Shown here: positions 1 to 64,000 of the stretch, one piece after another
Layout of the letters: each line of letters opens with the position of its first letter
Position numbering within the stretch: position 1 is the first letter of the stretch
Origin: Acetobacter pasteurianus subsp. pasteurianus LMG 1262 = NBRC 106471
Lineage (GTDB): Bacteria; Pseudomonadota; Alphaproteobacteria; Acetobacterales; Acetobacteraceae
DNA length: 64,000 nt
Assembly: GCF_000285275.1 (NCBI RefSeq)
Contig: NZ_CADO01000139.1
Span: 186,001-250,000, forward strand
Reading direction: 5' to 3'
Position numbers and translations under genes: made by a program
The notes under the pieces: generated by a model
Databases searched by the model: none
Told to the model about the DNA's origin: nothing
The model's input: only the letters and a program-made list of their open reading frames with translations

Positions 1-274
1 ATGTGAAGCCATCGCGCACACCGTTCCATTCCAGATAAGCGCGGCTAAGCCCCAATGTGGCGACAGGAGGCTGCTTTTTGCCGCCAGAAATAACGGTAAC
101 CGGTAAAAAAGGGCGCACCAGCGGCGTAACATTAATTGGCCCCAGCGCCATGCACGCAAACAGCAAGGCTGTGCCCACAAGCGGCAGGCCAACCATGGCA
201 TAGGCACCATAGACCAGAAATCGCCGGGTTTTTGTGCGCCGTGGGCGCGTGGTGTCTTGACCGTTGGAAGTCAA
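1..274 (-). CDS. AsmA-like (DUF3971/YhdP-type) protein, N-terminal fragment
   Basis: The gene runs off the left edge; only the first 91 residues are present. A TTG at 272-274 follows an in-frame stop and has an AAAGG about 11 nt upstream. The product starts with an Arg/Lys-rich cytoplasmic segment, then one hydrophobic helix (about residues 24-45), then a periplasmic stretch beginning GPINVTPLVRPFLPVTV. This layout (basic N-tail, one membrane anchor, 'L.PFL' segment) is typical of AsmA/YhdP-like proteins, which in known cases act in phospholipid transport or envelope maintenance. The gene is divergent from glnE with only 38 bp between the starts, so the promoters must overlap the two genes. 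The family call is inference from a short piece. Confidence 0.55.
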   Translation of the reverse strand, partial: MTSNGQDTTRPRRTKTRRFLVYGAYAMVGLPLVGTALLFACMALGPINVTPLVRPFLPVTVISGGKKQPPVATLGLSRAYLEWNGVRDGFT

Positions 275-312
275 CGCAGCAAGCCTTTATTGTTCACAGC
301 ACGGGCCAGATC

Positions 313-3300
313 ATGACGCAGGCAGACCATTCCCTTTTTCGAGACGTAAGGCAACCTAGAGGGCATGGTTCCCGCATGTGGCCAGATGCAGACTGGCCCG
401 CTCCGGCTGATAAACGTGCGGCCGAACTTTTTACGCAGGATATGCTGGCCCTGGCGCAGGAAGCGGGTGTTGCAGAATCTGTCATGATACAGCCCGGCGC
501 GCGGGAGCTGCTGGCCTGCCTTGGGGGCAACAGCCCGTATCTGGCTGATTTGGCGCGTGAAGATGTTCTGGCCTTTGCGGCCCTGCTGGAACAGGGGCCG
601 GATATTTGTGTGCAGGATGCGTTTGCAACATGCGCGGAGTTTGACACAACATCGGGGCGAGAGTGTGTCGCGGCTTTTTTGCGGCATACAAAAAAACGCA
701 TAGCTTTTATTTGTGCTGTGGCAGACTTGGGCGGCTTCTGGTCTTTGGAAGAAGTCACGCATGCTCTCAGCCGTTTGGCTGATACCGCGCTGGATCTGGC
801 TGTCAGGCATTTGCTGTGGTGTGCCTTTCAGGCAGGGCAGCTGGCTTTGCCAAACCCGGAACAGCCTGCGCAGGGCTGCGGCTTTGTAATTCTGGCCATG
901 GGCAAGCTGGGCGCGCGGGAGCTGAATTTTTCATCCGATATAGACCTGATGGTGCTGTATGATCCCACAGCGTACCCTCAGTCGGACACAGTGCGGCGTG
1001 TGTTCGTGCGTATGACTAGCGATCTTGTGAGCCTGATGGAAGCACGAGATGCCAATGGATACGTTTTTCGCACAGATTTAAGATTACGGCCCGATCCATC
1101 CTCCACCCCTCCGGCGGTTACGGTGCAGGCGGCCACCCTGTATTATGAAAGCCTCGGCCAAACGTGGGAACGCGCGGCCATGACAAAAGCGCGCCCTGTG
1201 GCGGGGGATCTCACACTGGGGCGGCGTTTTCTGGCGGCCATTCGCCCTTTCATCTGGCGCAGACACTTGGATTTTGCGCTGATTGATGACCTGCATGACA
1301 TGAAAGCCCGGATTGACCGTTACCGTAAGGCGGGCCGCACAGATTTAAGCACTCTGCCAGATGCCGTGCTGGCAGATCCTTCCGCCAGCATAGAATGGCT
1401 GCTGGGCCATAACCTCAAGCTGGGGCAGGGCGGTATTCGTGAAATTGAATTTATCGCGCAGGCCATGCAGCTTGTCTGGGGTGGGCGCGAGCCCGCGTTG
1501 CGGGATAAAACTACCTTTGGTGCGCTCAAAAAACTTGTGGGTTCAGGCCGTCTGCCGCGGGAAGAGGCCGAGGTGCTGGCCCGTACCTATCGCTTTTTGC
1601 GCGATGCAGAGCACCGCTTGCAAATGCGGGCAGACCATCAAACCCACAGCCTGCCAGATACGCGGGAAGGGTTTGAGGCTTTTGCCATCTTCATGAATTA
1701 CCCAGATGCCGAAGTTCTGGCGCTGGATATGTTGCCCCGTATGCGTGAGGCACGGCGTATTTTTGAACGCCATTTTGTGCTGCATTCCGCCCAGCCGGAA
1801 GAAGTGGAAGGCAGTGTTCTGGTGCCCGGCCCGGAAGATGGGCAAACGGCAGAGCTGTTGCAAAAACACGGTTTCCCGCCCGAACAGGTGGAGGAAGCCA
1901 CACAGGTTCTCACCCGTTGGCGTGGTAACGGCTTGCGGGCGCTGCGGTCTGAGCGCGCACATGCGTTGTTGCGTGTGTTGTTGCCGACATTGCTGGCCAG
2001 TTTTGGCGCACGCAGTAATCCGCTAGCCTGTTTGCGCCGGTTTGATGCCTTGCTGGCGCGGCAGCACGCTGGGGTGCAGCTTCTTTCTCTGTTTGAACGC
2101 AATCCGGCATTGGTGGACCGTATTGCCAATATCTTTGATGCCTCGGTTTTTCTGGCAGATTATCTGGCAGACAAGCCTTCTGCGCTGGAAGGTTTGTTGG
2201 AATCCGAGCCAGAGGAAGGGCGTACGGTAGTGGCGCGCCTTCAGCATCTGGCGGAGGAAATGGCGGATATTGAAGAGCTGGTCACAGCTTTACGCCCGCT
2301 TTTGCGTGGTGAGGAATTTCGCCTCTCCGTTGCCTTGCTGGAAGGCCGCATGACGGAAAACGAGGCCGAAAAGCAGCGCACGGTGCTGGCAGATACCATT
2401 ATCACCATTGTTAAACACGCGGTGGAGGTCGAGCACACGCGCCGCTACGGGCATGTTCCGGGTGGAGGAATGGCCATTGTAGCACTTGGCAAAGCCGGTT
2501 CGCGCGAGATGATGCCGCGCTCAGACCTTGATTTGCTGATGGTGTTTGATCACCCCGAAGATGTGCAGGCCAGCGAGGTACCGCAGGCGGATGCAAAAGC
2601 AGAGCGTCCACTGTTTTCCGCCCCACGGTCTGTTGGGGTGGCGCAGTATTATACACGGTTGGCCCATGCCTTTATTGCCGCGCTTACTGCACCGGGGCCG
2701 GAAGGGCCATTATATGCGGTGGATATGCGGTTGCGTCCCTCCGGCGCAGCGGGGCCGGTTGCTGTCTCGCGCCCCGCTTTTTTGCGTTACCACACAGAAT
2801 CCGCATGGACATGGGAGTGCATGGCGCTCACGCGTGCCCGTATTGTAGCTGCTCCAGCAGAATTGAAGCAGGTGTTGCGGAAGGATCTGGATGCCATTCT
2901 GGATGGCCGTTTGCGGGCCGAGCCAGCATCTCGCGCAACACTGCTGAAAGATGCCTGCGCCATGCGTGCGCGTTTGGCGCGAGACCTGCCAGCATCTTCC
3001 GTATGGGATGTAAAACGGCGGCTGGGCGGGCTGATAGATGTGGAATTTATTGCCCAGATTTATCAGCTGATTGGCGCAAATAGTGCCGTGCGGGATGTCA
3101 GCACCCGTTTGGCGCTGGGGCGGCTGGAAAAGGCAGGGCTGCTGAGTGCTGAAGATGCTCAGTTTTTAAAGCAGGCTGAGTTGTTCTGGCGTCAGCTTCA
3201 GGCTGTCTTGCGGCTGCTCTGTGGGGCAACGCCGCCTGTTGATCTGGAGCGTGATCTGGCTCCTGCATCATTAAACGTGCTGCTGAAAGCCATGAAGCTA

Positions 3301-3390
3301 GAGACGCTGCCGGATCTGATTGAAAAGGCGAACATTCTGGCGCGTGATGTGCACGCAGTTTTTGCCCGGCTGGTTGGCCCGGTAGAATAA
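313..3390 (+). CDS. glnE: Bifunctional glutamine synthetase adenylyltransferase / adenylyl-removing enzyme
   Basis: GlnE attaches AMP to, and removes it from, glutamine synthetase, switching ammonia assimilation with nitrogen status; PII proteins control it in known systems. The 1025-residue product has the duplicated nucleotidyltransferase layout of the family. The N-terminal (removase) half has GKLGARELNFSSDIDL at about residue 197. The C-terminal (transferase) half has GKAGSREMMPRSDLDLL at about residue 726. Each is followed by the helical GlnD/GlnE-associated domain with a GGI-EFIAQ motif (GGIREIEFIAQ and GGLIDVEFIAQ). The reading frame is open back to 136, but that part overlaps the divergent gene and looks non-coding. 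ATG 313 is preferred; ATG 376 is an alternative. No strong Shine-Dalgarno is visible. bcp follows after 80 bp. Confidence 0.95.
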   Translation: MTQADHSLFRDVRQPRGHGSRMWPDADWPAPADKRAAELFTQDMLALAQEAGVAESVMIQPGARELLACLGGNSPYLADLAREDVLAFAALLEQGPDICVQDAFATCAEFDTTSGRECVAAFLRHTKKRIAFICAVADLGGFWSLEEVTHALSRLADTALDLAVRHLLWCAFQAGQLALPNPEQPAQGCGFVILAMGKLGARELNFSSDIDLMVLYDPTAYPQSDTVRRVFVRMTSDLVSLMEARDANGYVFRTDLRLRPDPSSTPPAVTVQAATLYYESLGQTWERAAMTKARPVAGDLTLGRRFLAAIRPFIWRRHLDFALIDDLHDMKARIDRYRKAGRTDLSTLPDAVLADPSASIEWLLGHNLKLGQGGIREIEFIAQAMQLVWGGREPALRDKTTFGALKKLVGSGRLPREEAEVLARTYRFLRDAEHRLQMRADHQTHSLPDTREGFEAFAIFMNYPDAEVLALDMLPRMREARRIFERHFVLHSAQPEEVEGSVLVPGPEDGQTAELLQKHGFPPEQVEEATQVLTRWRGNGLRALRSERAHALLRVLLPTLLASFGARSNPLACLRRFDALLARQHAGVQLLSLFERNPALVDRIANIFDASVFLADYLADKPSALEGLLESEPEEGRTVVARLQHLAEEMADIEELVTALRPLLRGEEFRLSVALLEGRMTENEAEKQRTVLADTIITIVKHAVEVEHTRRYGHVPGGGMAIVALGKAGSREMMPRSDLDLLMVFDHPEDVQASEVPQADAKAERPLFSAPRSVGVAQYYTRLAHAFIAALTAPGPEGPLYAVDMRLRPSGAAGPVAVSRPAFLRYHTESAWTWECMALTRARIVAAPAELKQVLRKDLDAILDGRLRAEPASRATLLKDACAMRARLARDLPASSVWDVKRRLGGLIDVEFIAQIYQLIGANSAVRDVSTRLALGRLEKAGLLSAEDAQFLKQAELFWRQLQAVLRLLCGATPPVDLERDLAPASLNVLLKAMKLETLPDLIEKANILARDVHAVFARLVGPVE

Positions 3391-3470
3391 GCCGGGCATG
3401 ACGCCGGAACAGCTTGCTGACCCTGCACGTTCACTCTGGCGTAAGAGATTTTAAAAGAAGGAAACCAAGC

Positions 3471-3959
3471 ATGACGGAAAAACACACGCTTGAAGTAGGA
3501 GATGCTGCTCCGGCGTTTGATATGGAAGCAAGCGGCGGCCGTAAGGTGGCGTTGGCAGATTTTAAGGGCAAACCGTTTGTTCTGTATTTCTACCCCAAGG
3601 CAGATACACCCGGATGCACAAAGGAAGCCTGCGGATTTAACGAGGCCCTGAAAGATTTTGACAAGGCAGGCCTGACCGTTATTGGCGTTTCGCGCGATCC
3701 GGTAAAAAAGCTAGACGCCTTTGCGGCCAAATATGATCTGACATTTCCCTTGGCATCAGATGAATCCGGGAGCGTGACAGAGGCCTACGGTGTGTGGGTA
3801 GAAAAAACCAATTACGGCCGCCAGTATATGGGTATCGAGCGCACAACGTTCCTGATCGGGGCGGATGGTAAAATTGCGCATATCTGGCCCAAGGTGAAAG
3901 TGCCGGGCCATGTTGAAGCCGTGCTGGAAGCTGCCCGCGCATTGGCGGGCAGCGCCTGA
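3471..3959 (+). CDS. bcp: Thioredoxin-dependent peroxiredoxin, BCP/PrxQ type
   Basis: A 162-residue cytoplasmic thiol peroxidase that reduces H2O2 and organic hydroperoxides using thioredoxin. The active-site segment YPKADTPGCTKEACGF matches the BCP signature, with the peroxidatic Cys and a second Cys five residues later that serves as the resolving Cys in PrxQ-type members. Length fits the family. The frame is open upstream to 3414, but ATG 3471 has a good AGAAGGAAA just upstream and removes an unlikely basic N-tail. It lies 80 bp after glnE on the same strand and may be co-transcribed with it. Confidence 0.93.
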   Translation: MTEKHTLEVGDAAPAFDMEASGGRKVALADFKGKPFVLYFYPKADTPGCTKEACGFNEALKDFDKAGLTVIGVSRDPVKKLDAFAAKYDLTFPLASDESGSVTEAYGVWVEKTNYGRQYMGIERTTFLIGADGKIAHIWPKVKVPGHVEAVLEAARALAGSA

Positions 3960-3997
3960 TTTTTGTTTTCAGGCCTCAGCTTTATTCGGCTGGCTGA

Positions 3998-4399
3998 TTA
4001 CCACGCCTGATAATATCCGCGCGGGCCGTAATAGCCGTAACCCGGCCCGGGCATAACCGGCACAGCGGGAACTACGTAAGCTGTTGGTGGTGGCGGAGGG
4101 GGCGGCGGTGCGTAAGCCACCGGTGGGCTGCCAGCCATTGTGGCGCCTGCCAAAGCCCCTACGGCCAGACCGCCAATAAGGGCACCGGCAATGGCACCAC
4201 CACCGGGGCCACGATGATGATAATAGCCACCTCTTGGTCCGCCCCAACCGGGGCCTCCCGGTCCGCCACGCGGGCCACCGGCCCAACCGGGGCCGCCCAT
4301 CATATGTGGTCCGGGTTGCGCCTGCGCCGCGGGCACGCTTGCCAAGCCAAGGCCCGTAATAACGGGCAGGGCCATCAGAAGTTTGGTTATCTGGCGCAT
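3998..4399 (-). CDS. Gly/Pro-rich exported protein of unknown function
   Basis: 133 residues. A classical signal peptide (MRQITKLLMALPVITGLG, Ala-rich cleavage region ending AQAQ at about residue 28) is followed by a Gly/Pro/Trp-rich stretch (repeats of the type GGPGW and GGPRGG), a hydrophobic glycine-zipper-like segment (about residues 70-92, GGGAIAGALIGGLAVGALAG), a run of eight prolines, and a Tyr/Gly/Pro-rich tail. An AAGGAGG lies 9 nt upstream of the ATG, so it is probably well translated. The glycine-zipper segment suggests membrane association. I do not recognise a named family. It is convergent with bcp and is followed by no obvious T-run terminator. Confidence 0.75.
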   Translation of the reverse strand: MRQITKLLMALPVITGLGLASVPAAQAQPGPHMMGGPGWAGGPRGGPGGPGWGGPRGGYYHHRGPGGGAIAGALIGGLAVGALAGATMAGSPPVAYAPPPPPPPPTAYVVPAVPVMPGPGYGYYGPRGYYQAW

Positions 4400-4552
4400 G
4401 AAATGAGCCTCCTTGAAACAGGATTACACCTGCGTTCTTTCTCTCATCTCAAATAATGGCGCATCTTATGGCAAATTAAAGGCGTATCCGCGGCGTTATT
4501 TTGTATGCTTATTTTATGAAACACTTAGCCTCGTACTTAAAAGGCCGTAACT

Positions 4553-4587
4553 GGCATGCTGCCTTACGCATGATAAGGCAACATGCC
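4553..4587 (-). terminator. Imperfect hairpin downstream of the KgtP-like gene
   Basis: A 14-bp inverted repeat with one mismatch (GGCATGcTGCCTTA / TAAGGCAaCATGCC, loop of 7) lies just past the stop codon of the minus-strand permease. On the minus strand it is followed by AGTTACGGCCTTTT, only a weak U-tract. It is probably the transcript end or a 3'-stabilising hairpin for the permease. The rest of 4400-4600 is AT-rich leader of the Gly/Pro-rich protein gene and shows no further gene. Confidence 0.55.
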
Positions 4588-4600
4588 GTGCACTGAATAT

Positions 4601-5881
4601 TCAGGAACGTGCAGGAGCGGTGGCTGGTGCGCTAATGCGGTCTGCCTGTTTCAGGCGTAAAACCGTAAACAGGGTAACTGCCGCACAGATGGAAACATAA
4701 CCGGCAAACCAGTTTTCGTGCCCGATCTGTTTGCACCACAGGGCAATGTATTCCGTTGTGCCACCAAAAATGGAAACCGTGAGTGCATAAGGCAGGGCCA
4801 CACCCAAAGCACGAATACGAGTGGGAAACAGCTCAGCCTTCACAATGGCGTTAATGGATGTGTAGCCCGATGCAATAAATAGCGCCGTAACAATCAGACC
4901 AAATGCCACCCATGGGGATGAAGCAGTAGCAAGTACATGCAGTAGCGGAATGGTGCCAAATGTTGCGCCAAAGCCAAAAAACAGCAGCAGCGGCTTGCGA
5001 CCAATTTTATCAGAAATGGCCCCAAAAACAGGCTGCATGGCGGCAAATACCACCAGACTGGCGGTGGAAATAAGAGTTGCCGTTTCCTTGGGAAAGCCCA
5101 GCGTGTTGGCCAGATATTTCTGCATGTAAATGGTGTAGGTATAAAACGCCACGGTGCCACCAAGCGTCAGGCCACATACCGTTAATACAGCCCGCCAATG
5201 GTGCAGAAGAACGCGAATACCGCCTTTTTCTTCTTCCGTATGTGCGTTTTTAAAGCTGTCACTTTCTGTCATCTGGCGGCGTAGCCAGAACACCAGCACA
5301 GCGCCCAAAGCCCCCATCAGAAACGGCACACGCCAGCCCCAGCTTGCAATCTGTTGTGGGGTTAGCAGCACGTATTGCATGAGCAGCAGCAGAACAAGCG
5401 CTAAAAGCTGGCCCATAACCAGTGTGACATACAAAAAGCCAGACCAGAATCCGCGATGTTCCGGTGTGGCTACTTCGGCCAGATAGGTGGCGGATGCCCC
5501 GTATTCTCCCCCAAGGCTCAGGCCTTGCAGCAGACGGGCAATCAGCAGCAGCAGTGGGGCGGCAAGGCCGATCTGGTCATATGTTGGGCATACGGCAATG
5601 GCCAAAGACCCCAAACACATGGTGAGCACAGAAATGGTAAGCGCGCTGCGGCGGCCATATCGATCTGCCGCCATACCCAAAAGCCACCCGCCCACAGGGC
5701 GCATGAAAAACCCTACAGCAAATACTGCGGCTGCATTTAACAGCTCAACCGTAGGGTTGCCGTGCGGGAAAAAGGCATGGGCAAAATAAATGGTGAAAGA
5801 GGAATAAACATACCAATCAAAATATTCCAGCAGGTTACCTGCGGAACCTGCCACAATGCCGCGAATGCGCTGTGCCGTGTT
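4601..5881 (-). CDS. MFS metabolite:H+ symporter, KgtP-like dicarboxylate permease
   Basis: A 12-TM inner-membrane protein of the MHS family. It resembles 2-oxoglutarate permease KgtP along its length: SAGNLLEYFDWYVYSSF near the N-terminus, GWLLGMAADRYGRR in loop 2-3, ARLLQGLSLGGEYGASATY, and GAISDKIGRKPLL after TM7. It probably imports an organic acid with protons; the exact substrate cannot be read from the sequence. The frame is open to a GTG at 5914, but the GTG at 5879-5881 has AGGAGA 9 nt upstream and gives an N-terminus (VNTAQRIRGIVAGSAGN) like that of KgtP, so 426 residues are preferred. It is divergent from rmuC across a 240-bp spacer in which I see no clear promoter. Confidence 0.88.
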   Translation of the reverse strand, partial: NTAQRIRGIVAGSAGNLLEYFDWYVYSSFTIYFAHAFFPHGNPTVELLNAAAVFAVGFFMRPVGGWLLGMAADRYGRRSALTISVLTMCLGSLAIAVCPTYDQIGLAAPLLLLIARLLQGLSLGGEYGASATYLAEVATPEHRGFWSGFLYVTLVMGQLLALVLLLLMQYVLLTPQQIASWGWRVPFLMGALGAVLVFWLRRQMTESDSFKNAHTEEEKGGIRVLLHHWRAVLTVCGLTLGGTVAFYTYTIYMQKYLANTLGFPKETATLISTASLVVFAAMQPVFGAISDKIGRKPLLLFFGFGATFGTIPLLHVLATASSPWVAFGLIVTALFIASGYTSINAIVKAELFPTRIRALGVALPYALTVSIFGGTTEYIALWCKQIGHENWFAGYVSICAAVTLFTVLRLKQADRISAPATAPARS

Positions 5882-6120
5882 CACTCTTATTGTTCTCCTG
5901 TCTGGAAAAGGCACGGTGTTATTTGATTCCGCTGCCTGAATGACATGTTTTTAATAGCTTGCCACGCAGTGCATGTTCTGCACGCAAGGCAGGCGAAGGG
6001 GCAGGTCATACCACTGCCTGTGGTCGATTGTCATTACGGTGCCGCGATAAAGCTGTTCTGGCGGGCAATCTATGCGTTTGTAGTGCTTGCTCTTGCTGCG
6101 GACATAAGACAAAACGGGGC

Positions 6121-7389
6121 ATGAGTTCCATAATTGTTCTTTTGAGTATTGCTGTGTGCGCCCTGTTGCTGGGGGCGGGCCTTACCATTTTGCTACGCCC
6201 TAAATCTGGTGGCACGGATGCAGATCTGCTGGCACGGCTGTATGTTCTGGTCGAGCGAGAGGCCGCAACTGCGCGTTCCGATATTGCTGCCCAGCGTAAC
6301 AGCATGGTGGAAATGGAACGCGCCATGGGGGGGCGCATTGAACGCATGCGCACGGAGCTGGCAGAACAGCTTGGCGCACTGGCCGGAGGGCTGGGGCGAG
6401 AACAGGCCGAAGCCCGTGCCGCACAGGCCGAAGCCTTGCGCAATCTGGCAGATACATCAGCCCAGCAGCTTGCCTCTATCCGCCGTGCCGTTACGGAACA
6501 GTTGCACGAAGCGGTAGAGCAGCAGATGCAAACATCGTTCCAGCGTGTGCTGGAACAGTTTTCTGCCATGCAAAAGGCTATGGGTGAGGTAAGGGCCATG
6601 ACAGGCCAGATAGGAGACCTCAAACGCCTGTTCAGTAACGTCAAAACCCGTGGCGGCTGGGGGGAAGCCCAGTTGCGCGCCATTCTGGATGATGTGCTGC
6701 CGCCCGGAACGTATGAAAGCAATGTGCGGATTGGCAACGGGAATGACGTGGTGGAATTTGCCATTCGCATGCCGGTTAAATCCAGCACGCCGCCCTTGCT
6801 GCCGGTAGATAGTAAATTCCCCACCGAAGCCTATGAACGGTTGTTAAATGCTGCGGATGAAGGGGATGCAGCGGGAGAAAAGGCAGCCCGCAAATCTCTG
6901 GAAAACACCATGCGGCTAGAGGCGCGCAAAATTTCCAGCAAATATATTCACCCGCCTAAAACGGTGGAGTTTGCGGTACTGTATCTGCCTACAGATGGGT
7001 TATATACAGAAGTGGCACGTATGCCGGGGCTGATTGATGATCTGGGGCGGCAGTTTCGGGTTATGGTTATGGGGCCTGCTCTTATGCCCGCCATGTTGCG
7101 CACAATCCATTTGGGGTACGTTACACTGGCATTGGAAGAGCGGACAGAAACCATTGCGCGCCTGTTGGGGGCCACGCGGCAGGAAATGATCAAGATGGAT
7201 GGCGTGCTGGATAAACTGGCGCGGAATGCGCAGGCCATGTCTTTTTCTATCGAGGAAGCCCGCAGGCGCACACGTTCGGTGAGCCGCAAGTTGCGCGAAC
7301 TGGATGAACCGGAAGACAATGCCAGCGGAACAGAAGAGTCTGAAATTGAATTTACTGGCGTTGATTCAAATGGGACGGCATCAGTTTAA
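6121..7389 (+). CDS. rmuC: RmuC-family DNA recombination protein
   Basis: 422 residues. An N-terminal membrane anchor (about residues 3-25, SSIIVLLSIAVCALLLGAGL) is followed by a long coiled coil (about 35-170) and then the RmuC nuclease-like domain with VDSKFPTEAYERLL and FAVLYLPTDGLYTE. E. coli RmuC limits inversions at short inverted repeats. The upstream open frame to 5959 is Cys-rich and does not look coding, so the ATG at 6121 is chosen even though only a weak GGGG precedes it. The stop codon is 3 nt before the response-regulator start, which suggests co-transcription with the sensor-pump block. Confidence 0.88.
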   Translation: MSSIIVLLSIAVCALLLGAGLTILLRPKSGGTDADLLARLYVLVEREAATARSDIAAQRNSMVEMERAMGGRIERMRTELAEQLGALAGGLGREQAEARAAQAEALRNLADTSAQQLASIRRAVTEQLHEAVEQQMQTSFQRVLEQFSAMQKAMGEVRAMTGQIGDLKRLFSNVKTRGGWGEAQLRAILDDVLPPGTYESNVRIGNGNDVVEFAIRMPVKSSTPPLLPVDSKFPTEAYERLLNAADEGDAAGEKAARKSLENTMRLEARKISSKYIHPPKTVEFAVLYLPTDGLYTEVARMPGLIDDLGRQFRVMVMGPALMPAMLRTIHLGYVTLALEERTETIARLLGATRQEMIKMDGVLDKLARNAQAMSFSIEEARRRTRSVSRKLRELDEPEDNASGTEESEIEFTGVDSNGTASV

Positions 7390-7392
7390 CAG

Positions 7393-8124
7393 ATGAATGG
7401 AACAGCGGATATGTCTAAGGAAGATACCGATTTTTTCTCACCCAATGGGAAAACGGTGCTTCTGGTAGAAGATGACGGCACCATAGCCGAAGAAATTGCA
7501 GCTGAACTGACAGCCCGCGGTTTTAAGGTGCTGCACGAAGCCACGGGTAATGCCGGGCTGGAAGCCGCCTTGCGGTTAGAAGCAGACATAATGGTGGTAG
7601 ACCGCCTTTTGCCCGGTCTGGATGGTTTGAGCGTTATAGAAACCATGCGGCAGCAGGGCATACGCATGCCTGTTCTGGTGCTTTCTGCCCTTTCTGCGGT
7701 GGATGATCGGGTAACCGGCCTTAAGGCTGGGGGAGATGATTACCTCACCAAACCCTTCGCCATAGAAGAACTGGTGGCCCGTATAGAAGCCCTGTTGCGC
7801 AGGCCGGATGATACCCGCAGCACCAAGCTGCATCTGGGCCCGATTGATATGGACCTGATAGAACGCCGCGTCTGGCGGGATGGACGGGAAATCGAGCTGT
7901 TGCCGCGTGAATTCCGTTTGCTCGAATACCTTATGCGCAGGCCGGGGCAGGTGCTCACACGTTCCATGTTGCTGGAGGATGTGTGGCAGTATCGGTTTAT
8001 TCCGCGCACCAATCTGGTGGATGTGCATATCGGCAAGCTGCGGCGGAAAATTGATGGGCCGGGAGAAGAACCGTTGATCGAGAGTATTCGCGGAACGGGA
8101 TTCCGGCTGCGTGTTCCTGACTGA
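7393..8124 (+). CDS. OmpR/PhoB-type response regulator
   Basis: 243 residues. The receiver domain (about residues 18-130) contains VLLVEDD (acidic pocket), VVDRLLPGLDG with phospho-acceptor Asp70, and DDYLTKPF with the conserved Lys. A winged-helix Trans_reg_C domain (about 145-240) ends SIRGTGFRLRVPD. An internal ATG at 7411 (MSKEDTDFF) is an equally likely start. The reading frame overlaps the following kinase by 14 nt. With the RND pump operon directly downstream, it probably activates that operon; this is inference from position. Confidence 0.92.
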   Translation: MNGTADMSKEDTDFFSPNGKTVLLVEDDGTIAEEIAAELTARGFKVLHEATGNAGLEAALRLEADIMVVDRLLPGLDGLSVIETMRQQGIRMPVLVLSALSAVDDRVTGLKAGGDDYLTKPFAIEELVARIEALLRRPDDTRSTKLHLGPIDMDLIERRVWRDGREIELLPREFRLLEYLMRRPGQVLTRSMLLEDVWQYRFIPRTNLVDVHIGKLRRKIDGPGEEPLIESIRGTGFRLRVPD

Positions 8125-9505
8125 ACTTTTTCGTACAGCTACCTTCCGCATCACCCTTATGGCGCTGGCCGCCATGGCGGGGGTGATGGTCATGCAGTTT
8201 GGTCTGGTTTACGCGCAGCTTGAGGCTGTGGAATCTCGTCGTTCCACTGAATTGCTGAAAGGCGAGGCCGAACTGCTGGCCCAGATGTCTCCCGAGCATC
8301 TGGAATACGTTATCCGCCGGCGCGCCACGGATGATCTACGGTTGATCATCAACAGTGCTGGGCTGTTTGATTCCGGGCATGCCCTTATTGCAGGGGATTT
8401 GCGTACATGGCCCAAGGGCCTGAAGGCAGATGGCAAACCTCATAATGTAGAAATCTACCCCGAAGAAGGGGATTCGTATCCCTTGCGCGTGCTGGCAGAA
8501 AAGCTGCCAGATGGCACCATTCTGGTGTTGGGGCGCAGCTTTCATCTGCTTTCCGAGCAAAAGCTCATGCTGCGCCACACCATGCTGGTGGCGGCCATAC
8601 CCACCTTTGTGTTTGCGTTGTTTCTGGGCATCGTGCTTAGCCACCGCGCGCTTTCCCGCGTGAAGGAAATGCACGAGGCCATAGACCGCATTATGGCCGG
8701 TGATATCCATGAACGCCTGCCTGCCGCCAAGGAGCGGGATGATCTGGAACGCCTGGCAGGCAGTGTAAACCGCATGCTGGACCGGCTGGAACGGCTGATG
8801 GACGATATGCGGGAGGTGGGTAATGATATTGCGCATGATTTACGCACCCCGCTTTCACGCATGCGGGCCAGATTGGAGCGGGCTCTTTCTGCCGGTGCGG
8901 CCGATCCAGCGGCGCTTGAGGCCGCAGTGGGGCGTGCTGTGGATGATCTGGACCAGTGTCTGGGAATTATCACCGCGTTGCTGCGCATTGCAGAAATAGA
9001 AAATAGCCGCAGAAAAGCAGGCTTTGGGCAGGTTCTTTTAGCCGATCTGGTGGCAGACGTATTTGATTTGTATGAACCCATAGCTGAAATGGAAGATAAA
9101 GTGCTGGTTGCAAAGGAGGGCGAGGCCCCTTGCTTTGTATGGGGGGACCGGCACTTGTTGATCGAGCTTTTGGCTAATCTGGTTGATAACGCCATCAAAT
9201 TCACACCAGAAGGTGGCCGCATTACTCTGGGGTCGCAACGGATCAACGGTGCGGCGTCTCTTTTTGTTACGGATACTGGCGTAGGCATTGCACCGGCTGA
9301 AAGAGAAGCCGTGCTTTCACGCTTTTACCGGTCGGACAAAAGCCGCCATGTACCGGGTAGCGGGCTGGGGCTTAGCCTTGTGTGCGCCATTGCGCATCTG
9401 CACGAAGCCCATGTCACCATTGAAACAGGGGCAGAAGGAATAGGCACCTGTTTCAGAATTACCTTTCCATCCGCTTTTTTACAAAAGGTTGAAGATTGCA
9501 CGTAA
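8111..9505 (+). CDS. Membrane sensor histidine kinase
   Basis: 464 residues starting at a GTG inside the regulator gene. TM1 is about residues 9-30, a periplasmic sensor region of about 125 residues follows, and TM2 is about 157-175. A HAMP domain (about 178-230) leads to the HisKA box NDIAHDLRTPLSRMRARL with phospho-acceptor His242, then to HATPase_c with NLVDNAIKF (N box, about residue 354) and GSGLGLSLV (G2 box, about 417). The ligand is unknown. It is the cognate partner of the overlapping regulator and probably senses a compound exported by the RND system that follows after 97 bp. Confidence 0.92.
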   Translation: MFLTELFRTATFRITLMALAAMAGVMVMQFGLVYAQLEAVESRRSTELLKGEAELLAQMSPEHLEYVIRRRATDDLRLIINSAGLFDSGHALIAGDLRTWPKGLKADGKPHNVEIYPEEGDSYPLRVLAEKLPDGTILVLGRSFHLLSEQKLMLRHTMLVAAIPTFVFALFLGIVLSHRALSRVKEMHEAIDRIMAGDIHERLPAAKERDDLERLAGSVNRMLDRLERLMDDMREVGNDIAHDLRTPLSRMRARLERALSAGAADPAALEAAVGRAVDDLDQCLGIITALLRIAEIENSRRKAGFGQVLLADLVADVFDLYEPIAEMEDKVLVAKEGEAPCFVWGDRHLLIELLANLVDNAIKFTPEGGRITLGSQRINGAASLFVTDTGVGIAPAEREAVLSRFYRSDKSRHVPGSGLGLSLVCAIAHLHEAHVTIETGAEGIGTCFRITFPSAFLQKVEDCT

Positions 9506-9602
9506 TGATGTTGGCGGGCCGCAGATATGTATGTAACGATAAAACCATGCCAAATCTGCCTGTCTGCAATGCAGCGTCTCTAACCGTGCAAGGTTGGAGC
9601 GC

Positions 9603-12600
9603 ATGAACGAAATTGTCGTTACCGCGCTTAAAAAGCCGTATACGTTTGTGGTGCTTTCCATCCTGATTCTAGTGTTCGGAATCAGGGGGATATTCAATAC
9701 GCCTACAGACGTATTTCCCAGTATTCGTATTCCTGTTGTGGCAGTGGTCTGGACCTATACGGGCCTGATGCCCGAGGATATGTCTGGCCGTGTGGTGTAT
9801 TATTACGAGCGCGCCCTGACCGCGACCGTGAATAATATCGAGCATATCGAGAGCCAGTCCTATTACGGCCGCGGGATTGTGAAGATCTACTTCCAGCCCG
9901 GTACGGATACATCTGTGGCGCAAACCCAGATTACCTCGGTATCGCAGACAGTTATCAAGCAGATGCCCACGGGTTCTACCCCACCATTGGTGTTGGCTTA
10001 TAATGCGTCCTCTGTGCCGGTTGTTACGTTGCAGGTGTCTTCCACCTCCATGACGGCCTCGCAGATTTACGACATGTCCTCCAACCTTATCCGCCCGGCG
10101 CTTGTTTCCGTGGCGGGGGCTGCCATTCCCAACCCTTACGGGGGGCAGCCGGGCAATATCATGGTGGATCTGGACCCGGTTAAACTGCTGGCGCACCGGC
10201 TTTCTCCGGTAGATGTCTCGCGCGCGTTGAACAGCCAGAACATTGTGCTGCCCGCAGGTGACCAGCGCATTGGCCCGTTTGACTGGATGGTTCAGACCAA
10301 CGCCTCTCCCAAAAACATGGAAGAGCTGAACATGATCCCCATCAAACAGGTAGGGGATGCCGTGGTGCGCTTGCAGGATGTGGCATGGGTGCATGCAGGT
10401 GGGCCGCCACAAACCAACCTTGTGCTGGTTAAAGGGCAGCAGGGCGTTCTGATTGTCATTATGAAAAGTGGTGATGCCTCTACGCTGGATGTTGTGGCTG
10501 GGGTTAAAAAGCTGCTGCCGGGCATTGTAAAAACCTTGCCCGAAGGCGTGAGCATCAAGGTGTTGAATGATGCCTCCACCTTCGTGAAGGAATCCGTGCA
10601 GGACGTGGTGCGCGAAATGCTGACGGCCGCGTGCCTGACCGGGCTTGTGGTGCTGCTGTTTCTGGGGTCTTGGCGCTCCACCGTTATTATTGCCACCTCC
10701 ATTCCATTGGCCATGCTGTGCTCCGTTATCGGGCTGGGCCGGGCCGGGCAGACCATCAACGTCATGACACTGGGCGGCTTGGCGCTAGCCGTGGGTATTC
10801 TGGTGGATGATGCCACGGTGATGATCGAAAATATCGATGCGCATCTTGAGATGGAGAAGGATCTGGAAACGGCCATTATTGATGCCGCCAACCAGATTGT
10901 TATTCCCACCTTTGTCTCCACCATGTGCATCTGTATTGTTTGGATGCCGCTGTTCCAGCTTACGGGCGTTGCGGGCTGGCTGTTCATGCCAATGGCAGAA
11001 GCCATCATTTTTGCCATGATCGCCTCTTTCATCCTGTCCCGAACACTGGTGCCCACCATGGCCAAATACATGCTGGCCGCACAGGTGGCGGCCCATGCAC
11101 ATGGCCCGCAGGAACCCAAGACCATTTTTGGCCGCTTTCAGCGTGGGTTTGAGCGGAAGTTCGAGCAGTTCCGGCATCGCTATCACGAACTGCTTTCGCA
11201 TCTGGTGGCAACGCGCGGCACTTTTGTGCCGGTATTTGTGCTGTGCTCGCTTGGTTCCTTGGGGCTGCTGTTCTTTGTGGGGCAGGACTTCTTCCCCGAA
11301 GTGAACTCCGATGCCATTGCCCTGCATATGCGTGCGCCTATCGGCACAAGGCTGGAGGAATCCGGCAAGATTTCCCAGCTTGTGAATGATGAGATCGAAC
11401 GCACTTTGCCGGGGCAGGTGGAAGGGCTGGTTGATAACTGCGGCCTGCCATTCAGCCCGCTGAATCAGGCTTATATTCCAACGCCAACTGTGGGTACGCA
11501 GGATTGCGATATTACGGTTTCGCTTAAAAATCCGGCATCCCCTGTGGCGGAATATCGGCGGCTTTTGCGCCATAACCTCAACATGAAGTTCCCCGGCACG
11601 CAGTTCTCCTTCCTGCCGGGGGATCTGACAGCCAAAATCCTGAACTTTGGTCTGCCATCCCCCATTGATGTGCAGGTGGTTGGGCGCAACCTGTCGGAAA
11701 ACTTCCGTTTTGCGAACCGTCTGGCAGAACGCCTGCGCCACGTTACGGGCCTGACAGACGTGTTTGTGCAACAGCCCATGACAACGCCAACCCTGATGGT
11801 GAACACCCGCCGAACCTACGCATTGGGCACCGGCATTACAGAAGCCGATGTGGCCAACAACGCGCTGGTTTCTCTGTCCGGGAGTTCTCAGGTGGGGCAG
11901 GTGTACTGGCTGGATACCAAAACAGGTGTCTCGCATCTGATTGATATTCAAACACCTGCACCGTTTCTCCAGACCATGAATGATCTGGAAATCACGCCGG
12001 TTGATAAAGGGGATGGCAACCCATCTGGCCAGGACCCGCAAATTCTGGGTGGTTTGAGCAAGATCGATCAGATCGGCACCCCGGCGGAGGTGGCGCATTA
12101 CAACATCATGCCGGTGTTTGATATTTACGCCACGAACGAAGGCATAGACCTTGGCACCGTCTCGCGCGAGGTGACGCGTATTGTAGATGAGGCTCAGGGA
12201 AATCTGCCGCATGGTTCTTCCCTCAGCGTGCTGGGGCAGGCTGTCACCATGAACAGCGCCTATGTGCAGTTGCTGGGTGGTTTGGCGATGTCCGTGCTGC
12301 TGGTTTACCTGCTGATTGTGGTGAACTTTCAGTCCTGGCTGGACCCGTTCATCATCATCACCGCATTGCCCGGTGCGCTGGCTGGTATTTCATGGAGCCT
12401 GTTTCTTACGCACACCACGCTTTCTGTGCCTGCGCTTACTGGGGCCATTATGTGCATGGGCACGGCCACGGCCAACGCCATTCTGGTGGTAGCCTTTGCG
12501 CGTGAACGGCTGGAAGAACACGGTGATGCCATTAAGGCCGCGCTGGAAGCCGGGTTTGAGCGTATTCGCCCCGTGCTGATGACAGCCTCCGCCATGATTA

Positions 12601-12776
12601 TTGGCATGTTGCCCATGTCTTTAAGTAATTCGCAAAACGCACCCTTGGGTAAGGCAGTTATGGGCGGCCTGATGGTAGCAACTGTTGCCACACTGCTGTT
12701 CGTGCCCTGCGTATTTGCCATGCTGCACACACGTAAAAAACCGCATGAAACCGAACAAGAGGAAGCTGCCGCATGA
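9603..12776 (+). CDS. RND efflux permease, lysine-less TM10 variant
   Basis: 1057 residues, the inner-membrane proton-driven pump of a tripartite system. TM4 keeps the paired acidic residues (LVDDATVMIEN, Asp402/Asp403). In TM10 the motif is GTATANAILVVAF, so Ala957 takes the place of the Lys found in AcrB (AKNAIL). Two large periplasmic loops and the duplicated 6-TM halves are present. The frame opens at a TTG (9594), but ATG 9603 fits better. It overlaps the fusion-protein gene by 4 nt. Substrate class is unclear; it resembles HAE-type pumps rather than CusA. It is likely controlled by the two-component system upstream. Confidence 0.92.
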   Translation: MNEIVVTALKKPYTFVVLSILILVFGIRGIFNTPTDVFPSIRIPVVAVVWTYTGLMPEDMSGRVVYYYERALTATVNNIEHIESQSYYGRGIVKIYFQPGTDTSVAQTQITSVSQTVIKQMPTGSTPPLVLAYNASSVPVVTLQVSSTSMTASQIYDMSSNLIRPALVSVAGAAIPNPYGGQPGNIMVDLDPVKLLAHRLSPVDVSRALNSQNIVLPAGDQRIGPFDWMVQTNASPKNMEELNMIPIKQVGDAVVRLQDVAWVHAGGPPQTNLVLVKGQQGVLIVIMKSGDASTLDVVAGVKKLLPGIVKTLPEGVSIKVLNDASTFVKESVQDVVREMLTAACLTGLVVLLFLGSWRSTVIIATSIPLAMLCSVIGLGRAGQTINVMTLGGLALAVGILVDDATVMIENIDAHLEMEKDLETAIIDAANQIVIPTFVSTMCICIVWMPLFQLTGVAGWLFMPMAEAIIFAMIASFILSRTLVPTMAKYMLAAQVAAHAHGPQEPKTIFGRFQRGFERKFEQFRHRYHELLSHLVATRGTFVPVFVLCSLGSLGLLFFVGQDFFPEVNSDAIALHMRAPIGTRLEESGKISQLVNDEIERTLPGQVEGLVDNCGLPFSPLNQAYIPTPTVGTQDCDITVSLKNPASPVAEYRRLLRHNLNMKFPGTQFSFLPGDLTAKILNFGLPSPIDVQVVGRNLSENFRFANRLAERLRHVTGLTDVFVQQPMTTPTLMVNTRRTYALGTGITEADVANNALVSLSGSSQVGQVYWLDTKTGVSHLIDIQTPAPFLQTMNDLEITPVDKGDGNPSGQDPQILGGLSKIDQIGTPAEVAHYNIMPVFDIYATNEGIDLGTVSREVTRIVDEAQGNLPHGSSLSVLGQAVTMNSAYVQLLGGLAMSVLLVYLLIVVNFQSWLDPFIIITALPGALAGISWSLFLTHTTLSVPALTGAIMCMGTATANAILVVAFARERLEEHGDAIKAALEAGFERIRPVLMTASAMIIGMLPMSLSNSQNAPLGKAVMGGLMVATVATLLFVPCVFAMLHTRKKPHETEQEEAAA

Positions 12777-14125
12777 CCCAAGAGCATCCAGACGCTTCAG
12801 GGCCTCAATCTCCCACGCCGGCTGGCAGCACACGTAAACGCAAGATCGGGTTTGTGGCTGTTGGCGGGGTTGCCATCCTGCTGGCAGTGGTGGGTATTGT
12901 TCAGCGCCACACGCAATATGTTAATCTAGCGCACGAAACAGCACATAACGCTATTCCATCCGTGCAGGTTATCTTCCCTCAGCCGGGGCCGGATGAACGT
13001 ACGCTTTCCCTGCCAGCCAATATAGCCGCATGGTATCAGGCGCCCATTTATGCGCAGGTCTCTGGCTATGTGAAAATGTGGTACAAAGACTTTGGCGCCA
13101 AGGTTAAGGCGGGCGATGTGCTGGCCGAAATTGATACGCCGGGGCTGGATGCGCAGTTTGCCGCTGCCAAAGCCAACCTGAATGTGGCGCTGGCGCGGTA
13201 CAAGCTGGCCCAGATTACAGCAAAACGCTGGAAGGCCCTGCAAGGCACACAAGCTGTTTCTCAGCAGGAAGTGGACGTGCAGGCCGCCAATGCCGAGGCC
13301 CAGAAGGCCGAGGTGGAAGCCGCCCAGCATGATGTAGAGCGTTATGCTGCGCTGGAAGCGTTTAAAAAGATTGTTGCGCCGTTTGATGGTGTCGTCACAT
13401 CGCGCTTGGCGGATGTGGGGGATTACGTCAACGCCGGGCGTGGGGATGTAGATGCTCACGGCAATGCCACCGAATTGTTTAGTGTGGCAGACGTGCATGC
13501 CATGCGTGTGTTTGTGGCTGTGCCGCAGGATTATGCAGATATTATCTCCCCTCGGTTGGAGGCGGATTTAAGTATTCCGCAATATCCTGAACGCACATTC
13601 CGCGCACATTTTCTAGCCACGGCTTCGGCGTTTAACGCCTCTACCCGTACCGTCACCACAGAACTGACGCTGGATAATAAATCCGGAGAGCTTTGGCCTA
13701 ATTCTTACGCCACAGCCACGTTTCATGCGCCCGGTGATACGGATGAGCTGATTCTGCCGCTGGGGGCCATTGTGTTCAGGGCGGAAGGTACACAGGTTGC
13801 GCTGGTAGATGATACCAACCACGTGCATCTGGTAAGTGTCACGTTGGGCACCAATTTCGGCACAACGGTGCAGATTCTGCGTGGTGTGAAAAAAACGGAT
13901 CGGGTTATCAATAACCCATCTGCTGGCCTGCTGGATGGGCAGGAAGTGCGCATCGTTAAAGGCACCCCCGGTTATAATATGCCCAGCATACCGCCTGCGG
14001 CCAAAAAGCAGGAACCCCAAAAGCCCGTTCCTCCCACCAAATCTTCCGAACTGGAGGAAGGGGATGATACCCGTGCGATGCCGGATGACAGCGCGGATGC
14101 ATCTGAAGCTGGGGCCCGCCCATGA
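12773..14125 (+). CDS. RND periplasmic adaptor (membrane fusion protein, HlyD/AcrA type)
   Basis: 450 residues. One N-terminal anchor (about 25-43, GFVAVGGVAILLAVVGIVQ), then the split lipoyl halves (about residues 79-120 with QVSGYVKMWYKDFGAKVKAGDVLAEID, and about 195-220) flanking a short alpha-hairpin coiled coil (about 125-190, with an EAQKAEVEAAQHDVERY segment), then beta-barrel and membrane-proximal domains. It bridges pump and outer-membrane channel. It starts by ATGA overlap with the permease and ends by ATGA overlap with the channel gene. The last 50 or so residues form a Pro/Lys-rich then acidic tail that is not part of the standard fold. Confidence 0.92.
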   Translation: MTQEHPDASGPQSPTPAGSTRKRKIGFVAVGGVAILLAVVGIVQRHTQYVNLAHETAHNAIPSVQVIFPQPGPDERTLSLPANIAAWYQAPIYAQVSGYVKMWYKDFGAKVKAGDVLAEIDTPGLDAQFAAAKANLNVALARYKLAQITAKRWKALQGTQAVSQQEVDVQAANAEAQKAEVEAAQHDVERYAALEAFKKIVAPFDGVVTSRLADVGDYVNAGRGDVDAHGNATELFSVADVHAMRVFVAVPQDYADIISPRLEADLSIPQYPERTFRAHFLATASAFNASTRTVTTELTLDNKSGELWPNSYATATFHAPGDTDELILPLGAIVFRAEGTQVALVDDTNHVHLVSVTLGTNFGTTVQILRGVKKTDRVINNPSAGLLDGQEVRIVKGTPGYNMPSIPPAAKKQEPQKPVPPTKSSELEEGDDTRAMPDDSADASEAGARP

Positions 14126-15732
14126 GGAAGGGGAATATTCTGCCACGTAACGTTGCGCATATTTTGTTGGTAGGGGTGGCTACATCAGCCTTGGCTGGGT
14201 GTGACATGGCCCCGCGCTACAAACCCGCGCAATTTGTGCTGCCCGATAACTGGAGTGGGCAGGGCGTAATGAAGCCCGCGCGCCCATCGGATGATACCAT
14301 TCGCTCAGATTGGTGGACAATGCTGGGTGACCCGGTGTTGAACCAACTGGAAGATCAGGCCATGCGCCTGAACCCGGATTTGCAGGCGCAGGCAGAGGCG
14401 TTCATGCAATCGCGCGATATGGCGGCGGAGGCTAAGTCTCACCTCTATCCGCAGTTGAATGGGGCAGCGAGCGGCGAAAAATATAAAGGCTCGCAACACA
14501 GGCTCTGGCGTGGGGCTGGGGCAACCGGGCCGATGTATATGTCGTCCGAGCAGTATTCAGCCACAGCTACGTGGGAGCCGGATTTCTGGTCTGCCATTCG
14601 CAACCGGATTCGTATGGCCAAGCAGGGTGTGCAGGAAAATGCCGCCAATTACGCCTCGGCACGTTTGAGCCTACAGGCGGAGCTGGCATCGGATTACGTT
14701 ATTCTGCGCGGGCTAGATGCGCAGGATGCGGTGTACAAGGATTCCATCCGGTATTACCAAACAGCCGTGCAGGTTACGCGCATGCGTCTGGCCGGGGCTA
14801 TTGCGCCGGGGATGGATGTTTCCCGCGCAGAAGCCCAGCTTTACACCACGCAAGCGCAGGAAACAGATATCCATACCCAGCGTGATGTGATGGAACATGC
14901 CATTGCCGTGCTGGTTAATCAGGCTCCGGCCTCGTTCCATATCGCGCCGGTTACCAAGCTGACATTTGCGGATAAAGAACCACCTGTAGCGCTGCCATCC
15001 ACCTTGCTGGAACGCCGGCCAGATATTGCAGCGGCTGAACGGCGCATGGCCCAAGCCAATAGAGCCATTGGTGTATCCCGCGCGGCGTTTTATCCGCACG
15101 TTACCTTTAACGCCATGACAGGCTTTATGGATAACGGGTTCGATCTGGCCTCGCTTTACAACGCTATGTACCAGTTTGGAGCACAGGCTGTGCTGCCGTT
15201 GTTCCAGGGTGGTTTGCGGCGTGCAGAATTGCAGCGCACGTGGTCGGGCTATCGGCAAACGGAAGATCTTTATCGCGCCACGGTGCTGGATGCCTTTCAG
15301 GAAGTGGAAGACAATCTTACCCGCACCAATCGGTTGAAAACGCAGGTGAAGCAGGAAAGCAACGCCGTAGATGCCGCCTTGCGCACGCAGGGCATGACAA
15401 TGGCGCTATATACTGGCGGGCTAACCAATTATCTGGATGTTGTGGTGGCGCAGGTGGCGGCGCTGAATGCGCGTATTTCATTGGTGCAGGCGCAAACCCG
15501 GCAGGTGGATGCACGTGTGCAGCTTGTGCGGGCTCTTGGGGGCGGGTGGTCTCGCAGCCAGTTGCCGCATGGTGAGGAAACCATTATGCCTTTCAAGCCC
15601 TTGCAGTATGAAAATCTGCGCCATGCCGCACCGCTGGGCGGCATTAGCACCCAGACAGATCCGGTCTCCAATGATCTGACAGGCGGCATGAAAAACACAC
15701 AACCACTTGACACACAGCCAGCGTCCCGGTAA
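14122..15732 (+). CDS. RND outer-membrane factor lipoprotein, NodT/OprM family
   Basis: 536 residues with a lipoprotein signal (TSALAGC, acyl-Cys at residue 27). Two TolC-like repeats follow, including the characteristic SEQYSATATWEPDFW segment and LLERRPDIAAAERRMAQAN. It should form the trimeric exit duct for the preceding pump and adaptor. Most family members end shortly after the LGGGW motif; this one continues for about 55 polar residues (HGEETIMPF to the end). It is the last gene of the block. The next gene, rplK, starts 104 nt later, and no T-run terminator is visible between them. Confidence 0.92.
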   Translation: MRKGNILPRNVAHILLVGVATSALAGCDMAPRYKPAQFVLPDNWSGQGVMKPARPSDDTIRSDWWTMLGDPVLNQLEDQAMRLNPDLQAQAEAFMQSRDMAAEAKSHLYPQLNGAASGEKYKGSQHRLWRGAGATGPMYMSSEQYSATATWEPDFWSAIRNRIRMAKQGVQENAANYASARLSLQAELASDYVILRGLDAQDAVYKDSIRYYQTAVQVTRMRLAGAIAPGMDVSRAEAQLYTTQAQETDIHTQRDVMEHAIAVLVNQAPASFHIAPVTKLTFADKEPPVALPSTLLERRPDIAAAERRMAQANRAIGVSRAAFYPHVTFNAMTGFMDNGFDLASLYNAMYQFGAQAVLPLFQGGLRRAELQRTWSGYRQTEDLYRATVLDAFQEVEDNLTRTNRLKTQVKQESNAVDAALRTQGMTMALYTGGLTNYLDVVVAQVAALNARISLVQAQTRQVDARVQLVRALGGGWSRSQLPHGEETIMPFKPLQYENLRHAAPLGGISTQTDPVSNDLTGGMKNTQPLDTQPASR

Positions 15733-15735
15733 GCG
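15707..15735 (+). promoter_or_regulatory. Possible promoter for rplKA
   Basis: TTGACA at 15707-15712 lies inside the 3' end of the outer-membrane factor gene. A weak -10 (TAAGCG) follows at 17-bp spacing. It is the best match to a housekeeping promoter between the efflux block and rplK, but the -10 is poor, so the true promoter could be elsewhere. Confidence 0.3.
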
Positions 15736-15836
15736 CGGCACTTCTGATCGGAACGCGGGAGATTCTTGTCTGCGCCCTGTGCGTGGTGCGGAATCGGAAG
15801 AACCGCGGTCCGGGTTCATTTTGAGGAGTCCCGGAT

Positions 15837-16271
15837 ATGGCCAAAAAAGTTGTTGGCTACATCAAACTTCAGATCCCCGCTGGTAAGGCTAATCCTTCCC
15901 CGCCGGTTGGTCCGGCACTGGGTCAGCGCGGTCTGAACATCATGGAATTCTGTAAGGCATTTAACGCCAAGACCCAGGGTCTTGAGCCGGGCATGCCGAT
16001 TCCGGTGGTTATCACCGCATATGCAGACCGTACGTTCAGCTTCATCACCAAAACCCCGCCGAACACCTACTTCCTGCTCAAGGCCGCCAAGATTTCCAAA
16101 GGCAGCCAGACAGTTGGTAAGGGTGGCAGCGTTGGTAAGGTGACCATGAGCCAGCTTCGTGAAATTGCTGAACAGAAACAGCAGGACATGAACGCAAACG
16201 ATCTGGATGGCGCAGTGCGCATGCTGATCGGCTCTGCCCGCTCCATGGGCATCGATGTGGTGGAGGGCTAA
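15837..16271 (+). CDS. rplK: Ribosomal protein L11
   Basis: 144 residues. It binds the GTPase-associated region of 23S rRNA and is needed for stringent-response activation on stalled ribosomes. The N-terminal domain has the proline-rich loop [21 protein letters not shown]; the C-terminal RNA-binding domain has [17 protein letters not shown] and ends [20 protein letters not shown] lies 8 nt before the ATG. rplA follows after 6 nt. The usual upstream neighbours secE and nusG are replaced here by the efflux operon. Confidence 0.98.
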
Positions 16272-16277
16272 TCTATC

Positions 16278-16970
16278 ATGGCAAAGAACAAGCGTCTCGC
16301 TGCTGCGCGTGCCAAGGTTGAAGCTGGTAAAGCTTACGGTGTTGATGAAGCTGTCGCGCTGGTAAAAAGCAACGCAACAGCCAAGTTTGACGAAACCGTT
16401 GAAATTGCACTGAACTTGGGTATTGACCCACGTCATGCAGACCAGATGGTTCGTGGTTTTGTTTCCCTGCCGAACGGCACGGGTAAAACCCTGCGCGTTG
16501 CCGTGTTTGCACGTGGCCCGAAAGCTGAAGAAGCTCAGGCTGCTGGTGCAGACATCGTGGGTGCAGAAGACCTGATGGAAAAAGTGCAGGCTGGCGAAAT
16601 CAACTTCGACCGCTGCATTGCTACGCCTGACATGATGGCTCTGGTGGGTCGTCTGGGTAAGATCCTCGGCCCACGTGGGCTGATGCCGAACCCCAAGCTG
16701 GGCACCGTGACCATGAACGTAAAGGGCGCTGTTGAAGCGGCTAAGTCTGGTCAGGTTGAATATCGCGCTGAAAAGAGCGGTATCGTGCATGCTGGTGTTG
16801 GTAAGGCTTCCTTCAGTGAAGACAAGCTGGCTGAAAACGTGCGTGCATTTATTGATGCCGTGCAGAAGGCCCGTCCGTCTGGCGCAAAAGGTGCTTACAT
16901 GAAGAAGGGCGCTCTGTCCTCCACCATGGGCCCCGGCGTTCAGCTGGACCTCTCTGCCTTCGCTGGCTGA
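16278..16970 (+). CDS. rplA: Ribosomal protein L1
   Basis: 230 residues, full length. It forms the mobile L1 stalk at the E site. The signature IDRC-like stretch [13 protein letters not shown], the [16 protein letters not shown] motif and the C-terminal [12 protein letters not shown] are all present. In E. coli L1 also represses its own L11 operon by binding the mRNA; I do not see an obvious L1 target here, though the rplK leader is short. Followed by a 279-nt structured leader before rplJ. Confidence 0.98.
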
Positions 16971-17249
16971 GAAAGAATGACGCCGCGCTAACTTTCGGGT
17001 TGGCGTGGTGCATGAAGGGGTGGTTACGGCTGCTCCTTCTTCCTGTCCGAGACCGTGCGCAACTGCGGTTTTAATCAGCCTTCGGGTTGGCGAACGGTAA
17101 GACGGGAATGCTGGTTACAGGTCGTATTTACGGCACGCCAGATATTCCGTTTCAAGGACAGGCGAGCGGGTTCCGTTATGTATAACGGAACCTAAAGGGC
17201 AACCCGTTCTGTTGGGCGCAAGCTTGATGGAACAAGACGGAGACGGGAT
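16971..17249 (+). ncRNA. Structured leader ahead of rplJ-rplL (L10-leader-like)
   Basis: This non-coding stretch has several hairpins: a 12-bp stem with G-U pairs (16981-16992 with 16999-17010, loop TTTCGG), a short TTCG-capped stem at about 17087-17100, and a perfect 10-bp stem GGTTCCGTTA-TGTA-TAACGGAACC (17169-17192). None has a U-tract, so they are not simple terminators. Its place, directly ahead of rplJ, is that of the L10 leader, where the L10/L12 complex represses its own translation. The assignment rests on position and structure; I have not matched it to the consensus. Confidence 0.55.
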
Positions 17250-17768
17250 TTGAACCGTACGGAAAAGAAGGCCTTTATCGCCTCTCTGGCCGCCGTTTTC
17301 GCCCAGACGTCCATGGTTGTGGTCACCCGTAATGACGGGCTGACTGTGGCTGCTGTGACGGAACTGCGGCGTAAAGTGCGTGCAGCGGGTGCGAACTATA
17401 AGGTCGCTAAAAACCGGCTGGCAACTCTCGCCCTGGATGGGACCCAGTTCAACGGCATCGCGCCGCTGCTGCAAGGCCCGACCGCGCTTGCGTGGTCTGA
17501 AGACCCTGTGGCTGTGGCTAAGGCTGTCGTTGAGTTCGCCAAAACAAATGACAAGCTTGTGCTGCTTGGTGGTTCTCTTGGTTCTCAGGTGCTTGACGCC
17601 GATGGAATCAAGGCTCTGGCCGAGCTGCCGTCTCTTGATGCGCTGCGCGCGCAGCTCGTGGGTCTTATCTCCACGCCAGCTACGCGTATCGCCAGCGTTA
17701 CTCAGGCGCCGGCAGGCCAGCTTGCACGTGTTTTTGGGGCCTATGCCAAAACGGGTGAAGCTGCCTGA
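17250..17768 (+). CDS. rplJ: Ribosomal protein L10
   Basis: 172 residues. It forms the base of the L7/L12 stalk; the N-terminal globular domain binds 23S rRNA with L11, and the C-terminal helix (about residues 135-170, RIASVTQAPAGQLARVFGAY) carries the L7/L12 dimers. The start is TTG at 17250, with GGAG 7 nt upstream; no in-frame ATG fits. A non-ATG start under the structured leader is consistent with tight translational control. rplL follows after 100 nt. Confidence 0.97.
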   Translation: MNRTEKKAFIASLAAVFAQTSMVVVTRNDGLTVAAVTELRRKVRAAGANYKVAKNRLATLALDGTQFNGIAPLLQGPTALAWSEDPVAVAKAVVEFAKTNDKLVLLGGSLGSQVLDADGIKALAELPSLDALRAQLVGLISTPATRIASVTQAPAGQLARVFGAYAKTGEAA

Positions 17769-17771
17769 TTT

Positions 17772-17793
17772 CATTCCTTCGTATGAGGGAATG
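17772..17793 (+). repeat. Short hairpin in the rplJ-rplL spacer
   Basis: CATTCC and GGAATG (6-bp stem, 10-nt loop) lie just after the rplJ stop codon. There is no U-tract. It may help uncouple rplL from rplJ, since L7/L12 is needed in several copies per ribosome; this is inference. Confidence 0.35.
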
Positions 17794-17868
17794 TTCAAGA
17801 ATTTTGCGCTGCCTTCGTGCTTGAAGGTTGCGTTCTGCTAACCAGTATCTATATTAGGAAGTCAAACT

Positions 17869-18243
17869 ATGGCTGATCTTGCTAAGCTTGTTGACGAACT
17901 GTCCGCTCTGACCGTTCTTGAAGCTGCTGAACTTTCCAAGCTGCTCGAAGAAAAATGGGGCGTTTCCGCTGCTGCTCCTGTAGCAGTTGCTGCTGCTGCA
18001 CCTGGTGCTGCTGCTGCTCCGGCTGAAGAAAAAACCGAATTCACGGTTGTTCTGGCCAGCGCTGGCGACAAGAAGATCAACGTGATTAAGGAAATCCGCG
18101 GCATCACCGGTCTGGGCCTGAAAGAAGCCAAGGATCTGGTTGAAGGTGCGCCGAAGACCGTTAAAGAAGGTGTCAGCAAGGACGAAGCTGACAAGATCAA
18201 AAAGGCTCTTGAAGGCGCCGGGGCAACCGTCGAAGTCAAGTAA
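17869..18243 (+). CDS. rplL: Ribosomal protein L7/L12
   Basis: 124 residues, acidic. The N-terminal dimerisation domain (residues 1-35) is followed by an Ala-rich hinge (about 40-57) and the C-terminal factor-binding domain with [27 protein letters not shown], which contacts EF-Tu and EF-G. A TAGGAAG sits upstream of the ATG. It is followed by a 219-nt spacer full of hairpins before rpoB. Confidence 0.98.
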
Positions 18244-18462
18244 GTTTGCCAATTTTCTGATGCATGGCATCAGAGAAATGGGAAAAAAGGTTTTCGGGTG
18301 GGGGCGCTGTGCCTCTGCCCGTTTGCCTGTTTCGGGTTGATCTGAAACAGGAGCCGGGTAAAACCGGTATGGGCTTGAGACCAAAATTAGGTCGGACCAT
18401 CAGGCTCGCGGGGTGACCACGGGCATGATGGTCCGAGATAAATGGGCGGGGCAGGAGCGACG
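18244..18462 (+). promoter_or_regulatory. Hairpin-rich rplL-rpoB spacer
   Basis: Three perfect inverted repeats lie in 219 nt: TCTGATGC/GCATCAGA around an ATG loop (about 18254-18272), CCTGTTTC/GAAACAGG (18326-18351), and TCGGACCATCA/TGATGGTCCGA (18392-18436, 23-nt loop). None has a proper U-tract. In E. coli this spacer holds an attenuator and an RNase III cleavage site that set RNA polymerase levels relative to ribosomal proteins; the same role is likely here but unproven. Confidence 0.5.
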
Positions 18463-21400
18463 ATGAACGCAATCACTAAATCGTTCACAGGACGGAAGCG
18501 GATTCGCAAAAGTTTCGGGCGGATTCCCGAAATCGCCCCGATGCCGAACCTGATTGACGTGCAGCGTGCGTCTTACGAGACATTCCTTCAGGCAAATGTA
18601 TCGCCTGATGCACGTACTCCAACAGGTTTGCAGGAGGTATTCCGTTCCGTTTTCCCCATCAATGATTTTGCGGGACGGGGGCGTCTGGAATTCGTCAGTT
18701 ACGAATTTGAAGAGCCTAAATATGATGTGGAAGAATGCATTCAGCGTGGCCTGACATATGCCGCACCGCTGAAGGTTATTTTGCGCCTGATCGTATGGGA
18801 TGTGGACGAAGATACGGGGTCTCGTTCCATTCGCGATATTAAGGAACAGCCGGTTTATATGGGCGATATGCCGCTCATGACAGACAACGGCACCTTTATC
18901 GTAAACGGTACGGAGCGCGTTATTGTCAGCCAGATGCACCGTTCACCCGGTGTGTTCTTTGATCATGATAAAGGTAAAACGCATTCTTCCGGCAAGTATC
19001 TGTTTGCCGCACGCGTTATTCCTTACCGTGGTTCTTGGCTGGACTTCGAATTTGACGCCAAAGATCTGCTTTACGTTCGTATTGACCGTAAGCGTAAGCT
19101 GCCTGTTACCACGCTGCTGTATGCGCTTGAAGGTGCAGCATCTGAAGCTGCACGCAAGGCGAAGGCAGCTGAAGGTGGCGATGTTGACTCTATGGAAATC
19201 AAGGGGATGGATGCCAATGAAATCCTCGCCTATTTCTATAACGCTGTCACATTCGTAAAAACACCTAAGGGCTGGGCGCGTCCGTTTGATGCGGATTCCT
19301 TCCGTGGTCTCAAGCTGCTGGCACCGCTGGTGGATGCAGAAACCGGTGAAGTGGTGGCGGAAGCCGAAACCAAGCTGACCGCCCGCATGGTGCGCAAGAT
19401 CGCGGAAAAAACGCGTGAAGTGCTGGTGGGTGAAATCGATCTGCTTGGCCGTTACATCGCTCATGATATCGTCAACATGCAGACTGGCGAAATCTACGGT
19501 GAGGCTGGTGAAGAAATCACCGAAGCGCGCCTTGCTGCTCTGGAAGAAGCTGGGATTACAGAGCTTCCTCTGCTGGCAATTGATGCAGCTAACGGCCCGT
19601 GGATCCGTGATACGCTCACGGTAGATAAAAACAGCACGCGTGATGAAGCGCTGATTGATATCTACCGCGTAATGCGCCCCGGTGAGCCGCCAACGGCTGA
19701 AACAGCCGAAGCCATGCTGAATGGCCTGTTCTTTGATCCTGACCGCTATGATCTTTCCGCCGTTGGTCGTGTGAAGATGAATATGCGTCTGGACATGGAT
19801 GTGCCGGACACAGTGCGCGTGCTGCGCAAAGAAGACATTCTGCGCACCATTAAAACGCTGTGTGACCTGAAAGACGGTCGCGGCCAGATTGACGATATTG
19901 ATAACCTTGGTAACCGCCGTGTTCGCTCGGTTGGTGAGCTGATGGAAAATCAGTACCGCATTGGCCTGCTGCGTATGGAACGTGCTATCCGTGAACGCAT
20001 GGGTTCTGTGGACATTGATACGGTCATGCCGCATGACCTCATCAACGCAAAACCAGCCGCCGCTGCTGTGCGTGAGTTCTTCGGGTCTTCCCAGCTCAGC
20101 CAGTTTATGGATCAGACCAACCCACTGTCTGAAGTCACGCATAAGCGTCGTCTCTCAGCGCTTGGCCCGGGCGGTTTGACCCGTGAGCGCGCAGGCTTTG
20201 AAGTGCGTGACGTTCACCCAACACATTACGGTCGTATCTGCCCAATTGAAACGCCGGAAGGCCCGAACATTGGTCTGATCAACTCTCTGGCAACCTATGC
20301 CAAAGTGAACAAATACGGCTTTATTGAAACGCCTTACCGTCTGGTGAAGGACGGCGTGCTGCAGGACGGCTGGAAGTACCTCTCCGCTATGGAAGAGGAA
20401 AAGCTGGTTGTTGCGCAGGCTGATGCCAAGGTGAATGATCAGGGTGCGCTGACAAGCGATCTGATTTCTGTGCGCCGTAATGGTGATTTCCGTCTGGTTC
20501 CGCCAACGGAAGTTACAGCGTGTGACGTTTCTCCCAAGCAGTTGGTGTCTGTTGCTGCAGCGCTTATTCCGTTCTTGGAAAACGATGACGCGAACCGTGC
20601 ACTGATGGGTTCCAACATGCAGCGTCAGGCTGTGCCGCTGGTGCGTTCCGATGCCCCGCTGGTTGGTACAGGTATGGAAGCTGCTGTGGCGCGTGATTCC
20701 GGTGCAACAATCGTCGCTAAGCGCGATGGTATTGTTGACCAGATTGACGGTGCCCGTATCGTGGTGCGTGCAACAAACGCAACAGGCTCTACGCAGGGTG
20801 TGGATATTTACCGTCTGCGTAAATATTCCCGTTCCAACCAGTCCACCTGTATCAACCAGCGTCCTCTGGTGCATGTTGGTGACAATGTGCGGGCTGGCGA
20901 CATTATTGCCGATGGCCCTTCCACGGAGCTGGGCGAATTGGCTCTGGGCCGTAACGTGCTGGTCGCGTTTATGCCTTGGAACGGCTACAACTTCGAAGAC
21001 TCCATCCTGATTTCCGAACGGATTGCCAAGGATGACGTTTTCACCTCGATCCATATCGAGGAATTCGAAGTTATGGCTCGTGATACCAAGCTGGGTCAGG
21101 AAGAAATCACGCGTGATATTCCGAATGTGGGTGAAGAAGCCCTGCGGAACTTGGATGAAGCCGGCATTGTTTACGTAGGTGCCGAAGTTAATCCGGGTGA
21201 TATTCTGATCGGTAAGGTGACGCCAAAGGGTGAAAGCCCGATGACACCGGAAGAAAAGCTTCTGCGTGCCATCTTTGGTGAAAAAGCCTCCGACGTGCGT
21301 GATACGTCTCTGCGTCTGCCGCCTGGCACGTCTGGTACAATCGTTGATGTGCGCGTGTTCTCTCGTCGTGGCGTGGACAAAGATGAACGCGCCATGGCTA

Positions 21401-22635
21401 TTGAGCGTGCGGAAATCGAACGTCTGGCTAAAGACCGTGACGATGAACGCGCTATTCAGGAACGTTCTTTCTACAGCCGTCTGCGTGAAAAACTGCTGGG
21501 GCAGGTTGCTGGTGCTGGGTTCAAGGGCATTCGCTCTGGAACCGAGATCACTGATGCTGTTCTGGACGAACACCCGCGTGCTACGTGGCGCCAGATTGTT
21601 GTCGCTTCTGACAGTGTGATGGCCGAGCTTGAAACCCTGCGGCGTGAATTTGATGCGGCTATTGCCCGTATTCAGGCACGTTTTGAAAGCAAGGTTGAAA
21701 AGCTGCAGCGTGGTGATGAACTGCCACCTGGCGTGATGAAGATGGTCAAGGTCTTTGTGGCTGTTAAGCGTAAGCTGCAGCCCGGGGATAAAATGGCTGG
21801 TCGTCATGGTAACAAGGGTGTGGTTTCCCGCGTTGTTCCAGTTGAAGACATGCCGTTCCTGGAAGACGGCACAGCTGTTGATCTGGTGCTGAACCCACTG
21901 GGTGTGCCTTCACGTATGAACGTGGGGCAGATTCTGGAAACGCATTTGGGCTGGGCCTGCGCCAAAATTGGCCGTGGCATCGGCGATATGGTGGATGAAT
22001 ACCAGCGTAATGGCGAAAAACGTCAGGAACTGCTGGACCGTCTGAAAGATGTGTACGGGGATAAGGTTTACAGCGAAGACATTGCCAACATGAGCAATGA
22101 TGAGCTGGTTGAACTGGCCAATAACCTGCGCAAGGGCGTGCCGATTGCAACGCCAGTGTTCGATGGTGCCTCCATTCCGGATATTGAAGCCATGCTTGAA
22201 AAAGCTGGTGTTGATAAATCCGGTCAGTCTCAGCTGATTGATGGGCGCACAGGTGAGCCGTTCGAGCGTAAAACAACGGTCGGTTACATCTACATGCTCA
22301 AGCTGCACCATCTTGTTGATGACAAGATCCATGCACGCTCTATCGGCCCATACTCGCTGGTTACACAGCAGCCTCTGGGTGGTAAGGCGCAGTTTGGTGG
22401 TCAGCGCTTTGGGGAAATGGAAGTGTGGGCGCTGGAAGCATACGGTGCCGCTTACACTCTGCAGGAAATGCTGACTGTGAAGTCGGATGACGTTTCTGGC
22501 CGAACCAAAGTTTATGAATCCATCGTGCGTGAGCAGGATGATTTTGAGGCCGGTATTCCGGAAAGCTTTAACGTTCTGATCAAAGAGCTGAAGTCTCTGG
22601 GTCTGAACGTAGAACTGGAGCAGGGGGCCGAGTGA
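18463..22635 (+). CDS. rpoB: RNA polymerase beta subunit
   Basis: 1390 residues, complete. The ATG at 18463 has AGGAG 5 nt upstream; the frame also opens at 18442 but has no better site there. The rifampicin pocket reads SQFMDQTN (from Ser546) and [19 protein letters not shown], with Asp550, His560 and Ser565 at the positions of E. coli Asp516, His526 and Ser531, so it has sensitive-type residues. The catalytic-cleft motif [13 protein letters not shown] and the C-terminal clamp ([24 protein letters not shown] region) are intact. rpoC follows after a 93-nt spacer. Confidence 0.99.
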
Positions 22636-22672
22636 CGGTGAATTTCGCCACCACCATCCGTTCTTATTTCAA

Positions 22673-22707
22673 AGGGGAGGCCGGGGTAGAAACCTCGGCT
22701 CCCCGTT
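22673..22707 (+). repeat. GC-rich hairpin between rpoB and rpoC
   Basis: GGGGAGGCCGGGG and CCTCGGCTCCCC form an imperfect stem with a TAGAAA loop, 21 nt before the rpoC start. No U-tract follows, so it is not a terminator. It could be an mRNA processing or translation-control element. Confidence 0.45.
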
Positions 22708-22728
22708 TCCCGCTGGGGGCTTCGGCAC

Positions 22729-26904
<4,176 letters not shown>

Positions 26905-26929
26905 ACGTTGCAAATATGCTTCATGAAGG

Positions 26930-26959
26930 AAGGATCAGGGGAAACCCTGGTCCTTTTTT
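26930..26959 (+). terminator. Rho-independent terminator after rpoC
   Basis: AAGGATCAGGG and CCCTGGTCCTT pair (one T-G pair) around a GAAA tetraloop and are followed by TTTT, 25 nt past the rpoC stop. It ends the rplKAJL-rpoBC transcription unit. Confidence 0.88.
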
Positions 26960-27003
26960 CATGTACAGCGTACGCAATATCTTTAAGAATCGCAGGGTAA
27001 AAC

Positions 27004-27032
27004 TTGACTCCCGACGGGGGGAGGGTTAGGTA
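27004..27032 (+). promoter_or_regulatory. Candidate promoter of the rpsL (str) operon leader
   Basis: TTGACT (27004-27009) and TAGGTA (27027-27032) are 17 bp apart, 212 nt ahead of rpsL. The GC-rich spacer and discriminator region suit a growth-rate-regulated promoter. It would start a transcript at about 27039, upstream of the terminator-like hairpin at 27146. Confidence 0.5.
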
Positions 27033-27124
27033 GCAGCCCTCAGCTCTGGATATCCCTGTGGATAGAAAGAGCAATTAGGTTTTCTGTGTGAGTCTAGCAT
27101 GCGGTTGGCTTCCGGGGTGGAAGC

Positions 27125-27180
27125 GGGGCCGGATGCCAACATAGCCCCATACAGGCACATGCCTGATGGGATCTTTTTTA
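27125..27180 (+). promoter_or_regulatory. Terminator/antiterminator-like element ahead of rpsL
   Basis: CCCAT-a-CAGGC (27146-27156) and GCCTG-ATGGG (27161-27170) pair around an ACAT loop and run into ATCTTTTTTA, the form of an intrinsic terminator. A rival pairing, GGGGC (27125-27129) with GCCCC (27144-27148), uses the first bases of the terminator stem and could act as an antiterminator. It sits between the candidate promoter and rpsL, so it either attenuates the operon or ends a short RNA of about 140 nt. An 8-codon ATG frame (27181-27204) follows, but it has no ribosome site. Confidence 0.55.
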
Positions 27181-27243
27181 ATGAAAGTCGGCAGTCAGAA
27201 ATAATGGCGGCCGGCCGAACTGTGTAAGGATCGGGAAAGGCGC

Positions 27244-28106
<863 letters not shown>

Positions 28107-28196
28107 TGAAAGAAGCTGCTGCATTTCCTCTTGCAGTGAGTTTGCAGGGCTTATAACAACTGCATCCCGAATAGTTTTTGGGGCATGGAGTAAAAA

Positions 28197-29387
28197 ATGG
28201 CTAAGGCTAAATTTGAGCGGAATAAACCGCACTGCAACATCGGCACCATTGGTCACGTTGACCATGGCAAGACCTCTCTGACGGCAGCGATCACCAAGAC
28301 GCTTGCAAAGAAGGGTGGCGCTGAATTCAAGGCGTATGATCAGATCGACGCTGCTCCGGAAGAACGCGCTCGCGGTATCACCATTTCCACAGCACACGTG
28401 GAATATGAAACCGACAACCGTCACTATGCGCACGTTGACTGCCCCGGACATGCTGACTACGTGAAGAACATGATCACGGGTGCAGCGCAGATGGACGGCG
28501 CAATTCTGGTTGTGTCCGCAGCTGACGGCCCGATGCCGCAGACCCGTGAACACATCCTGCTTGCTCGTCAGGTTGGTGTGCCTGCTCTGGTTGTCTTCCT
28601 GAACAAGGTTGACCAGGTTGACGATCCGGAACTGCTTGAACTGGTTGAAATGGAAGTTCGTGAACTTCTGTCTTCCTATCAGTTCCCTGGCGACGATGTG
28701 CCGATCATCAAGGGTTCCGCTCTGGTAACTCTGGAAGATGGTGATCCGGAAATCGGTGAAAACCGCGTTCGCGATCTGATGGACGCAGTTGACTCCTACA
28801 TCCCGCAGCCGGAACGTCCGGTTGACCGTCCGTTCCTGATGCCGATCGAAGATGTGTTCTCCATCTCTGGTCGTGGCACCGTGGTAACGGGTCGTGTTGA
28901 ACGCGGCGTGATCAATGTTGGTGACGAAATCGAAATCGTTGGTCTGAAGCCGACGACGAAGACAACCGTAACCGGCGTTGAAATGTTCCGTAAGCTGCTT
29001 GATCGCGGTGAGGCTGGTGACAACATCGGTGCTCTGCTGCGTGGCACGAAGCGTGAAGATGTGGAACGTGGTCAGGTTCTGGCAAAGCCAGGCTCCATCA
29101 CGCCGCATAAGAAGTTCAAGGCAGAAGCTTACATCCTGACGAAGGAAGAAGGTGGTCGTCATACACCATTCTTCACCAACTATCGTCCGCAGTTCTACTT
29201 CCGTACGACTGACGTGACGGGTGTTGTGCACCTGCCAGAAGGCACCGAAATGGTGATGCCGGGCGACAACTGCGCTATGGAAGTCGAGCTGATTGCTCCG
29301 ATCGCCATGGACGAAGGTCTGCGTTTCGCTATTCGCGAAGGTGGCCGCACGGTTGGTGCTGGCGTTGTTTCCTCCATTATCGAGTAA
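28197..29387 (+). CDS. tuf: Translation elongation factor Tu
   Basis: 396 residues, the GTPase that brings aminoacyl-tRNA to the ribosome. G-domain motifs are GHVDHGKT (residues 18-25), the DCPGH box near 81, and NKVDQ near 136; domains 2 and 3 are complete and end [15 protein letters not shown] lies 8 nt upstream of the ATG. The 90-nt spacer before it contains TTGCAG and TATAAC 15 bp apart, a possible weak internal promoter. fusA, which normally lies between rpsG and tuf, is not present in the window. Confidence 0.98.
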
Positions 29388-29413
29388 TCGATAGAGGATA
29401 TTGAGCCTAAGTG

Positions 29414-29441
29414 GCCCCGACCGATTCATTTTGGTCGGGGT
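29414..29441 (+). terminator. Hairpin between tuf and rpsJ
   Basis: GCCCCGACC and GGTCGGGGT form a 9-bp stem around a 10-nt loop, followed by CTTACTT, a weak U-tract. It probably gives partial termination or marks the end of the tuf message before the S10 operon. Confidence 0.55.
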
Positions 29442-29495
29442 CTTACTTGGCGGCCGGGATTCCCCGGATAGGTAAAGTGTTGGACTAAAAAACAA

Positions 29496-29804
29496 ATGGA
29501 CAACCAGAACATCCGCATTCGCCTGAAAGCGTACGATCATCGGGTGCTGGACAACAGCACGAAAGAGATCGTGAATACGGCGAAGCGTACGGGTGCGCGG
29601 GTTCGGGGTCCTATCCCGCTGCCTACGCATATCGAACGGTTTACGGTTAACCGTTCTCCTCACGTTGATAAAAAGAGCCGCGAGCAGTTCGAAATTCGAA
29701 CTCATCGCCGTCTGCTCGACATTGTTGAGCCCACTCCGCAGACCGTGGACGCTCTCATGAAGCTCGACCTCGCCGCTGGCGTTGATGTCGAGATCAAACT
29801 CTAA
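29496..29804 (+). CDS. rpsJ: Ribosomal protein S10
   Basis: 102 residues. A 30S head protein that is also the NusE partner of NusB in antitermination. [19 protein letters not shown] at the start and [23 protein letters not shown] at the end match the family. It is the first gene of the S10 operon. No strong Shine-Dalgarno is visible in the A-rich leader. Confidence 0.97.
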
Positions 29805-29814
29805 GGTCCAGACG

Positions 29815-30498
29815 ATGCGCACCGGATTGATCGCAAAGAAGTTGGGCATGTCCCGACTGTTCAAGGAAGATGGCACGCATGTGCCTGTTACCGTCCTGCA
29901 TGTTGATGATGTGCAGGTGGTTGATGTCCGTAACCAGGAACGGGACGGCTACGTAGCTGTTCAGCTGGGTATGGGTAAAGCCAAGGTGAAAAACGTAACC
30001 AAGCCGAATCGTGGGCATTTTGCTCGCACGAAGGTGGAGCCCAAGCAGGCGCTTCGCGAATTTCGTGTGGCTGATGATGCCGCTCTTGAGGTTGGTGCTA
30101 CCCTTTCAGCTTCTCACTTTGTAGTCGGCCAGAAGGTTGACGTTACGGGTGTGAGCAAAGGTAAGGGATTTGCTGGCGCAATGAAGCGCTGGAATTTTGC
30201 TGGTCTTGAAGCCACGCATGGTGTGTCCATTTCGCACCGTTCGCATGGTTCGACCGGTAATCGCCAGGATCCCGGCAAGACCTTTAAGAACAAGAAGATG
30301 GCTGGTCATCTCGGTGATGAACGCGTGACCACCTTGAATCTGGAAATCGCAGCGGTCGATCCGGAAAAGAATCTGATCATGGTTCGTGGCTCCGTGCCAG
30401 GAGCGAAGAACGGTGTTGTTCTGATCCGTGACGCCATTAAAAAAGCCCGCCATGGTGACGCGCCTTATCCGGCCGGCCTCGTGAAGGCGGAGGGCTGA
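29815..30498 (+). CDS. rplC: Ribosomal protein L3
   Basis: 227 residues. An early 50S assembly protein whose loop reaches the peptidyl transferase centre; the loop [21 protein letters not shown] includes the Gln that PrmB methylates in E. coli. The frame opens at 29782 inside rpsJ, but [12 protein letters not shown] at 29815 is the family start, with AAGG 10 nt upstream. Confidence 0.97.
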
Positions 30499-30502
30499 GG
30501 TC

Positions 30503-31117
30503 ATGGAAATCGAAATCAAGACGCTAGACAACAGCAGCGCTGGTTCTGCAACGCTTCCGGACGAAATTTTCGCCGTAGCACCGCGTGCAGATATCATGGC
30601 TCGTGTTGTGCACTGGCAGCTGGCAAAACGCCGCGCCGGCACACACAAGGTGAAGGGCATGGGCGAAGTGTCCGGCACCACCAAAAAGCCGTATCGCCAG
30701 AAAGGCACAGGCAGCGCCCGTCAGGGTTCATTGCGTGCGCCGCAGTATCGTACCGGTGGGGCAGTGCATGGCCCGGTTGTGCGTGACCACGGTTACGATC
30801 TGCCGAAAAAAGTGCGTCGCCTTGGTCTGATCTCTGCGCTTTCTCAGAAGGCAAAAGACGGCAAGCTGATCGTGCTGCAGTCTGCTTCTGGCGTTGATAA
30901 AACCAGCGAACTGGCAAAGAAGCTGAAGTCTCTGGGTTGGACATCTGCACTGATCGTGGATGCAGCCGTGGATGAGAACTTCGGTCGTGCCGCCCGTAAC
31001 CTGCCCAAGATCGACATTCTGCCGACCATTGGTGCGAATGTTTACGACATTCTGAACCACGAGGTGCTTGCTATTACGCAGGCCGGCCTTGAAGGACTGA
31101 AGGAGCGCCTGGCATGA
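30503..31117 (+). CDS. rplD: Ribosomal protein L4
   Basis: 204 residues. It lines the peptide exit tunnel. The tunnel loop is [20 protein letters not shown]. In E. coli L4 represses the S10 operon by attenuation and translation control; no matching leader is evident ahead of rpsJ here. It starts 5 nt after rplC and overlaps rplW by 4 nt. Confidence 0.97.
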
Positions 31118-31449
31118 CGAATATTCTTGCCATTCGCAAGAAAGCCGAGCGTCTTTCCCGTGAAGCAATGTACGATATCGTGCGTACACCTGTGATCACG
31201 GAAAAAGCTACGGCGCTTTCTGAAAAGAACCAGGTTGTTTTCAAAGTGGCAATGTCCGCTACGAAGCCTGAAATCAAGGTTGCGGTGGAAACGCTGTTCG
31301 GGGTCAAGGTTGTTGGTGTCAACACCTTGGTTCAGAAGGGGAAAACCAAGCGCTTTAAAGGGCGTGTTGGGCAGCGTTCTGACGTGAAGAAGGCGTTCGT
31401 TCAGCTTGCGGAAGGTCAGTCCATTGATCTTACCGCCAAGCTGGCGTGA
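31114..31449 (+). CDS. rplW: Ribosomal protein L23
   Basis: 111 residues. It sits at the tunnel exit and docks trigger factor and SRP. The core [20 protein letters not shown] is standard; the first 18 residues ([18 protein letters not shown]) are a basic extension compared with E. coli. ATGA overlap with rplD. Confidence 0.97.
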
Positions 31450-31465
31450 CCGAAGGTAGAAATTC

Positions 31466-32296
31466 ATGGCTCTGAAGCACTTTAATCCTGTCACGCCAAG
31501 CTTGCGTGGTACGGTGCTGGTTGATCGTGCTGACCTTTGGAAAGGTAAGCCGGTCAAACAGTTGACCGAAGGTAAAAACAAGACAGGCGGCCGTAATAAT
31601 AACGGTCGTATCACTTCCCGTTTCCGTGGGGGTGGTCATAAGCAGTCTTACCGTTATGTAGACTTCAAACGTCGTAAGTTTGATGTTCTGGGTACGGTGG
31701 AACGTCTGGAATATGATCCGAACCGCACCGCGTTTATTGCGCTGGTGAAGTACGAAGATGGTGAGCTTGCATATATCCTGGCTCCGCAGCGTCTGAAGGT
31801 TGGTGACAATGTCATCGCCGGTGCACGCGTGGATATTAAGCCTGGTAATGCTATGCCGCTGGCTTCCATCCCGGTGGGAACGATCATCCATAACATTGAG
31901 CTGAAGCAGGGTGCAGGCGGTAAGCTGGCACGTTCTGCTGGCACATATGCCCAGCTCGTTGGTAAGGATTCCGGCTACGCCCAGATCAAGCTGCAGTCTG
32001 GTGAGCTGCGTGTTGTTCGTGGTGAGTGCATGGCTACTGTTGGTGCCGTGTCCAACCCGGATAACATGAACCAGCACATGGGTAAGGCAGGGCGTTCCCG
32101 TTGGTTGGGTCGTCGTCCTCACAACCGTGGCGTGGTGATGAACCCTGTTGATCACCCACATGGTGGTGGTGAAGGCCGTACGTCTGGTGGCCGTCATCCG
32201 GTTACGCCGTGGGGCAAGCCAACCAAAGGGTATAAAACTCGGGTCAACAAGCGGACGGACAGTCTGATTATCCGTCGTCGAAAGACCGGCAAGTAA
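31466..32296 (+). CDS. rplB: Ribosomal protein L2
   Basis: 276 residues. A core 50S protein near the peptidyl transferase centre. The signature [20 protein letters not shown], with the conserved His, is present near residue 225. The start [15 protein letters not shown] has GAAGGT upstream. Confidence 0.98.
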
Positions 32297-32309
32297 GGGG
32301 CAATAGAAG

Positions 32310-32588
32310 ATGGCACGTTCCGTCTGGAAAGGCCCGTTCGTCGACGGGTATCTGCTGAATAAAGCTGAGGTATCCCGCGCGTCGGGTCGTAACGAAGTGA
32401 TCAAGATCTGGTCTCGTCGTTCTACAATTCTTCCGCAGTTCGTCGGTCTGACGTTCGGTGTTTATAACGGTCAGAAGTTCCTGCCCGTACAGGTTACGGA
32501 AAACATGGTCGGACATAAGTTCGGCGAATTTTCCCCTACCCGTACATTCCACGGGCATGGCGCTGACAAGAAGTCTAAGCGGGGCTAA
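32310..32588 (+). CDS. rpsS: Ribosomal protein S19
   Basis: 92 residues. A 30S head protein that contacts L5 across the subunit bridge. [16 protein letters not shown] and the C-terminal [21 protein letters not shown] are diagnostic. It lies 13 nt after rplB. Confidence 0.98.
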
Positions 32589-32594
32589 GCAGAG

Positions 32595-33005
32595 ATGAGC
32601 AAGCCGAAGCATCCGCGCACACTCGCGGAAACAGAAGCGCAGGCAGTTACGCGCAACATCCGGGTTAGCCCCCGCAAGCTGAACCTTGTGGCCGGCCTGA
32701 TCCGCAACAAGCCTGCTTCTCAGGCTGTTGCAACGTTGACGTTCTCTAAGCGCCGTATCGCTCAGGAAGTGAAAAAGACGCTGGAAAGCGCAATCGCTAA
32801 CGCTGAAAACAATCACCAGCTGGACGTTGACCAGCTGGTGGTGAAAACAGCTGAAGTTGGAAAATCCATTGTCATGCGGCGTTTCCATGCCCGTGGCCGT
32901 GGGCGTTCTGCTCGCGTTGAAAAGTTTTTCAGTCACCTGAAGATTGTTGTAGCTGAACGGGCTGCTGAGCCTGAAGCAGCTTCTTCCGAACAGAAGGCGG
33001 CCTGA
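32595..33005 (+). CDS. rplV: Ribosomal protein L22
   Basis: 136 residues. Its long beta-hairpin lines the exit tunnel near the macrolide site ([21 protein letters not shown] segment, no visible insertion). The last 14 or so residues ([14 protein letters not shown]) are a polar extension beyond the usual end. It lies 6 nt after rpsS and 3 nt before rpsC. Confidence 0.97.
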
Positions 33006-33008
33006 GGT

Positions 33009-33686
33009 ATGGGACATAAAGTCAATCCAATCGGGCTGCGGCTCGGTATCAACCGCACGTGGGATAGCCGGTGGTATGCCGATTCCGACTATTCAAAGCT
33101 GCTTCATGAAGATCTGAAGCTGCGTGCATTCCTGCGCCGCAAGCTGGTTGGCGCTGGTGTGTCTCGTGTCGTTATCGAACGTCCGGCTAAAAAGCCCCGC
33201 GTTACCATTTATGCTGCCCGTCCGGGTGTTGTGATTGGTAAGAAGGGCCAGGACATCGATGCGCTCCGTAAAGAGCTGACACGTATGGCTGGCACGGAAG
33301 TTGCGCTGAACATTGTTGAAATCCGCAAGCCGGAAATCGATGCAACATTGGTTGCAGAAAACATTGCTCAGCAGCTGGAACGCCGCGTTGCTTTCCGTCG
33401 TGCAATGAAGCGTGCCGTGCAGTCTGCAATGCGTCTGGGCGCACAGGGCATTCGTATTAACTGCTCTGGTCGTCTTGGCGGTGCGGAAATCGCACGTATC
33501 GAATGGTATCGTGAAGGTCGTGTGCCTCTGCACACCCTGCGTGCTGATATCGATTATGGCACAGCCACAGCAAAGACCACCTATGGCACTTGCGGTGTAA
33601 AAGTCTGGATCTTCAAGGGCGAAATTCTTGCTCATGATCCGATGGCTCAGGATCGCCGGGCGGCCGAACAGGCTCCTCAGCGCTGA
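33009..33686 (+). CDS. rpsC: Ribosomal protein S3
   Basis: 225 residues. It forms part of the mRNA entry channel and helicase. The KH domain has [20 protein letters not shown] (GXXG loop), and the C-terminal domain has [21 protein letters not shown]. Length is normal. Confidence 0.98.
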
Positions 33687-33704
33687 GGAGAGGGATAAAA
33701 CAAC

Positions 33705-34121
33705 ATGCTTTCCCCGAAGCGGACAAAATTCCGTAAAGCCCACAAAGGCCGTATCCACGGCCTTGCTAAAAGTGGCACCACGTTGAACTTCGGTACGTTT
33801 GGACTGAAGGCTCTTCAGCCGGAACGTATTACGGCACGCCAGATTGAAGCCTCCCGTCGGGCTATCACACGTGCCATGAAACGTGCAGGTCGCGTCTGGA
33901 TTCGTATTTTTCCTGACCTTCCGGTCTCGACAAAACCTGCAGAAGTGCGTATGGGCTCCGGTAAGGGTTCCCCCGAATTCTGGGTGGCCCGTGTGAAGCC
34001 AGGTCGCATTCTGTTCGAGATCGAAGGTGTGCCCCCTGAACTGGCGCGTGAAGCGTTGGCTCTGGGTGCAGCAAAACTGCCGATCAAGACCAAGTTTGTG
34101 ACCCGAATTGGAGATGCGTGA
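33705..34121 (+). CDS. rplP: Ribosomal protein L16
   Basis: 138 residues. It helps position A-site t[22 protein letters not shown] and [19 protein letters not shown] are diagnostic. The Arg and Met that are modified in E. coli lie in the second region. It is preceded by GAGGAGAGGG. Confidence 0.98.
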
Positions 34122-34122
34122 G

Positions 34123-34359
34123 ATGGTAAAGGCAACTAAGCCAGCCGATTTGCGCGCCAAGACTCCAGACGAGCTCGAAGCTCGTCTGGTTGAATTGAAG
34201 CGTGAGCAGCTTAATCTGCGTTTCCAGCAGGCCACGGGTCAGACTGAAGCGCAGAGCCGTATGCGTGCGGTGCGTCGTGAGATTGCACGAATCAAGACGA
34301 TTGCAGTGCAAAATGCAAAGACTGCAGCAGGTGCAAAAACATCTGCTGCCAATGCCTGA
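34123..34359 (+). CDS. rpmC: Ribosomal protein L29
   Basis: 78 residues. A tunnel-exit protein next to L23. The core LRAKTPDELEARLVELKREQLNLRF is standard. The frame is open to 34108, and another ATG lies at 34114, but 34123 has GGAG 9 nt upstream and begins right after the rplP stop. The C-terminal 15 or so residues are an Ala/Lys-rich extension. Confidence 0.93.
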   Translation: MVKATKPADLRAKTPDELEARLVELKREQLNLRFQQATGQTEAQSRMRAVRREIARIKTIAVQNAKTAAGAKTSAANA

Positions 34360-34372
34360 GGAGAGTTAGCCG

Positions 34373-34642
34373 ATGCCAAGGCGCGTCCTGACCGGGCGTG
34401 TGACCAGCGATAAGATGGACAAAACCATTACGGTTCTTGTTGATCGTCGCGTCATGCATCCGCTCTATAAGAAATTCATTCGTCGCTCTAAAAAATATGC
34501 GGCGCATGATGAAGAAAATATCTGCAAGGTTGGTGACTCCGTGCGGATTGTTGAATGTCCGCCTATTTCACGCCGCAAGACGTGGACTGTGATTTCCCGC
34601 AACGGCGAAGTCGTTGGTGCGGAAGCCGGTGCATCGGCCTAA
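34373..34642 (+). CDS. rpsQ: Ribosomal protein S17
   Basis: 89 residues, OB-fold 16S-binding protein. [19 protein letters not shown] and the [15 protein letters not shown] stretch match the family. GAGGAGAG precedes the start. First residues and spacing are normal for the spc/S10 junction. Confidence 0.98.
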
Positions 34643-34660
34643 CGTAAGGATATTTAGGTT

Positions 34661-35029
34661 ATGATCCATCCCGAGACCAACCTTGACGTAGCCGATAATT
34701 CCGGCGCACGTCAGGTGCAGTGCATCAAGGTGCTGGGCGGCTCCAAGCGGAAGTCCGCCTCGGTCGGCGACGTGATCGTCGTTTCCGTCAAAGAAGCTAT
34801 CCCCCGCGGGAAAGTGAAGAAGGGCGACGTTCACCAGGCTGTTATTGTACGGACTTCCTATCCAGTCCGTCGGCCTGATGGTAGCGCTATCCGTTTCGAT
34901 AAAAACGCAGCCGTGCTGATCAACAAGCAGCAGGAACCAATTGGTACGCGTATTTTTGGGCCGGTTGTGCGTGAATTGCGTGCGAAGAAGTTCATGAAGA
35001 TCATCTCTCTTGCGCCGGAGGTGTTGTAA
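34661..35029 (+). CDS. rplN: Ribosomal protein L14
   Basis: 122 residues. It bridges to 16S rRNA and is the docking site of the silencing factor Rsf[22 protein letters not shown] and the end [12 protein letters not shown] are diagnostic. Its stop codon shares one base with the start of rplX (TAATG). Confidence 0.98.
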
Positions 35030-35349
35030 TGGCTGCCCGTATTAAAAAAGGCGATACGGTTGTCGTCATCAGCGGTTCCTCCAAAGGAACGCAGGGAGAA
35101 GTTCTGGAGGTTCGTCCTTCCGAAAACCGTGCTGTTGTTCGTGGCGTGGCGCTGATTAAGCGCCATCAGCGTGCGCGCCGCATGGGTGAAGAAAGCGGGA
35201 TTATTACCCGTGAAGCGCCCATTCACCTTTCTAACCTGAAGCTGATTGACCCGGCCTCTAAAAAGCCCACACGTGTTGGCTTCCGAGTGCTGGAAAACGG
35301 CAAAAAAGTTCGCATCGCTAAGGCGACCGGCGAAGCTATTGAAGGTTGA
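35029..35349 (+). CDS. rplX: Ribosomal protein L24
   Basis: 106 residues, a 50S assembly initiator with a KOW motif ([21 protein letters not shown], residues 4-24). It is translated by stop-start overlap with rplN; GGAGG lies 5 nt before its ATG. Confidence 0.97.
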
Positions 35350-35359
35350 GGGGCTACGA

Positions 35360-35929
35360 ATGAGTGCGAAACAGGAAGGTCGTTCTCTGCCGCGCTTTCA
35401 GCAGCGGTATGAAAGCGAACTGCGTGCCAACCTGCGCAAGCAGTTTGGTTACAAAAATGAAATGCAGGTGCCTCACCTTGAAAAAATCGTCCTGAACATG
35501 GGCGTGGGTGAAGCTGCTGGCGATCAGAAAAAGCTGGATGCTGCTGTTGCAGAAATGGCTCTTATTGCTGGTCAGAAGCCTGTTAAAACAGTGGCGAAGA
35601 AAGCTATCGCGGGCTTCAAGATCCGTGAAGGTCTGCCGATTGGCTGTAAGGTCACTCTGCGCCGTGCACGGATGTATGAATTCCTTGATCGTCTGGTAAC
35701 CATTGCTATGCCACGCATCCGCGATTTCCGCGGTCTGCCGGCTACCAAAGGTTTTGACGGTCGTGGTAACTTTGCTCTGGGTCTGAAAGAACAGATCATC
35801 TTTCCTGAAATCGAATACGATAAGGTAGATGAAATCCGCGGCATGGACGTGGTGTTTGTTACCAGTGCAAAGACAGATGCAGAAGCCAAGGCCCTGCTTA
35901 AGGCGTTTGATCTTCCCTTCTTGGGGTGA
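35360..35929 (+). CDS. rplE: Ribosomal protein L5
   Basis: 189 residues. It binds 5S rRNA in the central protuberance. The signature [13 protein letters not shown] and the end of the protein ([14 protein letters not shown]) fit the family. The frame is open to 35246 inside rplX, but [14 protein letters not shown] at 35360 is the sensible start with TTGAGGGG upstream. Confidence 0.96.
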
Positions 35930-35962
35930 TACAGACCCTTCTGGGTGTTTTAATGTGTGATC

Positions 35963-35983
35963 TTGGAAAACCGTCGAAGGTTT
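35963..35983 (+). repeat. Small hairpin in the rplE-rpsN spacer
   Basis: GAAAACC and GGTTTTC pair around a GTCGAA loop, between rplE and the GGAGG of rpsN. There is no U-tract. In E. coli S8 represses the spc operon by binding near rplE; I cannot say if this hairpin has that role. Confidence 0.35.
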
Positions 35984-36008
35984 TCGAAGGGTTCCGGAGG
36001 TAATTTGT

Positions 36009-36314
36009 ATGGCTAAGACTTCTGCCATTCTGCGTAACGCAAAGCGCGCGCGCATGGCGGCACGGGATAAAGAGAAGCGGGTAGCTCTCAAAAATATCGT
36101 TATGGATCGTTCTCTTCCCGTGGAGGATCGGTTTGATGCGTCTTTGAAGTTGGCTGAACTGCCGCGCAATGGTTCGCGCGTGCGGGTTCGTCTGCGTTGC
36201 AAGCTGACAGGTCGTTCTCGCGGTAACTACCGTAAGTTTGAACTGTGCCGTATTGCTTTCCGTGATCTGGCATCTGAAGGCCAGATTCCGGGCGTGGTTA
36301 AAGCAAGCTGGTAA
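36009..36314 (+). CDS. rpsN: Ribosomal protein S14
   Basis: 101 residues, the longer zinc-free form: it has no CXXC pairs and ends [23 protein letters not shown] strong GGAGG lies 9 nt before the ATG. Confidence 0.97.
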
Positions 36315-36323
36315 GGGCGCGAG

Positions 36324-36722
36324 ATGTCACTTTCTGATCCTTTGGGTGATATGCTCACCCGTATTCGTAATGCTCAGCGTGCGCGTCACAATGCTTGTGT
36401 TGCTCCGGCTTCCAAGTTGCGCGTGAGTGTTCTGGAAGCTCTGCAGCGTGAAGGCTACATTCGTGGCTATAAGCGTGAAGATGTCCGTAAGGGTATTGCT
36501 CAGCTGCATATCGAGCTGAAATACACTGACGGTGAGCCGGTTATCCGCGAAATTCAGCGCGTTTCACGCCCTGGCCGTCGCGTATATTCCAAAATTAAGG
36601 AACTTCCTCGCGTTTGTGCAGGTCTGGGTGTTTCCATCCTTTCCACGCCGCGTGGTGTTCTTTCCGATGTTGAGGCTCGTGCTGCCAATGTTGGCGGTGA
36701 AGTCCTCTGCCGTGTTTTCTAA
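36324..36722 (+). CDS. rpsH: Ribosomal protein S8
   Basis: 132 residues. A primary 16S-binding protein and, in E. coli, translational repressor of the spc operon. [20 protein letters not shown] and [20 protein letters not shown] are diagnostic. It lies 9 nt after rpsN. Confidence 0.98.
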
Positions 36723-36732
36723 GGAGGGGTAA

Positions 36733-37266
36733 ATGTCACGCGTAGGCAAGTATCCTGTTGAAGTGCCGGCAGGGGTAACCATCGCTATTGCAGATGGTGT
36801 TCTGAAGGCCAAAGGAAAGTTGGGGGAGCTGGCTCTGCCGCTTTCTTCACATGTTTCCGTTGATGTGCAGGATGGTAAGGTTGTTGTGCAGCCAGTGGGC
36901 ACCGCTGCTCAGGCTCGCATGATGTGGGGCACAACTCGTGCTCTGATCGCAACGGCTGTTAAAGGGGTTTCGGAAGGTTTTTCCAAAGCTCTGGAAATTA
37001 ACGGCACAGGTTACCGTGCAGCTGTGCAGGGTTCCAATCTGGTGATGAACCTTGGGTTCTCCCATGATGTTGTGTATCCGATTCCTGCAGGCATCAAGAT
37101 TTCTACGCCGCGTCCGACGGCTATTGTGGTGGAAGGGATCGATAAGCAGCGGGTTGGCCAGGTGGCCCTTGATATCCGCAGCTTCCGTAAGCCTGAACCT
37201 TACAAGGGCAAAGGTGTTCGGTACGAAACGGAAACCATTCGTCGTAAGGAAGGCAAGAAGAAATAA
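36733..37266 (+). CDS. rplF: Ribosomal protein L6
   Basis: 177 residues, two-domain 50S protein near the factor-binding site. The signature [22 protein letters not shown] closes the protein. GGAGG is 7 nt upstream. The stop shares one base with the rplR start (TAATG). Confidence 0.98.
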
Positions 37267-37628
37267 TGAGCACTCAGCAGGAATTGCGGAACCGCCGTCG
37301 GGCGCGTCTCCGTTTTCAGCTGCGCCGCAAGGCAGGTGGGCGCCCGCGTCTGTCTGTTTTCCGGTCTGGCAAGAACATTTATGCTCAGGTGATCGACGAT
37401 GCGCAGGGCCGTACTCTGGCCTCAGCGTCCTCCTTGGATAAGGAGCTGCAGGCGGATCTGAAAAAAGGTTCCACGCAGGAAAGCGCTGGCGCTGTCGGTA
37501 AGCTGGTTGCACAGCGCGCCGTTGCTGCAGGTGTATCTCAGGTCGTGTTCGACAGGGGGTCTTATCTTTATCACGGGCGCGTCAAGGCCCTGGCAGAGGC
37601 GGCCCGTGAGGGCGGTCTCTCCTTCTGA
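37266..37628 (+). CDS. rplR: Ribosomal protein L18
   Basis: 120 residues, binds 5S rRNA with L5. [21 protein letters not shown] and [24 protein letters not shown] are diagnostic. Translationally coupled to rplF. Confidence 0.97.
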
Positions 37629-37643
37629 GGAAAGGATCACGGA

Positions 37644-38219
37644 ATGGCTCGTGAACCAAGAGAAGGCGGTCGAGGCGGCCGTGAGCGTGAACGCGAAGGG
37701 GATGAACTGGTCGACAAACTGGTAACCATCAATCGCGTTGCGAAAGTGGTTAAGGGTGGTCGTCGGTTTGCTTTCGCCGCTCTGGTTGTTGTTGGTGACC
37801 AGAAGGGGCGTGTTGGCTACGGTGCTGGTAAGGCACGCGAAGTTCCTGAAGCAATTCGTAAGGCTACGGAGCGTGCTAAGCGTGGCATGATCCGTGTCCC
37901 GATGAAGGAAGGCCGTACACTGCATCATGATGTTGCTGGTCACTTCGGTGCTGGTAAGGTTGTGCTGCGGTCAGCCGAAGCAGGGACGGGGATCATCGCT
38001 GGTGGTCCGATGCGTGCTGTGTTCGAAAGCCTTGGCATTAACGATGTGGTTGCGAAGTCTCTGGGTACCCGGAACCCGCACAACATGGTTAAGGCAACTT
38101 TTGATGCACTGACACGTTGTGCAAGTCCACGTTCTGTAGCTAGCCGTCGCGGTAAGAAGGTTGCTGAAATCTTCGGTAAGCGTGAACAGGCTGCTGCTGC
38201 GGAGGCCGCTGATGTCTGA
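37644..38219 (+). CDS. rpsE: Ribosomal protein S5
   Basis: 191 residues. It helps maintain decoding accuracy and forms the mRNA entry channel. The dsRBD-like motif [22 protein letters not shown] and the second domain [15 protein letters not shown] are present. The first 20 residues are very Arg/Glu/Gly-rich, an extension seen in alphaproteobacteria. It overlaps rpmD by 8 nt. Confidence 0.97.
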
Positions 38220-38397
38220 TAAAAAAACCTTTAAGGTTGTGCAGATTGCGTCCGGTAACGGACGTAAGCCTGGGCAGCAGGCAACTTTGATCGGTCTGGG
38301 TCTGAACAAGATTGGCCGTGAACGCGTTCTGGAAGATACTCCGTCTGTCCGGGGTATGGTACGCAAAGTGGCCCACCTGGTGAAGGTGGAGGATTGA
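38212..38397 (+). CDS. rpmD: Ribosomal protein L30
   Basis: 61 residues: [20 protein letters not shown] to HLVKVED, a small 50S protein. The open frame extends to 38161 inside rpsE, but the ATG at 38212 matches the family start, with GGAGG 7 nt upstream. Confidence 0.95.
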
Positions 38398-38398
38398 A

Positions 38399-38887
38399 AT
38401 GAAGCTGAACGAACTTCGTGATAACGAAGGTTCCCGTTACCGGAAAAAGCGTCTTGGGCGCGGTATTGGTTCTGGTAAGGGCAAGACGTCTGGTAGGGGT
38501 GTAAAAGGCCAGAAGGCTCGTGAAGGGGTTTCTCTGAACGGGTTTGAAGGTGGTCAGCTTCCCATCTACCGTCGTCTGCCGAAGCGTGGCTTCAAAAACA
38601 TCTTCCGCAAGGTTTATGCTCCTGTAAACCTTGGCGCGGTGGAAAAAGCCTTGGCTGATGGCAAACTTGCAGCAGGCGCACCTGTTACTGAAGAAGCTTT
38701 GAAAAAAGCTGGTCTGGTTGGCACTGGCAAATATGCTGGCGTGCGCATTCTGGCCGAAGGTGAGCTGACAAAAGCTGTTACGTTTGAAGTCTCTAGTGCA
38801 TCAGCTTCTGCTGTTGCAGCAGTAGAAAAAGCCGGAGGTAGCGTTAAGCTGCTGCAGCCTAAAGCTGCTGAAGCCAGCGCTTCCTGA
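38399..38887 (+). CDS. rplO: Ribosomal protein L15
   Basis: 162 residues. The N-terminal half is the Gly/Arg/Lys-rich assembly arm ([20 protein letters not shown]), the C-terminal half the globular domain with [16 protein letters not shown]-like sequence. One nucleotide separates it from rpmD. A strong stem-loop follows. Confidence 0.97.
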
Positions 38888-38895
38888 TGTTGCAA

Positions 38896-38927
38896 AAAGG
38901 AGAGCAGTGTTCGCACTGTTCTCCTTT
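38896..38927 (+). terminator. Strong stem-loop between rplO and secY
   Basis: AAAGGAGAGCAGTG and CACTGTTCTCCTTT form a 14-bp stem (one G-U pair) with a TTCG tetraloop, followed by CTTGTT. It has the form of an intrinsic terminator with an imperfect U-tract. It lies inside what is usually one spc transcript, so it may reduce transcription into secY-adk. Confidence 0.65.
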
Positions 38928-39022
38928 CTTGTTCCTTCTCAGAATGTTGTCTGAATTTTTCAGGCGATTGTGCCAGCGTCTCCACAGCCGTGGTGGCGCT
39001 GTTTGTATGAAAGGACGGATGC

Positions 39023-40381
39023 ATGGCTTCCGCGGCCGAACAACTGGCTGCCAACTTTAATGTCGGCTCTTTTGCCAAAGCGACAGAACTGAAGAAGCGA
39101 ATCTGGTTTACGCTAGGTGCGCTGATTGTTTACCGCTTGGGCACATACATCCCGGTTCCGGGGGTAGATGCCACAGTTATGGGGCAGCTTCTGGCGCAGC
39201 ATCAGGGTGGCATTCTGGGCATGTTCAACATGTTCACGGGGGGTGCGCTTGGGCGTATGACCGTGTTCGCACTGAACATCATGCCATATATCTCTGCGTC
39301 TATTATTGTGCAGCTTATGTCTACTGCTGTGCCTTCTCTTGAGGCTCTCAAGAAGGAAGGTGAACAGGGGCGTAAAAAGCTTAACCAGTACACACGTTAC
39401 CTCACTGTTCTTATCGCGCTGTTTCAGGCGTATGGGATAGCTGTCGGGCTGGAGAACGTGCATAGCGCTGCTGGCGCTGCTGTTGTTCATCCGGGCATGT
39501 TCTTTTTGCTTTCATGCGTCACCACGCTTGTTGGCGGAACCATGTTTCTGATGTGGCTGGGTGAGCAGATTACCGCGCGTGGCGTGGGGAATGGCATTTC
39601 GCTCATTATCTTTGCTGGTATTGTGGCCAACCTGCCGCATGCGCTGGCAAGCCTCTTTCAGCTTGGTTACACGGGTGCACTTTCGCCGTTCTTCGTGTTG
39701 CTTTTCTTGGTTCTTGCAGCGCTTACCATCATGTTCATTGTGTTTATGGAACAGGCGCAGCGCCGGGTTGTCATCCAGTATCCCAAGCGCCAGATGGGGC
39801 AGCGGATGTTTGGGGGTGACACAACCCATATGCCACTGAAAGTGAATACGGCGGGCGTTATCCCACCGATTTTTGCCTCTTCAGTGCTGCTGATTCCGGT
39901 TACGATTGCTGGCTTTATGAATGGCAAATCACTGCCGGGCTGGCTTTCATTTCTGGGGCAGGAGCTTGGGCAGGGGCAGCCGCTGTATATGCTGTTCTAT
40001 GCTGCCATGATCGTGTTTTTCTCATATTTCTATGCGGCCGTTACTTTCAACCCGACGGAAACAGCCGATAATCTGAGAAAGCAGGGTGGGTTTATTCCTG
40101 GTGTGCGCCCTGGTGCGTCTACGGCGTCATACTTTGATAAAATTCTTACCCGTCTGACCACGATTGGTGCAGCGTATATGGTGGCAGTCTGTCTGTTGCC
40201 TCAGATCCTGATCAGCCACTACAACGTGCCGTTCTATTTTGGCGGAACGAGTCTGATTATTATTGTGTCTGTAACTATTGATACGGTCACACAAATTCAG
40301 TCTCATTTGGTGGCGCACCAGTATCAGGGGCTTATGCGTAAATCACGCGGCGGCAGGAAGCAGAGGATCATCAGACGATGA
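39023..40381 (+). CDS. secY: Preprotein translocase channel subunit SecY
   Basis: 452 residues, 10 TM helices, forming the Sec channel with SecE and SecG. Typical segments are KKRIWFTLGALIVYRLGTYIPVPGVD (TM1), GIGNG-like GVGNGISLIIFAGI (TM5) and NPTETADNLRKQGGFIPGVRPG before TM9. The ATG has AAGGACGG upstream. It is separated from rplO by 135 nt with a terminator-like hairpin. It overlaps adk by 4 nt. Confidence 0.98.
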   Translation: MASAAEQLAANFNVGSFAKATELKKRIWFTLGALIVYRLGTYIPVPGVDATVMGQLLAQHQGGILGMFNMFTGGALGRMTVFALNIMPYISASIIVQLMSTAVPSLEALKKEGEQGRKKLNQYTRYLTVLIALFQAYGIAVGLENVHSAAGAAVVHPGMFFLLSCVTTLVGGTMFLMWLGEQITARGVGNGISLIIFAGIVANLPHALASLFQLGYTGALSPFFVLLFLVLAALTIMFIVFMEQAQRRVVIQYPKRQMGQRMFGGDTTHMPLKVNTAGVIPPIFASSVLLIPVTIAGFMNGKSLPGWLSFLGQELGQGQPLYMLFYAAMIVFFSYFYAAVTFNPTETADNLRKQGGFIPGVRPGASTASYFDKILTRLTTIGAAYMVAVCLLPQILISHYNVPFYFGGTSLIIIVSVTIDTVTQIQSHLVAHQYQGLMRKSRGGRKQRIIRR

Positions 40382-41046
40382 ATATTATTTTTCTGGGCCC
40401 TCCCGGCGCGGGAAAAGGTACGCAGTCCAAACTTCTTGAAGAGCGGTATGGACTGATTCAGATTTCTACAGGTGACATGCTGCGCGCAGAAGTGGCCAAG
40501 GGATCTGAAACAGGTAAGCAGGCAAAAGCTCTGATGGACGCCGGGAAACTGGTGCCGGATGAGCTGATTATTGCAATGCTGAAAAGCCGGATTGCGCAGG
40601 CAGATTGCCAGAATGGTTTTATTCTGGATGGTTTTCCGCGCACGCTGGCGCAGGCTGAAGAGCTGGACAGCATGCTGTCTTCTGATGGGAAGAAGATCGA
40701 CACCGTTCTCTTCCTGGATGTGGATGAAGAAATTCTGGCAGATCGGATTTCCGGTCGCTTTACGTGTGGCAACTGCGGCAAGACGTACAACGAGGTCTCT
40801 AACCCACCTAAGGTGGATGGGGTCTGTGATTCTTGCGGCAGCCATGAGTTCAAGCGCCGGGCGGATGATAAGCGGGAAACCGTTGTTGAACGGCTGAAAG
40901 AGTACCGGAAACTGACAGCTCCGATTCTGCCGTTTTATGAAAAAACCGGACGGCTGCACAAAATTAACGGCATGCTGTCGGCCTCTGAAGTGACAGGCGA
41001 AATCGAAGATGCGCTTGCCAGCGAGGGGCTGATCACGAAAAAGTGA
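40378..41046 (+). CDS. adk: Adenylate kinase (zinc-lid type)
   Basis: 222 residues. It converts ATP + AMP to 2 ADP. The P-loop is GPPGAGKGT (residues 7-15), the AMP-binding segment is STGDMLR, and DGFPRT is present. The long LID domain has CGNCG and CDSCG, a four-Cys zinc site as in Gram-positive enzymes and many alphaproteobacteria. ATGA overlap with secY. Confidence 0.98.
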   Translation: MNIIFLGPPGAGKGTQSKLLEERYGLIQISTGDMLRAEVAKGSETGKQAKALMDAGKLVPDELIIAMLKSRIAQADCQNGFILDGFPRTLAQAEELDSMLSSDGKKIDTVLFLDVDEEILADRISGRFTCGNCGKTYNEVSNPPKVDGVCDSCGSHEFKRRADDKRETVVERLKEYRKLTAPILPFYEKTGRLHKINGMLSASEVTGEIEDALASEGLITKK

Positions 41047-41056
41047 TCCGTTTTCG

Positions 41057-41085
41057 TTGACTTGTGGCGGTGGCCGGTATATTTC
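41057..41085 (+). promoter_or_regulatory. Candidate promoter of rpsM-rpsK-rpoA-rplQ
   Basis: TTGACT (41057-41062) is followed by TATATTTC at 41078-41085 (TATATT at 15 bp, TATTTC at 17 bp). The spacer and the following bases contain GGTGGCCG and CGGCCACC, an 8-bp inverted repeat spanning the -10, so a regulator or hairpin could act here. It lies in the 113-bp gap after adk. Confidence 0.5.
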
Positions 41086-41159
41086 GCGGCCACCAAGTGA
41101 AATCTGCCCCAAGGGCTATGAGCGTTCGTGGTTAAGGCGGGCGAACAGGAGTATAAGGC

Positions 41160-41537
41160 GTGGCACGTATTGCCGGCGTGAATGTCCCGACCAACAAACG
41201 GGTTGTTATCGGGCTTCAGTATATTTACGGGATTGGCGCAACTAAGGCTGTTGAAATCTGCAAGGCTCTGGAAATTCCGGAAGCAAAGCGGGTTAACGAG
41301 CTGAGCGATGACGAAATCCTGAAGCTGCGTGAACTGATCGACAGCAAGTATCGCGTTGAAGGCGATCTGCGTCGTGAAATCGCAATGAACATCAAGCGTC
41401 TGATGGATCTGGGCTGCTACCGCGGTCTGCGTCATCGTCGCGGTCTGCCTGTGCACGGTCAGCGCACACACACCAATGCCCGCACGCGCAAGGGCAAGGC
41501 TGTGGCGATTGCAGGCAAGAAAAAAGCAACGCGCTAA
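41160..41537 (+). CDS. rpsM: Ribosomal protein S13
   Basis: 125 residues starting at GTG. It contacts the P-site tRNA and 50S bridge B1. [20 protein letters not shown] and [20 protein letters not shown] are diagnostic. infA and rpmJ are not between adk and rpsM. Confidence 0.97.
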
Positions 41538-41603
41538 TCCAACTGGTTAGGATGTCTAACCCTGCTGCGGCAGGCTCTGGGCAGGGACTGAGGTAGAAAA
41601 GAC

Positions 41604-41996
41604 ATGGCGAAAGCCGCAACTCCGCGTATTCGCAAAAAAGAGCGTAAGAACATTATTTCTGGCGTGGCGCATGTGCTCTCCACGTTCAACAACACCATGA
41701 TCACCATCTCTGATGCACAGGGGAATGCCATTTCTTGGTCTTCCGCTGGCGCACAGGGATTTAAGGGGTCTCGGAAATCTACGCCTTATGCGGCGCAGGT
41801 TGCGGCGGAAGACGCAGGTCGCAAGGCTCGCGAACATGGTATGGAAACTCTGGAAATCGAAGTTTCCGGTCCTGGGTCAGGGCGTGAAAGCGCACTGCGT
41901 GCTTTGCAGGCTGTTGGTTTCACCATCACCTCCATCCGCGATATGACGCCGGTTCCGCACAATGGCTGCCGCCCGCGTAAGCGTCGCCGCGTCTAA
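41604..41996 (+). CDS. rpsK: Ribosomal protein S11
   Basis: 130 residues, platform protein of the 30S. Signature [21 protein letters not shown] and the end [31 protein letters not shown] precedes the ATG. Confidence 0.98.
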
Positions 41997-42010
41997 GTCC
42001 TGAGCAGGAA

Positions 42011-42041
42011 GGCAGCTTATCAATTAGGCTGTCTTCCGGTT
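42011..42041 (+). repeat. Hairpin in the rpsK-rpoA spacer
   Basis: GGAAGGCAGC and GCTGTCTTCC form a 10-bp stem with one G-U pair around an 11-nt loop. There is no U-tract. It lies where rpsD sits in E. coli; rpsD is absent, as is usual in alphaproteobacteria. Confidence 0.45.
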
Positions 42042-42105
42042 GTTGTGTCCACTTCAGAGAAATCGCTGCGATTGCAGTGGTTTTTCGTATTGAAAGGCCG
42101 GTACC

Positions 42106-43125
42106 TTGGTCCTTCAGAAAAACTGGCAATCTCTGATCAAGCCTGAAAAGCTTGAGGTCGAATCCGGTGTGGAGCCAGCACGCATCGCAACCGTGGTTGC
42201 AGAACCTCTGGAACGCGGGTTCGGGATGACACTGGGGAATGCGCTGCGGCGTGTTCTGCTGTCCTCGCTTCAGGGTGCGGCTGTTACTGCTGTGCAGATT
42301 GACGGCGTGCTGCATGAGTTCTCGTCTGTTGCAGGCGTTCGGGAAGATGTCACGGACATCGTGCTGAACATCAAGCAGCTGGCACTGCGTATGCATGGCG
42401 AAGGGCCAAAGCGTATGATGCTGACGGCCACAGGCCCCGGCGAAGTGCGTGCCCGTCAGATCCAGACCGGCCATGATATCGAGATCATGAACCCCGATCT
42501 TGTTATCTGCACGCTGGACGATGGCGTTAAGCTGGGCATGGAATTTATTGTAAACATGGGTAAAGGCTATGTGCCTGCCGCGGCTAACCGCCCGGAAGAT
42601 GCACCAATTGGCCTGATTCCGGTGGATGCAATTTATTCCCCCGTAAAGCGCGTGTCTTATAAAGTTGAGCCTACCCGCGTTGGGCAGGTGACCGATTATG
42701 ATAAGCTGCTGCTGACGGTTGAAACCAATGGCGCTGTAACGCCTGAAGATGCTGTGGCTCTGGCTGCACGTATTCTGCAGGATCAGCTCCAGCTGTTCAT
42801 CAACTTTGATGAACCGCGCCCTGTGCAGGCTGAAGAGCCTGAAGATGATCTGCCGTTCAACCGTAATCTGCTGCGTAAGGTGGATGAGCTTGAACTGTCT
42901 GTTCGTAGTGCAAACTGCCTGAAGAACGACAACATCATCTACATTGGGGATCTGGTGCAGAAGAGCGAGCAGGAAATGCTCCGTACTCCGAACTTTGGCC
43001 GGAAATCCCTGAACGAAATCAAGGAAGTTCTCACTTCTATGGGGCTGTCCTTGGGTATGAATGTGCCGGCTTGGCCGCCGGAAAATATTGAAGAGCTGGC
43101 AAAGCGGCTTGATGAGCCGTTTTGA
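42106..43125 (+). CDS. rpoA: RNA polymerase alpha subunit
   Basis: 339 residues. The start is TTG with AAAGG 7 nt upstream ([20 protein letters not shown]). The N-terminal dimerisation domain has [22 protein letters not shown]; a linker (about 230-250) leads to the C-terminal domain with [21 protein letters not shown], which binds UP elements and activators. Confidence 0.98.
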
Positions 43126-43159
43126 TCTGACTTTTCACACAGTACGTAGGAACTGAACT

Positions 43160-43585
43160 ATGCGTCACGGGATTGCCGGCAGAAAGCTCGGCGTTACTTC
43201 TTCTCACCGCGCAGCCATGTTTCGCAATATGGCTGTTGCACTGATCAAACACGAACAGATCACCACCACGCTGCCTAAAGCTAAGGAACTGCGTCCGGTT
43301 GTTGAAAAGCTGATTACGCTGGGCAAGCGGGGCGACCTGCATGCACGCCGTCAGGCTTTTGCCGTGCTGCGTGATGATGTGATCGTGAAAAAGCTGTTTG
43401 CTGCTATTGCAGAACGCTACAAGGCTCGTAATGGCGGTTATACGCGCGTTCTGCGTGCTGGCGTGCGTTATGGCGATGCCGCACCTATGGCTGTTATCGA
43501 ACTGGTTGATCGCGATGTTTCTGCCAAAGGGCAGGACAGCGGCCCACGTCCGGAAGCAGAAGAAAAGCAGGATCTGGCTGCATAA
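43160..43585 (+). CDS. rplQ: Ribosomal protein L17
   Basis: 141 residues. [20 protein letters not shown] and the following [19 protein letters not shown] are diagnostic. The C-terminal 20 or so residues ([20 protein letters not shown]) are a polar extension compared with E. coli. It is the last gene of the ribosomal super-cluster and is followed by a terminator. Confidence 0.97.
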
Positions 43586-43605
43586 GCCACTCATCCGGTT
43601 TTTAG

Positions 43606-43641
43606 AAAAAGGCTGGCTCAGAAATGGGCTGGCCTTTTTTT
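43606..43641 (+). terminator. Terminator after rplQ
   Basis: AAAAAGGCTGGCTC and GGGCTGGCCTTTTT pair with three wobble pairs around AGAAAT and run into seven Ts. It closes the ribosomal cluster. Confidence 0.85.
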
Positions 43642-43715
43642 ATGCGTTTATGACTCCGTTAGTGGTGCGATTTTATATCGTGAAATTGGTTGGAAAATTT
43701 ACACCATTTCTACTT

Positions 43716-43751
43716 GCTATATTGACAATATAGCCTTGTAGCACGTTAGTA
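43716..43751 (+). promoter_or_regulatory. Promoter with a perfect 19-bp palindromic operator
   Basis: GCTATATTG-A-CAATATAGC (43716-43734) is a perfect inverted repeat with a single central base. It contains TTGACA (43722-43727), which serves as the -35 with TTAGTA (43746-43751) as the -10 at 18 bp. A dimeric repressor bound here would block polymerase. The regulator is not encoded next to it. It controls the ABC importer that follows. Confidence 0.6.
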
Positions 43752-43789
43752 ATTGCAAAATGAACGGCGCAAACAAACACGGTGGCATT

Positions 43790-44821
43790 ATGAGGCGAGT
43801 TTTTCTGCGGATCATGCTGGTGATCAGCCTGCTTTTTGTAGGGCTGACACAGCAGGCACGGGCCGGAACCCCGGTGCGTATTGGATATATTCCTGTTCTG
43901 GGGTCATCCGCCCTGTTTGTTCTGGATGGTGAGGGCTGGGCCAAGCAGGCCGGGTTAGACTTGCAGCTTGTGCGCTTTGGTTCTGGCCCTCAGGCTATTC
44001 AGGCCTTGGTATCCGGGCGGATTGATGCCTACGTGGCAGGTGTGTTGCCGTTGCTGCAGGCCCGTGCGCATGGTGTGGATGTTAAGGTTGTAGCTTCTGG
44101 CTCGGTTGAAGAACTGGAGCTGGTGGCCCGTGGTCCACTGGCGCAAATGGTGCCAGAAGGGCAGGAAGGCGGCCTTTCTGCTCAGGTCATTAAGGATGGC
44201 TTTGCCAAGTTCAAGCAGGAGCAGGGCCATCTGCCGCGTGTTGCTGCACAGCCAGCCGGTTCTGTGCCGGATATCATGCTGCGTTACTGGCTGCAAAAAC
44301 GCCTTGATATTGCGCAGCCTGCCTCTGTTATCAACATTGCCGGTGTAGATATTGATGCCGCACAGCAGGCTTTTCTGGCTGGCGCGGTAGATGCCGCTGT
44401 GTTGCGCGAACCTTCTTTAACCGTTGTTAAAACCCGCATTCCAGATGCACGTATTCTGGCCACCGGGCATGATATGCTGCCAGATCAGCCGGGTTCTGTT
44501 CTGGCTATTGTAAAGCCAACAGAAGTGCCTTGGGCAAAAACACTCACAGGCCTGTTTGTTAAAGCCAACACCTTGGTGGCCCAGCACCCGGATGAAGCCG
44601 CTCCTTTTGTGCGCACGGCACTTGGTGGCGGTATGCTGAAGGAAGAAGTGTTGCAGAAAGCCCTTACGCGCTCTGCCCAGCATTTTGTGAGCGATCCTGC
44701 GCGTATTGTAGAAGGCGTGCGCCAGTTGCAGGATTTTGAGGTTGAACAGGGGCTTTTGCGCAAAGCCGAGCCAGTGGATGGCCTGTTTGATCTGGAGATG
44801 TGGAAGCAGAGCCAGCAGTGA
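43790..44821 (+). CDS. ABC importer substrate-binding protein, nitrate/sulfonate/taurine type
   Basis: 343 residues from ATG 43790. A signal peptide (MRRVFLRIMLVISLLFVGLT, cleavage after QARA) is followed by an SsuA/NMT1-like fold: RIGYIPVLGSSALFV, then GSGPQAIQALVSGRIDAY. The frame opens at ATG 43760, but the predicted transcript start lies only about 3 nt before that codon, and 43790 gives a clean signal peptide. The ligand is probably a sulfonate or similar small compound; the sequence does not tell which. Confidence 0.85.
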   Translation: MRRVFLRIMLVISLLFVGLTQQARAGTPVRIGYIPVLGSSALFVLDGEGWAKQAGLDLQLVRFGSGPQAIQALVSGRIDAYVAGVLPLLQARAHGVDVKVVASGSVEELELVARGPLAQMVPEGQEGGLSAQVIKDGFAKFKQEQGHLPRVAAQPAGSVPDIMLRYWLQKRLDIAQPASVINIAGVDIDAAQQAFLAGAVDAAVLREPSLTVVKTRIPDARILATGHDMLPDQPGSVLAIVKPTEVPWAKTLTGLFVKANTLVAQHPDEAAPFVRTALGGGMLKEEVLQKALTRSAQHFVSDPARIVEGVRQLQDFEVEQGLLRKAEPVDGLFDLEMWKQSQQ

Positions 44822-45582
44822 GGGATAAAGTTTCGTTTTCAACAAAATGGGCGTTAGGTCTTATCGGGCTTATCGTCTTTTTTGGAGGGTGGGAGGCAGC
44901 AATCCGCACAGGGTTGCTGCCTTCTGGTATGGTGCCTGCTCCCAGTTCACTTGGGCCAGCCTGGCTGGATGAAGTGCGCGGGGGTTTTTGGCAACAGGCC
45001 ATTCTGGATAGTCTGCATCATTATCTGTTGGGCCTGCTTATTGGTTCCGTGCTGGGGGCTGGCTTAGGCATTCTGTGCGGCATGGTGGCCGTTGTGGATG
45101 GCTTGCTGGAAGGTATTGTCCGGCTGCTGCGGCCTGTGCCGGGCTTGGCATGGGTGCCTTTTGCCATTTTGTGGTTTGGTCTGAACACATCTGGCGCCAC
45201 GTTTGTCATCGCCATTTCAGTTTTCTGGATCAACTTTTACGCGGCGCATAGTGCCGTGCGCGGGGTAGACCCGGAGTTGTATGAACTGGCAGCCGCTTTT
45301 GGGCATGGTGGCTTTTTTGGCCGCTTGTTCAAAGTGGTGCTGCCTGCGGCTTCTCCCGGCCTTATGTCTGGTCTACGCACAGGGCTGGGGCAGGGCTGGA
45401 TGTCTGTTGTGGCGGCGGAACTGTTTGGTGTTCCCGGTATTGGTGCGCGAATGATGCAGGCCTCCAGCTTGCTGGCAACCGATGTTGTGGTTGTTTACAT
45501 GCTCACCATGGCGCTGCTTTATGCGGTAACCGATTTTCTGTTCGGGTTTGTAAGAAAGCGCGTGCTGAGGTGGCAACCATGA
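44818..45582 (+). CDS. ABC importer permease, SsuC/TauC type
   Basis: 254 residues with six predicted TM helices and the EAA loop (ELYELAAAFGHGGFFGRLFKVVLPAASPG, about residues 150-180) that docks with the ATPase. It starts at GTG 44818 by GTGA overlap with the binding-protein gene; an upstream GTG at 44800 has GGAG too close to it. It overlaps the ATPase gene by 4 nt. Confidence 0.9.
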   Translation: MRDKVSFSTKWALGLIGLIVFFGGWEAAIRTGLLPSGMVPAPSSLGPAWLDEVRGGFWQQAILDSLHHYLLGLLIGSVLGAGLGILCGMVAVVDGLLEGIVRLLRPVPGLAWVPFAILWFGLNTSGATFVIAISVFWINFYAAHSAVRGVDPELYELAAAFGHGGFFGRLFKVVLPAASPGLMSGLRTGLGQGWMSVVAAELFGVPGIGARMMQASSLLATDVVVVYMLTMALLYAVTDFLFGFVRKRVLRWQP

Positions 45583-46388
45583 GTGCAAAACATAGCGTTG
45601 CCAGCTTGGATAATGTTGGCCTCTCGCATGATGGTGGGGCCAATTTTGTACTGCGCAATGTCAGCCTGACCTTGGAGCAGGGGGAGTTTGTTGCGCTTTT
45701 AGGCCCATCGGGTGTGGGTAAATCCACGCTTTTGCGCGTGTTTATGGGGTTGATGCAGCCTACAGAAGGCACGGTAGGAGGTTCGGCCTGCACAACAGAT
45801 GCAGAGGAAACAGGCACCAAACGGCGCAGGCGTGCCTTGGTGTTTCAGGATGCGCGGCTTATGCCGTGGCGCTCTGTGCTGAAAAATGTTGAGTTCGGGC
45901 TGGAAGGCTTGGGCCTGACGCGTGAAGAAAAGCGTACCCGCGCCATGGATGCGCTCAAGCTGGTAGGGCTGGAGGAAGCTGCAGACCGGTGGCCGCGCCG
46001 TATGTCCGGCGGCCAGCGCCAGCGTGTGGGGGTTGCCCGTGCTTTTACGGTAAACCCTGATCTGCTGTTGATGGATGAGCCTTTTGGCGCGCTGGACCCC
46101 ATTACACGCAGCAGCCTGCAGGAAGAGCTCCAGCGTATCTGGCAGCAAACACATAAAACCGTGCTGTTTGTTACGCATGATATTGAGGAAGCCTTGCGCC
46201 TAGCAACACGTGTGGTGGTGCTGGCAGGTGGTCCACCAGCAGGCATTACGGGTGAAATTGCCATTACGATGGATGAACGGAACCCCGAAAGCACGGTTTT
46301 TAGAACCTATGCCGCCCGTTTGCGGGCCATGATTGCGGGGGAAAAAGACCCCGGTGGCGCTCCGTACTGGCGTTCTGCTGAAATTTAG
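45579..46388 (+). CDS. ABC importer ATPase, SsuB/TauB type
   Basis: 269 residues. Walker A is GPSGVGKST (residues 42-50), the signature is MSGGQRQRVGVARA near 142, Walker B is LLLMDEPFGALD near 165, and the switch His is in FVTHDIEEAL. Between beta strands the segment GGSACTTDAEETGTKRRRR is longer and more basic than usual. The frame opens at GTG 45570, but ATG 45579 has GAGG 8 nt upstream and an ATGA overlap with the permease. Confidence 0.92.
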   Translation: MSAKHSVASLDNVGLSHDGGANFVLRNVSLTLEQGEFVALLGPSGVGKSTLLRVFMGLMQPTEGTVGGSACTTDAEETGTKRRRRALVFQDARLMPWRSVLKNVEFGLEGLGLTREEKRTRAMDALKLVGLEEAADRWPRRMSGGQRQRVGVARAFTVNPDLLLMDEPFGALDPITRSSLQEELQRIWQQTHKTVLFVTHDIEEALRLATRVVVLAGGPPAGITGEIAITMDERNPESTVFRTYAARLRAMIAGEKDPGGAPYWRSAEI

Positions 46389-46471
46389 TTGAAAAGCATA
46401 TAAATAAACATAACACGGCATCCTTTGCGGGGTGTCGTGCGTTCACATGCAACAAAACGGGGAGACATCGC

Positions 46472-46705
46472 ATGAGCGATGACAACACAAAGGATTACGC
46501 GCTGGAAGAAGGTATTGGCCGTGTTCAGGATGGTGCGGAAGGCTTGTTCAGCCAGCTCCCCAGTTATGATGAAATGAATCCGGGCAAGCGTTGCGCTGCA
46601 ACAGAAGCAGTGAAAGATGTGGTGATTGACCGGCCATTCCTGATCCTGCCGGTTGTGGGGATTTTCAGCTTTATTGTTGGTGGCCTGCTGCGTCGGCGAC
46701 GCTGA
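46472..46705 (+). CDS. Small ElaB/YqjD-like membrane-anchored protein
   Basis: 77 residues. An acidic soluble part (MSDDNTKDYALEEGIGRVQD) leads to one C-terminal TM helix (about 53-72) and an RRRR end. This layout, with a short amphipathic region, a conserved VIDRPFLILP-like lead-in and a positive C-terminus, matches the DUF883/ElaB-YqjD group of ribosome-associated inner-membrane proteins, though without a clear glycine motif. GGGGAG is 9 nt upstream. The assignment is moderate. Confidence 0.65.
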   Translation: MSDDNTKDYALEEGIGRVQDGAEGLFSQLPSYDEMNPGKRCAATEAVKDVVIDRPFLILPVVGIFSFIVGGLLRRRR

Positions 46706-46769
46706 GGTTTTTTGATAGACGTCTTTCAGTCAGAAAAACTCTGCCTGAGAGTATGAAGGAGATGATTAC

Positions 46770-46946
46770 ATGCTGAAGCTGGCACTGTTTTTTCTGGTTA
46801 TTTCCCTTATTGCAGGGCTGTTCGGTTTTGGCGGCATTTCCACTGCAGCTGCGGGAATGGCAAAAATCCTGTTCTTTATTGCAATTATTCTTTTTGTTGT
46901 TTTCCTGGTGGTGGCCTTGCTGGCTGGGCGCGCCATTACAAAATAA
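46770..46946 (+). CDS. DUF1328 (YtjA-type) small membrane protein
   Basis: 58 residues, almost entirely hydrophobic, with two TM helices (about 4-20 and 30-52): [36 protein letters not shown], then LAGRAITK. The motif [17 protein letters not shown] is the DUF1328 hallmark. Function is unknown; relatives are often stress-induced. AAGGAG lies 9 nt upstream. It follows the ElaB-like gene by 64 nt and ends at a terminator. Confidence 0.88.
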
Positions 46947-46971
46947 CCGCTCTGGAATAATTAGAGCATGA

Positions 46972-47005
46972 AAAAACCCCCGGTCTGAAAAGGCCGGGGG
47001 TTTTT
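46972..47005. terminator. Bidirectional terminator
   Basis: AAAAACCCCCGGTC and GGCCGGGGGTTTTT (one G-U pair, loop TGAAAA) give a 14-bp stem with A and T tracts on both sides. It serves the DUF1328 gene on the plus strand and the efflux operon ending at 47032 on the minus strand. Confidence 0.9.
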
Positions 47006-47031
47006 GTTTGTGCTGCAGAGCTGCGCAGACC

Positions 47032-48597
47032 CTAGTTTTTGTCCTTCTGAATAAAGGAAGGCAGAAGCGGGTTGTCTGTTTGCATGGAATCTTTGCTGGG
47101 TAGGGAGGATGCATCCCACCCACCACCAAGAGCCTCAATCAGCGTTACGGAATCCAGAATACGGCTTTGCTGGATTTGCAGCGCCGTTTCCGCGTTGGAA
47201 AGGGCCGTTACTTCCGCCGTAATCACCGTGGTGTAAATCTGGGTGCCAGCCATGTACTGGTTGAAGGAAATCTGCACAGCCTTGTTGGCAGCTTCTACCG
47301 CAACGGCCTGCTGATTGGCCTGATCAGCCAGTACGCGCAGGTTGGCAAGCTGATCTTCCACCTGTTGCAGGGCGGTCAGCACTGTCTGGCGGTAGGCAGC
47401 CACGTAGTAATTATAATTGGTCTCGGCTTCACGCACGGCGGCTGTACGTGCACCGCCTTCAAACAGGGTTTCCGTGGCGGAAGCACCAAGCGCCCAAATA
47501 CGGTTGGCCACCTGCACCAGCGCGCCCACCGGGTCACCACTGTAGGAGTAGCTGGCTGTCAGTTTTACGTCCGGGTAAAAGGCGGCAAGGGCCGCGCCAA
47601 TCTGAGCGTTATATTCTTCCATCCTGCGTTCTGCAGCAGAAACATCAGGCCGACGTTGCAAGAGTTCGGAGGGCACAGCAACGGGAATGGCGGGAATATC
47701 CCGCGTAAGCGCACCGTGCGGGATGGAAAGATCTGCCGGGGCCTTACCCATTAAAATGGCAATGGCGTGCTCATACCCAGCACGCGCGGCATCTGTTGCT
47801 GTGGCTTGGGCGCGGGTTTGCTCAAGCTGCGTTTTGGCCTGCATCAGGGTGGTGGGATCTGCCGTGCCTGCATCATACTGGTTTTTGGTAATCTGGTAGG
47901 AGCGTTCGTAAAAATCTACGTTCTTTTGTAGCAGATCGTGCAGGCTGTCCTGATACCGCAGGTTAAAATAGGCTGTGGCCAACTGTGCCTGATAGGAGAG
48001 TTTGGCATTGGCCAGATCCGCCGCAGAAGCCTGAGCCTCGGTTACCTGAGCCTGAATCTGGCGGCGGATAGCGCCCCACAAATCCAGATCCCACGATGCC
48101 GAAGCGCCCATGGCATAGGTGTTTTCTGTGGTGTTGGAGGCAACGGATGAGGTTGTATCTCCGTAATTGATGATCGTGCCCGATGAGCGCGAACCACGGC
48201 CAGAGCTCTGCCGGTTGAAGGAGAGGGCCCCGCTTAAGGTAGGATACAGTTCAGCCCGTATGGCGTTAATGGCAGCGCGGGCATTGCGGTATCTGGCCTC
48301 ATACTGCGCCACGTTCTGGTTGTTGATTTCAACCTGAGATTCAAGCTGGTTCAACAACGGATCATTATACAGTGTCCACCACGCACCTTTGGGAATAGCG
48401 GCCAGGCTGGGCTGCGCGTAGTTCCAGCCCGGAGCAGGCTGCAGCTCCTTGAACTTGGGAGAGATAGTGGCGGAGGGCCGCTTGTAATTGGGGCCAACCA
48501 TGCAGCCCATCAGCACCAGTGGCGCCATAAGGCTGGCTGCGCGGCGAGACAGTTTTTTGTGTTTGAGCATCATGCTGGAAAAAGAAGGCGAAACCAT
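47032..48597 (-). CDS. Outer-membrane factor lipoprotein of the second RND system (NodT/OprM family)
   Basis: 521 residues. Lipoprotein signal ending LVLMGC (acyl-Cys32), followed by MVGPNYKRP, then two TolC-like repeats with ASASWDLDLWGAIRRQ and LLQRRPDVSAAERRMEEYN. It is translated by stop-start overlap (TGATG) with the mdtC-like gene, AGGA being 6 nt upstream; an internal ATG at residue 9 is less likely. It ends soon after LGGGW, as most of the family do, unlike its relative at 14122. It should serve as the exit duct for the MdtBC-like pump. Confidence 0.93.
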   Translation of the reverse strand: MVSPSFSSMMLKHKKLSRRAASLMAPLVLMGCMVGPNYKRPSATISPKFKELQPAPGWNYAQPSLAAIPKGAWWTLYNDPLLNQLESQVEINNQNVAQYEARYRNARAAINAIRAELYPTLSGALSFNRQSSGRGSRSSGTIINYGDTTSSVASNTTENTYAMGASASWDLDLWGAIRRQIQAQVTEAQASAADLANAKLSYQAQLATAYFNLRYQDSLHDLLQKNVDFYERSYQITKNQYDAGTADPTTLMQAKTQLEQTRAQATATDAARAGYEHAIAILMGKAPADLSIPHGALTRDIPAIPVAVPSELLQRRPDVSAAERRMEEYNAQIGAALAAFYPDVKLTASYSYSGDPVGALVQVANRIWALGASATETLFEGGARTAAVREAETNYNYYVAAYRQTVLTALQQVEDQLANLRVLADQANQQAVAVEAANKAVQISFNQYMAGTQIYTTVITAEVTALSNAETALQIQQSRILDSVTLIEALGGGWDASSLPSKDSMQTDNPLLPSFIQKDKN

Positions 48598-51500
48598 CAG
48601 CTATCCTGCCGGGAGGTGCGAGAAAAGAAGGAGCGCAGGCGTATTTTCTGAACACGCAGCCGCCACGTATCAAGCGTAAGATAAATAACAGGGGTGGTGT
48701 AAAGTGTAAGGGCCTGGCTGACGAGCAGCCCACCCACAATGGCAATGCCCAATGGGTGGCGCAGTTCTGCCCCATAGCCATTGGTGATCATCAGCGGGGC
48801 TGCCCCCAGTGCTGCGGCAGCGGATGTCATGATAATGGGACGGAAGCGCAGCAGGCAGGCGGTACGAATGGCCTCAAGTGAAGACATGCCATGTTCACGC
48901 TCTGCCACAAGGGCAAAGTCCACCAGCATGATGGCGTTTTTCTTCACAATGCCAATCAGCAGAATCACCCCGATCATGGCGATAAGCGAGAACTCTTCAC
49001 CCGCCAGTTGCAGCGCCAGCAGCGCGCCCACACCTGCGGAAGGCAGGGTGGAAAGAATGGTGAGCGGGTGCAGGTAGCTTTCGTACAGAATGCCCAGAAC
49101 AATATACACGGCGCATAGGGCCGCCAGTATCAGCAGGGGCTCATCATTCACGGCTTTCTGGAACTGTGCGGCATTCCCCGCAAAGCTGCCATGGATGGTG
49201 GAAGGCATGTGCAGCGTAACCTGAGCCGCATTGATAATCTGCGTTGCCGTGCTGAGTGAAACCCCTTTGGCCAGATTGAAGGAAATGGTGGAAGCCACCG
49301 CCATACCCTGATGGTTGACCGAAAGGGGGGTGCGTGTCTGCACAATCTGCGAAACCAGAGTAAGTGGCACCATGCTTTCTGATGATGTGCTGACAGCAGA
49401 CCCGTTGGAAGCCCCGGCACCTCCGGCCAGTGCGTTGGCAATCTGGTTTTTGAAGGATTCCGAACTCAGGGAGGATGCCGAACTACTGCCCGCTGCATCC
49501 AGCCCGGTCGTGTTGCGCACGCGTATGGTGTTGGATTGTGTGCCACCACCTGCTGTGCCACCGGCCACACTCACCCATACCTGCATCAGGCTATGGGGGT
49601 TGGACCACAGTACCGGATCGGCTTCCATAACCACACGATACTGATTGAGCCTGTTGTAGATGACAGAGGCCGCACGCTGGCCGAAGGCATCATACAGCGT
49701 GTTGGAAAGCAACTGAGGCGTGATGCTGACACGTGCGGAGGTATCACGGTCTATATCCACGCTCATGGCGGAACCGCCCTGCTGCACGTCGGATGAAAGA
49801 TCTGTCAGTTCCGTGTGATGGCGGAGCTCGCTCAGTAGTTTTTCAGTCCATGTATAAAGCTCGGAGGCGTTTTCACCCTCCAATGTATATTGGTAGGCGG
49901 CATTGCTCTGCCGGGCACCCGCACGTACGGCGCCGGGTTCCATTAAAAAGAAATCAGCCCCCACCAGCTTGCTCAGCCGCTTGCTGATACGGTTGATAAG
50001 GTCTGTTGGTGTATCCGAGCGCTTACTTTTGTCCTGCAATTGTAGGAACAGATTGGCTTGGTTGGAGGAACCTCGGCCGCCGATAAAGGAGGAAACACTT
50101 TGCACCTCCGGTTCCGCCAGAATGGCCTTTTGCACATCTGCCAGCTTTTTGCTGAGTGCGCCAAAAGAGATGGATTGATCGCCCTGCAAATGCCCCATCA
50201 ACAGGCCCGTATCTTCCACCGGGAAGAAGCCTTTGGGCATAAGAATAAACAGCGCCACAATCAGTGCCAGCGTAAAAGGCAGGCTTAGCAGCACAAGCTT
50301 GTTATGCCGCAGCGCTACATCCAGTGAATACGCATATCCAGCCTGCAGTTTATCCAGCGCACGCGTAATGCGTGCTGCCACGCGGGCAGAAAGCGGAGGG
50401 TGTTCCTGTGTTTCAAGCGCGGGGGCACGTGGGGCCAGCAGGTAAGCGGCCATCATGGGCGTAAGGGTGAGAGACAGCACCATGGAAATAATGATGGTGA
50501 TGCTGACCGTCATGGCGAATTCGTGGAACAACCGGCCCGCAAGGCCACCCATCAGCAGAATGGGCAGAAAAACCGCAATGAGCGAAATGGAAATGGAGAA
50601 AACGGTAAACGCTACCTCGCCACTGCCTTTTATGGCAGCCTCTCGCGGGGCAAGGCCTTGCTCTATGTAGCGGGCAATGTTTTCCACCACCACAATGGCA
50701 TCATCCACCACAAAGCCGGTGGAAACCGTAAGCGCCATAAGGGACATGTTGTCCAGCGAATAGCCAAACAGCGCCATCACCCCAAACGTGGCCACAATGG
50801 ACGCAGGCACCACAATGGCGGGAATAAGCGTCATTCTGACAGAGTGCAGGAACAGCAGCACCATCAGCACAACCAGCACCACGGAAATAACCAGCGTAAG
50901 CTGTGTATCCGCCAAAGAGGCACGGATGGTAAGGGAGCGATCAAGCCCCACATGCAAATCCACCCCACCGGGCAGGGCGACCTTGAGCATGGGCAGTTTG
51001 GCGTTGATTTGATCCACCGTGTGGATCACGTTGGCCCCGGCCTGCGGGAACACAACGGCAATAACTGAGTCCTGTCCGTTATAGTACCCGGCGTTGCGCA
51101 GGTCTTCCACGCTGTCACGCACTTGGGCAATATCGGCCAACCGCACGGGCCGGCTATTGCGCCATGCAATAATCAGATCCCGATAATCCTGCGCCTTGCT
51201 GACCTGATCATTCGTGTCCAGCGTAAAGCGCATGCCGCCTTGGTCAATAATACCTTTGGGGGTATGGGCATTGGCCGAGGCCAGGGCTGCGCGCACGTCT
51301 TCAAAGCTGATGCCGTAACGGTAAAGCGGCAGGGGGTTTATTTCCGCACGGATAGCTGGCAGCGCACTCCCGCTGATTTCTACCTGACCAACACCTGCTA
51401 CGGAGGAAAGGTGCTGCACCAGCACGTTGGTGGCATAATCATAAAGCTGCGGGCGCGTATGTGTATCTGATGTCAGGGTTAAGATCAGAATGGGCGCGCC

Positions 51501-51905
51501 GTTGGGGTTGGCTTTACGGTACGTCGGGTTTTGCCGCAGGGAGGAAGGCATATCTGCATGGGCAGCCTGAAGGGCGGCCTCCACATCTCGCGCAGCGCCG
51601 TTGATATCGCGCGAGAGGGAAAATTGCAGCATGATGCGCGTAGTGTTCTGCGAGGACTGTGACGTCATTTCCGTCACATCCGCAATCTGGCCCAGATGCC
51701 GTTCCAACGGGGCCGCTACGGAACTGGCAATTTCTTCCGGGCTGCCACCGGCCTGCGTGGCCTGCACCATAATGACCGGAAAATCCACATTCGGCAGGTC
51801 AGATACCGGCAGGGTGCGGTAGCCCAGAATGCCCCCCAGCAACATGGCCACCGTAAGCAGAATGGTGGCCACGGGCCGGTCAATAAACAGCCGGCTTATG
51901 CTCAT
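48597..51905 (-). CDS. mdtC: RND multidrug permease, MdtC/MuxC-like
   Basis: 1102 residues. TM4 has [17 protein letters not shown] with Asp401/Asp402, and TM10 has [15 protein letters not shown] with the conserved Lys (near residue 987), so the proton relay is complete. It follows the MdtB-like gene with a 4-nt overlap and pairs with it as a heteromultimeric pump. Residues about 779-840 form a Ser/Ala/Gly-rich low-complexity insertion (pieces such as [14 protein letters not shown] and [11 protein letters not shown]) in the second periplasmic loop. Substrates are unknown; MdtABC in E. coli exports bile salts and novobiocin. Confidence 0.92.
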
Positions 51906-54900
51906 GGCGCGGAATGTCCATCAGCCGGAGGTGGGGCAGAAGGCTGGCTGTGCCGATGCCGCATGGCATTGAACTTATGGGCAAGCGTATCCAGCGCCAG
52001 ATAGATAACCGGCGTGGTGAACAGCGTAAGCAACTGGGAAAGTGCCAGCCCGCCAATAATGCTCAGCCCCAGTGGGTAACGCAGTTCCGAGCCTGTGCCG
52101 TGTGAGATGACCATAGGCACCGCGCCCAGCATGGCGGCAAGGGTTGTCATTAAAATAGGGCGAAAACGCAGTGTGGCGGCGGTGCGGATGGATTGCAGGG
52201 AGTCCATGCCATGCACACGTTCGGCTTCCAGCGCGAAGTCGATCATCATGATGGCGTTTTTCTTTACAATACCAATCAGCAGCACAATGCCGATAATGCC
52301 CATAATATCCAGATCCACGCCCGCAATCATCAGCGTAAGCAGCGCACCAATGGCGGCGGAGGGCAGGGTGGACAGAATGGTAACCGGGTGCACAAAGCTT
52401 TCGTACAGAATGCCCAGCACGATGTACACAGCTATCAGCGCCGCAGCCACAAGGAACAGCTCGTTACTGAGCGAGCCTTCAAACGCCGCCGCCGTGCCTT
52501 GGAACGATGTCTGGAAAGCCGAGGGCAGACCTATTTCCTTTTCCACCTTGCGGATGGCGGCTGTGGCATCCCCCAGCGCGTAACCATCGCTCAGATTGAA
52601 GGAAATGGTGGTGGCCGGGAACTGCCCAAAATGCGTGAGCAGCAGGGGAGCTGTTTCCTGCGTAACGGTGGTAACGGCAGCCAGTGGCACCAGCCCGGAG
52701 GTAGGCGAACGCGTGGGGCCAGAAACACTTTCCCCCGAATTGCCGCTAATACCCGGTAGGTAAAGCTGGGAGAGTGAGGTCAGGTTGGTCTGAAACTGCG
52801 GGTCTGCTTCCAGAATAACGCGATACTGGTTGGACTGCGTATAGATGGTGGAAATCTGCCGCTGGCCAAAGCTGTCATACAGCACGTTATCAACGGTTTG
52901 CGGCGTAATGGAATAACGCGCACCGGTGGCTCTATCCAGCGTAACCTTTGCCACCAGCCCGGATGCCTGCAAATCCGATGTCACATCAGAAAGCGCAGGT
53001 TCCTGCTTCAGGCGGTCCAGTAGTTTTGGCACCCATGTTTCAAAGGCGCTGTATTCTGGGTTTTCCAGCAGGAACTGGTATTGCGTGGCCGTAACCGTTG
53101 TATCCAGAGAAAGATCCTGAATAGGCTGCATATACAGTTTGATACCGGCGACCTGTGCGGTTTCATCTGCCAGTCGGCGGGCAATCTGTGCGGCAGTGCT
53201 TGTGCGGTCATCATGCGGTTTGAGGTTGATGAGGAACCGGCCCTGATTGAGTGTGGCGTTCTGCCCATCCACCCCGATAAAGGAAGACAGCGAAACCACA
53301 TCAGGGTCTTTCAGCAGCACTTTGGCCAGTTCCTGCTGATGCTCCTTCATGCTCTCAAAAGAGATGGTTTGCGAAGCAACGGAGATGCCCTGAATAACCC
53401 CTGTATCCTGCGCGGGAAAGAACCCTTTGGGGATAACCCACGCCAGCACACCCGTAAGCACCAGTGTGCCCACGGCCACGCATAGGGTGAGCACACGGTG
53501 GGCTAGCACCACATCCAGTATGCGGTCATACCCGGCAATCAGCTTTTCCGTGTAGTCTTCCATCCGGGCAGACCAGCGCTGGAATGCCGTGGTGGCCGAA
53601 CTGGCATCATGCACACGTTCGGAAAGAATGCGCGCACACATCATCGGCACCAGCGTAAGCGAGACCACAGCAGACAGAATGATGGTCACAGCCAGCGTAA
53701 GCGCAAATTCATGAAACAGGCGGCCCACCACATCGCCCATGAACAGCAGCGGAATCAGCACCGCAATCAGCGAGATTGTGAGCGAGATAATGGTAAAGCC
53801 AATTTCCCCGGCCCCTTTCAGGGCGGCTGTCATCCGGTCTTCTCCTGCTTCCACATAGCGGGAGATGTTCTCGATCATGACAATGGCATCATCCACCACA
53901 AAGCCGGTGGCGATGGTCAGGGCCATGAGAGACAGATTATCCAGCGAGAAATCCAGCAGATACATCACTGCCAGCGTGCCGATAATGGAAAGCGGCACAG
54001 ACAGGCTGGGAATAATGGTGGCGGGGATATTGCGCAGGAACACAAAAATAACCGCCACAACCAACGCAAGGGATAAAAACAGTTCACCCTGCACATCGGA
54101 AACAGAAGCGCGGATGGTGGTTGTGCGGTCTGTCAGCGGGGTAATATCAATGCCCGGAGGCAGCGTTTCCCGCAGGGCAGGCAGGGTGGCCTTTACGTTG
54201 TCCACCACGGAAATCACGTTGGCGCCGGGCTGACGCTGCACGTTCATGATAAGCGCAGGCGTCAGGTTGGACCACGCCGCAAGCTGTGTGTTTTCTGCGC
54301 CCACAACCACAGTTGCTACATCACGTAGGCGGATGGGCCCGCTGTTCTGGTAGGCGATAACCTGATTAAGCAGCACATCTGCGCTGGTAATCTGCCCATC
54401 CACCTGCAACGTGGCGGCCTTTTGCGGGCCATCAAACGTACCGGTAGGGGAGTTTACGTTCACGTTGCCAATGGTGGTGCGTAACGTGTCCAGATCCATC
54501 CCGTAGGATGTGAGCTTGGGAATGTTCACCCGCACCCGAATGGCCTTGCGGTTGCCGCCAGAAAGCGTCACCAACCCCACGCCGGAAATCTGGCTGATCT
54601 TTTGCGCCAGACGCGTATCCACGTAGTCTTCCACTTCAGGCAGCGGAATGGTGGAGGATGTAATGCCCAGCGTCAGCACAGGTGTATCGGCCGGGTTTAC
54701 CTTGGCGTAAACCGGAGGGGCTGGCAGATCTGTTGGCAGCAGGGAGTTGGCCTGGTTGATGGCCGCCTGAACTTCCTGCTCCGCCACATCAATGGATGTA
54801 TCCAGCGCAAAGCGCAGGGTAATAACCGATGCCCCACCAGATGAGCGGGATGTCATCTGGTCCAGCCCCGGCATCTGGCCGAACTGGGTTTCCAGCGGCG

Positions 54901-55093
54901 CAGTTACGGAGGTGGACATCACATCCGGCCCGGCGCCGGGGTAGAATGTTTCAACCGTAATGGTTGGATAATCTACCTGAGGCAGGGCAGAAACGGGCAG
55001 AAAATGGTAGCCCAGCAGGCCAGCCATAAAAATGGCCAGCATAAGCAGAGTAGTGGCAACCGGCCTGCGAATAAAAAGGGCTGAGGGGTTCAC
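51902..55093 (-). CDS. mdtB: RND multidrug permease, MdtB/MuxB-like
   Basis: 1063 residues with the standard duplicated 6-TM layout. TM4 has [17 protein letters not shown] (Asp pair near 400), TM10 has [15 protein letters not shown] with Lys, and [11 protein letters not shown] occurs near residue 40. It lacks the low-complexity insertion of the following permease. Translationally coupled by ATGA overlaps both to the adaptor gene upstream and the second permease downstream. Confidence 0.93.
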
Positions 55094-56325
55094 TTTGCCG
55101 CGTGATCCGATGCTGGAGTGGTTTGTGCAGGAATGGTGACTTTAATGCCGGCGCGCAGATGGTCTGTGCCATCTGTTACCACTCTGTCACCATCTTTCAG
55201 GCCAGTGGGCACAACAATGTTGTTGCCATCTGATGTGCCGGTGGTAACGGGCCGCACCTCAACAGTGTTATCGGCCTTTACAACGTAAACAAACTGGCCG
55301 GTGGGGCCAGTTTGCACTGCTGTAGTGGGCAGTAGCAGCACGTTGTTAAGTGTTTTGACCAACAGACGGGCATTTACAAACTGGTTGGGGAACAGGTGCT
55401 CGTCCGTATTGGGGAAGATGGCACGCAGACGCACGGTGCCGGTGGAGGTATCTATTTCACTATCCAACGTGCTGACGGTGCCATCAGCAATTTTTTGCGT
55501 GTTGGAACTGTTCCATGCCTCTACGGAAAGAGACTTCTGGGTGCGCAGTTCCTCCGCCACTTCTGGTAGCTGATCCTGCGGCAGGGTGAAGATAACGGAA
55601 ATAGGCTGCATTTGCGTAAGAATAGCCAGCCCGCCAGATTGGCCCGCGGTTACGTAATTGCCTTTATCCACGGCGCGGATGCCAATGCGGCCATCTACAG
55701 GCGCAATAATATGGCAGTAGGTAATCTGGAGTTTCTGGTTATCTACCAGTGCCTGATCGGATTTTACCGTGCCTTCCAACTGCTGCACAACAAACTGCTG
55801 ATCCTTGGCGGTTTTGGCATCAATACTGTCCTGCCGGATCAGGCGCTGGTAACGCGCGCTATCAACACGGGCCTGTGCAAGCTGGGCCTTATCTGCTGCA
55901 AGCTGGCCTTCATACTGAGCCAACAGCACCTCATAGGGGCGGGTGTCTATCAGCGCTAGCAAATCACCTTTGTGCACGTGCTGTCCTTCCGTAAACAGCA
56001 CGTTCATCAGGTAGCCTTCCACGCGGGTCTGCACGGTTACGTTGGTAATGGGAACTACCGTGCCCAGTTCAGTAAACACCACAGGCATGGAGCCACTATG
56101 CACTGTTTGCACGGCCACAGGCTGCGCTTGCGAGGCATCCGCAGTATGGTGTTTGCCTTTTTTATGCGTTCCGCTGCTGGTGTCTCCATGCGGGCGCAAA
56201 AAGGCAAAGGCCAATACGCACGCGCCTGCCAGAGCTATGCCTGCAAGTAACATCCGTTTTTTACGGGGAGGGCGCGGAGATGGTGAAGACGGAGAAGCGG
56301 GAGAGGCTGGCTGATGTTCATCCAT
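55090..56325 (-). CDS. mdtA: RND periplasmic adaptor, MdtA/MuxA-like
   Basis: 411 residues. A proline/serine-rich N-tail and one anchor helix (about 25-43) are followed by the lipoyl halves ([28 protein letters not shown] near residue 105), a short alpha-hairpin and the beta-barrel domain with [15 protein letters not shown]. It links both permeases to the outer-membrane factor. It is the first gene of the four-gene RND unit and is separated from the MdtD-like gene by 175 nt. Confidence 0.93.
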
Positions 56326-56500
56326 GTGGCGCGCTGCGTATTACCTGAAAAATAAGGAATGTTGGTTCAGACAGGAAAATAAAGGCCAGAATAAGGTTTT
56401 ATAATCCATCTGAAGAAATTGATATGTGCCGGAAAGCAGAAAATCCTGCTTTCACCGTAAAACGTACCACATGGATATGGGAAGGGCTTGTTACGTTTTT
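56326..56500 (-). other. Spacer between the MdtD-like gene and mdtA
   Basis: An AT-rich spacer. AAAGCAG and CTGCTTT (7-bp stem, 56434-56453) could close the MdtD-like transcript, but there is no U-tract. TTATAA on the minus strand near 56398 could be a -10 for mdtABC; no good -35 is seen. Whether the MdtD-like gene and mdtABC form one operon cannot be decided from sequence. Confidence 0.4.
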
Positions 56501-57895
56501 TTAGCGCCTGTTGCCGCTCATGGAAGCCCCGGCAGAAGGCGCAAGGCGTGCCGCAAAAGGCACTGCCAGCAGAGATACAGCCCCGGTTGCCAGAAAACCG
56601 GCGGAAAAATCACCCAAAGTGGGTGTTGTGTGGCCATATATTTGCCCCAGCACCGTAAGCGTGCCCGCAGCAATACATATGCCAGCCGAAAGCATGATCT
56701 GCTGCATGGTGGAATACAGGCTGGTTGCCGCACTCATGTTGCTTGCTGGCACATCCGCATAGGCAATGGTGTTGTAGGCAGAAAACTGGATTGCTTGCGC
56801 AGCCCCGGCACATGCCAGAATAAGCGAGAAAAGCCACAGCGCATGTGGTAGCCGAAAGCTGGCCACCAGCGTAAAAACAACAGCCGCTGAAACACCGTTA
56901 AACATGAGCACTCTGCGGAAGCCCCAGCGCTTGAGAATGGCTGGCACAAAGGGGCGCGTTATTAACGCACCAATGGGTGCAGTAAATGTTACCAGCCCGC
57001 TTTGCTCGGCATTCAGCCCCATGCCGATTTGCAGGAAAGACGGCATAAGAAAAGGGAGAGACCCCACGGCCACGCGTGAGGCTGCACCCGCAAAAACAGA
57101 AATCCGGAAGGTGGAAATACGCATCAGCCGGAAGTCCAGCAACGGCGCAGGAACGCGAAAGGCGTGGATGCAGTAAATGGCCATCAGAAGGCTGCCTGCA
57201 CCCAACATAATCAGGCGCAGGGTAACCGAGCCTTCTGCGTGGCTGAACAGTTCTGCAAAAACAGAAAGCAGAGCCAACCCGCCACCGGCCAACACCATGC
57301 CTTTCAAATCAAACGGTGGTGGTGAGGGTTCATAAATTTGTGGAATGAAGCGCCACGTAAGCCCTAGCCCAATCAGCCCGATGGGAATGTTGAGGTAAAA
57401 ATTCCACCGCCACGAAAACCATGTGGTGATAAACCCGCCCACCACCGGCCCAAGCAAAGGGCCAAGTGTGGCGGGCAGCATCATCCATGTCATGGTGCGT
57501 ACAAGCTGATCACGCGGTGTGCTGCGGATAATCACCAGCCGCCCTATGGGCACCATAAGGGCACCGCCAATACCTTGTAGCGTGCGCATGCAGGCTAGAA
57601 AGGGCAGGGAGTTTGCCTGCGCGCAAAGCAGGGAGCTGGTGACAAAAATGCAGATGGCCACCATCAGCACGGAGCGGCTGCCCAGCCTGTCTGCTAACGC
57701 GCCGGAAGCCGGTATGAAAATGGCCAGACCAATAATATACGATGTGAGTGCAACAGAGGTTGCAACTGTATCAACGTGTAAACTGTTAGCGATAGAAGGC
57801 AGAGCTGTTGCCAGAATGGTGCCATCAAGCTGTTCCATAAACATCATGGAGGCAACGATCAGGGCGGTGAACTGCGCTTTGGTCGGGCGTGGCAT
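56501..57895 (-). CDS. MFS exporter of the DHA2 (EmrB/QacA) group, MdtD-like
   Basis: 464 residues, about 13-14 TM helices. It resembles E. coli MdtD: MFMEQLDGTILATALPSIA in TM1 (motif D1), ASGALADRLGSRS (motif A), RTLQGIGGALMVPIGRL (motif B region) and ATLGPLLGPVVGGF (motif C, antiporter signature). E. coli mdtD is the fourth gene of mdtABCD; here it lies upstream of mdtA on the same strand. It is divergent from the CsbD-like gene across 112 bp. Confidence 0.9.
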   Translation of the reverse strand: MPRPTKAQFTALIVASMMFMEQLDGTILATALPSIANSLHVDTVATSVALTSYIIGLAIFIPASGALADRLGSRSVLMVAICIFVTSSLLCAQANSLPFLACMRTLQGIGGALMVPIGRLVIIRSTPRDQLVRTMTWMMLPATLGPLLGPVVGGFITTWFSWRWNFYLNIPIGLIGLGLTWRFIPQIYEPSPPPFDLKGMVLAGGGLALLSVFAELFSHAEGSVTLRLIMLGAGSLLMAIYCIHAFRVPAPLLDFRLMRISTFRISVFAGAASRVAVGSLPFLMPSFLQIGMGLNAEQSGLVTFTAPIGALITRPFVPAILKRWGFRRVLMFNGVSAAVVFTLVASFRLPHALWLFSLILACAGAAQAIQFSAYNTIAYADVPASNMSAATSLYSTMQQIMLSAGICIAAGTLTVLGQIYGHTTPTLGDFSAGFLATGAVSLLAVPFAARLAPSAGASMSGNRR

Positions 57896-58007
57896 GCCTA
57901 GTCAGAAACGTGTTTTTGCGGTCTGATGCAACCTATGATCCTGTAGGCACTGTTTTGTTACGGCAAGCAGGCGGGCAGGATTGCACTCAAAGTTTAAGGA
58001 AAAAGTC

Positions 58008-58313
58008 ATGGCTGAAGATAAAATCAAAAATGTTGAAAGCAAGGTTGAAGGCGCAGCAACAGATGCCAAAGGCCATGTTAAAGATGCCGTGGGCGGTCTG
58101 ACAGGCAACATTGGCATGCAGGCCGAAGGCAAGTTCGATCAGTTTGCTGGCCACATGCAGCAGGATTTTGCAGACCTGTATGAAGAAGGTGAAGGCGTGC
58201 TGGAAAAAGCAGCTACCTTTGTGCGTGATAAACCCCTGCTTTCATTGGGTATTGTATCTGCTATCGGCCTTGTTCTGGGCTGGCTGATCTTCCCCCGCCG
58301 CAAGCGTTCTTGA
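58008..58313 (+). CDS. CsbD-like stress protein with a C-terminal membrane anchor
   Basis: 101 residues. The N-terminal half (DKIKNVESKVEGAATDAKGHVKDAVGGLTG) is like CsbD; residues 55-75 are acidic and helical; the C-terminus (DKPLLSLGIVSAIGLVLGWLIF then PRRKRS) is a glycine-rich TM helix with a basic end like that of ElaB/YqjD proteins. So it looks like a CsbD domain joined to a DUF883-type anchor. The ATG at 58008 has AAGGA 7 nt upstream; the open frame to 57981 adds nothing family-like. Function unknown, probably stress-related. Confidence 0.8.
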   Translation: MAEDKIKNVESKVEGAATDAKGHVKDAVGGLTGNIGMQAEGKFDQFAGHMQQDFADLYEEGEGVLEKAATFVRDKPLLSLGIVSAIGLVLGWLIFPRRKRS

Positions 58314-58321
58314 AAAATTAG

Positions 58322-58349
58322 TTTACCGGGACTCTTGCGCTCCTAGGTA
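58322..58349 (+). promoter_or_regulatory. Possible rnhB-ccrM promoter
   Basis: TTTACC (58322-58327) and TAGGTA (58344-58349) are 16 bp apart; the -10 is the same as in the rpsL leader promoter. A GANTC site (58330-58334) lies in the spacer. The match to a consensus promoter is weak. Confidence 0.35.
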
Positions 58350-58419
58350 AAAAAATGCTTCTCCTTCCCTGCGGAGTCGCAGTTGATGCGACTCGGTTAA
58401 TTTAGCCGAGTCGCATCAA
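58330..58419 (+). promoter_or_regulatory. GANTC cluster with two rival hairpins ahead of rnhB-ccrM
   Basis: Four GANTC sites lie within 83 bp: 58330, 58374, 58390 and 58408. The last three sit in repeats of GAGTCGCA / TGCGACTC. TTGATGCGACTCGG (58383-58396) pairs perfectly with CCGAGTCGCATCAA (58406-58419, 9-nt loop); alternatively GAGTCGCA (58374-58381) pairs with TGCGACTC (58387-58394, 5-nt loop). The two pairings exclude each other. The larger one ends 20 nt before the rnhB ATG, next to its ribosome site. CcrM, encoded downstream, methylates GANTC in its family, so autoregulation by methylation is likely. Confidence 0.7.
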
Positions 58420-58438
58420 ATGGATGGAAAGAGGGGCA

Positions 58439-59071
58439 ATGCCGGACTTTACGCGGGAGCAGCAGCTGGGTGGCCGAGTGGCCGGGGTGGATGAAGTGGG
58501 CCGTGGCCCGCTGGCAGGCCCCGTGGTTGCTGCCGCAGTGGTGTTTGGCGCTGGTGTACCTGCTGATCTTGCCGCCGTTATTGATGATTCCAAAAAATTA
58601 AAACCAGCTGTGCGCGAAGCCATAGCAGAACGCCTGCCTCAGGTGCCGGGTATTGAAATCGGCATTGGGGCGGCGTCCACTGCGGAAATCGATAAGCTGA
58701 ACATCCACCATGCAGCCCATCTGGCCATGCAGAGGGCGGTCGGCCGCCTGCCGCGCCTGCCAGACCACGTGCTGGTGGATGGTAACAAGCTGCCGGATTT
58801 TGGTTGCGATGCACAGGCCATTGTGGGTGGAGACAGGGTGAGCCTGTCTATTGCCGCGGCATCTATTGTGGCCAAGGTGGTGCGTGATCGCGCCATGGCC
58901 CGGCTGGATGCGCGCTGGCCTGATTACGGCTGGGAGAAAAACGCGGGCTACGGCACGGCTGTTCATCGCAAGGCGCTGATCAGCGTGGGCATTACACCGC
59001 ACCACAGAAAGACGTTCGGCACAGTGCGCCGGCAGCTAGAAGAACATTATTCGGCGGAGAAGCAGGTATGA
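58439..59071 (+). CDS. rnhB: Ribonuclease HII
   Basis: 210 residues. It nicks RNA in RNA-DNA hybrids and starts removal of single misincorporated ribonucleotides. Catalytic acidic residues are visible at Asp18-Glu19 ([16 protein letters not shown]), Asp114 (VLVDGNKLP) and Asp150 ([12 protein letters not shown]). The frame opens at 58424, but ATG 58439 has AGAGGGG just upstream. It overlaps ccrM by 4 nt; the rnhB-ccrM pair is common in alphaproteobacteria. Confidence 0.95.
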
Positions 59072-60171
59072 GCGGCGCAAAATCAGCATCCATGGAACTC
59101 CCTCTTGATCAGATCCTCCGTGGTGAATGTGTGGAAACCATGCGGTCCCTGCCTTCTGGCTCTGTGGATTGCGTGTTTGCAGATCCGCCATACAACCTCC
59201 AGTTGCGTGGAGAGCTGCGTCGCCCGGATGATACGCTGGTGGATGGCGTGGATGATGATTGGGACAAATTCTCCGATCTGGAAGAATATGACCGCTTTAC
59301 CCGTGCATGGTTGGCAGAAGCCCGCCGCGTGCTGCACAAGGATGGCACAATCTGGGTGATTGGCTCCTACCACAACATCTACCGCATTGGCGCCATTTTG
59401 CAGGATCTGGGCTTCTGGATTCTGAATGACATTGTGTGGCGTAAATCCAACCCCATGCCCAATTTCCGCGGGCGGCGTTTTACCAACGCGCATGAAACCC
59501 TCATCTGGGCCGCCCGTGGGCAGGATAGCCGCTACCGCTTCAACTATCAGGCCATGAAGGCACTGAATGATGATGTGCAGATGCGCTCAGACTGGTATCT
59601 ACCCTTGTGCACAGGCAATGAACGCCTGCGGAATGAGCACGGCCTGAAGCTGCATCCCACCCAAAAGCCGGAAAGTCTGCTGCACCGTGTGCTGCTGGCC
59701 TCCACCACGGTAAACGATGTTATTCTGGACCCATTCTCCGGCACAGGCACCACGGCTGCCATGGCGCGCCGTTTGCGGCGGCACTTCATTGGTATTGAAC
59801 GCCACCCGGATTACGTAGAAGCTGCAATGGCGCGTGTGGCTGCTGAAACGCCGCTGGAAGCCGATGCTGTGCAGACCACGCAGGATAAGCGCGAAGCCCC
59901 GCGTATTCCTTTTGGTTCCTTGGTGGAGCAGGGTGTCATTGCTGCTGGTACAGTGGTGTGTGACAAGAAACGCCGTGTGCATGCCACAGTTTCACCCGAT
60001 GGCACGCTGGTAAATGGCACCAAGCGCGGCTCTATCCACAAACTGGGTGCGCAGCTTACAAACGCCCCATCCTGCAATGGCTGGACATTCTGGCATTTTG
60101 AACGGGCGGGGGAACTGTTGCAGCTTGATGTGCTGCGGCAGGAAACGCTCCAGAAAACAGCGCAGGCTTAA
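59068..60171 (+). CDS. ccrM: Cell-cycle DNA adenine methyltransferase (GANTC)
   Basis: 367 residues. The motif order is that of beta-class N6-adenine methyltransferases: DPPYNLQL with catalytic DPPY at 39-42, then the SAM-binding DPFSGTGTT at 221-229. The C-terminal part (about residues 275-360, [13 protein letters not shown] to WTFWHFE) is the RAMA-type domain seen in CcrM. In Caulobacter the enzyme is made late in the cell cycle and methylates GANTC, affecting replication-coupled gene expression. No partner endonuclease is present, so it is a solitary methyltransferase. Confidence 0.95.
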
Positions 60172-60222
60172 CTGCGCTTCTTTTTGGCAATCAAGAAAAT
60201 ACTTTAAAAACAGATGGGAAAG

Positions 60223-60240
60223 GGCAGCTTTTTAGCTGCC
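60223..60240 (-). terminator. Short hairpin at the end of the ankyrin gene
   Basis: GGCAGC and GCTGCC pair (6 bp) around TAAAAA, so the stop codon is in the loop. On the minus strand it is followed by CTTTCCC, a poor U-tract. It may end the minus-strand transcript that converges on ccrM; the call is weak. Confidence 0.35.
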
Positions 60241-60828
60241 ACCAAAGCCCAGAAAGCCAACAGAAGGCTGTGCTGTACCGCCTGTGCTATCATAGCGCCG
60301 TTCTTGAACACGCTTCTGTTCTTCCTGCTCATAACGGGCAGTGTTGATGCCGCCAGAAACAACAGGTTCCGAACCACCGTCATCCATGCTCCCACCGTAA
60401 GAACGCGGGTTATCAGCCGGTGTGCGGAGGGAAAGCAGCAGGAAGGTAATGGGGTTTCGGTTGAGGTCGATAGACATATCCAGCGGTGTCTGACCCAGAA
60501 TATTATGCCCGTTCAGATCTGCCCCACGGTTAATGGCATCTTTTGCGGCAGAAATACTGCCACGGTTGATGGCATCAAACAGAGCGGCTGTGGGCTCCAC
60601 ATCCTTGTTGGATTTATCCCCGTCATCTTCATCCAGGCCTGATGCACCGGGAATATTGGTAGGCGGGGCTGCCCGTTTGGCAGCTTGTGCGTCTTCCGCC
60701 TTTTTGGCGTCTTCCGCTGCGGCAGCTTCATCGCCCCCTTGTGCCTGCGCCCAGACAGGAGTGGTGGCAAAGCAGGCAAAACTGCCCATAAGCATGGCAG
60801 AAGAAGCAAGGCGGCAGAAACGGGTCAT
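60232..60828 (-). CDS. Exported ankyrin-repeat protein
   Basis: 198 residues from ATG 60828. A signal peptide (RLASSAMLMGSFACFATTPVWAQA) is followed by a Glu/Ala/Lys-rich stretch and ankyrin repeats (about residues 77-130: ALFDAINRGSISAAKDAINRGADLNGHN, then LGQTPLDMSIDLNRN), with a Gly/Ser/Arg-rich tail ending GFLGFGGS. The frame opens at 60927, but the longer N-terminus hides the signal peptide. Likely a periplasmic protein-interaction module; the partner is unknown. Convergent with ccrM, and downstream of the VWA/GATase-like gene with 96 nt between them. Confidence 0.75.
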   Translation of the reverse strand: MTRFCRLASSAMLMGSFACFATTPVWAQAQGGDEAAAAEDAKKAEDAQAAKRAAPPTNIPGASGLDEDDGDKSNKDVEPTAALFDAINRGSISAAKDAINRGADLNGHNILGQTPLDMSIDLNRNPITFLLLSLRTPADNPRSYGGSMDDGGSEPVVSGGINTARYEQEEQKRVQERRYDSTGGTAQPSVGFLGFGGS

Positions 60829-60923
60829 TGTCTGTCCATCATTACACGTATGCGTCATGCTATCACACCGCATAATGGTGTGAAAGTGGAGAGACCGCAC
60901 ACCCCACTCTTTCCCTGCTGTTA

Positions 60924-63071
60924 TCAATTCCGGCCTTCACGCCACCACCCAGCAAAAAGGAAGGCGAGGGATACCAGCAGCATGCTCCATGTTGGCAATA
61001 AGGGTTCTGCACTTTTGCCCGTAACAATATGTGCGCCACGCTGCGGAAAAGCCAACCAATCTGCACTGTGCAGGGTGGTAGATTCTGCCATCCGAATGGT
61101 TGGTATGGCCAGATGCCCCGGCGTGCCCAGCCAGAATACACCTCCGCCCGATTGTTGCGCCATAGGAGCCAGCTTGGTAGCCGTGGCTCGTAAATCCGTC
61201 ATTTCACGGATATCGCTTTGCACGGGGGCTGCGTAGGCAGTGTGTGTGCCATCCGCTACTTGCCAGATGCCCATTTCATTTGCAGGCAAGGTTGCCGTCT
61301 GGCTGCCATCCTGTGGGGCTGCATGCAGGTGTAGCGTTGTATGTGTGCCTGAAGGTGCCGTAACGGTCACATCCGGCGGCGTGGCTTCGGTGCTGATACT
61401 GTGGCGTGTTACGGTTAACATGTTGTCCGTAATGCTGGCGGCCAGTTGTTCTTCTTCCAGCTCAGGCTCTTTCATGAGCCAGTGGGAAATCCGGCGCAGC
61501 AATTCCGCCTGCGGTCCCCCACCGCCTTCACCGCGAGACCAAAGCCAGATCTGGTCAGAAAGCAGGAGGGCCACACGGCCCTGATCCACCCGGTCCAACA
61601 CCAGCAGGGGGGCGGCATCTGGCCCGCTCATCAGCACTTCACCATGTGTGCTGTCTGGCTTGAGGGCGCGGTACCATGGCCCCCATGCGCCGGCAACGGT
61701 TGTCGTGCTATCTGGCACGTTTGCCTCTGGCGCCCCAGAAAGTGCCGCCGTCACGGGGTGTTGGCGGCCCTGAGCCGTTAACCGGGGGCGGAACTGGCGT
61801 TCCACCATGCCGGTTTCTGGCGGCACATGTGCGGGCAGCACATCGCCCACAGGTGTTTCCTGAAGTGATCCGGGGCCTACAAATTCTGGCCCTGCAGTCA
61901 GCAACAGTCCGCCACCACGGCGTACAAAATTGGCAATGTTTTCCAGATAGCTGTGGGGCAGAATACTACGGTTTTCAAAACCATCCAGAATAATCAGATC
62001 AAACTGGTTGATCTTGTCCTGAAACAGTTCCTTTACGGGAAAAGCTATCAGAGCCAGATCAGATAGCGGCGTGCCATCATCTTTTTCCGGTGGGCGCAAA
62101 ATGGTGAAGTGAATCAGATCCACTGCGGGGTCGGCCTTCAGCAACCGGCGCCAGACACGTTCCCCCTGATTGGGTGTGCCGGAAATCAGCAGCACCCGCA
62201 GCCTGTCCCGAATGCCCATAATATGGGTGATGCTCTGATTATTCAGCTGAGAGACTTCTCCCGCCAAAGGAGAAACCGAAAGGCTGATGAGCATCTGCCC
62301 CGGCCGTGCAACGGGGATACTGATATCCTGCGGCGTGCCTGTAACAACGGGCATAACCACAGGTTCTTCCCCATTCACGCGCAGGGTCAGTTCCGCTGGC
62401 GTGCCGGCGTGCGTGCTGGGGCCGGAATCTTCGGCCAATACGCGCAAATGTGCCGGTTGTCCGGCAATAGCGTAGGGCGGTGCTTCCAGTATCTGGAGCT
62501 TGCGGTCTGTTTCCTCACCTTTGGCAGTTAGCAATACATGCAGGGGTAGGGTGGTTTGTTCCCCCGTAGCGGCGGTGCGTGGGCGCAGGCGATCAGGTAG
62601 GTTGGCGGGAACATCAGCAACCTGACCGTCTGTGACCATCATGGCCCCAGCAAGCTGATCGGGCGGGATATCTGCGGCAGCCTGATCTAATGCTTCAAAC
62701 AGGCGGGTACCGTCATGCCCGTTTTGGCGGACTGTAATGGTGCGGATATTCAGCCCATCCACCTGCATATGCGCCAATGCATCCGCAGCCTGCCGGGCAA
62801 TAGCCGCCCGCTGCTCGATGGCCATGGAGGGGGACTGATCTACCAGCATAAGGGCAGTTTGGGGCAGGCTATGCCAGCTTTCGCGCAGATGCTGCGGGCC
62901 CGCCAACCAGAACAGAAGTGAGGCAAGTGCCGCCAGACGCAACAAGGCCCCGCGCGCACCGTTATACAGGCTCCATGCACAAAGCAGCACGCCCGCAACA
63001 CCAAGTAGAGCCAACAGCCATAAAGGCAGCAGTGGCGCAAAACCGATGGATTGCATCAAACTGTTCATCAT
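60924..63071 (-). CDS. Membrane VWA/GATase-like protein of the DUF4159 locus
   Basis: 715 residues. Two N-terminal TM helices (about 13-31 and 44-60) are followed by a VWA-like domain with a MIDAS-type DQSPS (Asp78, Ser80, Ser82) and AMMVTDGQVADV, a beta-rich middle region, then a class I glutamine-amidotransferase-like domain (FDLIILDGFENRS, GGGLLLTAGPEFVGPGS) and a C-terminal TM helix (about 695-712). No catalytic Cys of an active amidotransferase is evident. ATGA overlap with the DUF4159 gene. In alphaproteobacteria such genes follow moxR and DUF58 genes; the role is unknown, perhaps envelope-related. Confidence 0.75.
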   Translation of the reverse strand: MMNSLMQSIGFAPLLPLWLLALLGVAGVLLCAWSLYNGARGALLRLAALASLLFWLAGPQHLRESWHSLPQTALMLVDQSPSMAIEQRAAIARQAADALAHMQVDGLNIRTITVRQNGHDGTRLFEALDQAAADIPPDQLAGAMMVTDGQVADVPANLPDRLRPRTAATGEQTTLPLHVLLTAKGEETDRKLQILEAPPYAIAGQPAHLRVLAEDSGPSTHAGTPAELTLRVNGEEPVVMPVVTGTPQDISIPVARPGQMLISLSVSPLAGEVSQLNNQSITHIMGIRDRLRVLLISGTPNQGERVWRRLLKADPAVDLIHFTILRPPEKDDGTPLSDLALIAFPVKELFQDKINQFDLIILDGFENRSILPHSYLENIANFVRRGGGLLLTAGPEFVGPGSLQETPVGDVLPAHVPPETGMVERQFRPRLTAQGRQHPVTAALSGAPEANVPDSTTTVAGAWGPWYRALKPDSTHGEVLMSGPDAAPLLVLDRVDQGRVALLLSDQIWLWSRGEGGGGPQAELLRRISHWLMKEPELEEEQLAASITDNMLTVTRHSISTEATPPDVTVTAPSGTHTTLHLHAAPQDGSQTATLPANEMGIWQVADGTHTAYAAPVQSDIREMTDLRATATKLAPMAQQSGGGVFWLGTPGHLAIPTIRMAESTTLHSADWLAFPQRGAHIVTGKSAEPLLPTWSMLLVSLAFLFAGWWREGRN

Positions 63072-64000
63072 GGCCGGTCTTCCAGCCGTTTCAGCAGCAT
63101 GGGCACGTGTACCTGGTCCGCCTTATAGCTGCCGGTAAGCGCGTAAATGACAATATTCAGCCCAAAGCGGTAGGTCAGCAAACGCTGTTCCGCCCCACCA
63201 GGAATAACAGCAAAGGGCGTGTTGCCAGATGCATCAACCGCCCACGCATGCGCCCAATCTGCCGAGCCGATAATAATGGGGCTAACTTCATCATTCCCGG
63301 CATCGCCTTCACGCGCCACCCAAATGGGCTGGCCCGCATAACGGCCCGGAAAATCATGCAGCAGGTAAAAGGTATGCGCCAGCAGGTGGTGGTCATTCAT
63401 GGTCACAAGTGGTGGCACTGTCAGCCCTGTTGTGGCGCGGCGCAGGGCAGCGCGTGTGCCCGGGGCATCACCAGCAAAACTGGCGTCATCTGTGGCATTA
63501 TCTGGTGTGTCCTGCCCTTGGGTATCAATCAGCAAGATACCACCATGCGCCATAAAGCGGTTGAGCGCGGCTATCATGGCGGGGGAGGCATGGGCATCTG
63601 GCGTAATGGGCCAGTATAGCAATGGATAATACGCCAGATCATCCGTTTCCGGGTGCACGCCATCGGGGTGGCCCAGCACGGCAGATGTGCGGGCATTGGT
63701 GAAATCCGCCAACCCCTGAAGCCCTTGGCGCGAGGCCTCATCTACATCTGCATGCCCTGTTAAAACGTAGGCCAGACGTGTTTCAAGTGCCGCTCCGGGT
63801 ACGGAGAGGGTAGCTTGCGGCGTTAGAACTGCGGGCTGTGTATCTGCAGCATAAGCAGGAGCAGCCATACCAAGCAGCATGCCCCCCATAACCAAGGTGG
63901 CCACATTGATGTGTTTGGGTGTCAAAAATCCCTTACGCATCAGCAACGCCAAAGCACCATCGAGCAACAATAGAACAAGAGCAGCCAACAGGCAGAAGCG
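63068..64000 (-). CDS. DUF4159 (BatA-type) protein, C-terminal part
   Basis: The gene enters from the right edge; the frame is open to 64000, giving the last 310 residues. A TM helix (LLAALVLLLLDGALALL) is followed by a second hydrophobic segment with GMAAPAYA, then the DUF4159 domain: YPLLYWPITPDA, MAHGGILLIDTQGQ, and TYRFGLNIVIYALTGSYK near the end. Full-length relatives have a BatA-like N-terminal domain with TM helices, missing here. It is translationally coupled to the VWA/GATase-like gene. Confidence 0.82.
   Translation of the reverse strand, partial: RFCLLAALVLLLLDGALALLMRKGFLTPKHINVATLVMGGMLLGMAAPAYAADTQPAVLTPQATLSVPGAALETRLAYVLTGHADVDEASRQGLQGLADFTNARTSAVLGHPDGVHPETDDLAYYPLLYWPITPDAHASPAMIAALNRFMAHGGILLIDTQGQDTPDNATDDASFAGDAPGTRAALRRATTGLTVPPLVTMNDHHLLAHTFYLLHDFPGRYAGQPIWVAREGDAGNDEVSPIIIGSADWAHAWAVDASGNTPFAVIPGGAEQRLLTYRFGLNIVIYALTGSYKADQVHVPMLLKRLEDRP

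Follow-up and report, generated by a model that had tools for sequence, protein, structure and literature searches.

Layout of the rnhB-ccrM locus

The analyzed stretch of DNA (64,000 nucleotides, hereafter the window) belongs to an Acetobacter close to A. pomorum, a species represented among its relatives by strain LHT 2458 (G228). On the plus strand, to which all features below refer, rnhB, encoding RNase HII (58439-59071; PF01351), is followed by ccrM (59068-60171), a member of the GANTC methyltransferase family with N6_N4_Mtase and RAMA domains (PF01555, PF18755), whose start overlaps the rnhB stop. The Pfam matches bear out the names that an initial annotation, made from the sequence alone, had given to both genes. 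The rnhB start codon is the ATG at 58439, preceded by the Shine-Dalgarno (SD) sequence AGAGGGG at 58430-58436; an earlier ATG at 58424, chosen by the ORF lister, lacks this SD. A CsbD/DUF883-type gene (58008-58313; PF05532, PF19029), not named in the initial annotation, ends 125 bp before the rnhB start, and tblastn searches of relatives found it 5' of rnhB in Acetobacter as well as in those deeper lineages that have the leader motif. A full-length ccrM orthologue was found in 48 of 49 Acetobacter genomes, as was gcrA.

The region between the CsbD/DUF883-type gene and rnhB contains four GANTC sites, at 58330-58334 (site 1), 58374-58378 (site 2), 58390-58394 (site 3) and 58408-58412 (site 4), exactly where they had been annotated. 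Site 1 abuts a -35-like TTGC, and motif comparison and alignment identified sites 3 and 4 as GcrA-type CGAGTCG, in the case of site 3 on the minus strand. With 505 GANTC in 450 kb of the contig (1.12 per kb), this is the only stretch with four sites in 83 bp and the densest four-site cluster; at that rate about 0.09 sites are expected per 79 start positions, and the 0.3 expected by chance in the initial annotation was too high. Across the whole window (1-64000) there are 84 GANTC where dinucleotide shuffles predict 174, an under-representation of about twofold. A further GANTC at 58586-58590, within the codons for the DSKK motif of RNase HII, recurs at +147 of rnhB in almost every locus examined and is probably a by-product of this protein motif. 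A dispersed repeat was considered and rejected; a search of the genome against itself matched only this locus and, by chance, 17 nt in a response-regulator gene.

Conservation of the GANTC sites and promoter-like elements

Of 49 Acetobacter genomes, 48 yielded the rnhB upstream region. Among the 48 species whose locus could be read, 44 retain all four sites, at -109, -65, -49 and -31 relative to rnhB, or nearly so. The initial annotation had proposed to check this conservation in close relatives, and the methylation-feedback half of its proposal passes that check. Many Acetobacter leaders have extra GANTC, reaching as many as nine in 200 bp. The exceptions to the four-site set are the reduced genomes G235 and G236 together with G117, which retains site 1 only plus one new GANTC, and G234; these four genomes, without all or most of the leader sites, still carry ccrM and gcrA. 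In G235 (L062) the leader GANTC are all lost, and five GANTC are instead found around the ccrM start (+846 to +950 from the rnhB start).

In an alignment of 43 species, all 16 GA/TC columns were invariant, as were 11 of the remaining 116 columns of the leader (Fisher 8e-14 for the contrast, the columns not being fully independent of relatedness). The middle letter varies at two of the four sites, being C or G at site 1, where GA.TC is invariant in 43/43 species, and G or A at site 2, where it is likewise invariant. A strict GA/TC combined with a free N is as predicted if CcrM recognition is what selection conserves.

Outside Acetobacter, at least three GANTC within 200 bp 5' of rnhB were found in 30 of 66 loci, often 10-11 bp apart and surrounded by unrelated sequence. 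Such clusters occur in 27 of the 36 loci without a TTGAC-type promoter in the rnhB-ccrM gap but in only 3 of the 21 with one (p = 1e-5 for these other genera, the locus counts being uncorrected for relatedness). This contrast, together with the sites at the ccrM start in G235, argues that the GANTC cluster follows the ccrM transcription unit. In several leaders from other Acetobacteraceae (L080-L082, L086, L096, L099 and L103), at least three GANTC with 10-11 bp spacing lie on one helical face 5' of rnhB, and in a distant relative (L115) the rnhB-ccrM gap holds several GANTC about 68-69 bp apart, apparently as a tandem array.

The GcrA-type motif YGAKTCG makes up 46-47% of leader GANTC versus 7% of the background, an enrichment of about sixfold. 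Sites 3 and 4, which probably lie in the leader, fit this motif, whereas site 1, at the -35-like element TTGCGC (58335-58340), does not. A TTGC-N16/17-TG block, with spacing conserved deep in the family, looks like a -35 element plus spacer, and comparison of the leaders gives two candidate placements for the -10 element (58351-58364), AAAAAT at 58351-58356 or TTCTCC at 58359-58364; a consensus scan of the window leader called no sigma70 consensus promoter. The promoter-like block overlaps a CU tract (58357-58369), and with either placement the RNA would start inside or just after this tract. No CtrA box (TTAA-N6/7-TTAA) was found in the leaders examined, save in one reduced genome. Elsewhere in the genome from which the window comes (C141, L003:1200-1985), a response regulator resembling CtrA, with a match to the CtrA receiver 4qpj (E = 1e-22), has H (AILHLQQPD), not D, at the phosphoacceptor position. 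Two other candidate elements were rejected: a consensus match to an intrinsic terminator has no real T-run, and an upstream ORF, which the aligned Acetobacter leaders begin with ATG or GTG near 58355-58357, encodes a peptide that is not conserved and has lost its start codon in L089 and L111, as judged by eye.

Predicted structure of the leader RNA

Two rival hairpins with a common middle arm had been proposed as an RNA switch in the initial annotation. Both stems are present, an 8-bp stem (P2, 58374-58381 / 58387-58394) and a perfect 14-bp hairpin (P3, 58383-58396 / 58406-58419), and they share the arm with site 3 (58390). P3 ends 19 nt before the ATG at 58439, close to the 20 nt first given. 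The minimum-energy fold of the leader uses the 14-bp and not the 8-bp stem, and P3 is predicted to be enclosed by a pairing absent from the initial annotation (P1), in which the CU tract at 58357-58369 serves as an anti-SD (5' strand) for the SD region GGAAAGAGGGGC at 58426-58437 (3' strand), so that the SD is hidden (z = -5.4); in the predicted fold, 58357-58368 is the part of the tract that pairs. A further hairpin (P0) lies over site 1, with arms at 58322-58331 and 58341-58351 and the loop CTCTTGCG. When a GANTC pairs with another that has a complementary N, a 5-bp stem arises automatically.

Applied column by column to the alignment of 43 species, RNAalifold does not detect P1, since indels shift its register between clades. 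We have therefore used duplex swap tests, in which the pairing energy of a species' own strands is compared with that of strands exchanged between species. For P1 within the genus, the energy was -14.4 for native versus -11.6 for swapped strands, and none of 5000 permutations reached the native value; the same was true of 20000 permutations with 25 representatives across deep lineages and fixed anchors. For P3, 0/5000 permutations reached native for the outer flanks and 6/5000 for the inner flanks, and for P0 the figure was 0/2000. In contrast, the inner and outer flanks of P2 gave no signal (1310/5000 and 1950/5000).

Because related species inflate such tests, they were repeated on phylogenetically independent pairs drawn from a tree of coding DNA. 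Native pairing was better in 16 versus 4 of the 20 informative pairs for P1 (p = 0.006), and in 6 versus 1 for both P3 and P0 (p = 0.06 each), while P2 (3 v 3 and 2 v 4) exhibited no coevolution beyond the GANTC cores. Of the covarying stems for which the initial annotation had called, P3 thus has coevolving flanks and P2 does not, leaving the competition between the two hairpins unsupported; the RNA structure that is supported is the anti-SD:SD pairing of P1 around P3. In P0 the arms change together and the loop is conserved, although one clade of Acetobacter has lost this hairpin.

The coevolution of P1 is exemplified by L041 and L042, between which a C-to-U change in the CU tract is paired with a G-to-A change at the SD, L053 representing the G-U intermediate. 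P1 is also retained in the very AT-rich L092 and in deep relatives without GANTC at this position, so that the anti-SD probably predates the GANTC cluster. In the window leader, the SD has a predicted openness of 0.22, which rises to 0.84 once the CU tract is removed. The leader matches no Rfam family of known structured RNAs or riboswitches.

Proposed control of rnhB-ccrM at the DNA and RNA levels

In our preferred interpretation, to which we assign a probability of roughly 0.6, this region serves the rnhB-ccrM operon as promoter and leader, acting at both the DNA and the RNA level. What the comparisons show is the site conservation, the coevolution of P1 and P3, and the link between the cluster and the ccrM transcription unit. 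From this conservation and linkage, the GA/TC invariance and the share of YGAKTCG, we infer, with good support, that rnhB-ccrM is under GANTC-methylation feedback or replication-coupled control. CcrM sites in the promoter (site 1) and in the early leader (sites 2-4) would make transcription methylation-dependent, with GcrA as the most likely mediator, which would bind methylated YGAKTCG and recruit sigma70. Replication would leave the sites hemimethylated until CcrM restored full methylation, and the operon may thus sense both its own product and the passage of the replication fork. Points against this interpretation are the ambiguous -10 element, the lack of a sigma70 consensus match, and the four congeners that are without all or most of the sites yet carry both ccrM and gcrA.

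At the RNA level, P1 can only be selectable in RNA begun upstream of about 58357, for example by read-through from the csbD-like gene. In such transcripts the CU tract would pair with the SD, with P3 inside, and hide the rnhB start. P1 would most probably serve to silence this read-through RNA, while RNA from the local promoter, lacking part or all of the CU tract, would be translated. The layout suggests an arrangement like that of T4 gene e, with silent read-through RNA and translated locally started RNA. Since some species (L044, L074 and L077) pair the anti-SD only weakly, and removal of the CU tract brings no predicted opening of the SD in several deep relatives (L088, L089 and L114), the read-through idea may not hold everywhere. 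With dense conserved sites for its own product and an SD-hiding fold 5' of the operon, CcrM output is probably set both by the enzyme's own DNA marks and by which mRNA is made.

Could the DNA level suffice? A GcrA/CcrM promoter in which the hairpins are side effects of palindromic GANTC, and the CU tract is kept as promoter or initially transcribed sequence, would agree with invariant columns that are GANTC letters, with the lack of independent support for P2, and with the TTGC-N17-TG block being kept where P0 is lost (L061, L064 and L068-L070). It does not predict the coevolution of the CU tract and the SD, which is observed in near and distant pairs and with G-U intermediates (L042, L047 and L053), and the P3 arms coevolve outside the GANTC cores; we consider this explanation unlikely. 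The switch between 8-bp and 14-bp hairpins originally proposed has in its favor that both stems occur in the window with a common arm. Against it stand the P2 flanks that fail to coevolve, the minimum-energy fold, and one clade in which site 2 is GAATC, breaking the central pair of the 8-bp stem while GANTC is kept, and taken together these render the switch highly improbable.

The coevolving arms of P0, P1 and P3, the conserved P0 loop and the lack of an Rfam match would also suit a leader RNA that acts as a sensor, either a thermosensor or an autogenous binding site for RnhB or CcrM, opening P1 on a signal in transcripts started upstream of P0. Beyond the GANTC and promoter letters, however, the leader has no conserved core resembling a ligand pocket, and P1 varies between species from a very stable -23 kcal/mol to a weak -5, a spread that one would not expect of a tuned thermosensor, which makes such a sensor quite unlikely. 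Finally, the paired strands of P3 include GACUC/GAGUC, which reproduces the CcrM DNA site in RNA. From this one might imagine that the leader RNA is bound as well, by CcrM or a partner, and that CcrM represses its own mRNA besides marking the promoter, with P1 as a translational gate, a reading that we regard as far-fetched.

That promoters can be controlled by GANTC is already known. Control of Caulobacter ccrM by its own GANTC methylation has been listed as 'most probable' (PMC3973325), and the position of GANTC relative to -35 and -10 sorts Caulobacter promoters by cell-cycle timing, sites between the two elements giving one common timing (PMC4287350). GcrA binding depends on GANTC methylation (PMC3667746), and Caulobacter GcrA prefers YGAKTCK (PMC7987155). 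A survey from 2010 counted GANTC 5' of alphaproteobacterial cell-cycle genes and drew no conclusion on control (PMC2877005). Acetobacter shares with C. crescentus ccrM and the GANTC-controlled promoters of ctrA (P1), ftsZ and mipZ the presence of GANTC in the promoter region, gcrA and ccrM, and the GcrA-type extended motif. It differs in having four strictly spaced GANTC in 83 bp, of which the leader holds three, an operon with rnhB first, an SD-hiding RNA leader, and, apart from the one reduced genome, no CtrA box. The extended motif enriched in the Acetobacter leaders is that of the GcrA regulon (YGAKTCK) of Caulobacterales, and GcrA binding is predicted here; a ccrM leader as a multi-site target was not described in the literature searched.

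In T4 gene e, the 5' strand of an inhibitory structure is overlapped by a late promoter (PMC3014915). In common with the T4 gene e, soc, 49 and I-TevI leaders, longer upstream transcripts of the Acetobacter operon would have a sequestered SD, here from predicted pairing and coevolution, but the operon is a bacterial cell-cycle operon, its promoter would be methylation-linked, and its start site is placed by comparison. Literature searches found no data on an Acetobacter ccrM leader or transcript start, and the main text of a start-site paper on G. oxydans mentions neither rnhB nor ccrM. To our knowledge, a dense and invariant GANTC cluster spanning a leader 5' of rnhB, combined with a coevolving SD-hiding leader, has not been described in the literature searched.

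The locus bears on the setting of CcrM levels beyond Caulobacter and the rhizobia. As the invariant letters of the leader are mostly CcrM's own sites, methylation feedback is directly testable in easily grown vinegar bacteria, and the SD-hiding leader coupled to it would illustrate how a cell-cycle operon can insulate an internal promoter from read-through.
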